From an uncultured Cohaesibacter sp. (GTDB lineage: Bacteria > Pseudomonadota > Alphaproteobacteria > Rhizobiales > Cohaesibacteraceae): 64,000 nucleotides of DNA. Positions 1 to 64,000 of the stretch are shown in pieces. Every line of letters starts with the position of its first letter. Within the stretch, counting starts at the first letter, position 1. Location: assembly GCF_963676275.1 (NCBI RefSeq), contig NZ_OY781091.1, forward strand, positions 3,202,775 to 3,266,774. Reading direction: 5' to 3'. Position numbers and translations under genes: made by a program. Below the pieces are notes generated by a model. It was not told the origin of the DNA, made no database searches, and saw only the letters and a program-made list of their open reading frames with translations.

Positions 1-1
1 T

Positions 2-724
2 GATGCGGTTGTTGCCACCGGCAAGCCGGTGATCGTCGTGCTCTCATCCGGCCGTCCCTACAATCTGGGTGGCCTTGAAGACAAGCTCGCCGCACAGGTG
101 CTGACCTTCTTCTCCGGCCAACAGGGCGGCGTTGCGTTGGCCTCCGTGCTAACCGGTGCGGTGGAGCCGTCTGGACGCCTGACCCTTTCCATTCCGAAAA
201 GCGCAGGCGCTGCGCCCTATTTCTATAATCACAATCTGAAGGCATCCGGCACCCCGATCGCCCGCCATTTCGGCTCGGCATACCCCTTCGGCCATGGCCT
301 TGGCTATACCGACTTTGCCTATTCCGACCTCACTCTTGAGAGTGACAGGGTGGATTGTGAAACGGGCGAAATCTGCCTTTCGCTCACCATCACCAACATA
401 GGGCAAAGGGCGGGCGTTGCCATCCCGCAGCTCTATGTCCGGGATGAATTGGCCAGCGTGGTGCGCCCCGTCAAGGAACTGAAGGCCTTCGCCCGTGTCT
501 CGTTAGAAGCGGGGCAAAAACGAAAAGTGAGCTTCAGGCTGCCCACAGACATGCTCTGCTTCACCGGACCGCAAGGCGTCCGGATCGTCGAGCCGGGCAA
601 TTTCTCCCTGATGGTGGGAGCGTCGAGCGGCGACATTCGCCTCAAGGGACGGGTAACCCTGACCGGCTCGGTTCATACCCTTGGACGAGACTGGCGCATG
701 CAAAGCAGCAGCAGCCTCGACTAG
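2..724 (+). CDS. GH3 family beta-glucosidase, C-terminal part (5' end outside window)
   Basis: Open from the window edge in the frame beginning at base 2, ending at TAG 722-724; about 240 residues remain. The first ~90 residues match the GH3 alpha/beta sandwich domain (VIVVLSSGRP, then SGQQGGVALASVLTG and PSGRLTLSIP). The rest is the fibronectin-III-like domain that closes many GH3 enzymes (YPFGHGLGYT, then QLYVRDELASVVRPVKELKA). The catalytic nucleophile lies in the missing N-terminal barrel, so substrate (beta-glucoside versus beta-xyloside) cannot be judged. GH3 enzymes hydrolyse terminal beta-linked sugars from oligosaccharides, which fits the xylo-oligosaccharide genes near 47-54 kb. Truncation is by the window, not by mutation. 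Confidence 0.9.
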   Translation, partial: DAVVATGKPVIVVLSSGRPYNLGGLEDKLAAQVLTFFSGQQGGVALASVLTGAVEPSGRLTLSIPKSAGAAPYFYNHNLKASGTPIARHFGSAYPFGHGLGYTDFAYSDLTLESDRVDCETGEICLSLTITNIGQRAGVAIPQLYVRDELASVVRPVKELKAFARVSLEAGQKRKVSFRLPTDMLCFTGPQGVRIVEPGNFSLMVGASSGDIRLKGRVTLTGSVHTLGRDWRMQSSSSLD

Positions 725-759
725 GCTCATGATGCCTCTCTCGCAGAGGAATAAACAGG

Positions 760-788
760 TCGGCCTGCCCTCACAATTGGCAGGCCGA
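760..788. terminator. Hairpin between convergent genes
   Basis: A perfect 10-bp stem TCGGCCTGCC / GGCAGGCCGA with a 9-nt loop sits between the GH3 gene (ends 724, +) and the diflavin reductase (ends 857, -). Read leftward it is followed by a T-rich stretch (TGTTTATT), so it probably terminates the long leftward nitrite operon. It may also serve the GH3 gene, but there is no T-run on that side. Confidence 0.5.
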
Positions 789-856
789 AACCAGACAAGG
801 CGGCAGAATTGGGGAGCAATGCTCCTTGCAGCAAGCAAAATGCGCAACAGGATGCG

Positions 857-2614
857 TCAATAGACGTCGCGTTGATAGCGATGATCGTGAGCAAGCGCTG
901 TCATGTAGGCGTCAACCGCAGCATCATCCAGCCCTCCATGCACGCCGATCACCCTGCGAATGGCGGCATCCACATCTGATGCCATCCGGCTTGCATCGCC
1001 ACAAATATAGATCGCCGCTCCATTCTCCAGCCATTCAAAAAAGCGGGCACCGTCCTTTTCAATAAGATGCTGGACATAGACCTTCTCCTCCCCATCGCGA
1101 GACCATGCCAGACTGAGATTGGTCAGAAAACCACTTTCCTCCCACCCTTGCAGTTCCTCCTTGTAGAGAAAATCACTCTCCTGATGCTGATCACCAAAGA
1201 ACAGCCAGTTGCGGCCCTTGGCATTGCGCATTTCGCGCTCTTCCAGAAAGGCATGGAACGGAGCAATTCCGGTGCCCGGTCCGATCATGATGACGGGCAT
1301 GTCGTCATCTTCGGGAAGATGAAAATGTCCCGATCGCTGGACATACACCCCAAGGCTGCCACCGACAGCCAGCCTTTTGCCCAAGAAGAGCGAGGCCACA
1401 CCTTCACGCTTGCGACCATCCATTTCGTAATGCACTTCCCCGACCGTGAGATGAACTTCGCCCGGATGCTTCTTCGGGCTGGATGCGATGGAATAGAGGC
1501 GCGGTTGCAGCGGCCGCAGGCCGTCGACAAGCTTTTGCGGCGACAATGCCTCAACGCCGGAAACCAGCAGATCAACAATATGGGCATCGGCAAATGGCCG
1601 CTCCACGTCCCATTTTTCCAATGTCGATGGAATGGCGGTCACAATATCAAGTCTGGTCAGAAGAGCGCTGCGCAATTTGCACGCCCCATCCTTCAATTCC
1701 ACAGTCTCTTTGCCGGTGAAACCTGAAGCTTTCAGTATGGCATTGACGAGAGCGGCATCATTGACGGGCCAGACTCCCAGCGAGTCGCCAACGCAATAAT
1801 CCAGATCCTCACCACCACCGGCAAGCGAGATTTCGATATGATTGACACTCTTGGCGGACCCTTCACCATTGAGACAATCAGCAGCGAGAAGCGTAGCAAG
1901 AAAGGGATGATTCTTGTCAAATCTTGGCCCGGCCTCTTCCGGCTCCGGCGCCTGAGCACTGCCCGCCGCCGAAGCGAAAGCTTCAGAGCCGAACACCTTG
2001 CCTTTCCAGACAGCATAATCGTCGTCATAGGCCACATCGCATTTGACCAGATCGAAAGCCCTTGTGGCACCAAGCTGCGCAAGACGCCGATCCAGATCGC
2101 AGGCCACATTGTTAAAGTTGGGGTAACTGCTGTCGCCAAGGCCGCAAACACTGAAATTGAGTGTAGCTGGAAGTGGGGCTGCGTCGTCCGCCATCAGTTT
2201 CGCGTAGAAATTTCGGGCATTGTCGGTGGGTTCCCCCTCGCCGAAGGTCGCCGCGATAATCAGCAAATGATTGATTTTGCCAAGATCCGCCGGATCAATG
2301 CTGTCCAGCTCGGCAACATCCGCCTCGAACCCTTGCGACTTGGCGTATTTTCTGAGGTCCTTGGACAGGGATTCCGCTGTGCCCGATTGGGAACCGAACA
2401 GGATCGTCAGGGCGGTTCCGGCTTCTGCTTCGGCACTTTTGCCGCTGGCGGCTCTGGTGAAGGCATATAGACCGGTAAAGAGACCATTCAGCCATTGGCG
2501 CTGTTCACTATCGAACGGAGCATCACGCGGAATGAAGGATTGCACTTCTCCGGTCTGGGTTTCGCCGATGGCCATGGCGAGTTTTTCAAGGATCTGAGTG
2601 TCTTGTAAAGTCAT
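857..2614 (-). CDS. CysJ-like NADPH diflavin reductase (sulfite/nitrite reductase flavoprotein)
   Basis: 585 residues. An FMN flavodoxin-like domain comes first (phosphate loop GSQSGTAE at ~74-81, FGEGEPTDNA further on), then a ferredoxin-NADP reductase-like FAD/NADPH module (RLYSIASSP; GPGTGIAPF at ~445-453; YICGD; C-terminal aromatic Y). This is the architecture of sulfite reductase alpha component CysJ. It is the last gene of the leftward operon, 34 bp after nirA, so it most likely passes NADPH electrons to the NirA hemoprotein. The open frame continues upstream to 2845 inside nirA; I chose ATG 2614 because homology begins there and it removes the overlap. Cytoplasmic. Whether the partner reduces nitrite, sulfite or both is not settled by sequence. 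Confidence 0.88.
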   Translation of the reverse strand: MTLQDTQILEKLAMAIGETQTGEVQSFIPRDAPFDSEQRQWLNGLFTGLYAFTRAASGKSAEAEAGTALTILFGSQSGTAESLSKDLRKYAKSQGFEADVAELDSIDPADLGKINHLLIIAATFGEGEPTDNARNFYAKLMADDAAPLPATLNFSVCGLGDSSYPNFNNVACDLDRRLAQLGATRAFDLVKCDVAYDDDYAVWKGKVFGSEAFASAAGSAQAPEPEEAGPRFDKNHPFLATLLAADCLNGEGSAKSVNHIEISLAGGGEDLDYCVGDSLGVWPVNDAALVNAILKASGFTGKETVELKDGACKLRSALLTRLDIVTAIPSTLEKWDVERPFADAHIVDLLVSGVEALSPQKLVDGLRPLQPRLYSIASSPKKHPGEVHLTVGEVHYEMDGRKREGVASLFLGKRLAVGGSLGVYVQRSGHFHLPEDDDMPVIMIGPGTGIAPFHAFLEEREMRNAKGRNWLFFGDQHQESDFLYKEELQGWEESGFLTNLSLAWSRDGEEKVYVQHLIEKDGARFFEWLENGAAIYICGDASRMASDVDAAIRRVIGVHGGLDDAAVDAYMTALAHDHRYQRDVY

Positions 2615-2648
2615 GATGATACGAGCTCGCGAAAGGTCCGTCGGGGGA

Positions 2649-4394
2649 TTAGTGGGAAATATGCAGAAGATCGGGCAACTGATCATCGCTGAGCTTGCGC
2701 ACATAGGAGAGGAAACTCTCTGCCCCGTCGCGCCGCTCGAGATAATTGCCGATGACCGTCTCGATGGTGCTATCAATGTCGCTGCAAGCGACCGGACCGC
2801 AGAGAGGACGCCCGATGCCCCGGTCATTGTCGCTGCCACCGCCAATCACAACGAAATAGCCCTCCCCGCCATCAGGCAAGGTGGCGCCCACCAGTCCGAT
2901 ATCGCCGATATAATGTTGGGCGCAGCTGTTCGGGCATCCGGTCAGGTGAATATTGATGGGTTGATCGAGAGTGAAGCGACCTTCCAGATGGCGCACAAGC
3001 CGCGTTCCATCCTGTTTGGTCGATGCAAGGCCAAATTTGCAGCCCCATTTGCCGGTACAGGCAACGGCACCTGCTGCGAATGACGTGGCCCGCGTGGCAA
3101 GGTCGGCCTCTTCCAGCAATGAGGTTGCCTCGGCAATATCGGCAGTTGCGATATGCGGAATGATAAGATTTTGCCACACCGTCAGCCGCACGTCATTCTG
3201 CCCCTTGTCCATGGCCAACTGGCCGATAAGGCGCATTTGCTCCGGCGACAGTCGGCCCATCTCGAGAGCCAGCCCGACATAGTTGAGCGCCTTATCCTTC
3301 TGCGGATGGATACCGATATGCCCCTGCCGCAAGATCGGCGCGCGGGGAGCATCCGTGCTGCTCGCAAGCCGGATGAAGGAAAAGTCGGCCTCGAATTCCG
3401 CCAGTTTGGCCTCGGTCATTTCCATGAACCAATCCAGCCCCTTGGCATCGAGCAGATATTTGAGGCGCGCCTTCTTGCGGTTGGTCCTGTCGGCATGTTC
3501 CACGAAGACATGCAACATGGCCGCACCCGCCATGACCGTTTGCTCCGGAGTGCAGATCAAGCCAGTATCCCGCGCCAGATCCTTATGGCCGGAAATGCCA
3601 CCAAGCAGGATCCGACAATAGATCCCCGGCGCAACACCTGCATCATTCTCGCCAATCCTGACCGCCTGAAATGAAATGTCGTTGCTGTCGCTGACGCAGG
3701 AAATTTGCCCTCCACCATCAAAGGAAATGTTGAATTTACGTGGCAGCCCCTGCAATTCCCTTGTGTTGAGAACGAGATTGGAGAGGCGGATGGTATAGGG
3801 AGAAAGGTCAATCAGTTCCACCGGATCGAAACCCGCGGTCGGTGCTGCCGTCATGTTGCGAGCCGAGTCTGCCCCTGTGCCATGGCAGGAAAGCCCGACC
3901 GAATGCAGCTTGTCCATGATGGTCAGAACATCCTTTGGCTGAATTTCACGCATCTGGATGTTGCCCCGCGTCGTGACATGGGCATAGCCGCCTGCATGCT
4001 GCTCGGCAATTTCAGCCAGCATCTGCATCTGGTCTCCGCGCAGCTTGCAGGCGGGAAGTCGCATGCGGAGCATGTAGGCCGGACTGTTCGGCTCGACATT
4101 GAAGAAGCCCCAGTGGCGAAGCAGAAACTGGTCCAGTCCCGTTGCCAATTCATTGCGGTCCGTCCAGCGTTCCAGCTTCATGCGAAGATCAAGGGGATGA
4201 AGCTGATATTTGGCCAGCTCTTCCTTGCACAGATCATCAACCGGCGTGCCATAAACCATCTCGGCCTTGGCTTCGCTGTTGCCGTTTCCGCTGCCGGAAA
4301 AAGCCTCATGCAGATTGAGCTGGGCCATGGCGTCGACAAGATAGGACAGTTGCTCGGGGCTGAAGCCTTTTTTCTTTTCTACCGGGGCATGCAT
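2649..4394 (-). CDS. nirA: NirA-type siroheme nitrite (or sulfite) reductase
   Basis: 581 residues with the duplicated ferrodoxin-like/siroheme architecture of nitrite/sulfite reductases. The four cysteines binding the 4Fe-4S cluster and bridging to siroheme are visible as ACTGKWGC (C446, C452) and TGCPNSC (C487, C491). Siroheme-contact basic motifs such as HVTTRGNIQ occur in the N-terminal half. The family reduces nitrite to ammonium or sulfite to sulfide with six electrons. Neighbours (nitrite channel, nitrate reductase, nitrate transporter, diflavin reductase) argue for nitrite. The start ATG 4394 has GGAG 13 nt upstream. The pairing with a CysJ-like flavoprotein rather than ferredoxin is the notable point. 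Confidence 0.92.
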   Translation of the reverse strand: MHAPVEKKKGFSPEQLSYLVDAMAQLNLHEAFSGSGNGNSEAKAEMVYGTPVDDLCKEELAKYQLHPLDLRMKLERWTDRNELATGLDQFLLRHWGFFNVEPNSPAYMLRMRLPACKLRGDQMQMLAEIAEQHAGGYAHVTTRGNIQMREIQPKDVLTIMDKLHSVGLSCHGTGADSARNMTAAPTAGFDPVELIDLSPYTIRLSNLVLNTRELQGLPRKFNISFDGGGQISCVSDSNDISFQAVRIGENDAGVAPGIYCRILLGGISGHKDLARDTGLICTPEQTVMAGAAMLHVFVEHADRTNRKKARLKYLLDAKGLDWFMEMTEAKLAEFEADFSFIRLASSTDAPRAPILRQGHIGIHPQKDKALNYVGLALEMGRLSPEQMRLIGQLAMDKGQNDVRLTVWQNLIIPHIATADIAEATSLLEEADLATRATSFAAGAVACTGKWGCKFGLASTKQDGTRLVRHLEGRFTLDQPINIHLTGCPNSCAQHYIGDIGLVGATLPDGGEGYFVVIGGGSDNDRGIGRPLCGPVACSDIDSTIETVIGNYLERRDGAESFLSYVRKLSDDQLPDLLHISH

Positions 4395-4438
4395 GGACGG
4401 TCACTCCTATAGATATGCAGCTTGTTGTTATGCGGAGA

Positions 4439-4882
4439 TTACCAGGCGTTATACTGGAGATACTTGCCGCTCATTTCGACCTTGACCCTGTCGCCCTTGG
4501 GATTGGGCACACGGGTCACGCTCATGTCGAAATCGATCGCCGACATGATGCCGTCACCGAATTCTTCATGGATCAGGGCCTTCAGCGTCGGCCCATAGAC
4601 ACCGACAATCTCATAGAAACGATAGATGCATGGATCGGTTGGAACCGTCTGCTCCCAACTCTTGGTCGGGCTCTCGGCCAGAATGTCGGCGCTTTCAGCC
4701 GGCAAGCCCAGCAAAGCCACCAGCTCATTGGCCTTTGCCAGCGGAAAGGCATTCATGCCCACACATGCCGAATGGGTGAATACCGGTGACATGCCAATTT
4801 TTGCGGCAATATCGGCCCAACTATATCCTTGCTTCTTTTTTGCTTCCAGAATGAGGATGGTCAAATCGTCTTTCGTCATCAT
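4439..4882 (-). CDS. cynS: Cyanase (cyanate hydratase)
   Basis: 147 residues, close to the family's ~156. An N-terminal helix-turn-helix-like region (GYSWADIAAKIGMSPVF) precedes the cyanase catalytic domain (CIYRFYEIVGVYGPTLKALI, with the conserved Arg and Glu; then FGDGIMSAIDF). It converts cyanate plus bicarbonate to carbamate and CO2, and carbamate decays to ammonia and CO2. ATG 4882 is chosen because AAAGGA lies 8 nt upstream; an in-frame TTG six bases earlier is too close to it. The gene sits mid-operon between the PP2C-kinase and nirA with gaps of ~43 bp, so cyanate use is co-expressed with nitrite reduction. Confidence 0.95.
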   Translation of the reverse strand: MMTKDDLTILILEAKKKQGYSWADIAAKIGMSPVFTHSACVGMNAFPLAKANELVALLGLPAESADILAESPTKSWEQTVPTDPCIYRFYEIVGVYGPTLKALIHEEFGDGIMSAIDFDMSVTRVPNPKGDRVKVEMSGKYLQYNAW

Positions 4883-4925
4883 GGTCAAACTCCTTTAGAG
4901 CAATAAGGTTCGGTCATTGGATCGG

Positions 4926-6692
4926 TTACAAGAGATCGGCCAGCGCCAACCCCTGCACCAGACAAAGGAAGGCCAGAAATCCCGCGAGGATGCGCCAGAC
5001 TTCAATCGGAGCACGATCAAACAGCGGCTTTTTGCGGGCTGGCCGGAAATGAATATTCGGCTTGCGAAGCGCGCTCGTGAATTCTGAAAGCGCGTCAAAT
5101 CTGCGGGCAGAAGACGGATGAACCGCCCGCATCAGGGCGTCATCAATCCAGTCGGGAATGATCCGCCTGCTGCTCACGGCTCGCAGATAGCGCAGCTTTT
5201 TGCGATCAGACGGCTTGCGCATCCGGGAGACTTGCACGCCATAGGGCAGCGCATCGGTGAAAAGCTCATAGGCGATGACCCCGAGGGAGAAGAGATCAGA
5301 GCGCCAGTTGATGGCTTCCCCGGTGTAATATTCGGGGGCCGTATATTGGGCAGTGCCCAGAATTTCGGCATCAGCCCCCAGAGGGCCTGCCTCCTGCACG
5401 CCGGACACATAGGCTGAGCCGAAATCGATGATGGTGACATGCAGATCCGGGCTGACGATGATATTCTCCGGCCGCAAATCCTGATGCAGCATTTCAAGGC
5501 GATGAAAGGCCCTGAGCCCCTTGACGATCTGTTCCAGAATGGTTCGGATCTGCTCAAGATTGCGATCCGGATTGTCATGCATCCATTGGCGCAGGGTCTG
5601 CCCCTCGACAAAGTCGGTAACCAGATAAAGGCCGGAGCGCTTTGGCTGGATTTTCGGAGCCGAGAGAAGATGCTGATTGGAATGGCGCCGCGCGATCCAC
5701 TCCTCGATCATGAAGCGCTGCAAGGCGGCCTCGTCATGCAACAGCGCACTGGCGGGAATTTTCACGCAAACCTTGCGCCCATCCGCCTGACGCCCAACGA
5801 AGATTTCCGAGCGGTGATTGGCATGTAGCTGCCGAAGAATGGTGATATTGTCGATATCAGCACCGGCTGTCAGGCTGATTGCCAGAGGAGCCAGAGCTTC
5901 ATCCGGCGCGAAATCATACCCAACCGGCTCAATCGACTGATTGATCCTGACGATTTGCAAGGTCAGATTGTCGTCGCTTCCATTGCCGAGGGCCATCTCG
6001 AGAATCTTTGCGGCCAGCGCGTCAAGATCCGCCTCGGCATCGGCTTGTGCAAGCAGCGCCTGAACCTCTTTCTCATTCCAGAAATCATGCAAGCCATCGG
6101 TGGTAAGCAGGAAGATGTCGCCCTTTGCAATGCGTTCCTGCCGATAGTCGATCTCGACCGCAGCTTCAATGCCCAGAGCACGGGACAGCACGGTCTGGCC
6201 ATCGCCGATGGTAACGCGATGCAGCCGGCTCAGAGCTTCAAGGCTGCCATTGGAAAGGCGCCATATGCAGCTGTCACCGACGTTGAAAATATGCGCCCGT
6301 GGCCCCTTGAGAAGCAGAACCGCAAGCGTTGAGACATACCCCTTGTCGGGATCATAGATGCCCTTGAAACTGGACTGCGCATGAAGCCAGCTGTTGGTTG
6401 CGTTGGCAACCCGCGAGACAGCCGTCTTGGCCGTCCAGGCTTGAGGGGTTGCGTAATAGTCCGCCAGAAGGGATCGGATTGCTGTCTGTGCGGCGCTTCC
6501 GCCATAGGCAGAGCTTGAAATGCCATCGGCCACGGCGAGCAGCACTCCCTTTGCAGTGCCGCTCATCCCCTCCGGCATCATGGCTCCGTGGAAGTCATCA
6601 TTCCGTTCCTTACGGCCGCACAGCGTCGCCTGACCAAGAGAGATCAGGTCATCACATCTGTTTGGCATATGATCCGGGTTCACAGACAGCAT
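4926..6692 (-). CDS. Bifunctional PP2C phosphatase - Ser/Thr protein kinase with C-terminal membrane anchor
   Basis: 588 residues. The N-terminal half is a PP2C-type phosphatase with metal-binding aspartate motifs (ERNDDF, VADGISSS, FNVGDSC, TTDGLHDF, GSDDNLTL). The C-terminal half is a Hanks-type kinase: VCVKIP supplies the ATP lysine, HQDLRPEN has catalytic D405, IDFGSA has metal-binding D423, and an APEYY motif follows. The last ~22 residues (WRILAGFLAFLCLVQGLALADLL) form one membrane segment, so both domains face the cytoplasm. ATG 6692 follows an AAGG ribosome site; an ORF start at 6758 is possible but overlaps leader-like sequence. Second gene of the nitrite/cyanate operon. Related kinases occur beside nitrite reductase genes in Pseudomonas. 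The substrate is unknown; the transporter or NirA are candidates. Confidence 0.9.
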   Translation of the reverse strand: MLSVNPDHMPNRCDDLISLGQATLCGRKERNDDFHGAMMPEGMSGTAKGVLLAVADGISSSAYGGSAAQTAIRSLLADYYATPQAWTAKTAVSRVANATNSWLHAQSSFKGIYDPDKGYVSTLAVLLLKGPRAHIFNVGDSCIWRLSNGSLEALSRLHRVTIGDGQTVLSRALGIEAAVEIDYRQERIAKGDIFLLTTDGLHDFWNEKEVQALLAQADAEADLDALAAKILEMALGNGSDDNLTLQIVRINQSIEPVGYDFAPDEALAPLAISLTAGADIDNITILRQLHANHRSEIFVGRQADGRKVCVKIPASALLHDEAALQRFMIEEWIARRHSNQHLLSAPKIQPKRSGLYLVTDFVEGQTLRQWMHDNPDRNLEQIRTILEQIVKGLRAFHRLEMLHQDLRPENIIVSPDLHVTIIDFGSAYVSGVQEAGPLGADAEILGTAQYTAPEYYTGEAINWRSDLFSLGVIAYELFTDALPYGVQVSRMRKPSDRKKLRYLRAVSSRRIIPDWIDDALMRAVHPSSARRFDALSEFTSALRKPNIHFRPARKKPLFDRAPIEVWRILAGFLAFLCLVQGLALADLL

Positions 6693-6774
6693 TTGTAAAA
6701 ACCTTGCTTGGTTTCTCTGCAAGGGATCAGGGCATCCAGTGACACCCTGATCCCGCACCTTGAGAGCACACTGC

Positions 6775-7611
6775 TTATTCGGCAGGCTCGGCGATTGTGG
6801 TCACCGGACGACGGGACGGAGAGGTTTTGAAATGCGTCGCATAGATCATGCCGCCAACGAAGGTGAGGCCGCCCACCAGATTGCCAAGGATCACCGGCAA
6901 TTCGTTATAGGCCAGATAGTCAAACCAGGTGAATTGACCACCCAGCATGATGCCTGACGGGAACAGGAACATGTTGACGATGGAATGCTCGAAACCGAGA
7001 TAGAAGAAGACCAGAATGGGCATCCACATGGCCATGATCTTGCCGGACACGGAGCTGGACATCATCGCGGCAACAACACCGGTGGACACCATCCAGTTGC
7101 ACATGACGGCGCGGATGAACACGGTCAACATGCCTGCACCACCGGCGGCCGCATATCCCAGCGTGCGCGCCTCACCGATCTTGCCGATCCTCTGGCCAAC
7201 ATCGTTCGGCTCCTGCGAAAAGCCCATGGTGAAGATGATTGCCATGAAGACGGCCGTTGTCATGGCTCCGGCAAAATTGCCAATGAAGACCAGCCCCCAG
7301 TTCCGAAGCACCCCACCCCAGGTGACGCCGGAGCGCTTGGCAAGCAGGGCAAGGGGAGCAAGTGTGAATACACCTGTCAGAAGATCAAACCCGAGCAGAT
7401 AGAGCATGCAGAAGCCGACCGGGAACAAAAGGGAAGCAACGAGGAAATTGCCGGTATTGACGGCAATCGTGACAGCAAAAGCCGCCGCAAGCGCCAGAAT
7501 GGCCCCTGCCATATAGGCACGGATCAGGGTGTCCTTGGTGGACATGAAGACTTTGGCCTCACCAGCCTCGATCATCTGGGCGGCAAATTCTGATGGTTTC
7601 ACATAAGCCAT
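6775..7611 (-). CDS. Formate/nitrite transporter (FNT) family channel, NirC-like
   Basis: 278 residues with six predicted membrane segments and FNT signatures: KPSEFAAQMIEAGEAK at the N-terminus, the GNFLVASLLFPVGFCML region, NWGLVFIGNFAGA, and CNWMVSTG followed by GFEHSIVNMF. FNT proteins form pentameric inner-membrane channels for formate, nitrite or similar monovalent anions. As first gene of the operon containing nirA and adjacent to nitrate reductase genes, nitrite is the likely cargo. ATG 7611 is preceded by GGAG 7 nt upstream. Expression is predicted from the sigma-54 promoter at 7839-7855 through an RNA leader. Confidence 0.92.
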   Translation of the reverse strand: MAYVKPSEFAAQMIEAGEAKVFMSTKDTLIRAYMAGAILALAAAFAVTIAVNTGNFLVASLLFPVGFCMLYLLGFDLLTGVFTLAPLALLAKRSGVTWGGVLRNWGLVFIGNFAGAMTTAVFMAIIFTMGFSQEPNDVGQRIGKIGEARTLGYAAAGGAGMLTVFIRAVMCNWMVSTGVVAAMMSSSVSGKIMAMWMPILVFFYLGFEHSIVNMFLFPSGIMLGGQFTWFDYLAYNELPVILGNLVGGLTFVGGMIYATHFKTSPSRRPVTTIAEPAE

Positions 7612-7713
7612 TGAAAACTCCTGTCAAATTCAAGTCACACATAATGCGCGACTGGGTTTGGCATAAAATTTTCCGGGTATGACCACTGTCAGGCTTGAAA
7701 AGGGCGCAAGGTG

Positions 7714-7772
7714 ACAAGAAAGCTACCACACAAGGCATGTCTTGCCCTGAAGAGGAAACACCTGGATAGCTT
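7714..7772 (-). terminator. Candidate leader terminator upstream of the nirC-like gene
   Basis: On the minus strand, AAGCTAtCCA (plus 7763-7772) can pair with TGGTAGCTT (plus 7720-7728): nine pairs with one bulged T. The stem is followed by TTTCTTGT. It lies about 60 nt downstream of the predicted transcript start and ~100 nt before the gene, where NasT-controlled leaders carry an attenuator. The T-run is imperfect, so this is tentative. Confidence 0.4.
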
Positions 7773-7788
7773 CATTGCCATATATACC

Positions 7789-7824
7789 GTCCGCCGTTGG
7801 ACGCAGTTTGCAGTCAATCTGCAA
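7789..7824 (-). promoter_or_regulatory. Candidate ANTAR-binding two-hairpin RNA in the nirC-operon leader
   Basis: Read on the minus strand, the transcript from the sigma-54 promoter begins with P1 TTGCAG-ATTGA-CTGCAA (plus 7808-7824). After a 5-nt linker comes P2 GTCC-AACGGC-GGAC (plus 7789-7802). P2 has the hexaloop with A at position 1 and G at position 4 that defines ANTAR targets. P1 has A1 and G4 but only five loop bases as folded here. NasT, encoded next door at 8070, is an ANTAR protein. P1 begins at predicted +5, exactly as in the nrtA leader. Confidence 0.6.
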
Positions 7825-7838
7825 CTTGAATTTACCAA

Positions 7839-7855
7839 AGCAAATGCCGTGCCAG
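7839..7855 (-). promoter_or_regulatory. Sigma-54 (-24/-12) promoter for the nirC-stk-cynS-nirA operon
   Basis: The minus strand reads CTGGCACGGCATTTGCT, a full match to the sigma-54 consensus YTGGCACGRNNNTTGCW with GG and GC at the required spacing. It lies 228 bp upstream of the first gene. Sigma-54 promoters of nitrogen genes are normally activated by NtrC; I did not find a convincing NtrC enhancer in 7856-8069. Confidence 0.85.
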
Positions 7856-8069
7856 ATTGAATCTGGAACAGCTGCCCTACATGAAATCAATCACTTAAGT
7901 TTATCTACGTATCAGCCCACCCTCGAAACCTGATGAGAGGAAGCCATTTTTTGATTGAACAAATAGGCAGCAGGTCGATTTCCTGCCTGTTAATTAAGCA
8001 TTAACAGCTAGAATATGGCCCGATATTTATACGGGATGGACCGCCGAACGCTGTTTCTTTCAGCTTTTT
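7856..8069. other. Regulatory gap between the divergent nitrite operon and nasT
   Basis: No gene is seen. It should hold the nasT promoter and activator sites for the leftward sigma-54 promoter. An imperfect inverted repeat AGGCAG...CTGCCT lies at 7965-7988, and CCCG-ATATTTATA-CGGG lies near 8019-8035. Neither matches the textbook NtrC dyad, so they are noted only as candidate operators. Confidence 0.35.
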
Positions 8070-8690
8070 ATGATTTGCTCCATGTGCCACATTAAAGGCA
8101 TGCAGCAATCGGACTTGAAAATTCTCGTCGCAGATGAAAACCGCTCTCGTGCTTCCATTATCAAATTGGGGCTCATTGAGAACGGCTATTCCAATGTCGA
8201 GATCATAACCAGTTTTTCAGGCTTCGCCGCGCTCGTCGAGGCGGTTCAACCAGATGTCATCGTCGTCGATCTGGAGAATCCACAGCGCGATACTCTGGAA
8301 GCCTTCTTTGCGCTGTCGCGATCGATCAAGCGCCCCATTGCCATGTTTGTTGACCAGTCCGATCTGACATCCATGCAGGAAGCCATTGATGCGGGCGTGT
8401 CCGCCTATGTGGTGGATGGTCTGAAAAAGGACCGTGTGCGCCCCATCATGGAAATGGCGATTGCCCGTTTTCGTGCCTATTCGAAGATGGAAGATGAACT
8501 CAAGGAAGCCAGATCCCAACTGAAGGATCGCGACATTCTGGGAAAAGCCAAGCAGATCCTCATCAATCATAAGGGCTTGACGGAAGACGAGGCCTACAGG
8601 CAAATTCGCACGACTGCCATGAACAAGCAAAAGAAAATGTCCGACGTTGCGCATAGCATTGTACTCGCCGCAGAAGCGATGGACTTGTAG
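8070..8690 (+). CDS. nasT: NasT, ANTAR-domain nitrate antiterminator
   Basis: 206 residues from ATG 8070. An N-terminal response-regulator-like domain (LKILVADENRSRASIIKLGL; VDLEN at the phosphoacceptor region) is followed by a C-terminal ANTAR RNA-binding domain at roughly 145-200 (LKDRDILGKAKQILIN, then GLTEDEAYRQIR). In the known NasS/NasT systems NasT binds tandem hairpins in leader RNA and prevents termination. Without nitrate it is sequestered by NasS. nasS follows 13 bp later, and candidate target hairpins flank the pair on both sides. No ribosome site is clear for 8070; ATG 8100, giving MQQSDLKILV, is an equally good start by homology. Confidence 0.9.
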   Translation: MICSMCHIKGMQQSDLKILVADENRSRASIIKLGLIENGYSNVEIITSFSGFAALVEAVQPDVIVVDLENPQRDTLEAFFALSRSIKRPIAMFVDQSDLTSMQEAIDAGVSAYVVDGLKKDRVRPIMEMAIARFRAYSKMEDELKEARSQLKDRDILGKAKQILINHKGLTEDEAYRQIRTTAMNKQKKMSDVAHSIVLAAEAMDL

Positions 8691-8703
8691 GAGCCGGAAC
8701 GCC

Positions 8704-9933
8704 ATGACCAACTCTCTTTTCCCCATACAGGCCGGCTTCATTCCTCTTAATGATGCTGCCATTCTGATCATTGCCAGAGAATGCGGCTTTGCCCAAGAGG
8801 AAGGCATCGATCTGCAACTGCAAAAGGAAACAAGCTGGGCCACCCTGCGCGACAAGCTAGCAATCGGGCTATTCGACGTTGCCCATATTCTTGCGTCCAT
8901 TCCTGTCGCTGCCAGTTGCAATCTCTTTCCCTTGCCGCTTGATGTCGTGGTTCCCATGTCGCTCGGGTTGGGCGGCAATATGATTACCCTGTCACGCGCC
9001 ATCTGGGAGCGCCATCTGGGCCCTGCGGAAACTGGCGATTTCAGCGCCAGGCAGGCGGGTGAGAATGTCTCCAGCATCATCAAGATCAGACAACAGCTCG
9101 GGCTGGCCAAACTGAAATTCGGCGCGGTCCACCCCTTCTCCTCCCATAATTATGAATTGCGCTACTGGCTTGCCGGATGTGGCATCGACCCCGAAGCGGC
9201 TGTCGATATCGTGTTTCTGCCACCGTCAACCATGCCCGATGCGCTCAGATCCGGCGCAATTGACGGCTACTGCGTCGGCGAACCATGGAACAGCAGCGCC
9301 ATTCTCGATGGAGAAGGATTGCTGCTGACCACCAAATCCCATATCTGGCAATCAAGCCCGGAAAAAGTGCTGGCCGTTCGCACAAATTTCGCCAAAGAAC
9401 AGCAGCAGGCCCATTTCGCGTTGCTAAGAGCGCTCTATAAAGCGGCCCTCTGGATAGAGGATGCTGACAATCTGACTGCGCTTTGCGACATCCTGTCCGC
9501 GAATGACTATCTTGGAAAGCCCGGAGACTATCTGGCCGCCGGGTTCAGCGGGGAAATTCGAACCGGCTACAGCAAGACACCGACCATACATATTCCTGAC
9601 TTCTATCTCTCGGCCTCACGCGCGGCACTCTATCCATGGAACAGCCACGCCCTCTGGTTCTATAGCCAGATGGTTCGCTGGGGCCATGCCCCTTGCAGCG
9701 ACGCGCTGATCGCCAAAGTACGCAAGACCTTCAGCCCCGCCCTTCTCAAGCAGGCACTGACGCCTCTGGGCATCTCTCTGCCTGTGGCCGAAGAAAAACC
9801 TGAAGGCTCTTTCAGCCATGCAATCGCATTGCCGGGCACGGCAGGAGAGATCACATTCGGACCGGACCAGTTTTTCGAGGGCCGGATTTTCGATCCAGAC
9901 GACATTACCGGCTATCTGGCGAAGCAAAAATGA
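8704..9933 (+). CDS. nasS: NasS, cytoplasmic nitrate sensor (NrtA-like)
   Basis: 409 residues resembling the nitrate-binding protein NrtA but without a signal peptide. It shares the motifs [27 protein letters not shown] and LWFYSQMVRWG with NrtA encoded just downstream. The start ATG 8704 has TAGGAG about 10 nt upstream; an earlier in-frame ATG at 8647 lies inside nasT. Lack of a leader and coupling to nasT match NasS proteins, which hold NasT inactive and release it when nitrate or nitrite binds. Confidence 0.9.
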   Translation: MTNSLFPIQAGFIPLNDAAILIIARECGFAQEEGIDLQLQKETSWATLRDKLAIGLFDVAHILASIPVAASCNLFPLPLDVVVPMSLGLGGNMITLSRAIWERHLGPAETGDFSARQAGENVSSIIKIRQQLGLAKLKFGAVHPFSSHNYELRYWLAGCGIDPEAAVDIVFLPPSTMPDALRSGAIDGYCVGEPWNSSAILDGEGLLLTTKSHIWQSSPEKVLAVRTNFAKEQQQAHFALLRALYKAALWIEDADNLTALCDILSANDYLGKPGDYLAAGFSGEIRTGYSKTPTIHIPDFYLSASRAALYPWNSHALWFYSQMVRWGHAPCSDALIAKVRKTFSPALLKQALTPLGISLPVAEEKPEGSFSHAIALPGTAGEITFGPDQFFEGRIFDPDDITGYLAKQK

Positions 9934-10065
9934 TCTTTATTTGAGCAGGTATTTATACCTACGCCCATTCTTTAGTCACTATTAACTTTTATTCCGGCCG
10001 GAGCGTAAAGTCGAAAAATAAAAAATTCGGAATATATTTCAGCAGCTTGATTTCAGAACTCGCAA
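9934..10065. other. Upstream region of the nrtA sigma-54 promoter
   Basis: No gene. A near-perfect dyad AGGTATTTATACCT sits at 9947-9960, ~106 bp upstream of the sigma-54 site. That is a plausible distance for an activator, but the sequence does not look like a canonical NtrC site. The remainder is AT-rich. Confidence 0.3.
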
Positions 10066-10082
10066 TTGGCACACCGCTTGCA
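10066..10082 (+). promoter_or_regulatory. Sigma-54 (-24/-12) promoter for the nrt-nas operon
   Basis: TTGGCACACCGCTTGCA matches the sigma-54 consensus TGGCAC-N5-TTGCA. The predicted start is ~10093, giving a ~145-nt leader before nrtA. It is the second such promoter bordering the nasTS pair. Confidence 0.82.
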
Positions 10083-10096
10083 ATGCAATAGGCGAG

Positions 10097-10129
10097 TGCT
10101 GCAGTGGAGCAGCAGGCCCAACGAAGGGC
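10097..10129 (+). promoter_or_regulatory. ANTAR-binding two-hairpin RNA motif in the nrtA leader
   Basis: P1 is TGCTGC-AGTGGA-GCAGCA (10097-10114) and P2 is GCCC-AACGAA-GGGC (10116-10129), one nucleotide apart. Both loops are hexanucleotides with A at position 1 and G at position 4, the published signature of ANTAR-protein RNA targets. They begin at predicted +5 of the sigma-54 transcript and precede a terminator. NasT is the obvious ligand. Confidence 0.8.
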
Positions 10130-10146
10130 AGATATAAAAGGCAACG

Positions 10147-10207
10147 AAGCCATATCGGATTGAATGATATCCCCCTCGGATGCATTCACGACGATATGGC
10201 TTTTTTT
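10147..10207 (+). terminator. Attenuator (Rho-independent terminator) in the nrtA leader
   Basis: An 11-bp stem AAGCCATATCG (10147-10157) / CGATATGGCTT (10192-10202) contains an inner TGAATG / CATTCA stem. It merges into seven Ts (10201-10207), 30 nt before the nrtA start codon. This is a strong intrinsic terminator inside the leader, so transcription of the nrt-nas genes needs antitermination, presumably by NasT. Confidence 0.85.
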
Positions 10208-10237
10208 ATGGATTTTTGACCCTAACAGGAGGCATTT

Positions 10238-11632
10238 ATGCCATTTGCTAGAACGACAAGAAACGCTTTCCTGCTCTCTCTGGCGATCGCTTCGACCAGC
10301 CTGACCAGCCTTGCCCGGGCTGAGATGCTGGACGTGGAAAAAGACGAGTTGAAATTCGGCTTCATCAAGCTGACAGATATGGCCCCTCTGGCAGTTGCCT
10401 ACGAGAAGGGCTATTTCGAGGATGAAGGCCTGTTTGTCACGCTGGAAGCTCAGGCCAACTGGAAGGTACTGCTCGACAGAACCATCACCGGCGAGCTTGA
10501 CGGCGCCCATATGCTTGCCGGCCAGCCACTGGCAGCAACCATCGGCTTTGGCACCAAAGCCCACATCGTCACCCCCTTCTCTATGGATCTGAACGGCAAC
10601 GGCATCACCGTCTCCAATGAAATCTGGGAAATGATGAAGGCCAATATCCCGACCGGGGCCGATGGCAAGCCGGAACATCCGATCAAGGCCGACGCCCTCA
10701 AGCCTGTGATCGACAAGTTCAAGGCAGAAGGCAAGCCCTTCAACATGGGCATGGTCTTCCCTGTTTCCACCCACAATTATGAACTGCGCTACTGGCTAGC
10801 TTCCGGCGGTATCAATCCGGGCTACTATTCGCCTACCGACGTGTCCGGCCAGATCAAGGCCGATGCGCTTCTCTCGGTCACCCCTCCGCCGCAGATGCCC
10901 GCCACCCTTGAGGCCGGAACCATCTATGGCTATTGCGTCGGCGAGCCATGGAACCAGCAGGCTGTGTTCAAGGGCATCGGTGTACCGGTTATTACCGACT
11001 ATGAAATCTGGAAGAACAATCCCGAAAAGGTGTTTGGTCTGACGGCCGAATTCACAGAGGAATATCCGAACACCACGCTGGCCATTACCAAGGCCCTCAT
11101 TCGTGCGGCCAAGTGGCTGGATGAGAATGACAATGCCAACCGCATGGAAGCGGTCGAGATTCTCTCCCGCTCCGAATATGTCGGCGCGGACAAGGAAGTC
11201 ATCGCCAACTCCATGACCGGCACCTTCGAATATGAAAAGGGCGACAAACGCCCGGTACCTGATTTCAACGTGTTCTATCGCTATTATGCGACTTACCCCT
11301 ACTACTCCGACGCAGTCTGGTATCTCTCACAGATGCGTCGTTGGGGCCAGATCCCTGAAGCCAAACCTGACAGCTGGTATGATGAAGTTGCCAAATCGGT
11401 TTATCGCCCTGACATCTATCTGAAAGCGGCAAAGATGCTGGTCGATGAAGGCTATGCCGATGAGGCAGACTTCCCATGGGATAGTGATGGCTACCGCGAG
11501 CCGACCCCTGCCGGCGATATCATCGACGGTGTCCCCTATGACGGCAAGCAACCCAATGCCTATATCGATTCTCTCACGATCGGCCTTAAGTCCGGAGAGA
11601 TCGTAGAAGGCAGCAACATCATCACGAAATAG
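10238..11632 (+). CDS. nrtA: Nitrate ABC transporter, periplasmic binding protein NrtA
   Basis: 464 residues. A signal peptide (basic N-terminus, hydrophobic stretch, LARA cleavage region near residue 28) precedes the NrtA/SsuA-like binding domain with [34 protein letters not shown] and [11 protein letters not shown]. It delivers nitrate (possibly nitrite or cyanate) from the periplasm to NrtB. AGGAGG precedes the start by 5 nt. First gene of the rightward operon behind the sigma-54/ANTAR leader. A hairpin follows the gene, as for other binding proteins in this window. Confidence 0.93.
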
Positions 11633-11644
11633 GCCCCACTGGGG

Positions 11645-11676
11645 CGGTTATCCGGCTTCCCCCGACCGGGTAACCG
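11645..11676 (+). other. Intercistronic hairpin between nrtA and nrtB
   Basis: CGGTTAtCCGG pairs with CCGGgTAACCG around a 10-nt loop, 12 nt after the nrtA stop. No T-run follows, so it more likely protects the abundant nrtA message or gives partial attenuation than full termination. Confidence 0.5.
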
Positions 11677-11739
11677 TTCCCCATTCCCCATTCTCCATTT
11701 ACTGAAACCAACGGCACGATTTTCATAGGGACCAGAAAA

Positions 11740-12822
11740 ATGACCGACATGACCAGTAATACAGTGAGCAGTCCGGAACCAAGCATGCGTCAGCAGCGCA
11801 TTCTGGCCTTCGTCAACAAGGCTAGCGGTTGGCTAGATGCTCTCGGCTTGTCCTGGTTGACACCCCTCATCAAGATTGCGGCAGGTGACAATCTGCGCGA
11901 ACAAATGTCGGAGCTCAAGCGCGTTCTGCTTATACCGCTGATGGGTATTCTGGTTTTTCTCCTTCTCTGGGCAGGATTGGCACCGCAGGTCAAGACATCT
12001 CTGGGTGCCATTCCCGGTCCGGTGCAGGTTTGGCAACAGGCAGGCAATCTGTGGCAGGACCATTTGCGCGAACGCCAGAAAGCCGCCGACTTCTACGACC
12101 GGCAGGAGGAGCGCAACTCCAAGCTCGAAGCCGCAGGCAAGAGCGACAAGATCAAGTGGCGCACCTATACCGGCAAGCCAACCTATATCGACCAGATCGT
12201 CACCTCGCTCATCACGGTTGGTGTGGGCTTCTTCATCGGCAGCCTGATTGCCATCCCGCTTGGCATAGCCTCCGGCCTGTCCAAAACGGTCAATGGCGCC
12301 ATCAATCCGCTGATCCAGATCTTCAAGCCGGTTTCTCCCCTCGCATGGTTGCCGCTCGTCACCATGATCGTCTCGGCGCTTTATGTGGATGTCGTTGACT
12401 GGCTGCCGAAATCGCTTTTGATCTCCGCCGTCACTGTGACCCTCTGTTCGCTTTGGCCAACGCTCATCAACACCGCGCTGGGCGTTGCATCTGTCGACAA
12501 GGATCTGATGAATGTCGGCCGCGTCTTGCAGCTTTCCACCTCCAAGACAGTGACCAAGCTGGTTCTGCCCTCGGCCCTGCCGCTGATCTTCACCGGGCTG
12601 CGCCTGTCCCTCGGTGTGGGCTGGATGGTGCTGATTGCCGCAGAAATGCTGGCGCAGAATCCCGGTCTGGGCAAGTTCGTCTGGGACGAATTCCAGAATG
12701 GCTCCTCCCAATCGCTGGCGAAAATCATGGTTGCGGTACTGACGATCGGTCTGGTTGGTTTCATCCTCGACCGGGTCATGTATGCCCTGCAACGCGCCTT
12801 CACCTTCAGTTCAAACCGCTAA
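11740..12822 (+). CDS. nrtB: Nitrate ABC transporter permease NrtB
   Basis: 360 residues of the SsuC/TauC/NrtB permease type. A cytoplasmic N-terminus and one membrane segment (~55-75) are followed by a polar, lysine/glutamate-rich loop (~95-145) and the five-helix permease core. The coupling region that docks on the ATPase is visible around DLMNVGRVLQLS and PLIFTGLRLSLGVGWM. The long periplasmic loop between the first helix and the core is typical of proteobacterial NrtB. It lies 10 bp before the ATPase gene. Inner membrane. Confidence 0.92.
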   Translation: MTDMTSNTVSSPEPSMRQQRILAFVNKASGWLDALGLSWLTPLIKIAAGDNLREQMSELKRVLLIPLMGILVFLLLWAGLAPQVKTSLGAIPGPVQVWQQAGNLWQDHLRERQKAADFYDRQEERNSKLEAAGKSDKIKWRTYTGKPTYIDQIVTSLITVGVGFFIGSLIAIPLGIASGLSKTVNGAINPLIQIFKPVSPLAWLPLVTMIVSALYVDVVDWLPKSLLISAVTVTLCSLWPTLINTALGVASVDKDLMNVGRVLQLSTSKTVTKLVLPSALPLIFTGLRLSLGVGWMVLIAAEMLAQNPGLGKFVWDEFQNGSSQSLAKIMVAVLTIGLVGFILDRVMYALQRAFTFSSNR

Positions 12823-12832
12823 GGGCAGCACC

Positions 12833-14605
12833 ATGACTATTCTGGAAATCTCTAATCTGTCCAAGCATTATGGCGAAGGCTCCCATCGCAATGATGTCCT
12901 GACCGATGTCAACCTGAAGGTCGAAGAAGGGGAATTCATCGCCATTGTCGGCTTTTCCGGCTCTGGCAAGACCACTCTCATTTCATTGCTTGCCGGCCTT
13001 ATCGAGCCGGAAATCGGCGGCGTCATCTTCAAGGGCAAGGAAATCGACGGCCCCAGCCCCGAGCGCGGACTGGTGTTTCAATCCTATTCCCTGATGCCCT
13101 GGCTTTCGGTGCAAGGCAATATCGCCCTGGCCGTTGACAGTGTTCACAAGAGCAAATCCAGAGAAGAGCGTGCCGCGCTGGTGGCGCACTATATCGAAAT
13201 GGTCGGGCTCAGCCATGCGAAAGACCGCAATCCCTCCGAGCTGTCCGGTGGCATGCGCCAGCGCGTCGCCGTGGCCCGGGCGCTGGCCATGCAGCCCGAA
13301 CTGTTGCTCATGGACGAACCACTCTCTGCGCTTGATGCCCTGACCCGCGCCAAATTGCAGGACGAGTTTGCAGCCATTTCACAAGAAGAGAAGAAAACCA
13401 TCATTCTCATCACCAACGATGTTGATGAGGCCATTCTTCTTGCCGACCGGATCATTCCCCTAACTCCGGGCCCGAACGCAACACTGGGCAAGGAATTCAA
13501 GGTCGACCTGCCCCGCCCGCGCGATCGTGGCGCCATGAATCATGACGATGATTTCATTGCCTTGCGGGCCGCTGTTACGGAATATCTGATGTCGATCAGC
13601 GCCCAGAAAGCAGCTGAACAGCAGGAAGCTGACATTACCCTGCCCAATCTTATACCGATTGAAAAAGCCAGACGCAGCAAGAACAGACCGCTTCCAGCGG
13701 CCTATAGCGACACGGCCCGGTCGGATCGGGAGCAAGGCTATCTCGACTTCAGCCAGTTGACCAAGATCTACCCCACACCAAAGGGCCCACTGACAGTCGT
13801 CGACGGCTTTGACCTGAAGGTCAACAAGGGCGAATTCATCACCCTTATCGGTCATTCCGGCTGCGGCAAATCGACTGTGCTCTCCATGGCCGCCGGTCTC
13901 AACCCGATTTCGGCTGGCGGCATCATTCTTGATGGCAAGCATATCCAGAGTGCAGGCCCGGACAAGGCCGTGGTCTTTCAGGCCCCTTCCCTGATGCCTT
14001 GGATGACGGCACGAGAGAATGTCATGCTCGGTGTCGATGAAGTCTACCCCAAGGCCAGCAAGGCAGAACGGGCGGATATTGTCGATTACTATCTTTCCAG
14101 AGTAGGCCTTGGCGATAGCCTCGACAGGCTCGCATCTGACCTCTCCAATGGCATGAAGCAGCGTGTCGGCATCGCCCGCGCCTTTGCCCTTTCGCCCAAG
14201 CTTCTGCTGCTCGATGAACCCTTCGGGATGCTGGACAGCCTCACCCGCTGGGAATTGCAGGACGTTCTGATGGAAGTCTGGGATCGCACCAACGTCACCA
14301 CCATCTGCGTCACCCATGATGTTGATGAAGCCATCCTGCTGGCAGACCGTGTGGTGATGATGTCCAATGGTCCCCGGGCTCGCATTGGCAACATCATGAA
14401 GGTCGATCTGCCGCGCCCGCGCTCGCGCAAGGAACTGCTCGCCCATCCCGACTATTATGCCTATCGCGAGGAATTGCTCGACTTCCTAGAAGCCTATGAA
14501 GGGGGCGCGGATCCGAGCGACGAGCAACTGAAATCCATTCAGCAGAAACGCGCCATGCGCCTTGCCCGTCAGCGCGGCGGCCAGAACAATTGTGCCGCCG
14601 AGTGA
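12833..14605 (+). CDS. Nitrate ABC transporter, two ATPase domains fused (NrtC-NrtD type)
   Basis: 590 residues containing two complete NrtD-like ATP-binding domains. Domain 1: Walker A GFSGSGKTT (40-48), signature LSGGM (137-141), Walker B LLLMDEP (157-163). Domain 2: Walker A GHSGCGKST (340-348), signature LSNGM (437-441), LLLLDEP, and switch histidine H495 in THDVDEA. In domain 1 the switch histidine is replaced by asparagine (N195 in TNDVDEA), so one of the two composite ATP sites is probably impaired. The fusion gives a fixed asymmetric ATPase pair for the NrtB dimer. ATG 12833 is used; the frame extends back to 12755 inside nrtB. Confidence 0.92.
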   Translation: MTILEISNLSKHYGEGSHRNDVLTDVNLKVEEGEFIAIVGFSGSGKTTLISLLAGLIEPEIGGVIFKGKEIDGPSPERGLVFQSYSLMPWLSVQGNIALAVDSVHKSKSREERAALVAHYIEMVGLSHAKDRNPSELSGGMRQRVAVARALAMQPELLLMDEPLSALDALTRAKLQDEFAAISQEEKKTIILITNDVDEAILLADRIIPLTPGPNATLGKEFKVDLPRPRDRGAMNHDDDFIALRAAVTEYLMSISAQKAAEQQEADITLPNLIPIEKARRSKNRPLPAAYSDTARSDREQGYLDFSQLTKIYPTPKGPLTVVDGFDLKVNKGEFITLIGHSGCGKSTVLSMAAGLNPISAGGIILDGKHIQSAGPDKAVVFQAPSLMPWMTARENVMLGVDEVYPKASKAERADIVDYYLSRVGLGDSLDRLASDLSNGMKQRVGIARAFALSPKLLLLDEPFGMLDSLTRWELQDVLMEVWDRTNVTTICVTHDVDEAILLADRVVMMSNGPRARIGNIMKVDLPRPRSRKELLAHPDYYAYREELLDFLEAYEGGADPSDEQLKSIQQKRAMRLARQRGGQNNCAAE

Positions 14606-14610
14606 AAGAG

Positions 14611-15945
14611 ATGAAAAAGAAGCTCGTTATCATTGGCAATGGAATGGCTCCGGGGCGCATGCTTGAGCATATACTCGCGATGGCCCCCGACGCTTTCGAA
14701 GTGACCATCTTCAACGCCGAACCTCGCGTCAATTACAATCGCCTGATGCTGTCTCCGGTCCTGTCGGGCGAAAAGACCTATCAGGACATCATCACCCATG
14801 GCGATGACTGGTATGATGCGCGGGGCATCACTCTGCACAAGAATGCGAAAGTGACAGAGATTGATCGCGAGGCAAGGATTGTCCGATCCGTCAATGGCAT
14901 CGAAGCGGCTTATGATCAGTTGGTCATAGCCACCGGCTCAACGCCCTTTATCATTCCCCTGCCCGGCCATGATCTGGACGGGGTTCTGACCTATCGCGAC
15001 CTTGATGATGTGGAATGCATGCTCAAGGTGGCCAGGGACGGTGGCCGCGCCGTGGTTATCGGTGGTGGCTTGCTCGGTCTGGAAGCAGCCGCCGGACTGA
15101 AAAAGCAAGGCATGGAGGTCACCGTCCTTCATCTCATGCCAACGCTCATGGAACGCCAGCTGGACCCGGCTGCTGGATATCTGCTGGAGCAGGCCTTTCA
15201 GGCTCGCGGCATCGAAATACGCACCCAGGCCAATAGCCGGGAAATCATCGGCAAGGATGGCAAGGTGATCGGTATCAGACTTGAGGATGGCACCGAGATC
15301 GATGCCTGCATCATCGTCATGGCAGTCGGAATACGGCCGTCCATCGCGCTGGCCAGACAGGCGGGGCTGGATGTCAATCGCGGCATTCTGGTTGATGATG
15401 CCATGTGCACATCCGATCCGGACATCTTCTCTCTTGGCGAATGCGTCGAGCATCGGGGCCAATGCTACGGGCTCGTTGCACCGCTTTATGAAATGGGTGC
15501 CGTGCTCGCTGACAATCTGCTGGGCAGGCACGCGCTTTACCATGGCTCGGTAACGGCAACCAAACTCAAGGTGACCGGCATTGATCTTTACTCTGCGGGA
15601 GATTTTGCCCCGGCGGACGACCGCGAGGACATCATCCTGCGCGATGGCAGCAAAGGCGTCTACAAGCGGCTGGTGCTGAAGGATAACAGGATTGTTGGTG
15701 CCGTACTCTATGGAGACACCACTGACGGCCCTTGGTTCTTCGAACTGCTGAAACAAGGCATTGATATTTCGCCACTCCGCGACACCCTCATTTTCGGGCA
15801 GGCCTATCAGGGCGAAGAATTTTTGCCCCCTGAAAAACAGGCATCAGTGCCAGAGAGAGAAGCCTCTGGCAGGAACGGTGCTCCCCAATCCGGAATGCAC
15901 GAAAAGACCGGAACCAGAATGTTGAAACGGGTCGCATTTCGATAA
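14611..15945 (+). CDS. NirB-N-like FAD/NAD(P)H oxidoreductase (NasB/NasC-type electron donor)
   Basis: 444 residues equivalent to the N-terminal half of NADH nitrite reductase NirB and to NasB/NasC donors. The FAD motif is KKLVIIGNGMAPGRMLEHIL, NYNRLMLSPVL binds the flavin region, and the second Rossmann motif is VVIGGGLLGLEAAAGL. FSLGECVEHRG is the C-terminal FAD contact and TKLKVTGIDLYSAG follows. It lacks the BFD iron-sulfur and siroheme domains of full NirB. Placed 5 bp after the transporter and 39 bp before nasA, it most likely feeds NAD(P)H electrons to NasA. The C-terminal ~35 residues are low-complexity and unconserved. Confidence 0.88.
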   Translation: MKKKLVIIGNGMAPGRMLEHILAMAPDAFEVTIFNAEPRVNYNRLMLSPVLSGEKTYQDIITHGDDWYDARGITLHKNAKVTEIDREARIVRSVNGIEAAYDQLVIATGSTPFIIPLPGHDLDGVLTYRDLDDVECMLKVARDGGRAVVIGGGLLGLEAAAGLKKQGMEVTVLHLMPTLMERQLDPAAGYLLEQAFQARGIEIRTQANSREIIGKDGKVIGIRLEDGTEIDACIIVMAVGIRPSIALARQAGLDVNRGILVDDAMCTSDPDIFSLGECVEHRGQCYGLVAPLYEMGAVLADNLLGRHALYHGSVTATKLKVTGIDLYSAGDFAPADDREDIILRDGSKGVYKRLVLKDNRIVGAVLYGDTTDGPWFFELLKQGIDISPLRDTLIFGQAYQGEEFLPPEKQASVPEREASGRNGAPQSGMHEKTGTRMLKRVAFR

Positions 15946-15984
15946 TTTTCGCAATAACCGCAATGACTTGCAAAGAGGGACAGG

Positions 15985-18660
15985 ATGACTGACATGGAAA
16001 ATGTGACCCGTACCACATGTCCCTATTGCGGGGTCGGGTGCGGCGTCCTGATAGAGAAGCTCACGGATGGATCCGTAAGGGTCAAGGGCGATCCTGACCA
16101 TCCGGCCAATTACGGTCGCTTATGCTCCAAGGGCACAGCCCTTGCCGATACCATCGGTCTGGAAGACCGCCTGCTCTATCCGCAAATCAACGGCAAACGC
16201 GCCAGCTGGGATGAGGCACTCGATAGCATTGCCAGCCGCTTCAGGCAGATCATCGCCGAAGATGGCCCGGACGCCATCGCTTTTTATGTCTCCGGCCAAA
16301 TTCTGACCGAAGACTATTATGCCGCCAACAAACTGATGAAGGGAGCAATCGGCTCCGCCAATATCGACACCAATTCGCGCCTTTGCATGGCCTCTTCGGT
16401 TGCCGGCCACAAACGGGCTTTCGGGGCGGATACGGTTCCGGGCTGTTATGAAGATCTCGAGCTTGCAGACCTGATCATTCTGACCGGCACCAATCTGGCT
16501 TGGTGCCATCCGGTTCTTTATCAGCGCATTGTGCAAGCCAGAAAAGGCAATCCGGATCTGAAGGTCATATTGATCGATCCGCGCCGCACGATGACCGCCG
16601 ACATTGCCGACCTGCATCTGCCAATCAGCCCGGACGGTGACATTGCGCTATTTCTCGGGCTTCTGGCCGAGATCAGCAAATCGGGCTGTTACAATGGCGA
16701 CTATGTGGAGGCATATACCTGCGGCATGCAAGACGCCGTATCAGAAGCAAACGCACTCTCATGGGACGAAATCCAGTCGCAAACAGGGCTATCTTCGCAA
16801 GAATTGCGGCGCTTCTACGATCTTTTCATCAACAGCGAGAAGACCGTCACGGTCTATAGTCAGGGCGTCAACCAGTCGCGCGTCGGATCGAACAAGGTCA
16901 ATGCCATCATCAATTGCCATCTGGCAACCGGGCGCATCGGCCGCCCCGGCATGGGCCCCTTCTCTGTCACCGGGCAACCAAACGCGATGGGAGGCCGCGA
17001 GGTCGGCGGCCTTGCCAACATGCTGGCTTGCCACATGGACATTGAAAATGAGGCCCATCGCCAGATCGTCGGTGATTTCTGGCAGAGCGAGGCCTTGCCA
17101 ACGAAGCCGGGACTGAAGGCGATAGACCTGTTTCAGGCGGTCGCTGATGGCAAGATCAAGGCGCTCTGGATCATGTCAACCAACCCGGTGGTCTCGATGC
17201 CAGACGCAAATGCGGTGCGGGCGGCCATCCAGTCCTGCCCTCTCGTGATCGTTTCCGACGTGCAGGCCCACACGGACACCCTCGATCTTGCGCATATCAA
17301 GCTACCCGCCGCTGCCTGGGGCGAGAAGGACGGAACCGTAACCAACTCCGAACGCTGCATTTCGCGCCAGCGGGCATTTCTGCCCGCTCCGGGAGAAGCC
17401 AGAGCCGACTGGTGGCATATGGCCGAAGTTGGACGCAGAATGGGGCTTGAGGCGCAGTTTGATTGGCAAAATCCTGCTGATATCTTCCGTGAATATGCCG
17501 CCCTGAGCGCCGAACACAACGATGGCACGCGCGATTTTGATATTGGCGCATGGCAAGACAGAGACGATGAAGCCTACGCCTCCATGGAGCCATTCCAGTG
17601 GCCGGCAAGAGCTGGCGATGTGCCCTCTCACACCAATCAGCGCTTCTTTGCCACTGGCGGCTTCTTTACCCCCGGCCGCAAGGCCCGCGCCATAGCCGTT
17701 ACCACCGATGGAGTGTCTCAGGCGCAATCCACCTCTCCAGACCATGCCTTCATCCTCAACACGGGCCGCGTGCGCGATCATTGGCACACCATGACCCGCA
17801 CGGCTCGCAGTGCGCGCCTGTCGGCTCATTTGTCTGAGCCCTATTGCGAAATCCATATTGATGACGCCAAACGACTCGAAATCGGCGACAACGATCTGGT
17901 TTGGATCGAAAATGGGCTCGGGCGCGTAACCGTGCGCGCCATGATTTCGGACCGGATCAAATCCGGCCATCTGTTTGTCCCCATGCATTGGACCGATCAA
18001 TATAGCGCCAATGCCCGCATTGACCAGTTGGTACCATCCGTCAAGGACCCGGTTTCCGGCCAACCGGCTTCAAAATCGGCGCATGTGCGGATTTCCCGCG
18101 CCCGGATCGGTAGCTACGGTTTTGCTGTTCTGCGCGACAAACCGCAAGCGCTCTCCCTGCCCTATTGGACGCTGGCACGCTCCAAAGATGGCTGGCGTCT
18201 GGAGTTTGCCCTTGAAGAAGCCCCTGCGGCAGCAACGCCCGAAAGCATCAAGGCCGCGCTTGCCATTGACTGCGCAAATGAACCGCTCGCCTTTTTCGAC
18301 CTTGGCAAACATCGCTGCCGTATGGCGTGGTTTGATGGCGACAAGCTCGTGGCGTCGGTTTTTCTGGCAAGCGAGCCGCTCACCCTTTCCCGAGAATTTG
18401 TCTCCAGCCAGCTGGGTGGCATCTGGTCGGGCATTGCCCAGAGGGCTCAGGTCATCGCCGGAGTTCCCGGAAAGGAAACGCCGGACAAGGGCAAGATCAT
18501 TTGCGCCTGCATGAATGTCGGGCTTCATGAAATCGCAGCCGCCAAATCCAAAGGATGCTGCTCGGTAGATGCCATCGGCAAGGCCACCGGTGCGGGAACC
18601 AATTGTGGTTCCTGCAAACCCGAAATAGCGGAGATACTTCATGACGTTGCTGCAGAGTGA
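15985..18660 (+). CDS. nasA: Assimilatory nitrate reductase, catalytic subunit
   Basis: 891 residues. The N-terminal 4Fe-4S site (CPYCGVGC, later LCSKG) is followed by the Mo-bis-MGD molybdopterin oxidoreductase domains (NSRLCMASSV, TGRIGRPGMGP, NTGRVRDHWHTMTRT). A C-terminal BFD-like [2Fe-2S] domain (ICACMNVG then GTNCGSC) ends the protein. This matches cytoplasmic NasA, which reduces nitrate to nitrite using electrons from a flavoprotein such as the gene before it. GAGGGACAGG precedes ATG 15985. The last 20 bases overlap the start of the CysG-like gene, implying translational coupling. Confidence 0.95.
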   Translation: MTDMENVTRTTCPYCGVGCGVLIEKLTDGSVRVKGDPDHPANYGRLCSKGTALADTIGLEDRLLYPQINGKRASWDEALDSIASRFRQIIAEDGPDAIAFYVSGQILTEDYYAANKLMKGAIGSANIDTNSRLCMASSVAGHKRAFGADTVPGCYEDLELADLIILTGTNLAWCHPVLYQRIVQARKGNPDLKVILIDPRRTMTADIADLHLPISPDGDIALFLGLLAEISKSGCYNGDYVEAYTCGMQDAVSEANALSWDEIQSQTGLSSQELRRFYDLFINSEKTVTVYSQGVNQSRVGSNKVNAIINCHLATGRIGRPGMGPFSVTGQPNAMGGREVGGLANMLACHMDIENEAHRQIVGDFWQSEALPTKPGLKAIDLFQAVADGKIKALWIMSTNPVVSMPDANAVRAAIQSCPLVIVSDVQAHTDTLDLAHIKLPAAAWGEKDGTVTNSERCISRQRAFLPAPGEARADWWHMAEVGRRMGLEAQFDWQNPADIFREYAALSAEHNDGTRDFDIGAWQDRDDEAYASMEPFQWPARAGDVPSHTNQRFFATGGFFTPGRKARAIAVTTDGVSQAQSTSPDHAFILNTGRVRDHWHTMTRTARSARLSAHLSEPYCEIHIDDAKRLEIGDNDLVWIENGLGRVTVRAMISDRIKSGHLFVPMHWTDQYSANARIDQLVPSVKDPVSGQPASKSAHVRISRARIGSYGFAVLRDKPQALSLPYWTLARSKDGWRLEFALEEAPAAATPESIKAALAIDCANEPLAFFDLGKHRCRMAWFDGDKLVASVFLASEPLTLSREFVSSQLGGIWSGIAQRAQVIAGVPGKETPDKGKIICACMNVGLHEIAAAKSKGCCSVDAIGKATGAGTNCGSCKPEIAEILHDVAAE

Positions 18661-19816
18661 ATCGCGAAATCCGAAACGGGCCCGGCGCAAGGATCACATT
18701 GCAGACCTTGCCACGCTGCCGGTCTTTTTCAACCTCAAGGGCCAGAAGGTGGTTCTGGCCGGATCCGGCGACGGGGCAGCATGGAAAGCCGAACTGCTCG
18801 CCGCTGCGGGTGCTCAGGTTCATATCTATGCATCAGCGCCCGAAGAAGAAATGACCCGGTTGCTTGCAGCCGCGCCAACAGGTGACAGATGTTATGTCTG
18901 GCATCAGCAAGACTGGCAGCCTGACGACTTCAAAGGCGCCATGCTGGCCGTAGGCGAGATTGAAGAAGCAGAGGAAGCCGAACGATTCCTTGCGGCGGCC
19001 AATTCAGCGGGTGCCATGGTCAATATCATCGATAATCCGGCCTATTGCCAGTTCCAGTTTGGTTCCATCGTCAATCGCTCTCCCGTTGTCATCAGCATTT
19101 CGACAGATGGGGCCGCCCCCATTCTGGGGCAGGCAATCCGGCGCCGGATAGAAAGCCTCATTCCACCCATGATGTCCGAATGGGCCAATCTGGCCCAGCG
19201 GCTGCGCCCGGCTGTGATGGAGCGTTTCAAACCCGGAGCCGGAAGGCGGCGCTTCTGGGAAGCCTTCGTTGATATCGCTTTTTCGGGAGCACATGCCAGC
19301 CCGGCAACAGGAATTGACGACATATGGGCAGACCTGGGCCTGGACAGATCGCGCACAAGCGGCAAGGTGACCTTCATCGATACATGGCACGGACAAGGCG
19401 ACCTGCTGCCGATGCGCGCCATCCGCGCCCTGCATTCGGCCGACATCATCGTCTATGGCGATGAAACGAGCTGCGAAATTCTCGAACTGGCCCGCCGGGA
19501 AGCCCGCCGCCTCTCCATCAATGACGCAAAAAGCAGTCTTGGCGAAACGGACAAGGACACAACCGACCTGCTGAAAAAGCTTGTTCTCTCGGGCAAGCAT
19601 GTCGTGCGGCTGATCTCGTCAGTGGAGCATTCGGGCTTGGAGCTCGAACAGGAACGGGCTTCTCTCGCAAGACACAGCATCGAGACAACGCTCATCCCGA
19701 CCATTGCAAAGCCCGCAGCCGGAAGCAATGGCTCAGCCCCGTCCACATCGGGGCAGTCGGACAAATTGCCACGTCACCAGGCCACACAACGTCCCGCGCG
19801 GCAGCAATATATGTAG
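18641..19816 (+). CDS. CysG-like siroheme synthase with intact N-terminal and degenerate C-terminal domain
   Basis: 391 residues. About 20-235 matches the CysG precorrin-2 dehydrogenase/ferrochelatase domain (FFNLKGQKVVLAGSGDGAAWK; IIDNPAYCQFQFGSIV; PVVISISTDGAAPILGQAIR). From ~241 it resembles the start of the uroporphyrinogen-III methyltransferase domain (DLLPMRAIRALHSADIIVY). The SAM-binding GAGPGD motif has become DTWHGQGD, and the domain is ~120 residues instead of ~240. It should therefore oxidise precorrin-2 and insert iron but not methylate, so a separate methyltransferase must exist elsewhere. It supplies siroheme to NirA and ends the nrt-nas operon. Confidence 0.85.
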   Translation: MTLLQSESRNPKRARRKDHIADLATLPVFFNLKGQKVVLAGSGDGAAWKAELLAAAGAQVHIYASAPEEEMTRLLAAAPTGDRCYVWHQQDWQPDDFKGAMLAVGEIEEAEEAERFLAAANSAGAMVNIIDNPAYCQFQFGSIVNRSPVVISISTDGAAPILGQAIRRRIESLIPPMMSEWANLAQRLRPAVMERFKPGAGRRRFWEAFVDIAFSGAHASPATGIDDIWADLGLDRSRTSGKVTFIDTWHGQGDLLPMRAIRALHSADIIVYGDETSCEILELARREARRLSINDAKSSLGETDKDTTDLLKKLVLSGKHVVRLISSVEHSGLELEQERASLARHSIETTLIPTIAKPAAGSNGSAPSTSGQSDKLPRHQATQRPARQQYM

Positions 19817-20417
19817 GGGCCAGCGCTTGCCACCGTCCGCGATAAATCCACTGCATCCACGCCAGGGTGTGGATAGCGCAAATGCGGCAATGCGCAAACA
19901 AGCCATCGCGAAACGGCCAGCAATTGCTCGCTCTTTTGTTGGCCAATCCTGAATTTACGCTGCATTTCCCCGATGCGCCCCTCTGGCATCGCACCCCTTG
20001 CCTCTTCTCCAGCCCGATGCCGCAAACCGGGACAAGCGGCAAAACACCCCGCCCCTCTTGCCACAATGAAGAAATCCGGGCCGATTTCGAAGGACTTTGC
20101 AAGCTTTCAAACGCGACCGAAGTCGCATCTCTTGCCCGCTTTTCGATGCAGTTGCCGGAGCACCCTTGCGCAGCGGTTGGTTGACATTTGCGCCACCCCA
20201 CCATACTATTTGTCGACATAAGAAATACAAATAATAGTCATCTGATGTCATCAGAGAAACCACAGCAATTGCCTTGAAAACGAAAAATATCGATCTCGCC
20301 AAGTTTTACTGAGCCAACCCTTTCGTCAAAAAGTCCAGCCATTGCGCTCATGATGCTATCAGTCTGTCTAATGCTCTGGTATGTGCGGTAGCCGCCAAGC
20401 GTTTGAAAGGTTGACCC
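19817..20417. other. 600-bp gap between the nitrate and peptide-transport operons
   Basis: No convincing gene; the short open frames here lack ribosome sites and family resemblance. A dyad TCTGATgtcATCAGA at 20241-20255, ~165 bp before the peptide ABC gene, could be a GntR-type operator. No strong terminator for the nas operon was found. Confidence 0.5.
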
Positions 20418-22253
20418 GTGAACGAAGATACGTCCCATTCTTCCAGCCTGATCAAAGTAGAAAATCTGACTGTCGCCTTCGGAGAGGAGCGTGTTGTCGA
20501 GGAGCTTAGTTTTTCGGTTCGCTCGGGTCAGACATTGGCCATTGTGGGAGAAAGCGGGTCTGGCAAGTCTGTTACCTCCCTCTCCATCCTGCGCCTCGCC
20601 GACATGGCAGGTGCCCATTATGAATCGGGTCGGATCCTCTTTTCAGGTGCCGCCGGCGAGCAGGATCTGCTGAGCCTGTCGCAAAAGGAAATGCGGTCCA
20701 TACGTGGCAAGGAAATTGCCATGATCTTTCAGGAACCGATGACCTCGCTCAATCCGGTCTTCACCGTCGGCGACCAGATCGCCGAGGTGCTGCAACTGCA
20801 CGAAAAAATGACCCGTAATGACGCCCTCAAGGAAGGGATCAAGCTGCTCAGGATGGTGCGCCTTGGCGATGCCGAGAGCGTGATCAATCGCTATCCGCAC
20901 CAGCTGTCAGGAGGCATGCGCCAGCGGGTGATGATCGCCATGGCGCTGGCCTGTCGCCCCAAGCTGCTGATTGCCGATGAGCCGACCACCGCACTGGACG
21001 TGACCATTCAGGCCCAGATTCTGGCCATTCTGAGAGACCTGAAAGACCGCCTCGACATGGGCATCATTTTCATCACCCACGATATGGGCGTGGTGGCAGA
21101 AATGGCCGATGATGTGGTGGTCATGCGCAAGGGGCGCAAGGTGGAGGAACAGCCGGTCAACGACATCTTCGCCAATCCGCGCCATCTCTACACCCAAACC
21201 CTGCTTTCCGCCGTCCCAAGACTTGGAGCCATGAATGGGGAAGATTTCCCCAAACGCCAGCCGGTGGCCATCTATGACGAACAGGGGGGACATATCGAGG
21301 GCGAGGAGCGGATCCAGAATACCGCCGACTATGGCAGCGATCCGCTGATAGAAGTCAAGGAACTGGTGGTTCGCTTCAACGTCAAAAAGAGTTTCCTTGG
21401 CCGCCCCACCCACCGGGTGCATGCGGTCGAGCGCATCAGCCTTGACATCTATCCGGGCGAAACGCTGGCCCTTGTGGGCGAGAGCGGTTCGGGCAAGTCG
21501 ACCATCGGTCGCACCATCCAGCAGCTGCAGGAAAGTCAGGATGGCTCGATATGCTTCAAGGGTGAAAGTCTGGCAGACATGAGCAAGTCTCAGCGCCGAG
21601 CCCTGCGCAAGAAGATCCAGTATATCTTTCAGGATCCCTATGCTTCTCTGGATCCCCGCAAGACCGTCGGCTTTTCCATCGCCGAGCCCCTGCGCACCCA
21701 TGACATTCTCCATGATGACGGCCTGATAAATGCCCGCGTTGCCGAGCTGCTGGAACGTGTCGGCCTGATGCCCGACCATGCCCGGCGTTATCCGCATGAA
21801 TTTTCCGGTGGCCAGCGCCAGCGTATTTGCATTGCCCGCGCCCTTGCCTCCGATCCGGAACTGATCATTGCCGACGAGGCCCTGTCTGCCCTCGACGTAT
21901 CGGTTCAGGCCCAGATCATCAACCTGTTCATGGATCTGCAGGCCGAGCGTGGCCTGTCCTATCTCTTCATCAGCCACGACATGGCGGTGGTTGAGCAGAT
22001 GAGCCATCGCGTCGCGGTGCTCTATCTGGGCCAGATCGTCGAAGCGGGCAGCCGCCGCCAGATCTTTGAAGACCCGCAACATGCCTATACCCGCAACCTG
22101 CTATCCGCAGTGCCGGTTGCCGATCCGGGCAAGCGGGTGATGCTAGCCATCAATGAAGATGAAATCCCCAGCCCCATAAGGGCAGTGGGCAACGAGCCGG
22201 ACATCCTCACTCATAAAGAGGTAAGCCCGGGCCATATTGTCGCAAATCAATAA
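20418..22253 (+). CDS. Peptide ABC transporter, fused double ATPase (DppD-DppF / GsiA type)
   Basis: 611 residues with two oligopeptide-type ATPase domains in one chain. Each has GESGSGKS Walker A, an ABC signature ([18 protein letters not shown]), Walker B ([20 protein letters not shown]) and a switch histidine ([16 protein letters not shown]). Each carries the short C-terminal oligopeptide-family extension ([24 protein letters not shown]). The fusion energises a two-permease importer. The start is GTG 20418 after AAGG; no ATG is available nearby. First gene of a five-gene rightward operon. Confidence 0.93.
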
Positions 22254-22281
22254 TTTCCTATTCGAAACAAGGGAACTGAAA

Positions 22282-23811
22282 ATGAAAAGAATGTTGAGAA
22301 ACACAGCTGCCGTCATGGCCATTGCCGTGGCCAGCATGGGGTTTACCGCAGGCTCAAGCATGGCTGCAGGCAAATTGTCTGTTTCCGTGGCGCTTGATCC
22401 GGGCAGTTGGGATCCGATCGACACATTTCTGGTCGCATGGGGCGCTGTCGGCTCCAACATTTTCGATGGCCTGACGGAACGCGATACCAACGCCAAACTG
22501 CATCCCGGGCTCGCCACCAGTTGGGAAGTGCTCGACGACGGCGTTCGCATTCGTTTCAAGCTGCGTGAAGGCGTCAAGTTCCACAATGGCGAGGTCTTCA
22601 ACGCCGAAGCCGTCAAATTCACCTTCGACCGACTGCTCGGCGACATCGGCGCCAAAGGCCCGCAGCGCGCCAACTATACCTCGGTCGACAGTGTCGAGAT
22701 CATTGACGACTATACTGTCGATTTCCATCTCAACCAGCCAGACCCGGTATTGCTGACCAAGCTGGCAGGCTATGGCGCAATGATCGTTCCGCCGAAATAT
22801 ATCGCCGAGAAGGGCGAGGATTATTTCAACACCCATCCGGTCGGAACCGGCCCCTTCAGCTTCGTATCCTATGAACCCAAGGTCGAGCTGGAGCTAAAAG
22901 CCAACCCGGACTATTGGGGCGATGTCGCCAAGATTTCTGAACTGGAATATCGCTTCATCTCCGAAATTCCGACCGCTGTGGCTGAATTGCAGGCCGGACG
23001 TCTGGATATTGTCGAAGACCTTCCCATCTCGATGTTGTCGGTGGTCAAGGATGACGCCAAGCTTGATGTCGTTTCAACCGCGGGCCCGACCGTCTATGGC
23101 CTGCGCTTCAATACCCGCGACGGCATCACCGCCAACAAGGATGTCCGCAAGGCCATCATCATGGCCGTTGACCGCGAAACCATCATCAAGTCACTGCTGG
23201 CAGGCGAAGCCGAAGAAATCGCCAGCTTCCAGAGTTCGCTGTCCTTTGGTTACGATCCAGAGCTGAAGCCTTTGCCCTACAATCCGGAAGAAGCCAAGAA
23301 ACTGCTCAAGGCAGCCGGTGTTGCGTCCGGGGCAGAAGTCCAGATCGACATCCGCGCAGGCAAACCAACCTTCAACGAAGTGGTTCAGGCCGTTGGCGCT
23401 TACTTGCAGACCGTTGGCCTCAAGGCTGTGATCAAGCCCTATGAAAACAGCGTCTTCCTCAACGATATCGTGCCGCAGGGCAAGACCGGCGCACTGTTCC
23501 AGCAGAGCTGGGGCGGCTGGACGCTGGATTATGACAACACCGCCTATCTGCTCTATCACACCGGCCAGAAATGGAACCCATATGGCACCGACGCCAAGCT
23601 TGATGCCATGCTGGAAGAGCAGCGCCCCCTGACTGATGTGGCAAAGCGCGAAGAACTGCTCAAGGGCATAGGCGCCTATGTCGCCGATGAGGCGCTTGAA
23701 ATGCCGCTCTATGGTCTCAAGGCCATCTATGGCGTCAACAAGCGTCTGGAAGGCTTCGTCCCAGCACCGGACAACCGCATCAAGCTCAATACGGTATCCG
23801 TCAAGGAATAG
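22282..23811 (+). CDS. Peptide ABC transporter, substrate-binding protein (SBP family 5)
   Basis: 509 residues. A signal peptide (KRML..., hydrophobic core, SSMAA cleavage region near residue 28) precedes the family 5 fold: WDPIDTFLVAWGAVGSNIFD, then GVKFHNGEVFNAEAVKFTFD and VGTGPFSF. These proteins bind di- or oligopeptides, glutathione or sometimes opines. ATG 22282 is preferred over 22237 because a signal peptide then starts correctly. It lies 28 bp after the ATPase gene. The precise ligand cannot be read from sequence; the M14 peptidase in the operon favours peptides. Confidence 0.92.
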   Translation: MKRMLRNTAAVMAIAVASMGFTAGSSMAAGKLSVSVALDPGSWDPIDTFLVAWGAVGSNIFDGLTERDTNAKLHPGLATSWEVLDDGVRIRFKLREGVKFHNGEVFNAEAVKFTFDRLLGDIGAKGPQRANYTSVDSVEIIDDYTVDFHLNQPDPVLLTKLAGYGAMIVPPKYIAEKGEDYFNTHPVGTGPFSFVSYEPKVELELKANPDYWGDVAKISELEYRFISEIPTAVAELQAGRLDIVEDLPISMLSVVKDDAKLDVVSTAGPTVYGLRFNTRDGITANKDVRKAIIMAVDRETIIKSLLAGEAEEIASFQSSLSFGYDPELKPLPYNPEEAKKLLKAAGVASGAEVQIDIRAGKPTFNEVVQAVGAYLQTVGLKAVIKPYENSVFLNDIVPQGKTGALFQQSWGGWTLDYDNTAYLLYHTGQKWNPYGTDAKLDAMLEEQRPLTDVAKREELLKGIGAYVADEALEMPLYGLKAIYGVNKRLEGFVPAPDNRIKLNTVSVKE

Positions 23812-23900
23812 TCCTTCAGAGGATTTAAAAACGGGGGGGACAGACATGCCCTCCCCTCAGACTGCAAGACCAACTCAAAGCCCGAACGGAGGTCGGTCGC

Positions 23901-24824
23901 ATGGCCGGGTTTATTGTCAAACGCATGTTGCAGGCAATCTTTGCCACGCTCATTGTCACCCTGCTGGTGTCTTATGCCATTCGCCTGACGGGCGATCCGG
24001 CGCTCATGCTGACGCAGGGCGCAGGCAGCATCACCGAAGCCGATCTGGTGCGCATCCGCGAGGCACTCGGCGTCAACGAGCCCTTCTTCGTGCAATATTT
24101 CGGCTTCCTCAAGGATATGGTGACCCTTGATTTCGGCCGCAGTTTTCTCGGTGGAACTTCGGTTGCCGTGCTGATCGGCGGAGCGCTGCCCTCGACGCTG
24201 GCGCTGGCCTTCTGGTCGATGCTGATTTCCATCGTCTTTTCCATTCCCTTGGGCATCACCGCCGCGATCCACCGCAACAAGGCTGTCGATCAGGTCATTC
24301 GCGTCATTTCGCTGGTCGGGCTGTCCTTCCCCAACTTCTGGCTCGCCATCATGCTTGTGCTGGTCTTCTCCATCACATGGAACATCTTGCCTCCGAGCGG
24401 CATGTCCGGCCCCCTGTCCTACATCATGCCCGCCGTCACCATGGGCGTCATCCTGATGGCGGTCAATGTGCGCCTAGTGCGCACGACCATGCTGGAAACC
24501 CTCAATGCGCAATATATCATGGTGGCCCGCGCCAAGGGCCTGTCGGAAACCAAGGTGCTTTACAAGCATGCCCTGCGCAACTGCGCCATTCCGCTGATCA
24601 CCTATATGGGCCTTCAATTTGGCGGGCTGCTGGGTGGCATCGTCGTCATCGAGCGGGTATTCAACTGGCCCGGCATGGGCACGCTGGCCTTTGATGCCGT
24701 CGGCGCACGCGACTATCCGGTGCTTCAGGCCTCCATCATGGTGCTGTCGCTGATGATCATCATCGTCAATCTGCTCGTCGACATCATCTATGGTCTTGTC
24801 GACCCGCGCATCAGAACGGAGTAG
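23901..24824 (+). CDS. Peptide ABC transporter permease, DppB type
   Basis: 307 residues with six membrane segments, the N-terminal helix/periplasmic loop of DppB (GDPALMLTQGAGSITEADLV) and the ATPase-coupling region (YIMVARAKGLSETKVLYKHA). Forms the inner-membrane channel with the DppC-like protein. CGGAGG lies 8 nt upstream of the ATG. Confidence 0.93.
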   Translation: MAGFIVKRMLQAIFATLIVTLLVSYAIRLTGDPALMLTQGAGSITEADLVRIREALGVNEPFFVQYFGFLKDMVTLDFGRSFLGGTSVAVLIGGALPSTLALAFWSMLISIVFSIPLGITAAIHRNKAVDQVIRVISLVGLSFPNFWLAIMLVLVFSITWNILPPSGMSGPLSYIMPAVTMGVILMAVNVRLVRTTMLETLNAQYIMVARAKGLSETKVLYKHALRNCAIPLITYMGLQFGGLLGGIVVIERVFNWPGMGTLAFDAVGARDYPVLQASIMVLSLMIIIVNLLVDIIYGLVDPRIRTE

Positions 24825-24829
24825 CAGCC

Positions 24830-25681
24830 ATGGCTCAGTCCAAAAGCAGAAAACGCCGGTTCAATCCGGGCATGGAACTGATTGTCGGGGCCACTCTGGT
24901 CACGCTCATTGTGTTGTCCGCCCTGTTTGCCCACCAGCTTTTCCCCGAAGGCTTCGACAGGATTGATCTTTTGTCGCGCCTGACCCCACCCTTCCTCAAA
25001 TCGGTGCATCCGCTGGGATCCGATCCGCTGGGGCGTGACGTGCTGGCCCGCGTCGTGGCCGGAGGGCGCATCTCGCTGCTGGTTGGCATCAGCTCGGTCA
25101 TCGGCGCCGTTTTGGTTGGCGTGACCATCGGCCTCATCGCCGGTTTCTATCGCGGCATAACCGACATGCTGATGATGCGCTTCGTCGATATCCAGCTCGC
25201 CCTGCCCTTTATCCTGCTGGCCATCACCTTCATCGCCATCGTTGGCGGCAGCCTGATGAACACCATCATCCTGCTGATTGTTTCCCAATGGGTGCAATAT
25301 GCCCGTCTCGTGCGCGGTCAGGTTCTGGCGCTCAGAGACCGGGAATTCATTCTCGCCGCCCGCGCCATCGGCGTGAAGGACTGGCGGATCATCGTCCAGC
25401 ATCTGCTGCCCAATCTCACCGGCCCGGTCATCGTCTTGATGACGCTCAATGTGGCCAACAATATCCTTCTGGAAAGCAGCCTGACCTTTCTTGGCCTCGG
25501 GGTTGACCCGACCATTCCCTCTTGGGGTGGCATGCTGGCCGAAGGACGCTCCTATCTGCAAACCGCCTGGTGGGTCAGCGTGTTCCCCGGCCTTGCCATC
25601 ATGCTCACCGTACTCGGATTGAACCTTCTGGGCGACTGGATGCGCGATCGGCTCGACCCAACCGGAAAGACGTCTCTATGA
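24830..25681 (+). CDS. Peptide ABC transporter permease, DppC type
   Basis: 283 residues, DppC-like: an N-terminal helix, then HPLGSDPLGRDVLARVVAGGRISL, typical of this subfamily, and the coupling loop EFILAARAIGVKDWRIIVQH. Starts 5 bp after the DppB-type gene and ends in a 4-bp ATGA overlap with the carboxypeptidase gene, indicating translational coupling. Confidence 0.93.
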   Translation: MAQSKSRKRRFNPGMELIVGATLVTLIVLSALFAHQLFPEGFDRIDLLSRLTPPFLKSVHPLGSDPLGRDVLARVVAGGRISLLVGISSVIGAVLVGVTIGLIAGFYRGITDMLMMRFVDIQLALPFILLAITFIAIVGGSLMNTIILLIVSQWVQYARLVRGQVLALRDREFILAARAIGVKDWRIIVQHLLPNLTGPVIVLMTLNVANNILLESSLTFLGLGVDPTIPSWGGMLAEGRSYLQTAWWVSVFPGLAIMLTVLGLNLLGDWMRDRLDPTGKTSL

Positions 25682-27429
25682 CACTTCTTCTTGAAAAGAC
25701 ATTCCCCCGCACTGTCGACAGGCTACCGGCCCTTCTGCTGGAAAAGCAGGCAAAAACCGCGAAACTGTGGCTGTTAGACGACAGGGAAAATCGCGAAGCC
25801 CTGCAAGCCGCGCTTGCTGCCAAAGGCATCAAGGCCCGCGTGCATTCCAGCTTCAAGCCTCTGGTGCATTTCTTCCTTGAAGATATCGACAGGCATGGGC
25901 TTGCTTCGGTTGCCATCACTTATCCGGTGCATGAAGCCGCGCCGGAACAGCGTTTTCTGCTGGAAGCCTATCCGCTGGCAGAAATCCTCAAGCCAGCCGA
26001 GGTCAGTCTCACTCCATCGGCCAAGGGCCAGGATCTCCATTATAGTGTGTCTCTCACATGGCAAGACGGGCGGCAGGAGAGCCATAAGGTGCTGGCTCCC
26101 AACCATCTGCACAAGGATTGCATCGGAGAAGATGCTCTCTCTCCTACTGGCTGGATTGAATGGGAAGATGGCAGCCAAGAGCGCCTCGAAACAGACTATG
26201 AGCAATTGTTCAACGCGGTTCTCACCGGTATCAAAAGCCATGACTGGGGCCATACCGAACCTTATTTCGGCGAGTTGAATATCACGGCCCAGCTCCCGGC
26301 CCGGGATGAGTGGCTGGCCATGAAACCGGTTGATGCCATCATCAGCCTGAGGGAATCCCTGCATGAGGATTTCTATTTCTCCCTGCTTGAAATCTTTCAG
26401 CAAAAATCGGGCCGTCCCGTTGGCGACCGGGGCCTGATGCCGGGGCAGATCGTGCCGGAAATACTCCAAGGCAGCAAGGACGCTGCGCTCTATGTCAAGG
26501 TGGAGACCCGCCCCCTTACCACATCGGAAACCGAGACGGACGACACCGAGCCGGTGGAAAGGCTGTCAACGCCCTTTACCGCCGCCCGCATACGCCGCGA
26601 ACTGGCAACCATCAAGGGCGAGCCGTTCGAAGCAACATCCCGCGCGGGGCGCAGTGTTTGTGCGCGTTACCATAAGGGAGACAAGGACGGATTGGAGCGC
26701 CCTGTCATCATTTCCGGCGGTCAGCATGCCAATGAGGTGACAGGAGCGGCAGGTGCCATGCGCGCCGGGCTGGAACTGGCCAAACGCCCCAACGCCCATT
26801 TCGTCATCTCACCGCTGGAAAATCCGGACGGCTACGAGCTCGGCTGGCGGTTGCGCAAGGATAACCCGCATCATATGCATCATGCGGCCCGTTACACCGC
26901 CTTTGGCTGCGATCTGGAATATCGCCCGGCTGACTCGCCATTTGAAACGGCGATCCGTTTCGAAGCCGAGCGTCTGAGCGGCGCCAAACTCCATGTCAAC
27001 CTGCATGGCTATCCGGCGCACGAATGGACCCGTCCGCTGACGGGCTATGTTCCGCGGGGCTTTGGAATGTGGACCCTGCCAAAAGGCTTCTTTCTCATCA
27101 TTCGCCATCATGAAAGCTGGAAAAAGCAGGCCTATTCCCTGATCGAACAGATCACAGAACGGCTCGCAGAAGACAAGGCCCTGCTGGACTATAACGCCCG
27201 AGAAATCGCACTTTACAGCGCCCATGCAGGAAAGCCCGAATGGCCGATCATCAATGGCTTCCCGGTCATGATCTCGGTGGATGATCGGCACCGTGTCCCG
27301 GTTACCCTCATCACCGAATATCCCGACGAGAGCATCTATGGTGATGATTTCATTCAGGGCCACAAGTCCCAGATGAAAGTGGCCGTATCTGCCTATGATA
27401 TCTGGCAGAACATCGATTTCCCATCGTAA
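25678..27429 (+). CDS. M14-family zinc carboxypeptidase with a large N-terminal extension
   Basis: 583 residues without a signal peptide, so cytoplasmic. The C-terminal ~270 residues show the M14 fold: zinc ligands H350 and E353 (GGQHANEVTGA), a third histidine near 439-443 (HVNLHGYPAHEW), and candidate catalytic E547 (LITEYPDE). The first ~310 residues match no domain I recognise. They contain Trp- and acid-rich stretches and a tail (TSETETDDTEPVE) that looks like a linker. Coupled by ATGA overlap to the DppC gene, it probably trims imported peptides or amide-linked compounds. The true substrate may be special, given the long N-terminal region. Confidence 0.8.
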   Translation: MTLLLEKTFPRTVDRLPALLLEKQAKTAKLWLLDDRENREALQAALAAKGIKARVHSSFKPLVHFFLEDIDRHGLASVAITYPVHEAAPEQRFLLEAYPLAEILKPAEVSLTPSAKGQDLHYSVSLTWQDGRQESHKVLAPNHLHKDCIGEDALSPTGWIEWEDGSQERLETDYEQLFNAVLTGIKSHDWGHTEPYFGELNITAQLPARDEWLAMKPVDAIISLRESLHEDFYFSLLEIFQQKSGRPVGDRGLMPGQIVPEILQGSKDAALYVKVETRPLTTSETETDDTEPVERLSTPFTAARIRRELATIKGEPFEATSRAGRSVCARYHKGDKDGLERPVIISGGQHANEVTGAAGAMRAGLELAKRPNAHFVISPLENPDGYELGWRLRKDNPHHMHHAARYTAFGCDLEYRPADSPFETAIRFEAERLSGAKLHVNLHGYPAHEWTRPLTGYVPRGFGMWTLPKGFFLIIRHHESWKKQAYSLIEQITERLAEDKALLDYNAREIALYSAHAGKPEWPIINGFPVMISVDDRHRVPVTLITEYPDESIYGDDFIQGHKSQMKVAVSAYDIWQNIDFPS

Positions 27430-27456
27430 GAACATGCGGCAAGAGATGGCAACGGA

Positions 27457-27496
27457 TGCCTGTGTAGGGGCAATAGCATGCGCCCACACACAGGCA
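27457..27496 (+). terminator. Hairpin after the carboxypeptidase gene
   Basis: TGCCTGTGT (27457-27465) pairs with ACACAGGCA (27488-27496), with further GGGC/GCCC pairing inside, 28 nt beyond the stop. No T-run follows, so it may be a Rho-assisted or protective 3' structure. Confidence 0.35.
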
Positions 27497-27683
27497 AAAG
27501 CCTATGGCATCACACTGATTTCCATGCGCCTGCCAAGCCTTCTCCAATGAAGAAAATGGTAAAGGCGCACAAAAACATGCGAACGCCACCCTGAAGGAAT
27601 GCGCACAGCCCATAGTTCAAGGCAAAGCATCAGATTTTGCAGAATGTGTCCCTTGCCCGGAATATGCCTCACGGACAATCAGA

Positions 27684-27764
<81 letters not shown>

Positions 27765-27982
27765 CCAAAGAAATTGCGACGCAAGCAATATAATCACCAT
27801 ATGGTCTCGACAGAGACATATTTCAAGGAAGCTTGAAACGGGAAAAGATTGATTGCCAAGGCTACGAATGAGCCTGTTTGCATTTCGTGCAGCTGAGTAA
27901 CAAATCTCTCGCCCGCACACAAGCGAAAAAATTCAAGCTCAACGATTTTATTTTTCCGGCATGCAGCCCGACGAGCAGAAAA

Positions 27983-29611
27983 TCAAGCATCCACCATGGA
28001 AGGCTGACGCGCCGCCAGAGCGGTTATTATCTTTGCGTGACGCTCCACATCGACAGGCAGCATGAGTTTTGACCGCTCGACCGAGCGTATGATCCGCGCT
28101 TTATCCCTGTGCCGCGCTGCAACATCTTCAATTCGGGCCCACAGGCATGTCAGCAGGGTTGCCTGTGTCAACAGCATGAAATCATGGGCAAACACGCTTC
28201 GTTCCTCAAGGTCGAGAAGCTGTTGACGAGCCTCGCGCCAGATCGTCAGGCAATGCGCAACCAGTTCATTGCCTTGGAATTCCGCCATATAGGCGTCCAG
28301 AGCGTCAGCCGGACGCCCCGAGACAAGCCGGGTTGTCAACGCCCGGGCATGAATGCCATTCGTGCCTTCATAGATCGATGTTATCCGCGCATCCCGATAG
28401 GTCTGCTCAAGGCGATAGTCTCGCAGATAGCCATAGCCCCCCAATATTTGAATTCCCATAGATGCGGCCTTGATACCAGCATCGGTGCAATAGCTTTTGG
28501 CAAGCGGCGTTAGCATCTCGACAAGGTCGGGATTATCGCCCTTTTCCAGCGTAACAAGAGCCAGATGGGCCATCGCCCGTCCGCCCAATGCCAGTTGGTC
28601 AATTTCCTCAAGCATCCGCTGAATATCGGCATGGTCGGCAAGCCTTGCGTCGCCACCATCGGCCAAACGGCCCTGCTTTCGCTCATAAGCGTAGGCACTG
28701 GCCACATCATAGGCACGAGCGGCATGGGCAACACCTTGCAAGGCCACATCGGCGCGGGCATGATTCATCATGGTGAACATGGCAAGCAGCCCCTGCCCCT
28801 CCTCGCCAATCAATTCGGCCTCGGCCCCCGCAAAGACCATCTGACAGGTGGGCGAGGCATGCAACCCCATCTTCTCCTCGATCCGCGCCACACAGACAGC
28901 ATTGCGCGCGCCGTCTCCTTTCTCGGAAGGGCAGAGAAAGAGCGACAACCCCTTGATGCCGTTATCACTAGTACGCGCCAGCACCAGATGCAGGATATTG
29001 TCGCTCATATCCTGATCGCCGCCCGAGATGAAGATTTTCTCCCCTTCCAGATGCCAACCTTCGCCCCGACGCCGGGCGCGACAGCTTATCCGCGACAGAT
29101 CGGATCCGGCAGAAGGTTCGGTCAGGCACATGGTGGCCAATGTCGCGCCAGAAACCAAACCGGGCAAATGGCGCATTTGCTGCGCCTCGGTTCCAAAGCG
29201 CAGAAGGGTACGCACGGCTCCGGGCACAAGGCCGGTCACCATCTGGAAACTGTGATTGGCTCCGGCCAGAATTTCCACCAGAATGGCCTGCATGATATCA
29301 CCAAGCCCCTGCCCGCCAAGCTCCTGCCCGGCATGGCGCTCTGGGGCCGACAGGCTCGGCCAGCCCTGTTCGGCATAGGCGCGATAGGCCTCTTTGAAGC
29401 CATCCGGCATGAAGACCCGGCCATCTTCCAGCCGACATCCCTGCCGGTCGCCCGTCTCGTCAAGTGGTGCAATCTCCGCCTCCACGAAAGCGGCAAAGTG
29501 GCTGGCAATTTCGCCAGCCAGTTCTGCGTCCCAATTTGGCAATTCACCGGCCCCGGCCACATGGACAAGGGAGAAGAGAATATCATCGATTGGCGCGCAA
29601 AAAGGCTTCAT
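27983..29611 (-). CDS. Acyl-CoA dehydrogenase of the hydroxycinnamate module
   Basis: 542 residues, longer than the ~380-residue short-chain enzymes because of a C-terminal extension after the core. FAD/acyl-CoA motifs are LATMCLTEPSAGSDL, EKIFISGGD, MGIQILGGYGYLRDY and RDARITSIYEGTNGI, which includes the catalytic-glutamate region. It desaturates an acyl-CoA at C2-C3. In this cluster a plausible substrate is a dihydro-hydroxycinnamoyl-CoA (phenylpropanoid with saturated side chain). The ATG overlaps the stop of the amidohydrolase gene (TGATG), so the two are coupled. Last gene of the leftward operon. Confidence 0.88.
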   Translation of the reverse strand: MKPFCAPIDDILFSLVHVAGAGELPNWDAELAGEIASHFAAFVEAEIAPLDETGDRQGCRLEDGRVFMPDGFKEAYRAYAEQGWPSLSAPERHAGQELGGQGLGDIMQAILVEILAGANHSFQMVTGLVPGAVRTLLRFGTEAQQMRHLPGLVSGATLATMCLTEPSAGSDLSRISCRARRRGEGWHLEGEKIFISGGDQDMSDNILHLVLARTSDNGIKGLSLFLCPSEKGDGARNAVCVARIEEKMGLHASPTCQMVFAGAEAELIGEEGQGLLAMFTMMNHARADVALQGVAHAARAYDVASAYAYERKQGRLADGGDARLADHADIQRMLEEIDQLALGGRAMAHLALVTLEKGDNPDLVEMLTPLAKSYCTDAGIKAASMGIQILGGYGYLRDYRLEQTYRDARITSIYEGTNGIHARALTTRLVSGRPADALDAYMAEFQGNELVAHCLTIWREARQQLLDLEERSVFAHDFMLLTQATLLTCLWARIEDVAARHRDKARIIRSVERSKLMLPVDVERHAKIITALAARQPSMVDA

Positions 29612-30483
29612 CACCCCAGCCCCAAAATACGGGCCGCATTGCCCTTGATGATATCTTCGCGCAACGCGTCTTTGATCGCGATCTGCTCGAAATCAGCGAG
29701 CCAGCGCTCCGGTGTGATCATTGGCCAATCGGAGCCAAACAGCACCTTCTTCTTCAAGATGGAATTGCAGTAGCGCACCAGAATTTCGGGGAAATATTTC
29801 GGTGACCAGCCGGAAAGATCGATATAGACATTGGGCTTGTGCTGGGCCACAGCAAGCGCCTCCTCCTGCCATGGGAAGGAGGGGTGGGCCAGAATGATTT
29901 TCAGGTCAGGGAAATCCACCGCCACATCATCCATATAGATGGGGTTGGAATATTTCAGCCGCATGCCGTTGCCGCCCGGCATGCCGGAGCCAACGCCGGT
30001 CTGGCCGGTATGAAACAGCGCAATGCCGCCCTCTTCCTCTATCGCTTCATAAAGGGCATAGGCCATCCGGTCATTGGGGTAAAAGCCCTGCATGGTGGGG
30101 TGGAATTTGAAGCCCCTGATGCCGAAGTCGCGCATCAGGCGACGCGCCTCGCGCACCCCCATTTTGCCCTTCCATGGGTCGATGGAAGCAAAGGGAATGA
30201 GCACATCGTCATTCGCGGCGGCCAGTTCGGCGACCTCTTCATTCTTGTAGCGGCGATAGCCGGTTTCCCGTTCCGCATCGACGGGAAAGATCACGGCGGC
30301 AATATTCTGCTCACGATAATGCTGCGCCGTCTGCGGCACTGTCGGCGGGTGGGTCCATGGTGCCCGAAAATAACTGGCCATGGTCGCCTGAAGCTCGTCA
30401 TAGCCATCATCGGTGTGGCAGCCGCATGGTTCCTCTGCATGGGTATGAATATCGATTGCGCGAATTTTGGCAAGATCAACCAT
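29611..30483 (-). CDS. Amidohydrolase-2 family protein, probable aryl-beta-ketoacyl-CoA hydrolase
   Basis: 290 residues. Metal-binding motifs of the amidohydrolase superfamily: DIHTHAEEP at the N-terminus, GFKFHPTMQGFYPND, ILAHPSFPW and LFGSDWPM near the C-terminus. Members found with feruloyl/coumaroyl-CoA genes are annotated as 4-hydroxyphenyl-beta-ketoacyl-CoA hydrolases, releasing the aromatic acid from the beta-ketoacyl-CoA. That fits the CoA ligase, hydratase and SDR alongside. A decarboxylase role, also common in this family, is the alternative. Confidence 0.8.
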   Translation of the reverse strand: MVDLAKIRAIDIHTHAEEPCGCHTDDGYDELQATMASYFRAPWTHPPTVPQTAQHYREQNIAAVIFPVDAERETGYRRYKNEEVAELAAANDDVLIPFASIDPWKGKMGVREARRLMRDFGIRGFKFHPTMQGFYPNDRMAYALYEAIEEEGGIALFHTGQTGVGSGMPGGNGMRLKYSNPIYMDDVAVDFPDLKIILAHPSFPWQEEALAVAQHKPNVYIDLSGWSPKYFPEILVRYCNSILKKKVLFGSDWPMITPERWLADFEQIAIKDALREDIIKGNAARILGLG

Positions 30484-30498
30484 CTTTGCGCTCCTTCC

Positions 30499-32316
30499 CT
30501 ATATCGTCGTCACGGCCGGATCGGCATCGTTATAAAGGCGTTCGAGCAGCGCCATGCGCCTGCTCAGCACCTTGCGGACATTGAGATTGCCCTTTGCAGT
30601 CATCTCCCCTTCCTGCATGGAGGGAGGCTCCTGCAACACGATGGCCCGTGAAATATGCGTCGAAGAGCCCGAGATGGAGCGCGCACGTTCGGCCAAACGT
30701 CGCTGGATCTCGCCCTGCAACAGCTTGCAGCGATAGGCCCCCTGATCCTCGATAAGATCGAAGCCAAGCCGCTTCAATTCCGACTTGTTGGGGAAGATCA
30801 TCACTCCGATTTCGTTGAGATCCGCCCCCGTAATGACAAGATCAAGGGCCAATGGTGCCAGCGAACTCATCATGTCCAGACGCAGCTTGGAGGCACGCAC
30901 CCACGTTCCCGTCAGCAGCTTGAAATCCTCGGAAATGCGCCCGTCGAACTTCATCCCCTTGTTGATGTCATCGGGATCGACAAGCACCATGGCGTCCCCC
31001 GTGATCAGATAGCCTTCTTCATCAAAGGCCGCAGCAGTCTTTTCCGGATCATTGTAATAGCGCTTGAAAATGCTCGCCCCCTTGACCCGCACTTCAAAGC
31101 GCATATCCTCATCAGGCAACAGCTTCACGGTCACATCATTGAGCGGCACACCGACCACCCCGGCCCTGTCGACCGGTTCATGCTGCATGATGCAGGCCGG
31201 TGCGGTTTCCGTCATGCCCCATGAAGAGGTCATCAGCGGTATTTCGCCGCGGATCTCCATCGCCATCCGCTCAAAACCCTGCCAGACATCCTGCGGCAGC
31301 GACGCCCCGGCATAGAAGATCAGATCGAGATCCTCGAAGAAACGCTGGCGCAATCCCTTGTCGGCCTCCAGCGCTTCCAGCAGCATGGCAAATCCGACAG
31401 GGACGTTGAAGCAGGCAGTCCCAGTCACCAGCGACAGATTTTCCACGGTGCGGGCAAACAGACCACTGACCGGCTTGCCATCGTCAATATAGTAGCTGCC
31501 GCCATTGGCCAGCATCATGTTGAAATTATGCGACCCGCCAAAAACATGGTTCCAGGGCAGCCAGTCGACCACGCGCGGTGGGCTTTTTCTCAGAAATGGC
31601 AGGGCATCGGCAATCTGGGTCTGGTTGACGCACATCATGCGATGGGTGGTTTCCACCCCCTTGGGGCTTGATGTCGAGCCGCTGGTCATCAGGATCTTGA
31701 CAACACTGTCTGCGCTAACCCTGCCGAAGGCGGCGTCCACATCAATGCCGGCATCCCCGCGCAACAGCGAAGCAAAGGATGTCACGCGGGTATTGTGTCC
31801 CGGTCGTGACGCGATAACGTCAACGCCCTGCAACGCCTCAAGTTCCAGCGCTTCGCGATACTGGTCCGCATCGGACACATAGGCCATGCGCGGCTTCACC
31901 AGTTCGATGACATGGCGCAGGCGGCCATGGGCACCATGGATGAGAGAATATTGCTCGGCAACAGGAACAGTGGGGACACCAACATATTGCGCAGCCAAGG
32001 TCAGCAGGCCATGGTCCAGCCCGTTGCCGGACATGATCAGCAGTGGCGTTTGCGGCCCCATGCCGCGCCCAAGCAGGGCAGCGGCAAGCGCCCGCACTTT
32101 CTGCAATGTAGAAGCATAGCTTTCTTCATGCCAACCGGCACCACTGCGCTCCGCGATGAAAACACGACCCGGCGCTTCCCTGCTCCAGCGATTGAGCCAG
32201 TCACCTGTGCGCTCGACAACCGGCCCAAGGGCATGGTTGGAACGAAGAAGGATAGAGCCATCCGGACGGTCCTTTCGACAAACCGAATGCGGTTGAAAGC
32301 TCTGTGTCATTGTCAT
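30499..32316 (-). CDS. Feruloyl/coumaroyl-CoA synthetase (AMP-dependent ligase)
   Basis: 605 residues of the ANL superfamily. The AMP-binding P-loop is LMTSGSTSSPKGVE, followed by WLPWNHVFGGSHNFN, WGMTETAPA, GDAMVLVDPDD, and the C-terminal catalytic region ending with AKGNLNVRK. It resembles feruloyl-CoA synthases that activate hydroxycinnamates with ATP and CoA. ATG 32316 is chosen because GGGAGG lies 10 nt upstream; the open frame runs back to 32451 without homology. It lies 15 bp before the amidohydrolase gene. Confidence 0.88.
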   Translation of the reverse strand: MTMTQSFQPHSVCRKDRPDGSILLRSNHALGPVVERTGDWLNRWSREAPGRVFIAERSGAGWHEESYASTLQKVRALAAALLGRGMGPQTPLLIMSGNGLDHGLLTLAAQYVGVPTVPVAEQYSLIHGAHGRLRHVIELVKPRMAYVSDADQYREALELEALQGVDVIASRPGHNTRVTSFASLLRGDAGIDVDAAFGRVSADSVVKILMTSGSTSSPKGVETTHRMMCVNQTQIADALPFLRKSPPRVVDWLPWNHVFGGSHNFNMMLANGGSYYIDDGKPVSGLFARTVENLSLVTGTACFNVPVGFAMLLEALEADKGLRQRFFEDLDLIFYAGASLPQDVWQGFERMAMEIRGEIPLMTSSWGMTETAPACIMQHEPVDRAGVVGVPLNDVTVKLLPDEDMRFEVRVKGASIFKRYYNDPEKTAAAFDEEGYLITGDAMVLVDPDDINKGMKFDGRISEDFKLLTGTWVRASKLRLDMMSSLAPLALDLVITGADLNEIGVMIFPNKSELKRLGFDLIEDQGAYRCKLLQGEIQRRLAERARSISGSSTHISRAIVLQEPPSMQEGEMTAKGNLNVRKVLSRRMALLERLYNDADPAVTTI

Positions 32317-32422
32317 CGTCCAGCCCCTCCCAAGTCTTGACGTTTCCGCTGGGTGACTTGGCGAACTTCCTCCCGCCGCCAATCCAGCCCAGATTTCGAA
32401 TTCTCCCGTGATTACAGATGGC

Positions 32423-33193
32423 TCACTTGAAATTTGGAGCCCGCTTTTCAAGGAAGGCCTTCAGGCCTTCCTGCGCATCCGGACTGGTCTGGGTCAGAGC
32501 TGCGCAGAGGCTCTCGGTAAACAGTCCATCCGCCTTGGCCATATCCTCAATCCGGCTCAGCGCCTGGATCATGATATAGTTGGACAGCGGCGCATTGGAG
32601 GCGATCTTGCCCGCCAGATCCATGGCCATATCAAGCGCTTCGCCCTCACCGACGGCATAATGGGTGAGCCCCAGAGCCAGCCCCTCATCGGCTCCATATT
32701 TGCGCCCCGTCAGCATCATCTCGATCATACGATCGGCGCCCAGAATACGGCCGACCCGGACACTAGCCCCGCCTCCAACGAAGATTCCCCGCCGCCCTTC
32801 GGGTAGCTGAAAGATGGTGGAAGGCTCGGCAATGCGCACATGAGTTGCCGTGGCCAGTTCCAGCCCGCCACCGATCACCGCGCCAAACATTGCCGAGACG
32901 ACGGGCAATCCGCCGAACTGGATGCGATCCAGAACCTGATGCCAGCCGCGGGAATGACGCATAGTCCCTTCCGCATCGCGCGCCACATGCTCACTGAGAT
33001 CAAGCCCGGAGCAATAATGCCCCGCAGTTCCTGTCAAAACGGCCACCTTGACCCCTTCGGGCGGCTTCGAAAAGAAGGCATCTATGGCTTCCAGCAGCTC
33101 GTCACACATGGCATTGCGCTTGGTGGGCCGGTTCATGGTCAGGATTGCAATGCTTTCCCTGATTTCCACACTGAGTATCGATTGGTCGGTCAT
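32423..33193 (-). CDS. Enoyl-CoA hydratase/isomerase family protein
   Basis: 256 residues, crotonase fold: ILTMNRPTKRNAM, GHYCSGLDLSEH for the oxyanion/CoA site, FGAVIGGGLELATATHVRIA, and EGRRGIFVGGGASVRVGRIL. In the proposed route it hydrates the hydroxycinnamoyl-CoA double bond. Whether it also performs the retro-aldol step that yields an aldehyde cannot be decided, but the adjacent SDR and hydrolase favour hydration only. GAGGA precedes ATG 33193 by ~12 nt. An upstream frame to 33250 overlaps the SDR gene. Confidence 0.85.
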   Translation of the reverse strand: MTDQSILSVEIRESIAILTMNRPTKRNAMCDELLEAIDAFFSKPPEGVKVAVLTGTAGHYCSGLDLSEHVARDAEGTMRHSRGWHQVLDRIQFGGLPVVSAMFGAVIGGGLELATATHVRIAEPSTIFQLPEGRRGIFVGGGASVRVGRILGADRMIEMMLTGRKYGADEGLALGLTHYAVGEGEALDMAMDLAGKIASNAPLSNYIMIQALSRIEDMAKADGLFTESLCAALTQTSPDAQEGLKAFLEKRAPNFK

Positions 33194-33218
33194 GATCTTT
33201 TGCTGTCCTCGGGCAGCC

Positions 33219-33983
33219 TTAACGGGGCGGCAGACGCACCGCGCCATCAAGGCGGATGGTCGTGCCGTTCAAATAGGGATTGGCAATGATCTGCCCGGCC
33301 AGCATGGCATATTCCTCGGGCAATCCGAGCCGGTCGGGAAAGGGAATATTCTTGGTGATCTCTGCGGCCACCTCTTCGGGGAGCCCTTCCATCATCGGTG
33401 TGTGAAAGAGCCCCGGCGCAATGGCCATCACCCGGATGCCGAAGCGCGAAAATTCACGTGCTGCCGGCAGGCACAGGGAGGCAATGGCTCCCTTGGACGC
33501 GGCATAGGCCGCCTGCCCCAACTGGCCGTCCTGATAGGCCACCGAGGCAGTATTGATGATCACGCCGCGCTCTCCACCGTCAAGCGGTGCCAGTTCCATC
33601 ATCCGGCGGGCAGCATGGGTCATGACATGATAGCTGCCATAGAGATTGACCTTCAGCGTTCGGTCAAAGACATCAAACGAGGTCTTGCCGCCCCGCCCGA
33701 CGATACGCGCCGCAGATCCTATCCCGGCGCAACTGATGGCAATGCGCGGGCTGCTTCCAAAATGACCTGCCACGTCTCCAATCGCCCGGTCAACCTCGGC
33801 CTCATCGCTGACATCGGCCCTTACCGCAAAGGCATCGATGGAGCGGGCGACGGCCTCTGCCCGCTCGCCATCGAAATCGAGGATCGCCACGCGCGCACCA
33901 GCTTCTGCCAGATAGCGGGCCGTTGCCGCCCCCAGACCACTCCCGCCGCCGCTGACCAATGCGATTGTCTTGTCGATCTGCAT
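33219..33983 (-). CDS. Short-chain dehydrogenase, probable 3-hydroxyacyl-CoA dehydrogenase
   Basis: 254 residues with NAD motif VSGGGSGLGAATARYL and D-rich second strand (ILDFDGERA), which favours NAD(H). The active-site Ser-Tyr-Lys set lies in NTASVAYQDGQLGQAAYAASKGA, and it ends in a typical SDR tail (NGTTIRLDGAVRLPPR). It is close to type 10 17-beta-HSD-like 3-hydroxyacyl-CoA dehydrogenases. In the cluster it would oxidise the aryl-3-hydroxypropanoyl-CoA made by the hydratase to the beta-keto ester used by the amidohydrolase. Confidence 0.85.
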   Translation of the reverse strand: MQIDKTIALVSGGGSGLGAATARYLAEAGARVAILDFDGERAEAVARSIDAFAVRADVSDEAEVDRAIGDVAGHFGSSPRIAISCAGIGSAARIVGRGGKTSFDVFDRTLKVNLYGSYHVMTHAARRMMELAPLDGGERGVIINTASVAYQDGQLGQAAYAASKGAIASLCLPAAREFSRFGIRVMAIAPGLFHTPMMEGLPEEVAAEITKNIPFPDRLGLPEEYAMLAGQIIANPYLNGTTIRLDGAVRLPPR

Positions 33984-34021
33984 TTTCTCAATCCATCAAA
34001 TATAGCTTGGCCCCAGCCCGT

Positions 34022-35338
34022 TTAGCCGGGCAGCAAAAATAGTGTGATCGCCGGAAACAATACCAGGATGATCACGCGAATGATGTCCGAAGCAACGAAC
34101 CACATCACGGCCTTGTAGGTTTGCGAGATTTTGGTCTCGACCGCCAGCGAGTTGATAATGAACAGATTCATTCCCACCGGCGGTGTGATCAACCCGACCT
34201 CGACGACAATCAGAACCAATATCCCGAACCAGATCGCCAGCTGCTCGGCGCTCATGCCGAAATCAAGAACACTGATCACCGGAAAGAAGATCGGGATCGT
34301 CAGCATGATCATGCTGAGACTATCCATCAGGCAACCGAAGATCAGATAGAAAACGAGGATCAGCGTGAGCACCGTCCATGGGCTGAAGCCTTGCCCGATG
34401 ACCCAGTTTGAGAGTTCCTGCGGAACCTGACTAAGCGCCAGAAAACTGTTGTAAAAGCCAGCGCCCAACACGATGAAGAAGATCATCGCGGTACTGGTTG
34501 CCGTGGCTATGAAGCTGCTCTTGAGCACCTGCCAGTTAAGATTTCCCTTGAGCAGTGCAATCAAGCCGGTTCCTGCTGCACCGACTGCAGCCCCTTCTGT
34601 GGGCGTAAACCAGCCCAGATAGATCCCGCCAACCACAACGGAGAAGACAAGCAGCACAGGCCAGACATCGACCAGATCGCGAAACCGCTGCGCATAGGGC
34701 ACCGGCTCCCGCGTTCCCGCCGAACCGGGCCGCAGGCGCACATAGATCGATATGGTGATGATATAGCCGATTGCCGCCAGAATGCCCGGCACGAACGCTG
34801 CCAGAAACAGCTTGGCAATATTCTGCTCGGTCAGAATGGCATAGATCACCAGAATGAAGGAAGGTGGAATGAGAATGCCGAGCGTGCCACCGGCGGCCAG
34901 CGTGGCCGTGGCAAAGCCTCCTTCATAGCCATAGCGGCGCAATTCCGGCAAAGCCACCCGGCTCATGGTCGCCGCCGTTGCCAGAGACGAACCGCAGATC
35001 GCGCCGAAACCGGCGCAGGCCCCGATTGCCGCCATGGCAACGCCCCCCTTGCGATGACCAAGCCAGCTTTCCGCCGCCTTGAAGAGGGAGCTGGAAAGAC
35101 CTGACAGTGAGGCAAACTGCCCCATCAGCAGAAACATCGGAATGATGGTGAGCGAATAGCTCGAAAAAGTGGAGTAGGTCTCGCTCTTGAGCTTGGCGAG
35201 CACCATGTTAGGCCCGTCCATGGCCAGATAAAGCCCGCCCATGCCACAGATCATCATCGCAAGACCGATCGGCGCTCGCAAAAAGATCATGACCAGCAGA
35301 ACCGGAAATGACAGATAGCCCAGTTCCAGATTGCTCAA
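34022..35338 (-). CDS. TRAP transporter large permease (DctM)
   Basis: 438 residues and about 12 membrane segments. DctM hallmarks are PMFLLMGQFASLSGL, GACAGFGAICGSSLATAATMSRVALPE, GGTLGILIPPSFILVIYA and GLITPPVGMNLFI. It catalyses Na+-driven uptake with the DctP/DctQ partners upstream; the start overlaps the dctQ stop by 4 bp. Its place between the hydroxycinnamate genes and pcaQ suggests an aromatic acid substrate. Confidence 0.94.
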   Translation of the reverse strand: MSNLELGYLSFPVLLVMIFLRAPIGLAMMICGMGGLYLAMDGPNMVLAKLKSETYSTFSSYSLTIIPMFLLMGQFASLSGLSSSLFKAAESWLGHRKGGVAMAAIGACAGFGAICGSSLATAATMSRVALPELRRYGYEGGFATATLAAGGTLGILIPPSFILVIYAILTEQNIAKLFLAAFVPGILAAIGYIITISIYVRLRPGSAGTREPVPYAQRFRDLVDVWPVLLVFSVVVGGIYLGWFTPTEGAAVGAAGTGLIALLKGNLNWQVLKSSFIATATSTAMIFFIVLGAGFYNSFLALSQVPQELSNWVIGQGFSPWTVLTLILVFYLIFGCLMDSLSMIMLTIPIFFPVISVLDFGMSAEQLAIWFGILVLIVVEVGLITPPVGMNLFIINSLAVETKISQTYKAVMWFVASDIIRVIILVLFPAITLFLLPG

Positions 35339-35919
35339 TGGACCGCTCCTTCGGTATAGGGAAGATAATGCCGCCCCGAAATGATTTCAGCCAGACGCGC
35401 AAGGGCGCAATAGCAACTGATCATTGAGGCAACCACAGCCGCGGCAAAGCTGGCGGCATAAGCCCACCAGACAGGAAACTGAATGAGGTAGGTCGTCTCG
35501 CCATATTCCATCTTGTTTTCCATGCCGACAAACAGCCGCCATGTGATCAACAGGATAACCAGCCCGAGCTGAATTTCCCAAAAAGCCATGATGTAGCGGT
35601 TGGTTTTGCTGGACAGTAGCGAAGTGAAGACATCCACGGTCGCATGCGCCGAATAGAGCTGGCAAACAGGCAGAAAGGCGAAGATAACAAAGGCAATGCC
35701 TGCTTCCACCAACTCGAAATCACCATTGACGGGACCAACCCCGCTGCCCAGCAGCAGGTCTGCCACGCCCTCGGAAATGGCTCTGAGCGCGGAGGAATGG
35801 CCAATCGTATTCAGGCTGCGCCCCAATATACTCAGGCAGGTAAGCAGGATCAGTGCAACAAGCACAATTCCCCCGATGACAGCCATCAAGCGCGCGGTGC
35901 GCTCTACAACTTTCAGCAT
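35335..35919 (-). CDS. TRAP transporter small permease (DctQ)
   Basis: 194 residues with four predicted membrane helices; the first is MAVIGGIVLVALILLTCLSI. A WWAYAASFAAAVVASM segment in the final part and LGLVILLITWRLFVGM between them are typical of DctQ. GGAG lies 9 nt upstream of ATG 35919. Its longer-than-minimal loop after helix 1 is common in aromatic-acid TRAP systems. Confidence 0.9.
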   Translation of the reverse strand: MLKVVERTARLMAVIGGIVLVALILLTCLSILGRSLNTIGHSSALRAISEGVADLLLGSGVGPVNGDFELVEAGIAFVIFAFLPVCQLYSAHATVDVFTSLLSSKTNRYIMAFWEIQLGLVILLITWRLFVGMENKMEYGETTYLIQFPVWWAYAASFAAAVVASMISCYCALARLAEIISGRHYLPYTEGAVH

Positions 35920-35949
35920 ATCTCACGTCTCCAGGCTCGTGAAAAGAGG

Positions 35950-35975
35950 CTCCCGGATTCGCCAGAACCCGGGAA
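35950..35975 (-). other. Intercistronic hairpin between dctP and dctQ
   Basis: TCCCGG pairs with CCGGGA, with a G-T extension, about 20 nt after the dctP stop. There is no T-run. Comparable hairpins follow other binding-protein genes in this window. Confidence 0.45.
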
Positions 35976-35997
35976 GCAGCATCAAAATGGTGATCGT

Positions 35998-37077
35998 CTA
36001 TTTGGAATTTTGCTCGATCAATTCCTTGGCCCGGGCCACCAGACCGGTGCCGTCGATGCCTTTTTCATCCATCTCGGCAATCCAGTCCTTGATGGTCTGA
36101 TCCGCGGCAGCTTTCCATTCAACCACCTCATCAGGCGTCAATTCGATCAGATTATTGCCCAGATCCACGGCCATTTTACGCGGTCCGGCATCTTCCGTTT
36201 GCGTCAGATTGCCCGCAGCAGCAGAGAATTCCAGACCGGAATTCGCATCAATGATGGCCTTCAGATCGTCTGGCAGAGCGTTATATTTATCCTTGTTCAT
36301 CGCCAGAACGAAGGTCGCCGTATAAATCGCCTCTCCTCCGAACTCGGTATGATTATGGACCAGCTCGCTTGTCTTGAGTGCGCCGGTCACCTCCCAAGGC
36401 ACGACGGTGGCATCGATCACGCCTTTCGACAAAGCCTCGGGCACGGCAGGAATCGGCATGCCGATTGGCGTTGCACCAAGATTCTTGAAATAGGCGTTGG
36501 TAACACGGGTGGGAGCGCGCAATTTCACCCCATTGAGGTCAGACACGCTTCTGATCGGCTGCTTGGAATGGATAACCCCGGGACCATGAACCCAAAGCCC
36601 CAGAACCTTGGTGTCCTTGAAGTCGGTATCCATCATGGTTTCTTCGGCCAATTGCCAAAAGGCGCGGGAAACGGCTTCAGCGTTGGTCAGAGTGAAAGGC
36701 AGCTCGAATACTTCTGTCCGCGGAAAGCGGCCTGGGGTATAGCCGGGCAGAACCCAGATAATGTCCGCGACGCCATCAACCGCCTGATCATAAAGCTGCG
36801 GCGGAGTGCCTCCAAGCTGCATGGCAGGATAATGCTCGAACTTGATGCGCCCGTCGGATTCTTTCTCGATTTTCTCCATCCAGGGAGCCAGAACATGCTT
36901 TGGCACCGCCGCCTGAGCGGGAAGAAACTGATGCAGCCGCAATGTCAAATCTGCCGCGAGCGTTTCTGACGCAAGGCTTCCGAACGCAATTGCAGAAAAA
37001 ACAGCCGCTTTAATCAGGCCGCCCAATCCCTTGCCCGTCAAGGAAGTCCCAGATTGGATCTTTGATATTGTCTTCAT
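35998..37077 (-). CDS. TRAP transporter substrate-binding protein (DctP)
   Basis: 359 residues with a long N-terminal signal region (hydrophobic stretch ~22-40, cleavage near ETLAAD), then the DctP fold: RLHQFLPAQAAVPKHVLAPW, AMQLGGTPPQLYDQAVDGVADI, and GVKLRAPTRVTNAYFKNLGATPIGMP containing the carboxylate-binding arginine. It captures an organic acid in the periplasm. GGGAGG is present upstream of ATG 37077. The aromatic context suggests hydroxycinnamates or benzoates. Confidence 0.92.
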   Translation of the reverse strand: MKTISKIQSGTSLTGKGLGGLIKAAVFSAIAFGSLASETLAADLTLRLHQFLPAQAAVPKHVLAPWMEKIEKESDGRIKFEHYPAMQLGGTPPQLYDQAVDGVADIIWVLPGYTPGRFPRTEVFELPFTLTNAEAVSRAFWQLAEETMMDTDFKDTKVLGLWVHGPGVIHSKQPIRSVSDLNGVKLRAPTRVTNAYFKNLGATPIGMPIPAVPEALSKGVIDATVVPWEVTGALKTSELVHNHTEFGGEAIYTATFVLAMNKDKYNALPDDLKAIIDANSGLEFSAAAGNLTQTEDAGPRKMAVDLGNNLIELTPDEVVEWKAAADQTIKDWIAEMDEKGIDGTGLVARAKELIEQNSK

Positions 37078-37380
37078 TTCAGTGTCTCCTCCCAGATCAC
37101 CTGCCCTTTCCCCGTACCCTGTCGGCTAGAGGGAAAGAAGCATTATGAAATCAGAAATTTGAGCGTCTCGGCAAGCTGACTGAAACCCAATCAGCTTCGG
37201 CCAGAGAATCGGCGTCTCCTCCAAGACAATCCGCCCCTCGCGTTTCTACTTACAACGCTTCTCAGCCAAAATGAATTATCAATACGGCGGTGTAAAATGA
37301 TAAAATTGACGTTTTAGTTGCCAATTACGACAAGTAAATCACGCATTGAGTGTTCAAAACTGGCAGTAACACCTTCATGT
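37078..37380. other. 303-bp gap between pcaQ and the TRAP operon
   Basis: No gene. A dyad AAGCTGA...TCAGCTT at 37173-37197, ~96 bp upstream of dctP, could be an operator for the TRAP operon. The part nearer pcaQ (37250-37330) is AT-rich and probably holds the leftward promoter. Confidence 0.4.
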
Positions 37381-38298
37381 CTAATCCATTTTCAAGTCTC
37401 TAATGGTCTGGCTGACAGCCAGACGGAACATACGCTCGGCAGGCCCGGCCTCGCTTTCCTGCCGCACCATCAGACCAACAGGACCTCTGGTCGTGTCCAT
37501 GTCGAAGGGCAATTGCACCAGCCTGCCATCCTCCACTTCATTGGCGACCACGCCCGCAGAAATGATCCAGATCGCATCACTCTTGCTCACGAAAGCCCGC
37601 CCGAAGGCTCCTGACACCGTCTCGATCCGGTTGGGAATGTCGCCGATGCCATTGGCAATCATGAAGCGCTCGACCAGAGGACGAATGGCAGATGCCTCGG
37701 ATGGAAAAAGCACCGGCCATTCGGACAGACGCGCCAGATCCGGTTCATCGCAAAGCGGATGCCCCGGACGCACCACGACAACCACATGTTCATGGTAGAG
37801 CTGGGTAAAGGAAATGCCTTTCATGGAGTCCGGCGCTCCCAGACGACCAATCACCAGATCAAGTTCGCCCCGCCGCAAACGATCCACCAGAAAGCTGTGC
37901 GGACCATCGGAAATGGACAAGCGCACATCATCAGTCAAATTGGACAAGGCCTGAACCACTGACGGCATGAGACGCGCGGCAACACTTGGCAAAGCCCCGA
38001 CGGCAAGACGGGTCTTGCCACCAGAGGAAATCTGCTCGACGCCATAAAGCCCCTGCTGCAGGGAAGCGACGCTCATTTCGGCAAAATGCAGAAAGACCTC
38101 GCCCTCCTTGGTCGGGTTGACCCCTGCACGGCTGCGATTGAGCAACTGGGTTCCCAGAATATCTTCTAGCTCTTTCAGCGTCTTCGAGATAGCAGGCTGG
38201 GTGAGATATTGCCTTTCCGCGGCCTTCTTCAGGCTCTTTTGCCGACAGATTTCGACAAAGCACTGGATATGCCGAAATTTGATGCGCCGATCAATCAT
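37381..38298 (-). CDS. pcaQ: LysR-family activator PcaQ
   Basis: 305 residues. The N-terminal winged helix-turn-helix begins IDRRIKFRHIQCFVEICRQKS and continues with YLTQPAISKTLKELEDILG, characteristic of PcaQ. The C-terminal effector domain includes VAVGALPSVAARLMPSV-like sequence. PcaQ proteins activate pca genes in response to beta-carboxymuconate or related intermediates. It is transcribed divergently from pobA-pcaDCHG with 111 bp between the starts. Confidence 0.88.
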   Translation of the reverse strand: MIDRRIKFRHIQCFVEICRQKSLKKAAERQYLTQPAISKTLKELEDILGTQLLNRSRAGVNPTKEGEVFLHFAEMSVASLQQGLYGVEQISSGGKTRLAVGALPSVAARLMPSVVQALSNLTDDVRLSISDGPHSFLVDRLRRGELDLVIGRLGAPDSMKGISFTQLYHEHVVVVVRPGHPLCDEPDLARLSEWPVLFPSEASAIRPLVERFMIANGIGDIPNRIETVSGAFGRAFVSKSDAIWIISAGVVANEVEDGRLVQLPFDMDTTRGPVGLMVRQESEAGPAERMFRLAVSQTIRDLKMD

Positions 38299-38409
38299 GG
38301 AATGAAAATCCTTCTTTCTTTCCCATTCAGGAAACTAAACTGGCGATTTAATCATTTTACATTCCAAATTGCCCCAATAAAAATAGAACCAACGTATTGG
38401 GAGGAAATA
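38299..38409. promoter_or_regulatory. Divergent pcaQ/pobA promoter region
   Basis: 111 AT-rich bp between the two starts. It must hold both promoters and the PcaQ-binding site. I could not pick out a clear LysR dyad by eye. GGGAGG lies 4 nt before the pobA start. Confidence 0.5.
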
Positions 38410-39579
38410 ATGCGCACTCAGGTCCTGATTATTGGGGGAGGACCGTCCGGCCTTTTGCTGTCGCAATTGCTCGAGAAAAAGGGCATCGACACGGTGGTGC
38501 TGGAGCGGAAAACCCGCGACTATGTTCTTGGTCGCATTCGTGCGGGCATTCTGGAAACCGGCTTTGTCGAACTGATGCGACAGGCGGGTGTATCGGATCG
38601 CATGGACAAGGAATGCTTCATTCATGACGGCACAGTGATCGCCCATGGCGATGAGCAATTCCGCATCGATTTCACCGCCCTCACCGGCACGCCGGTCGTG
38701 GTCTATGGCCAGACCGAACTGACCCGGGATCTCTATGACGCACGCGAGGCCGCAGGCGGAAAAATCATTTTCGAGGTCGAAAATGTCCGCATTCACGACG
38801 CTACCAGCGAAAGTCCCCATGCGAGCTATGAAAAGGATGGGCGCGAACTGACCATTCATGCGGACTATATAGCGGGTTGCGACGGCTTTCATGGCATCTC
38901 TCGCCAGTCCATTCCCGTTGACGTTCGGCGCGAATATGAAAAGATCTATCCCTTCGGCTGGCTTGGCATTCTTTCGGAAACGCCCCCCGTCCATCACGAA
39001 CTGATCTATTCATCGTCTGATCGCGGCTTTTCCCTTTGTTCCATGCGCAACGAAAATCTCAGCCGCTATTATATCCAGTGCTCCCTGTCCGACCGTCCCT
39101 CAGACTGGTCAGATCAGCTTTTCTGGGACGAATTGAAGCGCCGGATGCCGGCTGAATATGCAGACCGGCTTGTGACCGGGCCCTCGATCGAAAAGTCCAT
39201 CGCTCCCTTGCGCTCCTTCGTGACCGAGCCAATGCGCTGGGGACGCCTGTTCCTTTGTGGCGATGCCGCCCATATCGTACCGCCGACCGGAGCCAAGGGG
39301 CTCAATACGGCGGCATCCGATATTCACTATCTCTATCACGCGCTTGTGGACATGCTGCTGGACGGAGATGCCGAAGGCATTGAGCGCTATTCCGAACGCG
39401 CCCTTGCGCGGGTCTGGAAAGCGGAACGCTTCAGCTGGTGGATGACGAGCCTGCTCCATCGCTTCCCGGACCAGAGCGAGTTTGACATCAAGATGCAAGC
39501 CGCCGAACTGGCCTTCCTGCAAGGCAATGATCACGCCCAGATTTCAATGGCGCAGAACTATGTCGGGTTACCTTACTGA
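38410..39579 (+). CDS. pobA: 4-Hydroxybenzoate 3-monooxygenase
   Basis: 389 residues, standard for PobA. FAD motifs are VLIIGGGPSGLLLSQLL, AGCDGFHGISR and LCGDAAHIVPPTGAKGLN, with RIRAGILETG typical of the substrate side. It hydroxylates 4-hydroxybenzoate to protocatechuate with NADPH and O2. ATG 38410 has a strong ribosome site; the frame extends upstream into pcaQ. The stop overlaps the pcaD start (TGATG). Confidence 0.95.
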   Translation: MRTQVLIIGGGPSGLLLSQLLEKKGIDTVVLERKTRDYVLGRIRAGILETGFVELMRQAGVSDRMDKECFIHDGTVIAHGDEQFRIDFTALTGTPVVVYGQTELTRDLYDAREAAGGKIIFEVENVRIHDATSESPHASYEKDGRELTIHADYIAGCDGFHGISRQSIPVDVRREYEKIYPFGWLGILSETPPVHHELIYSSSDRGFSLCSMRNENLSRYYIQCSLSDRPSDWSDQLFWDELKRRMPAEYADRLVTGPSIEKSIAPLRSFVTEPMRWGRLFLCGDAAHIVPPTGAKGLNTAASDIHYLYHALVDMLLDGDAEGIERYSERALARVWKAERFSWWMTSLLHRFPDQSEFDIKMQAAELAFLQGNDHAQISMAQNYVGLPY

Positions 39580-40359
39580 TGCAGATAGCCAAGCTTGACA
39601 ATCTGGCCCTTCACTGGCGCGAGGATGGAGACCGGAACGGCAAGCCGGTCGTCTTTGCCAATTCGCTGGGGACAGACCTGCGCCTGTGGGACGCGCTGCT
39701 GCCACTTCTGCCAGAAGGCCTGCGCTTTATCCGCTATGACAAGCGCGGTCACGGCCTTTCATCATGCCCACCCGCGCCTTTCACCCTTTCGGATCTGATC
39801 GATGATGCGGAAAAGCTGCTGGATCATTTGGGGGTCAGCGACGCGCTCTTTGTGGGACTGTCCATCGGAGGCATGATCGCACAGGGACTGGCCGTTCGTC
39901 GGCCCGATCAGATCAGGGCACTTGTCCTCTCCAACACGGCCGCCCGAATGGGCGATGCGGCCATGTGGCAACAGCGCATTGCGCTGATCAGGCAGCAGGG
40001 GATGGACGCTCTGGCCGACATGATCATGCAACGCTGGTTCGCGCGCCCCTTTCTGGCCAGCGACGCACAGGAAGCCTGGCGCAATATGCTCAGGCGCACC
40101 CCTCTTGATGGTTATTTAGGCTGTTGTCAGGCTTTGGCCAGCGCCGATATGACAGACATTTTGCCCCGCATCCTGCAACCGACACTGGGCATCGCTGGCG
40201 CTCTTGATGGCGCCTGCCCGCCAAAGCTCGTTGAGGAAACAATTGAAAAAATCCCCAATGCCCACATGGCGCTGATCGAGGGCACCGGTCACCTGCCTTG
40301 CGTGGAAGCCCCGCAAGAATTCGCCCGCCTGCTCATCCGTTTTTTCAAGGAGACAAACC

Positions 40360-40367
<8 letters not shown>
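39579..40367 (+). CDS. pcaD: 3-Oxoadipate enol-lactonase
   Basis: 262-residue alpha/beta hydrolase. The nucleophile elbow is VGLSIGGMIAQGLA, the histidine is in GTGHLPCVEAP, and the acid lies near GALDGACPP. It hydrolyses 3-oxoadipate enol-lactone to beta-ketoadipate. It overlaps pobA by one base and pcaC by 8 bases. Confidence 0.93.
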
Positions 40368-41510
<1,143 letters not shown>

Positions 41511-41513
41511 CCG

Positions 41514-42134
41514 ATGCCGCAGGAGCTGAACTATCTCAAGGAAACCCCTTCCCAGACCGCAGGCCCCTATGTTCACATCGGCCTTGCCCCCGGTGCGGCA
41601 GGCTTTGATATCTACCGGCAGGAACTGGGCTGGGACATTGCCGGCCCCAATGCCGCAGGAAAGCGGATCAGGGTCGAGGGATTGGTGATCGACGGCACAG
41701 GATCCCCGGTAAAGGATGTCATGCTGGAAGCCTGGCAAGCCAATAGTGAAGGCCATTATGCCCACCCAGAAGGCGGTGGCGATGTCGAAGAAGGCTTTCG
41801 CGGCTGGGGCCGGGTCATCACCGATTTTGCCACCGGCGAATGGGCCTTCGAGACCATCAAGCCGGGCAAGGTGGCAGGGCGCAATGGTGCCATCATGGCC
41901 CCCCACATCAATCTCTGGATTGTCGCCCGAGGCATCAATGTCGGTCTTAATACACGCCTCTATTTCGAGGATGAGGCCGAAGCCAATGCGGCAGATCCTG
42001 TTATCAATGTGATTGAATGGGAACGCCGCCGGAAAACCCTGATTGCCAAGCGTACAGAGCGCGACGGCAAGATCGTCTATCGCTTCGACATTCGCCTGCA
42101 GGGAGAAGACGAAACCGTCTTTTTCGACATCTAG
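41514..42134 (+). CDS. pcaG: Protocatechuate 3,4-dioxygenase alpha subunit
   Basis: 206 residues; begins LKETPSQTAGPYVHIGLAPG as usual for PcaG and has EGHYAHP and GFRGWGRVITDFATG. It lacks the full set of iron ligands, as expected for alpha. Ends the pobA-pcaDCHG operon, facing pcaB. Confidence 0.95.
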   Translation: MPQELNYLKETPSQTAGPYVHIGLAPGAAGFDIYRQELGWDIAGPNAAGKRIRVEGLVIDGTGSPVKDVMLEAWQANSEGHYAHPEGGGDVEEGFRGWGRVITDFATGEWAFETIKPGKVAGRNGAIMAPHINLWIVARGINVGLNTRLYFEDEAEANAADPVINVIEWERRRKTLIAKRTERDGKIVYRFDIRLQGEDETVFFDI

Positions 42135-42165
42135 CAAGCATGGCCGGAGACAGCAAAGCCACAAC

Positions 42166-42196
42166 AAGGCCGGATCGCTTCAGCCCATCCGGTCTT
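42166..42196. terminator. Bidirectional terminator between pcaG and pcaB
   Basis: Ten-pair stem AAGGCCGGAT / ATCCGGTCTT with one G-U and an 11-nt loop, between convergent genes. T-rich tails are short on both sides. Confidence 0.5.
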
Positions 42197-42204
42197 GTAG
42201 CTCT

Positions 42205-43278
42205 TTACACATTTCCCATGCTCTCCACCTGCGAAAGCAGCGCTTCGGCATGCGACAGCGCCTTGCCAGCCGTCGCCGCCATCAGCGGCAGGATCATCCA
42301 TTCCAATGTCCAGGCCATACCCGAGCGTTCCTGTTCATGCACCATGCCATGATGCAGACCGGATAGCTGCACCCCATTGAAACGCGCAAAGGCAACCAGC
42401 ATTTCCGCCAAAACCGGATTCTGCTTGTGCGGCATGGCTGAACTTGTCCCGCTGCCGCCGAGTTTGATCTCACCGCCGCCCTGCTGGGCCATCAGACAGA
42501 TATCCATCCCCATCTTGCCAAGACTGGCACTGAGCATGGAGAGGAAATCACCATAGGCGACAATCGGTTCGCGCATGCTGTGCCATGCCTTGGACGGGTT
42601 GCCAAGATTGAAAGCCTCGGCCAGTTGGGCGGCAATGGCATCACCCTTTCCTCCAAGACCATTGCGCGTACCGACCGGGCCGCCAAACTGGAGCAGCTCG
42701 ACGCGCTGGCGCAAAGCGGGCAGGCCTGACAGATGGGATCTGAGCGGCATCACCCAGCTGTCGAGACGATCGGAAACCAAGATTGGCAGCGCCGCCTGCA
42801 TGCGTGTCCGCGCCATTATGGAGCGTGCCCCGAAGCGGCGCGCAAGCCTCTCGAGCCGCTCGATCACACGGGCGAGACGCACCGACAGAGAAAGGCTCAC
42901 CGCCCGCAAATTCAACACAAGCACTGTGTCGACAAGATCCTGACTGGTCGCGCCCACATGAACAGCCGCGACCGCCTCGGCTCCGGCAAGTGCCTCCACA
43001 TGAGACTTGAGGCTCCGAACAAAGGCAGGCACAGGCAATCCATCCTGCAAACTGCCCTGACCAAGCGCCATAATGTCAGGAGAGAAATCCATCATCGCAG
43101 CAAGCGCTGCCGCACCGACCGACTGCTCCACCAGCCCATGGTCGACAAGCGCTCGGGTCAGCTCCATCTCAAAGGCCAGCATCAGCGCCATTTGCCTTTC
43201 GGAACAAAAATGCGCATCAATCTCCTCATCGGCAAAGAGTGGTGCAAAGCAGGCATTGTCAGCGATGAAGGAAGACAT
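42205..43278 (-). CDS. pcaB: 3-Carboxy-cis,cis-muconate cycloisomerase
   Basis: 357 residues, fumarase/argininosuccinase superfamily, with signature GSGTSSAMPHKQNPV and conserved HVGATSQDLVDTVLVL. It lactonises 3-carboxymuconate to 4-carboxymuconolactone, between PcaHG and PcaC. It lies on the opposite strand from the other pca genes, convergent with pcaG and downstream of the IclR gene (141 bp apart). ATG 43278 has AAAGGTGA upstream; an extension to 43317 is unlikely. Confidence 0.93.
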   Translation of the reverse strand: MSSFIADNACFAPLFADEEIDAHFCSERQMALMLAFEMELTRALVDHGLVEQSVGAAALAAMMDFSPDIMALGQGSLQDGLPVPAFVRSLKSHVEALAGAEAVAAVHVGATSQDLVDTVLVLNLRAVSLSLSVRLARVIERLERLARRFGARSIMARTRMQAALPILVSDRLDSWVMPLRSHLSGLPALRQRVELLQFGGPVGTRNGLGGKGDAIAAQLAEAFNLGNPSKAWHSMREPIVAYGDFLSMLSASLGKMGMDICLMAQQGGGEIKLGGSGTSSAMPHKQNPVLAEMLVAFARFNGVQLSGLHHGMVHEQERSGMAWTLEWMILPLMAATAGKALSHAEALLSQVESMGNV

Positions 43279-43418
43279 GGGTTGCTCACCTTTTGTTTCA
43301 ATTCGCGAAGATAACACGTCTATCGAGCAAGGCTAAAAGCTGCACCCTCAAGGATCAACCCTTATCAACGCTCTCAAACCAAAAGCGAATAGCGAATAGC
43401 GACCATACCGCTGAGCAA

Positions 43419-44180
43419 TCACGGCAGCGTGCGAGCCAGTCCCGATTGGATGCTGCGCAATTCGGCCAGATAGATATCGATGAGATCAGCCGCTTGAGGC
43501 TGCACAGCTGCCACGGCCACATTCAGCGCCGCACGCACCTGCCCGTTATGGCCCAAAAGCGCAACGGCAAGAGAGCGCAGTCCCATTTCCACTTCCTGAT
43601 CCACCAGCGCATAGCCCTGCTCTGCCACTCTTTCGATTTCAGCCATGATCTGATCCGTGTCGGTCAGACTGTTTGGCGTTCTGGGCGACAGGTCAGAACT
43701 TTCAACAACCTTGCGCGCTTCTTCTCGTGGCAGGGAGGCCAAAAGCATCCGCCCCATCGAGGTGCAATGGGCAGGCAGACGCGAGCCGGGCATCAATCCT
43801 ATCGACATAATCCTCTGTTGCGCGGCGCGGGCGACATAGACGATTTCCTTGCCATCGAGAATGGAAACCGAGCAGGACTGCCCGGTCCGTTGCGACAGCT
43901 TGTCAAGCCAAGGCTGTACGATATGGGTCAGCGGCAGACAGGCAAGCCCCGCCAGCCCCAGCCGCAAGGAGCGGATCGCGAGAGTGAAATATTTGCCGTC
44001 ATAATCTGCATAGCCCAGCGCATGCAGCGTGAGCAGACAACGGCGCGCCGTTGCCCGGTCAAGGCCGGTCCGATTGGCAACATCGGTTATGCTGAGCCTT
44101 GGGCTATCCGCATCAAAGGCCTCGATAACCTGAAGCCCCTTGGCCAGAGAATTCACAAAATCGGTAGATTTGTTCGACAT
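43419..44180 (-). CDS. IclR-family regulator (PcaR/PcaU/PobR-like)
   Basis: 253 residues. An N-terminal winged helix (STDFVNSLAKGLQVIEAF; LSITDVANRTGLDRATARRCL) is followed by an IclR effector domain (HCTSMGRMLLASLP; GMRSLAV-like region). Family members of this group sense beta-ketoadipate, protocatechuate or 4-hydroxybenzoate. ATG 44180 is used because the family consistently starts here; a TTG at 44216 is possible. No ribosome site is evident. A dyad lies on top of the start codon. It is divergent from pcaIJF, its likely target. Confidence 0.88.
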   Translation of the reverse strand: MSNKSTDFVNSLAKGLQVIEAFDADSPRLSITDVANRTGLDRATARRCLLTLHALGYADYDGKYFTLAIRSLRLGLAGLACLPLTHIVQPWLDKLSQRTGQSCSVSILDGKEIVYVARAAQQRIMSIGLMPGSRLPAHCTSMGRMLLASLPREEARKVVESSDLSPRTPNSLTDTDQIMAEIERVAEQGYALVDQEVEMGLRSLAVALLGHNGQVRAALNVAVAAVQPQAADLIDIYLAELRSIQSGLARTLP

Positions 44181-44207
44181 GCGAACAACAATATTCTTAA
44201 TTCGAAC
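44172..44207. promoter_or_regulatory. Candidate IclR operator overlapping its own start codon
   Basis: GTTCGACATGCGAAC (44172-44186) is a five-base-arm dyad, and a further TTCGAAC follows at 44201-44207. GTTCG half-sites resemble PcaR/PcaU boxes. The position suits autorepression, and control of pcaI 100 bp away. Confidence 0.5.
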
Positions 44208-44307
44208 AAAAATCAAATAATGAACAATTCAACTATCGGCAATACCATCCCCCCATTATCCTCCCCTTCAGCCGGATGAGGAGAAACGGCACCAGAGAGG
44301 AGACATC

Positions 44308-45015
44308 ATGGACAAGACATGCGCCTTGGCGGCTGAAGCCGTGGCGGCTATTCCTGACAATGCCACCATCATGATCGGTGGTTTCGGAGGCGCAGGTGCC
44401 CCCATTGAGCTCATTCATGCCTTGATCGACCATGGCCCGAAAAACCTGACCATCATCAATAACAACGCTGGCAATGGGCATGTCGGCATCGCCGCGCTCA
44501 TCGAACAGGGGCTGGTGAGGAAAATGGTCTGCTCCTTTCCCCGTTCTGCCGACCCTCGAGCCTTCACCGAACGCTATCTGGCCGGAAAAATCGAATTGGA
44601 ACTGGTGCCTCAGGGCACCCTTGCCGAACGGATCCGGGCCGGAGGTGCTGGCATACCGGCATTTTACACCCCCACCAGCTACGGCACCGAACTGGCCGAA
44701 GGAAAACCCGTGGCCGAATTTGACGGCAGGATGTATGTGCAGGAACGGGCGCTGAAAGCCCAATTTGCCTTGATCAAGGCGGAACTGGGCGACCCGATGG
44801 GGAACCTCACCTACCGCATGGCAGCCCGCAACTTCAATCCGGTAATGGCCATGGCTGCCGAGCATACCATCGCTCAGGTCAGCCGACTGGTAGCGGCCGG
44901 TAGCATTGATCCCGAACAGGTGATCACGCCGGGCATCTTCGTCAAGTCCCTCGTTGAAATCCCCAATCCTGCGCAGGAAGAAACGCTCAACCGAATGGAG
45001 GCGGTCTATCCATGA
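44308..45015 (+). CDS. pcaI: 3-Oxoadipate CoA-transferase subunit A
   Basis: 235 residues, CoA-transferase family I alpha: ATIMIGGFGGAGAPIELIHAL, NNAGNGHVGIAALI, GTLAERIRAGGAGIPAFYTPT. It moves CoA from succinyl-CoA to beta-ketoadipate together with PcaJ. AGAGAGGAG lies before the ATG, and a 4-bp overlap with pcaJ implies coupling. Confidence 0.94.
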   Translation: MDKTCALAAEAVAAIPDNATIMIGGFGGAGAPIELIHALIDHGPKNLTIINNNAGNGHVGIAALIEQGLVRKMVCSFPRSADPRAFTERYLAGKIELELVPQGTLAERIRAGGAGIPAFYTPTSYGTELAEGKPVAEFDGRMYVQERALKAQFALIKAELGDPMGNLTYRMAARNFNPVMAMAAEHTIAQVSRLVAAGSIDPEQVITPGIFVKSLVEIPNPAQEETLNRMEAVYP

Positions 45016-45689
45016 TGGACGAAATCAAGCTTTCCAGTGCCCAGATCGCCTGGCGCGCGGCTCAGGACATGGAAGACGGTGCTTATGTCAATCTTGGCAT
45101 CGGTTTTCCTGAAATGGTTGCCCGCTATCAGCCGGAGGGCAGAGAGGTGATCTTCCATACGGAGAATGGCGTTCTCTGCTTTGGCAAGGCCCCCCCCGAA
45201 GGCGAAGAAGACTGGGACCTGATCAATGCTGGCAAGAAAGCCATAACCCTCAAGCCGGGCGCTGCCTTCTTCCACCATGCCGACAGTTTCGCCATGGTGC
45301 GCGGCGGACATCTCGATCTCGCGATTCTGGGGGCCTATCAGATCGCAGAGAACGGCGATCTGGCCAACTGGTCAACGGGCAAGGGCGGAGTTCCTGCGGT
45401 CGGAGGTGCCATGGATCTGGTGCATGGGGCCAAGCGCGTCGCGGTCGTCACAGACCATGTGACGCGCAAGGGTGAACCCAAGCTGGTCAAGGCCTGCACC
45501 ATGCCTCTGACCGGAGTTGGCTGTGTCACGCGCGTCTATACTTCGCTTGCCGTCATAGACATTTGCGACAGGCATTTTGTCTTGCGCGAGAAACTGCCTG
45601 CGCTCGGCTTTGACGATCTGCAAGCGGTCACCGGAGCCCCTCTGATCATCGATGGCGATGTCGCCGATCTTGTCGTACCGGAGCTTTGA
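45012..45689 (+). CDS. pcaJ: 3-Oxoadipate CoA-transferase subunit B
   Basis: 225 residues, CoA-transferase beta: VNLGIGFPEMVARY and HTENGVLCFGKAP with the catalytic glutamate, then MVRGGHLDLAILGAYQI. Partner of PcaI. It lies 9 bp before pcaF. Confidence 0.94.
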   Translation: MMDEIKLSSAQIAWRAAQDMEDGAYVNLGIGFPEMVARYQPEGREVIFHTENGVLCFGKAPPEGEEDWDLINAGKKAITLKPGAAFFHHADSFAMVRGGHLDLAILGAYQIAENGDLANWSTGKGGVPAVGGAMDLVHGAKRVAVVTDHVTRKGEPKLVKACTMPLTGVGCVTRVYTSLAVIDICDRHFVLREKLPALGFDDLQAVTGAPLIIDGDVADLVVPEL

Positions 45690-45698
45690 GGAGAGATC

Positions 45699-46901
45699 AT
45701 GCCGGAAGCCTATATCTGCGACTATATCCGCACACCGATTGGCCGTTTTGGTGGCGCGCTCGCCTCGGTGCGCACCGATGATCTGGCTGCAATCCCCCTC
45801 AAGTCCCTGATGGCACGTCATGATATCGACTGGAATGGCGTTGACGATATCCTGCTGGGATGCGCCAATCAGGCCGGTGAAGACAACCGCAATATCGCAC
45901 GCATGGCGGCCTTGCTTGCCGGACTGCCGGATACGGTTTCAGGCACCACCATCAACCGTCTTTGCGGTTCGGGCATGGACGCCATCATCAACGGGGCGCG
46001 GGCCATTCGAGCCGGAGAGGCAGAGCTGATCATCGCAGGCGGTGTAGAAAGCATGTCACGCGCTCCATTTGTCATGCCCAAGGCCGAGACAGCCTATTCC
46101 CGCGCGGCAGAAATCCACGACACCACCATCGGCTGGCGCTTTGTCAATCCATTGATGAAAGCGCAATATGGCGTCGATTCCATGCCCGAAACCGCTGAAA
46201 ATGTAGCCGAACAATTCGGCATCAGCCGGCAGGATCAGGACCGGTTCGCACTGCGCAGCCAGCAAAAAGCCCTTGCGGCGCAGGAAAAGGGACGCCTTGC
46301 TCGGGAAATCACGCCGGTCAGTATCCCCCAGCGCAAGGGAGATCCGGTCATTGTCTCAACAGACGAGCATCCGCGCGCCTCAACCACGCTCGAAACACTG
46401 GCCAAACTGCCCGCCCCATTCCGGGCAGGTGGCTCGGTAACGGCGGGCAATGCCAGCGGCGTCAATGACGGAGCGGCCGCTCTCCTGATTGCCAGCGAGG
46501 CCGCTGTCAAGCATTTTGGCCTTACACCTCACGCCAGAATAATGGGCGGTGCGGCGGCAGGCGTACCTCCGCGCATCATGGGATTTGGCCCCGCTCCGGC
46601 ATCGAAAAAGCTGTTCGAGCGCCTCGGCCTTTCTGAGGCGGATTTCGACGTGATCGAGCTGAACGAAGCATTCGCCAGTCAGGGCCTCGCCGTCATGCGG
46701 GATCTGGGCATCGAAGATGATGATCCTCGCATCAATCCCAATGGAGGTGCCATCGCACTCGGCCATCCGCTGGGCATGTCGGGTGCACGTATCACCGGAA
46801 CGGCAATGCTGGAGCTGGCCAACAGCGGCGGCAAAAGAGCGCTGGCCACCATGTGCATCGGTGTCGGCCAAGGCATAGCGATAGCGCTGGAAAAGGTTTG
46901 A
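45699..46901 (+). CDS. pcaF: 3-Oxoadipyl-CoA thiolase
   Basis: 400 residues. Thiolase motifs: nucleophile Cys in INRLCGSGMDAI, then ELNEAFASQGLAV, GGAIALGHPLGMSGARI and the second Cys in ATMCIGVGQGIA. It splits beta-ketoadipyl-CoA to acetyl-CoA and succinyl-CoA, completing the pathway. Confidence 0.94.
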   Translation: MPEAYICDYIRTPIGRFGGALASVRTDDLAAIPLKSLMARHDIDWNGVDDILLGCANQAGEDNRNIARMAALLAGLPDTVSGTTINRLCGSGMDAIINGARAIRAGEAELIIAGGVESMSRAPFVMPKAETAYSRAAEIHDTTIGWRFVNPLMKAQYGVDSMPETAENVAEQFGISRQDQDRFALRSQQKALAAQEKGRLAREITPVSIPQRKGDPVIVSTDEHPRASTTLETLAKLPAPFRAGGSVTAGNASGVNDGAAALLIASEAAVKHFGLTPHARIMGGAAAGVPPRIMGFGPAPASKKLFERLGLSEADFDVIELNEAFASQGLAVMRDLGIEDDDPRINPNGGAIALGHPLGMSGARITGTAMLELANSGGKRALATMCIGVGQGIAIALEKV

Positions 46902-46974
46902 ACAGCTGTGGAGCCAACCCTTATGGATGGATGGATACATCCACACCGCCCCCCTCTTGCCCGCCCCCCGAACA

Positions 46975-47005
46975 AAAACGCCGAAGTGAAACACTCCGGC
47001 GTTTT
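46975..47005. terminator. Bidirectional terminator between pcaF and the xylo-oligosaccharide ATPase
   Basis: AAAACGCCG / CGGCGTTTT with an inner AGTG / CACT stem and AAA loop. A-rich on the left and T-rich on the right, so it works in both directions between converging genes. Confidence 0.85.
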
Positions 47006-47037
47006 ATATCAAAAAAAGACGTGAGGCATTGACCCTG

Positions 47038-48189
47038 TTAGAGGGTCAAATTCATTCCCGTTTCGCCATCGAACACATGCGCCTTGTTCATGATGAAGGA
47101 GAAGGTGAAAGGCTTGAAGCGCATGCTTTCATCCAGCATTCTGGCGTCATCGGCCATAAGCCGCGCCGTGAAGGAATGCCCTTCCAGATCGAAATAGACA
47201 TAAACCTCGTTGCCCATATGCTCCAGCAGCCGGATCGTTCCGGTCACCTGCGAAAGCACCGTATCCTCATCATTGCGCAGGGCCGCACTCTGCGGAGTCC
47301 CGATGCTTTCGGGGCGGATGCCGAACTTGACCTCGCGCCCGACATGGCCGGACAGCTTCTCCGCATAGAATGGAGGTACATCGATCAGGGTCGACTCCCC
47401 AAGCAGAAGACTGATCTTGCCATCATTGGCAACCACCGTCGCCGGGCGGATATTCATCTCGGGCGAGCCGATAAAACCGGCAACAAAGGCATTCACAGGC
47501 CGCTCATACAAGGTCGTGGGCACATCCACCTGCTGGATCGTACCGTCCTTGAGCACGCAGATACGCTCGCCCATGGTCATGGCCTCGACCTGATCATGGG
47601 TAACATAGATTGCGGTAGAAGGCTGGCCACTTTTGCGCAATTCCCTGTGCAGTTCGGTGATTCGCACCCGCATGGAAGCCCGCAGCTTGGCGTCAAGGTT
47701 GGACAGAGGTTCATCAAACAGGAAAACCCCGGGACGCTTGACGATGCAGCGGCCAACGGCCACACGCTGGGCCTGCCCACCGGAAAGCTGCTTTGGATAG
47801 CGATCAAGCAGATCCTCCATTTCCAGCAACCGGGCGGCATGCTTGACGCGCTCCTCGATTTCCGACTTCGGAATATGGGCCATTTTCAGGCCAAGCGCCA
47901 TATTGTCATAGACTTTCATATGCGGATAGAGCGCATAATTCTGGAACACCATCGCGATTCCGCGCTCTTTGGGAGCGAGCTTGTTGACCAGCGTCTCACC
48001 GATATGAAGATCTCCCGAAGAAATCTTCTCCAGCCCGGCGATCATGCGCAGGATCGTGCTCTTGGCACAGCCAGACGGCCCCACAAAGACCATGAATTCA
48101 CCATCCTTCACCTCCAGATCGATGCCATGCACGGCTTCGAACCCGTTCGGATAGGTCTTGCGAATCTGGTTCAGGCTAACGTTAGCCAT
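47038..48189 (-). CDS. Sugar ABC transporter ATPase (MalK/UgpC type)
   Basis: 383 residues: ATPase domain plus C-terminal TOBE/regulatory region. Signature LSGGQAQRVAVGR, Walker [16 protein letters not shown] and switch THDQVEAMT are intact. Walker A reads GPSGCAKST (37-45): the glycine before the lysine is Ala42. It serves the permeases at 51-53 kb. ATG 48189 has GGGAGA upstream. Transcribed with the LacI gene, away from its permeases. Confidence 0.92.
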   Translation of the reverse strand: MANVSLNQIRKTYPNGFEAVHGIDLEVKDGEFMVFVGPSGCAKSTILRMIAGLEKISSGDLHIGETLVNKLAPKERGIAMVFQNYALYPHMKVYDNMALGLKMAHIPKSEIEERVKHAARLLEMEDLLDRYPKQLSGGQAQRVAVGRCIVKRPGVFLFDEPLSNLDAKLRASMRVRITELHRELRKSGQPSTAIYVTHDQVEAMTMGERICVLKDGTIQQVDVPTTLYERPVNAFVAGFIGSPEMNIRPATVVANDGKISLLLGESTLIDVPPFYAEKLSGHVGREVKFGIRPESIGTPQSAALRNDEDTVLSQVTGTIRLLEHMGNEVYVYFDLEGHSFTARLMADDARMLDESMRFKPFTFSFIMNKAHVFDGETGMNLTL

Positions 48190-48267
48190 AAATGTCTCTC
48201 CCTGTTTTCTCACAGACGATGCCGGGTCTGCCTGATGAGAAAATTCTCCGCGCATACCGGCATGCCT

Positions 48268-49368
48268 CTAGTTCTTCTTATCTGGCGGCTCGGCCACCGA
48301 CTTTCGCTCAACCATGTGCAAGGTCAGACCAACCCTCTGGTTGGAAACCAGATCTCCGGTTGCCTGCTCGGCCAGCAGCTTGATCGCCATCCGACCCATT
48401 TCTTCCCTGTCGATATGCATGGTGGTGAGGGGCACCTCGCAATGGGCGCTGACGGGCAGATTGTCGAACCCGACAATGGAAATATCTTCCGGCACCCGGT
48501 AACCGGCAGAAACCAGCGCCTGCGTCGCGCCGATCGCCAGCATGTCCGAGGCGCAAACAATCGCGGTATAATCAAAATTGCCTTCCGCCAGACGCTGCTC
48601 AATGGCCCGACTGGCATCCAGACTGGTAAAATTGGCGCTGCCCGTATCGAGAAAATCCCGCTGCATGTCGAACTCGACCCCGGCCGATGCCAGTGCCAGC
48701 CGCATTCCGTCTATGCGCTGCGCCACCGTGTGACGGAAAATGTGACTGATATGCAAAAAGCGTCGATGCCCTTTTTCGAGCAGAAACTGGGTGGCCTCAT
48801 AGCTGCCGAAATAATGGTCAGGTGAAATGCTGCTCACCCGCATGGAAGGATCCATGCCATTGACAATGACCGCCGGACATCCAAGCGCGGCGACAGCATC
48901 GACCAGATCCTGCTGATCGAGCCCCAGCATGATGACGCTCTCTGGCTTGCCCCTGCGAAACAGGCTCTCGGGATTGACCTTGGTATAGCCATCCCCGATC
49001 AGCGCGAGATCAAGAGAGATATTCCACCCCATCCGCTGCGCTTCTTCGGCAATGCCATGCATGGTATCGACATAATAGAGATCGTTGGCCGCATAGCGAT
49101 CAAAGGTAACAATCGTCACGCTGCTGATATTGGGGGCCTTCTTGGACTTCGGCTCCGCCTTGCGATAGCCCAGATCCTGAACGATTCGCAAAACACGCTG
49201 CCGGTTATTCTTGCTCACTCCGGTCTTGTCATTCAAAACCTTGGAAACTGTACTGATGGAAACACCTGCGGCGGAGGCAACGTCACTCAATGTGGCGCCC
49301 TGCCCTGACTTGCGGGCCTTGGGGCGCGCCGTTTCCTGCTCTGTCTGTATTATTCTGCTTTCGGACAA
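48268..49368 (-). CDS. LacI-family regulator of the xylo-oligosaccharide genes
   Basis: 366 residues. The LacI helix-turn-helix (ATLSDVASAAGVSISTVSKVLND) is preceded by an unusually long, basic ~27-residue N-terminal tail. Periplasmic-binding-protein-like sensor domain follows (FDNLPVSAHCEVPLTTMHID). The start is assigned to TTG 49368 because GGGAGG lies 7 nt upstream and no ATG is nearby. It is divergent from the binding-protein gene, which it probably represses until a xylose-type sugar binds. Confidence 0.88.
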   Translation of the reverse strand: MSESRIIQTEQETARPKARKSGQGATLSDVASAAGVSISTVSKVLNDKTGVSKNNRQRVLRIVQDLGYRKAEPKSKKAPNISSVTIVTFDRYAANDLYYVDTMHGIAEEAQRMGWNISLDLALIGDGYTKVNPESLFRRGKPESVIMLGLDQQDLVDAVAALGCPAVIVNGMDPSMRVSSISPDHYFGSYEATQFLLEKGHRRFLHISHIFRHTVAQRIDGMRLALASAGVEFDMQRDFLDTGSANFTSLDASRAIEQRLAEGNFDYTAIVCASDMLAIGATQALVSAGYRVPEDISIVGFDNLPVSAHCEVPLTTMHIDREEMGRMAIKLLAEQATGDLVSNQRVGLTLHMVERKSVAEPPDKKN

Positions 49369-49831
49369 TTCCGATCCTCCCGAAATACAACACCTGCGCA
49401 ACTACAGCGAATTATGCATATCTTTGCAAGTATTGCGTTTTCGCGTTTCCATCTTTCACCGTTATAGCAACATTTCTCAAAATGGAAAACTGAAATTTAT
49501 AATTTTCCATTTTCACACATAATTTTCTCAAATACCGATCATCAATTACGACAAAAGTATCATAAAACAGACAAAAATCCTTACCAATTGCCAATTTATG
49601 CCAACTATTAGCGATTTTCTAAAGAAATTACAGATTGACCGAATGGAAAATTGATTCTACAAATTTCTGTTAGTGATTACATTTTCGTATTTTTGCAAAA
49701 TTTTCTATTTCCAAGACAATTTGCAATGAAAATGCCATCGCATGTCTGCGGCCAAAACGTCTCCATCGCCTTCGGTGGAGATGGGGGAACGCGCCGCAGA
49801 AAGCAGAAAACAGGTTCAAATGGAGGAAATC
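49369..49831. promoter_or_regulatory. AT-rich divergent control region with repeated TGGAAA half-sites
   Basis: A 463-bp gap, far more AT-rich than its surroundings. AAAATGGAAAA (49479-49489) and TTTTCCATTTT (49503-49513) form an exact inverted repeat 13 nt apart. AATGGAAAATTG recurs at 49642-49653 and TTTCCAT at ~49446. These are candidate LacI operators flanking both promoters. No gene is seen. Confidence 0.45.
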
Positions 49832-51094
49832 ATGAAATATTCAGGCAGACTCGCCCTGAGCACAGCCATTGCCATTGTCGGCTTCACATTTTCAGCCAAT
49901 GCCGCAACCGTTCGCATCATGGGCATCGAGCCAAACGATCCTTACGAAAAAACCATCAATCAGGAAGTGGTTGATGCCTATGAAGCCGCTCATCCCGGCA
50001 CAGAAATCAAGATCGAATATCTGGAAAATTCGGCCTTCAAGTCCAAACTGCCAACCGTTCTGCAGTCTGACAAGCGCCCTCATCTCTATTGGTCATGGGC
50101 CGGTGGCGTGCTGGACGAGCAATATCGTAACGGCGTAACCGAGGACATTACCGCACTGGTCAAGGATGATTTTGCCAAGACACTGCCCGAGGGCGCTGTG
50201 GGCGCATTCACCCGCGACGGCAAGATTGTCGGATCACCGACCAAGGTGAGCCTGATCATGATGTGGTACAACAAGGCGCTTGCCAAGAAAGCCGGTGTCG
50301 ATGTTGAATCCATCAAGACTTGGGACGATTTCCTCTCAGCAGTCAAGCAAGCCAAGGATGCTGGCGTTACCCCGATCGTGGCAGGCGGCAAAGACAAGTT
50401 CCCGCTTCATTTCTACGTCGCCTATCTGGCAGAACGCATTATCGGCACCGACGCGCTGGCAGCGATCCGCAATGGCGAAAATGATGGCTTCATGAATGAA
50501 GATTTCATCAAGGTACTGAAGGAATATAAGCGCCTGATCGATCTGGAGCCCTTCCAGAAAGGGTTCGCCAGCGCAACCTTCTCCAAGGAAACCGGCATGT
50601 TCGGCGATGGCGAGGCACTGTTCGAGCTGGCAGGCAACTGGAACTATTCCACCCAGAAGGCAAACTCTGCCAATGGCGAGGGGCTGCCGGAAGAAGACCT
50701 CGGCATGATGGCTTTCCCGACATTTCCCGGTGGCGCTGGCGATGACAGCGACGTATTGGGCGGCATCAATGGCTGGATAGCCTCAAAGGGCGCACCTGCC
50801 GAAGCCATCGATTTCCTGAAATATTGGGTCAGCAAGGAAGTGGAAGAAAAATACGCCGCTGCCGGTCAGTGGATCCCGATCGCCAAGGGTGCCGGTGAAG
50901 CGCTGACGAACCCCTATTTCAAGCAGGTTTCCGAAATCTCGGGCAAGGCTGCCCATTTCCAGCTCTATCTGGATCAGGCATTCGGACCCAATCTCGGCGG
51001 CACTGTCAACGACATCGCAGCTGATCTGGCAGTTGGCGCCATCACGCCGGAAGAAGCAGCCCAGACGCTGGAAGATGCCCGCATGATGGAATAA
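49832..51094 (+). CDS. Sugar ABC transporter, substrate-binding protein
   Basis: 420 residues, family 1 binding protein with a signal peptide (MKYSGRLALS..., cleavage SANA-A near residue 24). The body includes EIKIEYLENSAFKSKLPTVL, VGSPTKVSLIMMWYNKALA and MFGDGEALFELAGNWNY. It likely binds xylo-oligosaccharides, given the GH43 xylosidase in the operon. GGAGG precedes ATG 49832. Confidence 0.92.
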   Translation: MKYSGRLALSTAIAIVGFTFSANAATVRIMGIEPNDPYEKTINQEVVDAYEAAHPGTEIKIEYLENSAFKSKLPTVLQSDKRPHLYWSWAGGVLDEQYRNGVTEDITALVKDDFAKTLPEGAVGAFTRDGKIVGSPTKVSLIMMWYNKALAKKAGVDVESIKTWDDFLSAVKQAKDAGVTPIVAGGKDKFPLHFYVAYLAERIIGTDALAAIRNGENDGFMNEDFIKVLKEYKRLIDLEPFQKGFASATFSKETGMFGDGEALFELAGNWNYSTQKANSANGEGLPEEDLGMMAFPTFPGGAGDDSDVLGGINGWIASKGAPAEAIDFLKYWVSKEVEEKYAAAGQWIPIAKGAGEALTNPYFKQVSEISGKAAHFQLYLDQAFGPNLGGTVNDIAADLAVGAITPEEAAQTLEDARMME

Positions 51095-51107
51095 TCCTCC
51101 CCTCGTT

Positions 51108-51132
51108 CCCGGGGCGCATCTGCGCTCCGGGG
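51108..51132 (+). other. Intercistronic hairpin after the sugar-binding-protein gene
   Basis: An eleven-pair stem CCCGGGGCGCA / TGCGCTCCGGGG (one G-U) begins 14 nt after the stop, with no T-run. Probably stabilises the upstream message. Confidence 0.55.
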
Positions 51133-51180
51133 ATGAAGCCGCTTCCCTCCCCCACTCAAGCTTGCTCCAAGGAGGACAGG

Positions 51181-52113
51181 ATGTCTGTCGTGTCCGCACA
51201 AACCGCCCAGACCGGACCGAAGCACAAGGTCGGCTGGCGTCCCTCGAATGCACTGGTAACATTCGTGATTTTCATGACGCCTGCGCTCATTCTCTTTACC
51301 ACATTCGTCATGCTGCCAATGATCGATGCAGCCCATTTCTCGCTTTACAAATGGAGCGGCTATGGCACTCCCACCGATTTTGTCGGCCTGAGAAATTTCG
51401 AAAGACTGGCCCAGAACAGGATCTTCCTGCATTCCTTCGGCAACTCAATGAAGGTGATCGGAGCATCCCTTTTCATCCAGCTGCCGCTGGCGCTGGTTCT
51501 GGCCCTGCTCATCTATGAGAAGCATTGGTCCAACACGGTTTTCCGCCTGATCTTCTTCCTTCCCTATATTCTCGCCGAAGTGGCCAGCGGCCTTATCTGG
51601 AGCTTCATCTTCGATGGTGATTATGGTCTGGCAGCAGAAGTCGCCCATTGGTTCAATGTGGACAGCTTCTATATTCTGGCCAGCCGGGAATGGGCCTTTT
51701 CCGCCATTACCGTGGTGATCGTCTGGAAATATTTCGGCTTCCACATGATGATCTATATCGCCGGTCTGCAATCCATCCCCAAGGACCAGATCGAAGCCAT
51801 CACCATCGATGGTGCCGGTCCCCTGCAAGTCATCCGCTATGTCAAACTGCCGATGCTGAAACCCGCCATCACCATGTCGGTCTTCTTCTCGGTGATCGGT
51901 GCCATGCAGGTGTTTGATATCATCGTGCCGCTGACCAATGGCGGGCCATCCAACATGACCCACACGCTTGTCAGCTTCCTTTACACCTTCGGCCTTCAGC
52001 GGATGAATATCGGCTTCGGCAGCGCCGTTGGCATCGTGCTGTTCCTGTTCTGCGCCACATTCGCCTTCACCTACAAGTCCACCTTCCAGCGCGACAAAGG
52101 AGACGCACGATGA
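51181..52113 (+). CDS. Sugar ABC transporter permease (MalF type)
   Basis: 310 residues with six membrane segments and coupling motif EAITIDGAGPLQVIRYVKLPML. The N-terminus has a short cytoplasmic tail before helix 1. ATG 51181 after AAGGAGGA; an upstream ATG at 51133 lies in the hairpin region. Overlaps the next gene by 4 bp. Confidence 0.92.
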   Translation: MSVVSAQTAQTGPKHKVGWRPSNALVTFVIFMTPALILFTTFVMLPMIDAAHFSLYKWSGYGTPTDFVGLRNFERLAQNRIFLHSFGNSMKVIGASLFIQLPLALVLALLIYEKHWSNTVFRLIFFLPYILAEVASGLIWSFIFDGDYGLAAEVAHWFNVDSFYILASREWAFSAITVVIVWKYFGFHMMIYIAGLQSIPKDQIEAITIDGAGPLQVIRYVKLPMLKPAITMSVFFSVIGAMQVFDIIVPLTNGGPSNMTHTLVSFLYTFGLQRMNIGFGSAVGIVLFLFCATFAFTYKSTFQRDKGDAR

Positions 52114-52943
52114 AAGACGATCTTTTCAACTGGCGTGCCGCACTCAGGATCATGTTCCTGCTGATCATGACCGCCCTTGTGCTCGGCCCGCTCATGATCA
52201 CCGTCTTTGGCGGCTTCAAGACCCTTGGCGAATTGCGCGTCTCCCCGATCGGCCTGCCCCAGACATGGGAGTTTGGCAATTATGCAGGCATTCTTGCCTC
52301 GGCTGATTTCTGGCGCTATCTGAAGAATTCCCTGACCATCTCGCTATCCTGCGTGGCGCTCATCCTGATCATTTCCGGCATGGCAGCCTATTGCTTTGCC
52401 CAGCTTCACTTCTTCGGCAAGAAGATGCTGTTTGCCTATTTCACCGTCGGCATGATGTTTCCCTTTGCCACGGCCATTCTGCCGCTCTTCATCAAGATCC
52501 GCGATCTCAACCTGCTCGATTCCCCGGCAGGCGTCATCCTGCCTCAGGTCGCCTTCGGGCTGGCCTTCTCGATGATGCTGCTTCGGGGCTTTTTCGAGCA
52601 ATTGCCCAAGGAACTGTTCGAAGCGGCCCAGATCGACGGCATCGGATATATGGGCTTTTTCTTCCGCTTCACCCTGCCCCTGTCGGTTCCCATCCTTTCC
52701 ACGGTGGCAACCTTCGTCTTCGTGCAGAGCTGGAACAATTTCCTGCTCTCGCTGGTGGTGCTCAACGAGCAGCATTCCTACACCTGGACATTGGGCATGA
52801 TGCAATATCGCGGCGCATACATGACCGACTGGAGCCGGGTGCTGGCCTTTGTGACGCTAACCATGTCCCCGGCGGTGATCTTCTTTTTCGCAGCACAGAA
52901 ATATATCGTCGCCGGCCTGACCGGTGGAGCTGTCAAAGGCTGA
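52110..52943 (+). CDS. Sugar ABC transporter permease (MalG type)
   Basis: 277 residues, six membrane segments, coupling motif EAAQIDGIGYMGFFFRFTLP. Paired with the preceding permease by ATGA overlap. Inner-membrane channel for the imported oligosaccharide. Confidence 0.92.
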   Translation: MKDDLFNWRAALRIMFLLIMTALVLGPLMITVFGGFKTLGELRVSPIGLPQTWEFGNYAGILASADFWRYLKNSLTISLSCVALILIISGMAAYCFAQLHFFGKKMLFAYFTVGMMFPFATAILPLFIKIRDLNLLDSPAGVILPQVAFGLAFSMMLLRGFFEQLPKELFEAAQIDGIGYMGFFFRFTLPLSVPILSTVATFVFVQSWNNFLLSLVVLNEQHSYTWTLGMMQYRGAYMTDWSRVLAFVTLTMSPAVIFFFAAQKYIVAGLTGGAVKG

Positions 52944-52968
52944 AGCAAACCTTTCAACGAGACCCCAA

Positions 52969-54567
52969 ATGACAAAAATAATCAATCCGATCCTGCCGGG
53001 CTTCAATCCGGACCCGTCCATCTGCCGCGTTGGTGAGGACTATTACATCGCCACATCCACATTCGAATGGTATCCCGGTGTTCAGATCCATCATTCCACA
53101 GACCTCGCCAACTGGGAGCTTGTCTGCCGCCCTCTCAATCGGGCCGAACAGCTGGACATGCGCGGAGAGCAGGATTCCGGCGGCGTCTGGGCCCCATGCC
53201 TCACCTATGCCGACGGCCTGTTCTGGCTGATCTATACCGACATGAAACGGGCCGAGGGCGACTTCAAGGATGCCTTCAACTATCTTGTAACCGCGCCTTC
53301 CATCGAGGGGCCGTGGTCTGATCCGATCTATCTGAATGCTTCCGGCTTCGACCCCTCCCTCTTCCATGACGAGGACGGGCGCAAATATCTGGTCAACCAG
53401 CTCTGGGACTATCGCCGCAAGCCCAGCGCCTTCGCCGGTATCGTGATGCAGGAATATTCCCATGAAGAGCAAAAGCTCATTGGCAAGCCCGAACTGGTCT
53501 ATAAGGGAACCTCGGCCGGACTGACCGAAGGCCCCCATGTCTATAAACGTGACGGCTGGTATTATATGATCACCGCCGAGGGCGGCACCGGCTATAATCA
53601 CACCATTTCGGTTGCCCGCGCCCGTGCCCTTTACGGCCCTTACGAGAACCATCCGGACAATCATCTGCTGACCACCCGCAACGCACCCGACGCCCCGCTT
53701 CAACGCTCAGGCCATGGTGCCATCGTCGAGACGCCAGATGGCGAGGCCTATGTCACCCATCTGTGCAGCCGTCCGCTGGCCGGGGTGCGCAAGTCAGTTC
53801 TCGGGCGCGAAACCGCCATTCAGAAGATGGAATTCTGCGCCGATGGCTGGCCGCGCCTTGTTGGTGGCAGCATGGTCACCAGCCTCGAAGTTGATCCCCC
53901 CAAAGGCATCACCCCCGCCCCCGCAAAGCCGGACCTGACCGACACCTCTTTTGACAGTCCCCGCCTGCCAATCGAATTCCAGTGGCTACGCACCCCCTAT
54001 CCGGAGCGGCTATTCAGCCTTGAGGTAAGACCGGGCCATTTGCGCCTGTTTGCGCGTCAATCCATCGGCAGTTGGTTCGAACAGGCTCTCGTCGCCCGTC
54101 GGCAGACCGGCTTCAAATGTGTGGCTGAAACAGCAACAGATGCCAGACCGCAAACATTCCAGCATCTGGCCGGGCTTATCGCCTATTATAACCGCAGCAA
54201 ATTCCACTATCTGGCCATCAGCGCCGATGAACAGGGCGGCCGTGTCCTGACGATCATTTCCTGCAATGGTGCATGGCCAGAATCCAGCCTGACAATCGCC
54301 CTGCCCGAACCGGTAGCCATCGCCCCTGAAGGTGCCGTTCGCCTCGGCATGGATATCGATGGTGTGGCGCTTCAGTTCCGCTACGCCATCGGCGATGGCG
54401 ACTGGAACACAATCGGACCGGCACTTGACGCCTCGATTCTTTCCGACGAAGGCGGACGCGGAGCGCACGGCAGTTTCACCGGCAATTTTGTCGGAATGGC
54501 AGCCTATGATCTGGCAGGCGGTGACTTCACCGCAGACTTTGATCACTTTGTCTATCGGAACCTTTGA
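52969..54567 (+). CDS. GH43 beta-xylosidase (subfamily 11-like)
   Basis: 532 residues, the usual length. The five-bladed propeller begins NPILPGFNPDPSICRVGEDY and carries D15 (base), D128 (pKa modulator, ASGFDPS) and E187 (acid, LTEGPHVY). These positions match those known for Selenomonas beta-xylosidase. The C-terminal beta-sandwich closes the active site. No signal peptide, so it splits imported xylo-oligosaccharides in the cytoplasm. Arabinofuranosidase activity is possible. Last gene of the rightward operon. Confidence 0.93.
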   Translation: MTKIINPILPGFNPDPSICRVGEDYYIATSTFEWYPGVQIHHSTDLANWELVCRPLNRAEQLDMRGEQDSGGVWAPCLTYADGLFWLIYTDMKRAEGDFKDAFNYLVTAPSIEGPWSDPIYLNASGFDPSLFHDEDGRKYLVNQLWDYRRKPSAFAGIVMQEYSHEEQKLIGKPELVYKGTSAGLTEGPHVYKRDGWYYMITAEGGTGYNHTISVARARALYGPYENHPDNHLLTTRNAPDAPLQRSGHGAIVETPDGEAYVTHLCSRPLAGVRKSVLGRETAIQKMEFCADGWPRLVGGSMVTSLEVDPPKGITPAPAKPDLTDTSFDSPRLPIEFQWLRTPYPERLFSLEVRPGHLRLFARQSIGSWFEQALVARRQTGFKCVAETATDARPQTFQHLAGLIAYYNRSKFHYLAISADEQGGRVLTIISCNGAWPESSLTIALPEPVAIAPEGAVRLGMDIDGVALQFRYAIGDGDWNTIGPALDASILSDEGGRGAHGSFTGNFVGMAAYDLAGGDFTADFDHFVYRNL

Positions 54568-54752
54568 CGCTCGCCACCGAGCATGAAGACAACAAACAGA
54601 GCAGACCGGAAGCCCCGCTGGCAAATATCGGGCCGGTCTCTCCCCCCCTTCGGCCAAATATAGACACCGGCCACATGCCAAACGAGCCCGCCGCGCGTAA
54701 CTGACCCTGTATGGCTCTGATACCGTTGGCGGCTGGACTTTGAAGGGGGGGG

Positions 54753-56228
54753 TTAGCGATTGAATGATCTGAGGCTTTCGAGCACCCCCGCCTCCTTGAG
54801 CCGCCCAGCCCACAGCTCAAATGCATTGGTGAACTGCTGGTTATCGGCCAGATCGCCATAATATTCACGCTGCTCCAGCCAGAGCCGGGGATAGTCTTCG
54901 GCTTTTTCTGCTCTGGCCCTGAGACTTTGCCAATTGGGATCATTGGGTTCAATTGCGCTGCCATCTTCGCGCTTGCCGAGACAGTAGCGCATCCAGAGCG
55001 CACTCATCAGGGCAAGGCCCTCTATTGCCATCCCTTTTGCAAGAGCGTCCCGTATCGATGGAATGATGAAGCCGGGCTGACGGCTGGAGCCGTCAAACGC
55101 CACACGGCGGGTCGTATCAATGATTTCCCTGTTTGAGAAGCGGCGCGCGATAAGGTCGAGATAGGCATCCGGCGTCATGCCGGGCACTGGGGAAACGTTG
55201 GGCAGCACTTCCCTCGTCATGGTCTTGTGCAGAAAGTTCCTGATATCCTGATGCTCCATGCAGGCGGCTATGGTGTCAACGCCGAGCAGGCTGCCGGATA
55301 TGGAAATGAGCTGATGGCCACCATTGAGAATGCGCAGTTTCATGGTCTCATATTGGTGGACGTCATCTGAAAAGGTGGCTCCCACCTTGTCCCAGTCGGG
55401 GCGACCAGCGCAAAAGTTGTCCTCGATCACCCATTGCCTGAAATTCTCGTGCGTTACAGGGGCGACATCATCAATGCCGAAGGATCGGACAAGTTCGATT
55501 TCCTTGTCGCCGGTGGCTGGCACGATGCAATCGACCATCGAATTGGGGAAGCTGCAATGGGCATCGATCCAGTCAGCAAGCTCCGGGTCGGACAGGCGGG
55601 CAAGGGAAAGGATGGTCCGGCGCAATATGGCGCCATTGCCCTGAAGATTGTCACAGCATTGACCTGTGAAGGGGCCAGTGCCCTGTTCCCGCCGACGCTT
55701 GAGGGCGGCGATCATGGCACCAAAGGCCGTGCGTGGCGTCTCGGGATATTGCGCGTCATGGACAATATCGGGATGATCCGAGGCAAACTGTCCGGTTGCC
55801 GGGTCGATATAATAACCCCCTTCGGTGACCGTCAGGGATACGATGCGGATATCGGGGCGCGCCATGCGCTCAATGAGGGCGGCGTTGCCTTCTTCCACCG
55901 GCACGAATTCGATCATTGAACCCGTGATTTCGGCAGATTTGCCCGAAGGATCGAGCTCTATCAGGGTGGTCAGGCAGTCCTGCCCGAGCAGGCGGGCGCG
56001 CTGTTCGGCATCGTGGGAGCGAACGCCAGCCCCGACAATCGCCCAATCCTGCGCCAGCCCCTGTTCCAGAAGTTTATGCAGATACCAGGCCTGATGGGCG
56101 CGATGGAAATTGCCAAGGCCGATATGCAGGATGCCTGCCGAAAGCTTGGAGCGATCATAGTCCGGCACCTTTACCGTGTCGGGCATCTTGTTCAATGTTG
56201 CGTTTTGAAGAGGTATCAGCTCATCCAT
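54753..56228 (-). CDS. Mannitol 2-dehydrogenase (polyol/hexuronate dehydrogenase family)
   Basis: 491 residues of the long-chain mannitol dehydrogenase family: HIGLGNFHRAHQAWYLHKLL for NAD binding, FPNSMVDCIVPATGD, and KLRILNGGHQLIS with the catalytic lysine. It oxidises D-mannitol to fructose; D-arabinitol or fructuronate are alternatives within the family. The start overlaps the SDR stop by 13 bp. Last gene of the polyol operon. Confidence 0.9.
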   Translation of the reverse strand: MDELIPLQNATLNKMPDTVKVPDYDRSKLSAGILHIGLGNFHRAHQAWYLHKLLEQGLAQDWAIVGAGVRSHDAEQRARLLGQDCLTTLIELDPSGKSAEITGSMIEFVPVEEGNAALIERMARPDIRIVSLTVTEGGYYIDPATGQFASDHPDIVHDAQYPETPRTAFGAMIAALKRRREQGTGPFTGQCCDNLQGNGAILRRTILSLARLSDPELADWIDAHCSFPNSMVDCIVPATGDKEIELVRSFGIDDVAPVTHENFRQWVIEDNFCAGRPDWDKVGATFSDDVHQYETMKLRILNGGHQLISISGSLLGVDTIAACMEHQDIRNFLHKTMTREVLPNVSPVPGMTPDAYLDLIARRFSNREIIDTTRRVAFDGSSRQPGFIIPSIRDALAKGMAIEGLALMSALWMRYCLGKREDGSAIEPNDPNWQSLRARAEKAEDYPRLWLEQREYYGDLADNQQFTNAFELWAGRLKEAGVLESLRSFNR

Positions 56229-56992
56229 TGGCCACCGTCCACATTGTAGGTTTGAGCGAGAATATAGTCGGCTTCGTCACTTGCCAGAAAGATGGCCATG
56301 CCGGTGAGGTCGGAGGCGGTTCCCATGCGTCCGTAGGGCACAGCTTCTCCGACCTCTTTCTTCTTCTGACCGGGAGCCTTGTGCTCAAGATCGGCAAAGA
56401 AGGCGTCAACACCATTCCAATGCTCGCCATCAACGACCCCCGGCGCAATGGCATTCACATTGATGCCATGCCGGATAAGGTTGAGCGCTGCCGATTGGGT
56501 GAGCGAAATGACCGCTGCCTTGGAGGCGCAATAGACGGCGACCAGAGGCTCGCCGCGGCGTCCGGCCTGACTGGCCATGTTGATGATCCGACCGCGGATC
56601 TTGCGCTCGATCATGTGGCGGGCGACGGCCTGCATGGAGAAAAGGGTTCCGGCGACATTGATGTCGAAGACCTTTTGAAAATCCTCCCGCCTGATGTCGG
56701 CAATGGCAGCCGCCGTAAAGATCGCGGCATTGTTGATGAGGATATCGATCTGGCCCAGCTTGCTCACGGCTTCATTGACCGCGCTTTCGATGCTGGCCTG
56801 CTGGGCAACATCCATATGAATGGCGATGGCTTCTGGCCCGATGCTGGCGGCGCTTTCCCTTGCCCGATCCAGATCGATATCGGCGATGGCCACCTCTGCC
56901 CCCTCTTTCACATAGGCGGCAGCGAAGGCAAAGCCGATGCCTCTTGCTGCTCCGGTGATCAGGGCCTTCTTGCCTGCAAGACGTTTCATCAT
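56216..56992 (-). CDS. Sorbitol (L-iditol 2-) dehydrogenase, SDR family
   Basis: 258 residues: [25 protein letters not shown], active-site Ser/Tyr/Lys in [21 protein letters not shown] (split), DGGQWMS at the end. Very like SmoS/PolS sorbitol dehydrogenases of alphaproteobacteria. Starts with a 4-bp overlap on the ATPase gene. Confidence 0.9.
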
Positions 56993-57996
56993 ATCCGTAG
57001 CCCTTTATCGTCGAATTTGTGAATTTGGGCTGCGTCGGCAGACAGATAGACCGTGTCGCCGTGATTGATCGAAAGCTCTCCGCTTGCGCGAACCGTCATC
57101 GGATCGCAGCCTTGCACGCCATGCACATGAATAAAGGTGTCCGAGCCGAGATGTTCTGCCACCCCGACAGTGCCTTGCCAGCAATTCTCTCTTGGGTCCG
57201 GGGAAACCTGAATATGTTCTGGGCGAATGCCGATAGTGTGGGCGCCGAGGGCTGCGGCCTTCTCGCCTTCAATGAAATTCATCTTGGGAGAGCCGATAAA
57301 GCCCGCGACGAACCTGTTGCGCGGTGTGCGATAAAGCTCAAGGGGGGAGCCGACCTGTTCGATAACGCCAGCCTGCAAGACAACGATCTTGTCGGCCATG
57401 GTCATGGCTTCCACCTGATCATGGGTCACATAGATCATGGTTGTCTTGAGCCTCTTGTGCATCTCACTGATCTCAAGGCGCATGCCAACCCGCAATGCGG
57501 CATCAAGATTGGAAAGAGGCTCGTCAAACAGGAAGGCGGTCGGGTCGCGTACAATGGCGCGACCGATTGCGACGCGCTGACGCTGCCCTCCGGAAAGCTG
57601 GCCCGGCTTGCGGTCGAGATAGTCCGTCAGGTTGAGGGCCTTGGCGGCCGCCTCGATGCGCTTTTTCTGCTCGGCCTCGTCAACTCCGGCCATACGCATG
57701 GGAAAAGCGATATTCTTGCGCACGGTCATATGCGGATAGAGGGCATAGGTCTGAAAGACCATGGCCAGTTCACGCTTGGAGGGCGGTATTTCGGTTACGT
57801 CCCTGTCATCGATGAGAATGCGCCCCGATGTCAGGTCCTCCAGCCCGGCGATCAGGCGCAACAGAGTCGACTTGCCACAGCCCGAGGGGCCAACAAAGAC
57901 GGCAAATTCGCCATCTTCAATGGTCAGGTCGAGCGGTGGGATCACCTCAAGCTCACCGAATTTCTTGGTAATAGTTTCCAGTACGATGCGTCCCAT
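56989..57996 (-). CDS. Polyol ABC transporter ATPase (SmoK-like)
   Basis: 335 residues; Walker [10 protein letters not shown], signature [37 protein letters not shown], and a short TOBE domain. All catalytic residues are present, unlike the MalK homologue at 47 kb. AGGAA precedes ATG 57996. Confidence 0.93.
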
Positions 57997-58005
57997 GATC
58001 TTTTC

Positions 58006-58842
58006 CTACTTCACGGCGCCGAAGGTCAAACCTTGGACCAATTGTTTTTGACAGAACCAGCCGAGCACGATGATCGGGCCGACGGCAGCGGCAGAGACGG
58101 CAGAAAGACGTCCGAAGAAGAGGCCTTCCGGTGCACGGTTGCCTTCGATCAGCTTGGAGAGAGTGGCTGCTTCCGTGGTTGTCAGGCGAACGGTCCAATA
58201 GGCTTCGTTCCAGCAGAAGATGAAGCACAGCAGGGCCGTGGAGGCGATGCCGCCCCATGCCAGCGGGACCAAGATCTCGTGCACCTCGCCCCATGTGTTC
58301 ACGCCGTCCATCTTTCCCGCCTCGATGATTTCTCGCGGGATTTCCTTGAAATAGGTGAACAGCATCCAGACCACGATGGGCAGGTTGATCAGGCTGAGGA
58401 CAAGGATCAGCAGAAAATGGGTGTCGAAGATGCCGAGGAAATTCTTGGTCAGGAATGTCATCGGATAGAGCACCGCAGCGGCGGGCAGCATCTTGGTGGA
58501 CAGCATCCACATCAGCACATCCTTGGTGCGCTTGCTTGGATTGAAGGCCATCGCGTAGGCTGCCGGAATGCCAACCGCCAGTGTGAAGCCGGTCGCAAAG
58601 ACGGAGGTTATGACCGAGTTGGCAGCAAAGCGCCAATAGTCATAATTCTCGGTCATGTTGATATAATTTTCGAGCGTTGGCGTGAAAAACAGCAGGAATT
58701 CCGGCTTCACGGCATCCGCATCGGTCTTGAAGCTGGTCAGGATCATCCAAAAGATGGGGAAGAAGAACATAAGTCCCACGCCCCAGGCCAGGATCGCCCG
58801 ACTTGCTCTTCCATATCGGTTGGATTCTGCAACAATTGCCAT
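58006..58842 (-). CDS. Polyol ABC transporter permease (SmoG-like)
   Basis: 278 residues with six membrane segments and the coupling loop EAGKMDGVNTWGEVHEILVP. It lies 9 bp before the ATPase gene and follows its partner permease by 11 bp. AGGAA upstream of the ATG. Confidence 0.92.
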   Translation of the reverse strand: MAIVAESNRYGRASRAILAWGVGLMFFFPIFWMILTSFKTDADAVKPEFLLFFTPTLENYINMTENYDYWRFAANSVITSVFATGFTLAVGIPAAYAMAFNPSKRTKDVLMWMLSTKMLPAAAVLYPMTFLTKNFLGIFDTHFLLILVLSLINLPIVVWMLFTYFKEIPREIIEAGKMDGVNTWGEVHEILVPLAWGGIASTALLCFIFCWNEAYWTVRLTTTEAATLSKLIEGNRAPEGLFFGRLSAVSAAAVGPIIVLGWFCQKQLVQGLTFGAVK

Positions 58843-58853
58843 GGATCTGGTTC

Positions 58854-59792
58854 CTATTCCATCAGAGTTTTGCCAATCATGCGCAGAAGAAAAATCGCGA
58901 CGATGTTGGCAAGAATGACCGCAAAAATGCCCGTGGCGCTGGCAGCACCGATATTGTTGTTGGCAAATTCGCCGATCAGATAAGGCAGGTTCTTGTTTCC
59001 GTTGCCGCGGCTGACGATCTCGATTTCGGCATAGAGCGAGAGGTGAAAGATCGCCTGTATCATCACCACGATGGCGATCGGGCGCCCCAGATGTGGCAAT
59101 GTCAGAAAGCGGAATTGAGACCAGGCTCCAGCGCCGTCGAGCACCGCAGCTTCCTTCTGCTGCTGGTCTTCAGACTGTAGCGAGGTCATGAAAATCAGCA
59201 CGGCAAAGGGCGTCCATTGCCATGTAACCATGATGATCACCGCATAGGCGGATGTCTGCGTTGCGCGGAAGGAGATCGGTTCCAGCGTTGGCCAGAGCGA
59301 GAAGAACCAGCCAATCAGCGGCATGTCCCGCAGCAACTGGATCAGGCTGTTAATGCCTTCAATGGCAACGCCCTGAAGGCCAAGTACCGGATCAAGGATC
59401 ATGTTGATCCAGAGCACGGCATTGACCGCAGGCATGACGAAGAAAGGCGAAATCAGCAAAACCCGCACGATGCCGCGCCCGGGAAAACTTCTGTTGATGA
59501 GGATGGCAATCAACACCCCCAGAATGACTGTCAGAAACAGAATACTGCATACGATAAACAGGCTGTTCTGAACGGCAAACCAGAAGTCCTTTGCCTCAAG
59601 CACAAATTCATAATTGCCAAGGCCGCGCCAGTTGCCCAGAGACGGAGATGTCCATTCCGGCCGGCGCAAATTGTTGAGAACATAGCGAATGAATGAGAAA
59701 TAGAGTGTCATGCTCAGCGGCACGATCATCCAGGCCAGCAGCAACAGGACAGCTGGCGTCTGGAGCGCGCGCGCAAGTCGTCTCTTGGTCAT
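58854..59792 (-). CDS. Polyol ABC transporter permease (SmoF-like)
   Basis: 312 residues, six membrane segments, coupling loop EAAVLDGAGAWSQFRFLTLP. Start ATG 59792 after GGGAGG. Separated from the binding-protein gene by 170 bp containing a strong hairpin. Confidence 0.92.
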   Translation of the reverse strand: MTKRRLARALQTPAVLLLLAWMIVPLSMTLYFSFIRYVLNNLRRPEWTSPSLGNWRGLGNYEFVLEAKDFWFAVQNSLFIVCSILFLTVILGVLIAILINRSFPGRGIVRVLLISPFFVMPAVNAVLWINMILDPVLGLQGVAIEGINSLIQLLRDMPLIGWFFSLWPTLEPISFRATQTSAYAVIIMVTWQWTPFAVLIFMTSLQSEDQQQKEAAVLDGAGAWSQFRFLTLPHLGRPIAIVVMIQAIFHLSLYAEIEIVSRGNGNKNLPYLIGEFANNNIGAASATGIFAVILANIVAIFLLRMIGKTLME

Positions 59793-59921
59793 GTCTCGCC
59801 CCTCCCTGCGAGTGAATGGATGGCAGACCGATGGTCTGTCCGCATTCTCCGGACAAGCCTGCTTTTATGCCTTCCTCTTGGGGGCGCTTGGGCTGTCCGG
59901 AGATGTCTTCTGTGTGAGGGA

Positions 59922-59947
59922 AGAAGGCCCGAACTGTCGGGCCTTCT
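59922..59947 (-). other. Intercistronic hairpin after the smoE-like gene
   Basis: A perfect 11-bp stem AGAAGGCCCGA / TCGGGCCTTCT with a 4-nt loop starts 15 nt after the binding-protein stop. No clear T-run in the leftward direction, so likely protective or partial attenuation. Confidence 0.6.
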
Positions 59948-59962
59948 CCTTTGCGGGAGGAA

Positions 59963-61258
59963 TTATTCGAAGTAGCCAGCTTCTTTCATGATGGCCTCGG
60001 CGGCTTCCTGAGAGGCAGCCAGAGCCTCATCCACCGATTTCGCACCAGAGAGCGCGGCGGCCATTTCCTGAGCAACAGCGGAGCCGACCTCGGGGAATTC
60101 CGGAATGGCAGCAAACTGAACACCGACATAAGGCTTCAGATCGGTAGCTTCAGGCGCTGCGGTTTCAATGGCCTTGAGTTCCGCTGCGGCAAATTTGGCG
60201 GCAGCCTGAAATTCCGCAATGGCGTAGGTTGACTTGCGCGTGCCGGTGGGCACGGAACCCCAGCCGAAATCCGGATGACTTGCGACGGCCTGGACATAGT
60301 CCTTTGATGTCGCCCATTCGATGAAGGCCTTGGCTTCATCGGAATTGTCCGTTCCCGAGGGAACCGCCATTGCCCATGCCCAGAGCCAGTTTGCTCCTAC
60401 AGGATTGCCGGCATTTGGCGACTGGGCGTAGGCGACCCCGTCCACCTGAAGGAAGGAGGCTGCGATCGTCGCATCGATCCACATGCCGCATTTGCCTTCA
60501 TTGTAAAGCGCCAGAATCTCGTTGAAGGAGTTGCCTTCGGATCCCGGAGGGCCATAGGTTCCCAGCAAATCGACATAGAAATTGATGGCCGAGCGCCAGG
60601 CATCGGAATTGATGGTCGGTTTGAAATCCTTGTCGAACCAGGCACCACCAAAGGAATTCACCATGGTGGTGATAAAGGCCATATTGTCGCCCCAGCCCGG
60701 CTTGCCGCGCAGGCAGACGCCATAGACACCCTTTTCCGGATCATGAATGGCCTTGGCGGCCGCCTTGATATTGTCCCAGCTGTCATTATCGGCGATCTTG
60801 ACGCCCGCGGCGTCGGTCAGATCCTTGCGATACATGACCATGGACGATTCCCCATAGAAGGGAGCTGCAAAGAGCTGGCCATTGTAGGAAAGGCCATTGC
60901 GGATCGCTGGCAGCATGTCGTCCAGATCATAGTCCGCCCCGAAATTGAGCGGCTCGATCCATCCGGCTTCACCCCAGATCGGGGCTTCCTGCATGCCGAT
61001 ATTGATGATGTCATACTGACCACCACCGGTCGCGGTGTCGGATGTCACCTGCTCGCGCAGCACCCCCTCTTCCAGAGAAACCCAGTTGAGCTTCACTCCG
61101 GTTTTTTCTGTGTAGGCCTGAGCGACCTTCTGCATGTTGATCATGTGACCGTTATTGACGATCGCGATGGTCAGTGATTTGTCGCCATCCGCAGCCAGTG
61201 CGCCGGTTGCGATGACAGCCATGGCCGTCGAAAGGCCAAGCAGTTTTGAGTAAGGCAT
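59963..61258 (-). CDS. Polyol ABC transporter, substrate-binding protein (SmoE-like)
   Basis: 431 residues. Signal peptide MPYSKLLGLSTAMAVIATGALA; body GVKLNWVSLEEGVLREQVTSD, GQYDIINIGMQEAPIWGEAG and LFAAPFYGESSMVMYRKDL, as in SmoE/MtlE binding proteins for sorbitol and mannitol. ATG 61258 follows GGGAGGAAG; the frame continues to 61324 without a signal peptide. First gene of the polyol operon. Confidence 0.92.
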   Translation of the reverse strand: MPYSKLLGLSTAMAVIATGALAADGDKSLTIAIVNNGHMINMQKVAQAYTEKTGVKLNWVSLEEGVLREQVTSDTATGGGQYDIINIGMQEAPIWGEAGWIEPLNFGADYDLDDMLPAIRNGLSYNGQLFAAPFYGESSMVMYRKDLTDAAGVKIADNDSWDNIKAAAKAIHDPEKGVYGVCLRGKPGWGDNMAFITTMVNSFGGAWFDKDFKPTINSDAWRSAINFYVDLLGTYGPPGSEGNSFNEILALYNEGKCGMWIDATIAASFLQVDGVAYAQSPNAGNPVGANWLWAWAMAVPSGTDNSDEAKAFIEWATSKDYVQAVASHPDFGWGSVPTGTRKSTYAIAEFQAAAKFAAAELKAIETAAPEATDLKPYVGVQFAAIPEFPEVGSAVAQEMAAALSGAKSVDEALAASQEAAEAIMKEAGYFE

Positions 61259-61331
61259 CCAATCTTCCTCCCTAGATTGCACTGAATAGAGAGGAACTAG
61301 AACATGAAGATACCGCGCGGTCAACTAATTT

Positions 61332-61345
61332 TTTACGCGCGTAAA
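61332..61345. promoter_or_regulatory. LacI-type operator upstream of the polyol operon
   Basis: TTTACGCGCGTAAA, a perfect 14-bp palindrome 74 bp before the smoE-like start and beside the LacI stop. The CG centre is typical of LacI-family operators. A near copy precedes the LacI gene. Confidence 0.7.
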
Positions 61346-61352
61346 TATTACG

Positions 61353-62387
61353 TCAGGCAGATTTGCGCATGATCAGCTTGCCTTCGAAAAAGGTGTCCGG
61401 TCTCTGCAACACTTGCTCGTCAGTTTTGACAGATTCCAGAAGGACTTCGACAGCGCGCCCGGAGATTGCGTTATAGTCCTGAGCTATGGTTGTGAGTTGT
61501 GGATAAGTAAACCGCGAGAAGGGATGGTCATCCTGCCCGGCGACGCGAATATCTGCGTCTGCAGCAAGGCCGATCTTCAGACCCTTTTCATGGCAGGCCG
61601 CCAAAAAGCCGATTGCAAGACGATCATTGCTGCACAGGATGGTGTTGGTCTTGAATGCACCGGCGCCAAGCATTTTCAGCCCACCTTCATAGCCGATATC
61701 TTCCAATGCCCAGCCTTCTCCCTCGATCTGCACAATTTCGGGCTCCAGCCCATGACTTTGCATGGCATTGATATAGCCCTGACGCCTCTTGCGCGCGTTC
61801 GGGTTTGGAGGTGTCTTCATTTCCAGAAGGGTCGGAGCCTCGCCGCTACGGCAAAGATATTCAACCATCAGAGTGGTGAATTGGGCATTGTCCGAACCGA
61901 CGAACGCCATACCTATATCATTGATATTACTATCGAACAATACAGTTGGAACATCCTTGCAGAAGGCCGCGACGGCATCCTGATCCGATAGGCGGCCAAG
62001 AGGAGCGAGCAATACGCCAGAGGGCTTCATCGACCGCAAGGTGTCAAAAACTTCGCGTTCATAGGCGGCCGAACCATTTGAGCTGAAGAGCGATGGCGAA
62101 TAGCCGGCAGCGACGCATTTGGCGGCAAGATTACGGACAATTTCGCCGAAAAAGGGGTCCGACAGATAGGGAACGACAATGCCAATTGTCTTGGTCAGTC
62201 GCCTGTTCTGATTGATCGCGTAAATGTTGGGGCGATAGTCGAACTTTTCCAAAGCAGCTTCTATCCGCTGCCGGGTGGCGGGCCTTACGCTGCTGGGATC
62301 GTTGAAATATTTGGATACGGTAGGACGGGATAAGCCACTCGCCTCAGCGAATTGCTCCATATTGCGGATTTTCGGAATGCGTGACAT
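61353..62387 (-). CDS. LacI-family regulator of the polyol operon
   Basis: 344 residues. DNA-binding head NMEQFAEASGLSRPTVSKYF, hinge ALEKFDYRPN, then the sensor domain with IGIVVPYLSDPFFGEIV, ILCSNDRLAIGFLAA and AGQDDHPFSRFTYPQLTTI. It sits directly upstream of the operon in the same orientation. Two operator-like palindromes suggest it controls both the transporter and itself. Confidence 0.92.
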   Translation of the reverse strand: MSRIPKIRNMEQFAEASGLSRPTVSKYFNDPSSVRPATRQRIEAALEKFDYRPNIYAINQNRRLTKTIGIVVPYLSDPFFGEIVRNLAAKCVAAGYSPSLFSSNGSAAYEREVFDTLRSMKPSGVLLAPLGRLSDQDAVAAFCKDVPTVLFDSNINDIGMAFVGSDNAQFTTLMVEYLCRSGEAPTLLEMKTPPNPNARKRRQGYINAMQSHGLEPEIVQIEGEGWALEDIGYEGGLKMLGAGAFKTNTILCSNDRLAIGFLAACHEKGLKIGLAADADIRVAGQDDHPFSRFTYPQLTTIAQDYNAISGRAVEVLLESVKTDEQVLQRPDTFFEGKLIMRKSA

Positions 62388-62432
62388 CGTAACTTGTTCT
62401 CTTTTTTTGCCCTACAAAAGAAACACAAATAA

Positions 62433-62446
62433 TTTACGCGCGCAAT
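62433..62446. promoter_or_regulatory. Second operator, upstream of the lacI gene
   Basis: TTTACGCGCGCAAT matches the smoE operator at 12 of 14 positions and lies 46 bp before the lacI start, implying autoregulation. Confidence 0.55.
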
Positions 62447-62854
62447 TTTTAATTTTACAAAAATTCACAGTTGCCCTCGCAACAAGATGCCCAACGGGGC
62501 CACCCCACCATTCTTGCCCACCGTCAATTCTATTCCGCAATGGCGTTGCCCTTTGCTGCGATAAAGGTCAGAACCAAGCCCCGATCCGAAGAGGAGAGCC
62601 GCGGATGGTCCAGTCAGTTGGCCGGATAATGGAGAAAGAAGTCAGCAGCAGAAAAACAAAAGCCTTCAAACGAAAGTCCGGCCTTTTGCAACGGGATCAA
62701 ATGCGACTGAGAAGAAGCTTGCCATCGTCACCACCCCTTTTGAGCAGGCTGCGAATGCCGCTAAGCGTTCACTGAATGCTGCTAGGATAGGAAATCGCGT
62801 CTTTTCAATGCGACAAACCAATGGCAACGATTAGAAAATTTGGGAAGGCTGTTT

Positions 62855-62891
62855 TAAAATACAAAACCCGTCAACTCATCGAGTTAACGGG
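62855..62891 (-). terminator. Minus-strand intrinsic terminator of an unidentified transcript
   Basis: Read leftward, CCCGTTAACTC-GAT-GAGTTGACGGG pairs fully (one G-U) and is followed by TTTTGTATTTT. On the plus strand one pair is C-A and no T-run follows, so the signal belongs to a leftward RNA. No leftward gene ends here, which points to a non-coding RNA. Confidence 0.7.
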
Positions 62892-62900
62892 CGAAAATTG

Positions 62901-62918
62901 GTTGCGAGGGCTCGCAAC
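62901..62918. repeat. Perfect inverted repeat GTTGCGAG-GG-CTCGCAAC
   Basis: Eight-base arms with a two-base spacer, 10 bp from the terminator stem. As RNA it makes a tight hairpin just before the terminator. The left arm with its flank also resembles the 3' end of the initiator tRNA at 27688. Confidence 0.6.
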
Positions 62919-63002
62919 AGCCGTACCCCTACATATCACTTTTGCGTCTAACGCTGAGCACCTCGTAGAAGCTAAGACACCAAAATGCAAGAACTTTTTC
63001 CT

Positions 63003-63080
63003 ACTGTGGGAAACCAGAATTACAAAATGCCCAGCTACCCCGATTAAGGTTCCCTTTAGCTGCAGCGATGCCCAAGGGGA
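63003..63080 (+). ncRNA. Candidate tracrRNA-like anti-repeat and nexus
   Basis: 63003-63041 resembles the reverse complement of the CRISPR repeat. About 14 of the first 19 positions match (ACTGT...CAGAA.T), and after a 3-nt gap 8 of the last 14 match (CCAGC). It is followed by TTCCCTT / AAGGGGA (63050-63056 / 63074-63080), a nexus-like stem. It ends 6 bp before the first repeat. No terminator is visible in this direction, so an eroded inverted repeat is the alternative. Confidence 0.35.
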
Positions 63081-63086
63081 TAACGA

Positions 63087-64000
63087 GTTGCGGCTGGACC
63101 GTGATTTCTGATCTGCTACAGTGGCGTCAAGGCATTCAGCCAGACCATGCTCGTTGCGGCTGGACCGTGATTTCTGATCTGCTACAGTCATATGCAAAGG
63201 CTGTCGGAGTGTTGACGAGTTGCGGCTGGACCGTGATTTCTGATCTGCTACAGTCACTCTGAAGGCTCACCCCCGCCTTTGCCAGTTGCGGCTGGACCGT
63301 GATTTCTGATCTGCTACAGTGGCGTCAAGGCATTCAGCCAGACCCTGCTCGTTGCGGCTGGACCGTGATTTCTGATCTGCTACAGTTCGGATGGCGACAT
63401 ACGCTCATCAACGGCAAGTTGCGGCTGGACCGTGATTTCTGATCTGCTACAGTTGCTGTAGGCCAGGAAGCCTTTCGGCTTGTGTTGCGGCTGGACCGTG
63501 ATTTCTGATCTGCTACAGTTTATCGAACGCAAGGGCATAGACCAGATCAGTTGCGGCTGGACCGTGATTTCTGATCTGCTACAGTAGGAGAAGAAATGCC
63601 TCTCCGACGATATCAGTTGCGGCTGGACCGTGATTTCTGATCTGCTACAGTAAAGCCGGTTTCCTGAACATATTCAAGGCTGTTGCGGCTGGACCGTGAT
63701 TTCTGATCTGCTACAGTAAGAAATTGGCCTTGCAATCGGGCGGTACAGTTGCGGCTGGACCGTGATTTCTGATCTGCTACAGTTCGCTATTCTTTGCCAT
63801 GAGCGCGGCGCGAGTTGCGGCTGGACCGTGATTTCTGATCTGCTACAGTGGCAACGCCGAACAAGCTCAGGCGGAAAGGGTTGCGGCTGGACCGTGATTT
63901 CTGATCTGCTACAGTGAATATTCAACGCTTCCAGCAGGAATATGTGTTGCGGCTGGACCGTGATTTCTGATCTGCTACAGTAGCTCTTCGGCCAATCCCC
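63087..64000 (+). CRISPR. CRISPR array, probable type II-C, 14 repeats, continues beyond window
   Basis: Fourteen identical 36-nt repeats start at 63087, 63153, 63219, 63285, 63351, 63418, 63484, 63550, 63616, 63682, 63748, 63814, 63880 and 63946. Each begins GTTGCGGCTGGACC and ends GATCTGCTACAGT. Thirteen complete spacers are 30 nt (spacer 5 is 31), and a fourteenth is cut by the window. The 36-nt repeat with GTTG start and GCTACAGT end, and 30-nt spacers, are typical of type II-C (Cas9) arrays. Spacers 1 and 4 differ at one base. Direction is taken from the repeat orientation. No cas genes are in view. Confidence 0.95.

Follow-up and report, generated by a model that had tools for sequence, protein, structure and literature searches.

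A probable second NasT target in the leader of an FNT-kinase-cyanase-NirA operon of Cohaesibacter

Background

ANTAR targets, as described by Ramesh et al. 2012 (PMC3369931), consist of two hairpins whose hexaloops carry A at position 1 and G at position 4 (A1/G4), and AGCAANGRRGCUY, an element of 13 nt, forms the 5′ side of terminators. The natural linkers of E. faecalis eut are given there as 5-12 nt, while linkers of 3 or 14 nt led to drastic losses and the 3-nt linker drastically lowered induction (PMC3369931). Other reports add that selection with NasR yielded a C:G closing pair (PMC7496416) and that an ANTAR dimer is thought to take a single loop at a time (PMC8934654). For NasT, earlier work describes more than one leader per genome in Bradyrhizobium, on nirA, coxS, narK and bjgb (PMC6759348), and a proposal of nitrate-dependent control at translation in Paracoccus (PMC5424462).

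The leader of a formate/nitrite transporter (FNT) operon of an uncultured Cohaesibacter sp. can be placed against three described groups. Like the dual-hexaloop targets of EutV (eut), NasR (nasF) and AmiR (amiE) (PMC3369931), it has two A1/G4 hexaloop hairpins with C:G closure, a linker of 6-8 nt, a second hairpin in a GCAANGRRGCU context and a 3′ arm shared with a downstream stem; unlike them it has an extra hairpin at the 5′ end, no conserved U tract, and a nearly invariant block able to pair with the Shine-Dalgarno (SD) sequence. With the nitrate-operon NasT leaders of Paracoccus nasA (PMC3795266, PMC5424462) and Bradyrhizobium (PMC6759348) it shares nearby NasS-NasT genes and the presence of leader hairpins, there called HI/HII or the 'NasT-interaction hairpin', but the target here is a separate FNT-kinase-cyanase-NirA operon. 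The RNAs EutX and Rli55 likewise carry hexaloop hairpins, EutX being said to have an additional single hexaloop; they bind and sequester an ANTAR protein (PMC8934654), whereas for the leaders described below binding is predicted and the accumulation of a terminated RNA that sequesters NasT would be conjecture.

Results and discussion

Gene content, promoters and transcription starts

The window, the whole stretch of 64,000 nucleotides that was analysed, contains a leftward operon that begins with FNT (6775-7611, minus strand; PF01226, 1.1e-61) and continues with a PP2C phosphatase/protein kinase fusion (4926-6758; PF13672 and PF00069), the cyanase CynS (4439-4888; TIGR00673 above its cut-off), a NirA family nitrite reductase (2649-4394; NF007126 above its cut-off) and a CysJ-like flavoprotein reductase (857-2845, the ORF as listed with its start unrefined; TIGR01931 below its cut-off). 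On the plus strand follow NasT, with a receiver and an ANTAR domain (8070-8690; PF03861, 1.3e-16), and a NasS-like nitrate sensor (8647-9933; PF13379) named by its neighbourhood. At E ≤ 0.001 the genome has a single match to PF03861, NasT, which is encoded next to the FNT operon. Further along the same strand the region 14590-18660 encodes a NirB-like FAD protein covering positions 1-401 of the NirB model and then a nitrate reductase, the C terminus of which matches NirB positions 413-468.

The FNT operon is preceded by TGGCACGGCATTTGCT (7839-7854, minus strand), an exact match to the sigma-54 consensus as the initial annotation had proposed and the sole exact match in the window. The 5.03 Mb genome contains six such matches, against none for a reversed-pattern control. 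The first ORFs downstream of the other five, with products assigned by eye from translations, are nitrogenase-cofactor-like, HesB-like, flagellar P-ring-like, DctP-like and YggT-like. All five FNT leaders of the genus have a sigma-54-like site at the same place. With the usual sigma-54 spacing, which we take to apply here, the predicted +1 of the FNT operon is 7828 (minus strand). The nitrate operon has a sigma-54 promoter with one mismatch (10067-10082, plus strand) and a predicted +1 of 10093, and in both leaders the first hairpin begins at +5, in agreement with what had been noted earlier. The predicted FNT RNA thus opens with CAAG TTGCAG[ATTGA]CTGCAA ACTG CGTCC[AACGGC]GGACG GTATAT ATGGC[AATGAA]GCTAT, loops in brackets. 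Rfam models at the gathering threshold returned only a tRNA in the window and a loose threshold returned nothing credible in the leader.

Three hairpins at the start of the FNT transcript

Of the three hairpins in this RNA we call the first P0 and the other two P1 and P2, since the middle and third hairpins match the published ANTAR features and the first does not. P0, TTGCAG[ATTGA]CTGCAA (7808-7824, minus strand), is the hairpin with a 6-bp stem and five-base loop that had been described as P1 of a NasT pair, and it is present as described. P1, CGTCC[AACGGC]GGACG (7788-7803), had been correctly recognised as a hairpin with an A1/G4 loop but labelled P2; it is the canonical P1. The true P2, ATGGC[AATGAA]GCTAT (7766-7781), had been overlooked. 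The stems CGTCC/GGACG and ATGGC/GCTAT both exceed the 3 bp required of such hairpins; both loops have A1 and G4, both stems close with C:G, and the linker between them is 6 nt, or 8 nt if P2 is counted as 3 bp. Of the 13 positions of the eut element, P2 matches 11. The core of the leader aligns with that of the nitrate leader in the window through P1, linker and P2. Here a strict tandem pair is found no more than 63 nt from the start of the perfect promoter; the chance rate, from nine strict tandem pairs on the two strands of one Markov resample (971,649 bases each), is about 0.0005 per 100 nt of strand.

P0 lies outside the ANTAR pair because its five-base loop, its G:C closing pair and the 4 nt that separate it from P1 all misfit. 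The initial annotation had taken the pentaloop and AACGGC hairpins as the NasT pair, with the pentaloop as a variant ANTAR target. The ATTGA loop does have A at position 1 and G at position 4, and its counterpart at +5 in the nas leader has a true hexaloop; the loop is not conserved, however, reading ATTGA, CGAGGT or TGTGT in relatives with a different hairpin in one of them, and a better-conserved pair lies downstream. Together with the G:C closure and the 4-nt linker this leaves that reading with hardly any credence. By sequence comparison the P0 pentaloop hairpin is not one of the ANTAR pair, being an extra 5′-end hairpin whose loop is free to change, and the predicted working pair is different from the one first named.

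Conservation and covariation

We searched 61 genomes, 18 of them from the genus (its own included), and found a close FNT orthologue in five, all in the genus, with identities of 93-100 %. Their leaders (G000, G012, G001, G016 and G008) comprise four distinct cores, that of G012 being nearly identical to that of G000. All five retain the promoter as well as P1 and P2 with A1, G4 and C:G closure; G008 has a C-G to U-A change in P1 and the P2 loop AATGTT. The P0 stem is kept in four. The stem TTGCAG/CTGCAA has the loop ATTGA in G000 and G012, CGAGGT in G001 and TGTGT in G016, and G008 has AGGTTT[ATT]GAACCT at this place.

Among nine leaders of the genus (eight distinct) the covariation score of P1 and P2 was 0.469 against 0.247 for shuffled alignments, and among 28 order-level nas leaders (27 distinct) it was 0.370 against 0.176, with none of 500 shuffles as high in either case. 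These counts lean on the nas leaders because P1 is invariant among the FNT leaders except in G008.

The arms of P0 are identical in three species (12 of 12 columns) while its loop is almost wholly changed (1 of 6 columns), as would be expected if TTGCAG-N5/6-CTGCAA were a palindromic DNA operator where transcription starts and not an RNA hairpin. There are four such sites in the genome against none for the reversed pattern, but the other three fall within long ORFs (reading frames, not checked genes), the spacer varies between 5 and 6, and G008 and other families have different stems at a similar distance from +1. We consider a DNA operator quite improbable.

The leader could also be vestigial, a descendant of the nas type that has lost its regulation, and its weak U tail and the P0 loop that is not ANTAR-like would fit such a history. 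Against this, the stretch from P1 through the linker to P2 hardly varies among three species (37 of 38 columns identical) compared with the segment between P2 and the conserved block (37 of 106 columns, gap columns counted as not identical), which makes loss of function very improbable. A NasT target that uses the canonical two-hexaloop motif of P1 and P2 remains the reading we favour.

A stem competing with P2

Downstream of P1 a terminator-like bulged stem (7714-7778, minus strand; -21.8 kcal/mol) has the 3′ arm of P2 in common with that hairpin and is followed by a weak T-rich tail, TTTCTTGT, most of which is taken into the stem in the best fold. The 3′ arm of P2 pairs with the downstream arm in the FNT leaders (GCUAUCC with GG-UAGC), and in a consensus fold of the five leaders eight such pairs hold in 92.5 % of cells and one of them has changed on both sides (helix 3). 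The tail has a T-to-G change in the nearest relative, G012, and no U tract follows the stem in G001, G016 or G008, leaders for which single folds give different best stems. The bulged stem with a T-rich tail reported in the initial annotation therefore stood in part: the core of the stem is mostly kept but the tail is not conserved. As judged from these alignments, the stem predicted to compete with P2 is real and a conserved intrinsic terminator is not.

The nas leader of the window, with P1 GCCC[AACGAA]GGGC (10116-10129, plus strand) and P2 GGC[AACGAA]GCC (10140-10151), has a predicted intrinsic terminator with a U tract (10146-10207, plus strand; -29.7 kcal/mol) that again has the 3′ arm of P2 in common. 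In the five nas leaders of the genus the terminators fold at -28 to -33 kcal/mol, 5-8 of the 9 bases that follow are U, and the 5′ arm of the terminator includes the 3′ arm of P2; the folds predict ordinary antitermination for these leaders. The excess of C over G in the best window of 78 nt, calculated with Rho in mind, was 8-11 in four FNT leaders, 19 in the G008 FNT leader and -5 to 12 in the nas leaders.

A conserved block and the Shine-Dalgarno region

Ahead of the FNT ribosome-binding site lies a conserved block, CCGGAAAATTTTATGCC..., which in the predicted folds pairs with the SD region GGAGTTTTC, a further stem lying between them (7612-7676, minus strand). The block has 29 of 31 columns identical in three species, against 37 of 106 in the segment that precedes it. 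In the same stretch, which holds the block sequence CCGGAAAATTTTATGCCAAACCCAGTCGCG (AAAATTTT), a run of U stands opposite GGAG. In the predicted SD-masking helix GAAAAUUUU pairs with GGAGUUUUC, and fold z-scores range from -2.84 to -0.70. The outer helix (helix 7) is invariant and covariation neither supports nor contradicts it; the inner stem (helix 8) has three pairs with both-side changes. G008 is without the block, yet its SD is also predicted to be paired.

These features would suit a leader that acts mainly on translation, with the block masking the SD, NasT-held P2 shifting the balance, and no intrinsic terminator. The near-identity of the block and the both-side changes in its inner stem fit such a model, as do the lack of a conserved U tract, a P2 element able to pair with the block (predicted duplex probability 0.03-0.09) and a mean unpaired probability of the SD in full-leader folds that is lower in five FNT leaders (0.06-0.27) than in three nas leaders (0.21-0.62). 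However, forcing P1 and P2 in four FNT leaders did not free the SD (0.18 to 0.20, 0.14 to 0.14, 0.14 to 0.17 and 0.09 to 0.00), the block:SD duplex has a probability of 0.01-0.16 in four leaders against 0.59 in G008, and the retention of most of the stem that competes with P2 speaks for control of elongation. We regard action mainly on translation as improbable though not far-fetched, and on these folding models translation control of the FNT operon is a lead, not a result.

The same forcing of P1 and P2 in 14 Rhodobacterales leaders, hand-picked for a recognisable SD from 29 loci, changed SD accessibility by at most 0.03 in eight, by +0.07 in one, by +0.20 to +0.26 in four and by -0.07 in one. 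A general thermodynamic NasT translation switch is not supported, as eight of these 14 leaders barely change and the four FNT leaders rise by at most 0.03 or fall.

A hairpin close to the predicted transcription start

The position of P0 was examined in 26 leaders, comprising four FNT and five nas leaders from the genus plus 17 from the order, all with a sigma-54 site in range; G012, a near duplicate of G000, was omitted, and L172 has a doubtful promoter. In 22 of the 26 sigma-54/NasT leaders a hairpin with 4 bp or more begins at +2 to +6, against 6.7 expected from Markov resampling, and in 16 one with 5 bp or more, against 2.4, counts in which related sequences are not independent, though the stems differ between lineages. 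The same rule applied at +7 to +11 gave 15 leaders at 4 bp and 3 at 5 bp out of the 26, many of those at 4 bp probably being inner parts of the same stems. At the other five perfect sigma-54 sites of the genome the rule held at two, both with 4 bp, which is too few to tell whether the feature is particular to NasT leaders. Folding energies averaged -6.5 kcal/mol against a null of -5.3 kcal/mol, and were -4 kcal/mol or lower in 21 of the 26 leaders against 51 % of the null, but the resampled stretch in both comparisons took in the GC-rich P1, which makes the energies a poor test.

In the nas leader of the window the hairpin at +5, TGCTGC[AGTGGA]GCAGCA (10097-10114, plus strand), itself has an ANTAR-type hexaloop, giving three hexaloops there and two in the FNT leader. 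In 8 of the 26 leaders the first hairpin has an A1/G4 hexaloop closed by C:G; in one of these, L174, it is P1 itself, and the other seven are three-hexaloop nas leaders (G000, G001, G015, G016, L168, L169 and L208). The middle loop of the G001 nas leader is GATGAC, with G at position 1, and the P0 loop of the G008 nas leader is GGCGAT. A hexaloop P0 was found in none of the four FNT leaders in the set. No three-hairpin ANTAR leader was found described in the literature searched, though one may exist in print, and the accessible portions of the NasT/ANTAR papers examined hold no description of the +2 to +6 hairpin or of three-hexaloop nas leaders; these are parts that a specialist might not expect. 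The position of the FNT hairpin at +5 is probably set by the transcription start, with a role in 5′-end protection or folding.

A more elaborate scheme can be drawn from these parts. The third, start-anchored hairpin of sigma-54/NasT leaders would have become a third NasT hexaloop in several lineages; terminated nas RNA, capped by the P0 hairpin and the terminator with the loops of P0 and P1 exposed, would act as a stable NasT decoy feeding back on free NasT; and the FNT leader, without a P0 hexaloop and U tract, would be read at translation through the block pairing with P2 or with the SD. We offer this as a long shot.

Covariance-model scans and wider loci

A covariance model built with the leaders of the window among its sequences (R2) scored them at 49.8 and 44.5 bits, with no other match in the genome exceeding 21.4 bits among the 150 of 1366 first-look candidates scored, a ranking that is circular for those two leaders. 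Over 60 order loci R2 gave 49 matches at E ≤ 1, 28 of these with E < 0.01. A second model, R3, contains 28 order-level leaders and none from the genus, its rows (A4) having been picked from the 49 R2 matches by E < 0.01, so that it is genus-free yet selected by a model that saw genus sequences. R3 gave the FNT leader of the window a weak 19.1 bits (E 0.11 over 198 kb) and the nitrate leader 16.0 bits. In its genome search, with 150 of the 5658 first-look candidates scored, the FNT leader came fourth (E 2.9) and the nitrate leader was absent from the matches at E up to 10. R3 did better elsewhere in the genus, at 39.5, 30.2, 29.0 and 25.8 bits for four nas leaders and 24.1 bits for the G008 FNT leader. 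By itself the R3 scan does not prove membership among ANTAR targets. Two weak model matches, in L218 and L241, were set aside as coding sequence in appearance, judged by eye. A Devosia cluster (L023) has two strong matches to both models, at 3019-3054 and 9225-9262, one before a nirB-like gene and the other before a nitrate reductase gene.

NasT was found in 84 of 199 genomes of the order, 81 of them outside the genus, and the 60 best-scoring of these provided the order loci. A NasS match is present in 59 of the 60, and a strict P1-P2 pair lies within 700 nt behind NasS in 28 of these 59 and is absent in 31. In 80 named FNT loci the PP2C-kinase fusion directly follows FNT in 63 and is then followed by cyanase in 43. 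The 80 loci as a whole hold 55 strict pairs anywhere against nine in the Markov resample, and a strict pair lies within 500 nt before FNT or an operon-leading nirB-like gene in 34, mostly of Rhodobacterales; 29 of the 80 were retained by the motif filter, some loci being excluded by hand. Many of the 34 leaders have their hexaloops about 30 nt apart, several with a variable-loop spacer hairpin between.

Rhodobacterales leaders such as L030:2950-3165 and L044:5630-5850 have two hexaloops about 30 nt apart, a free-loop spacer hairpin and no evident U tract, and several NasT-type leaders of this order have a long-range complement (GCGGCAATTTCCGTCA / TGACAGAAATCGCCGC in L030). In six loci with FNT first (L012, L018, L044, L050, L058 and L062) the leader retains, by eye, a CCGGAG...ATG like the start of a nirB-like gene, as though nirB once stood between the two and has since been lost.

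Conclusions

The proposal of the initial annotation that a second NasT leader serves the FNT, PP2C-kinase, cyanase and NirA operon is very probable, given a single ANTAR protein, NasT, encoded next door and a core that aligns with the nitrate leader. The FNT leader is probably a second target of NasT, of a class already known but with a variant layout, and we think it likely, from the sequence comparisons, that it acts through the canonical two-hexaloop motif of P1 and P2 and that its operon is co-expressed with the nitrate operon. NtrC and sigma-54 would start the transcript under nitrogen limitation; nitrate or nitrite would free NasT from NasS; NasT would bind P1, then P2, and hold P2, so that the 3′ arm of P2 would be barred from the downstream stem; and the FNT-kinase-cyanase-NirA operon would then be expressed together with the nitrate operon. 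We infer the read-out step in the FNT leader, because the stem competing with P2 is mostly kept and the U tail is not.

If this is true, a nitrite channel, a kinase, a cyanase and a nitrite reductase would join nitrate reductase in one nitrate-controlled RNA circuit, and the corrected assignment of the hairpins that NasT should read allows binding tests to be aimed. More generally, the comparison raises the questions of why a hairpin should stand within a few bases of the 5′ end in NasT leaders, and what role a third hexaloop may have if an ANTAR dimer takes one loop at a time.
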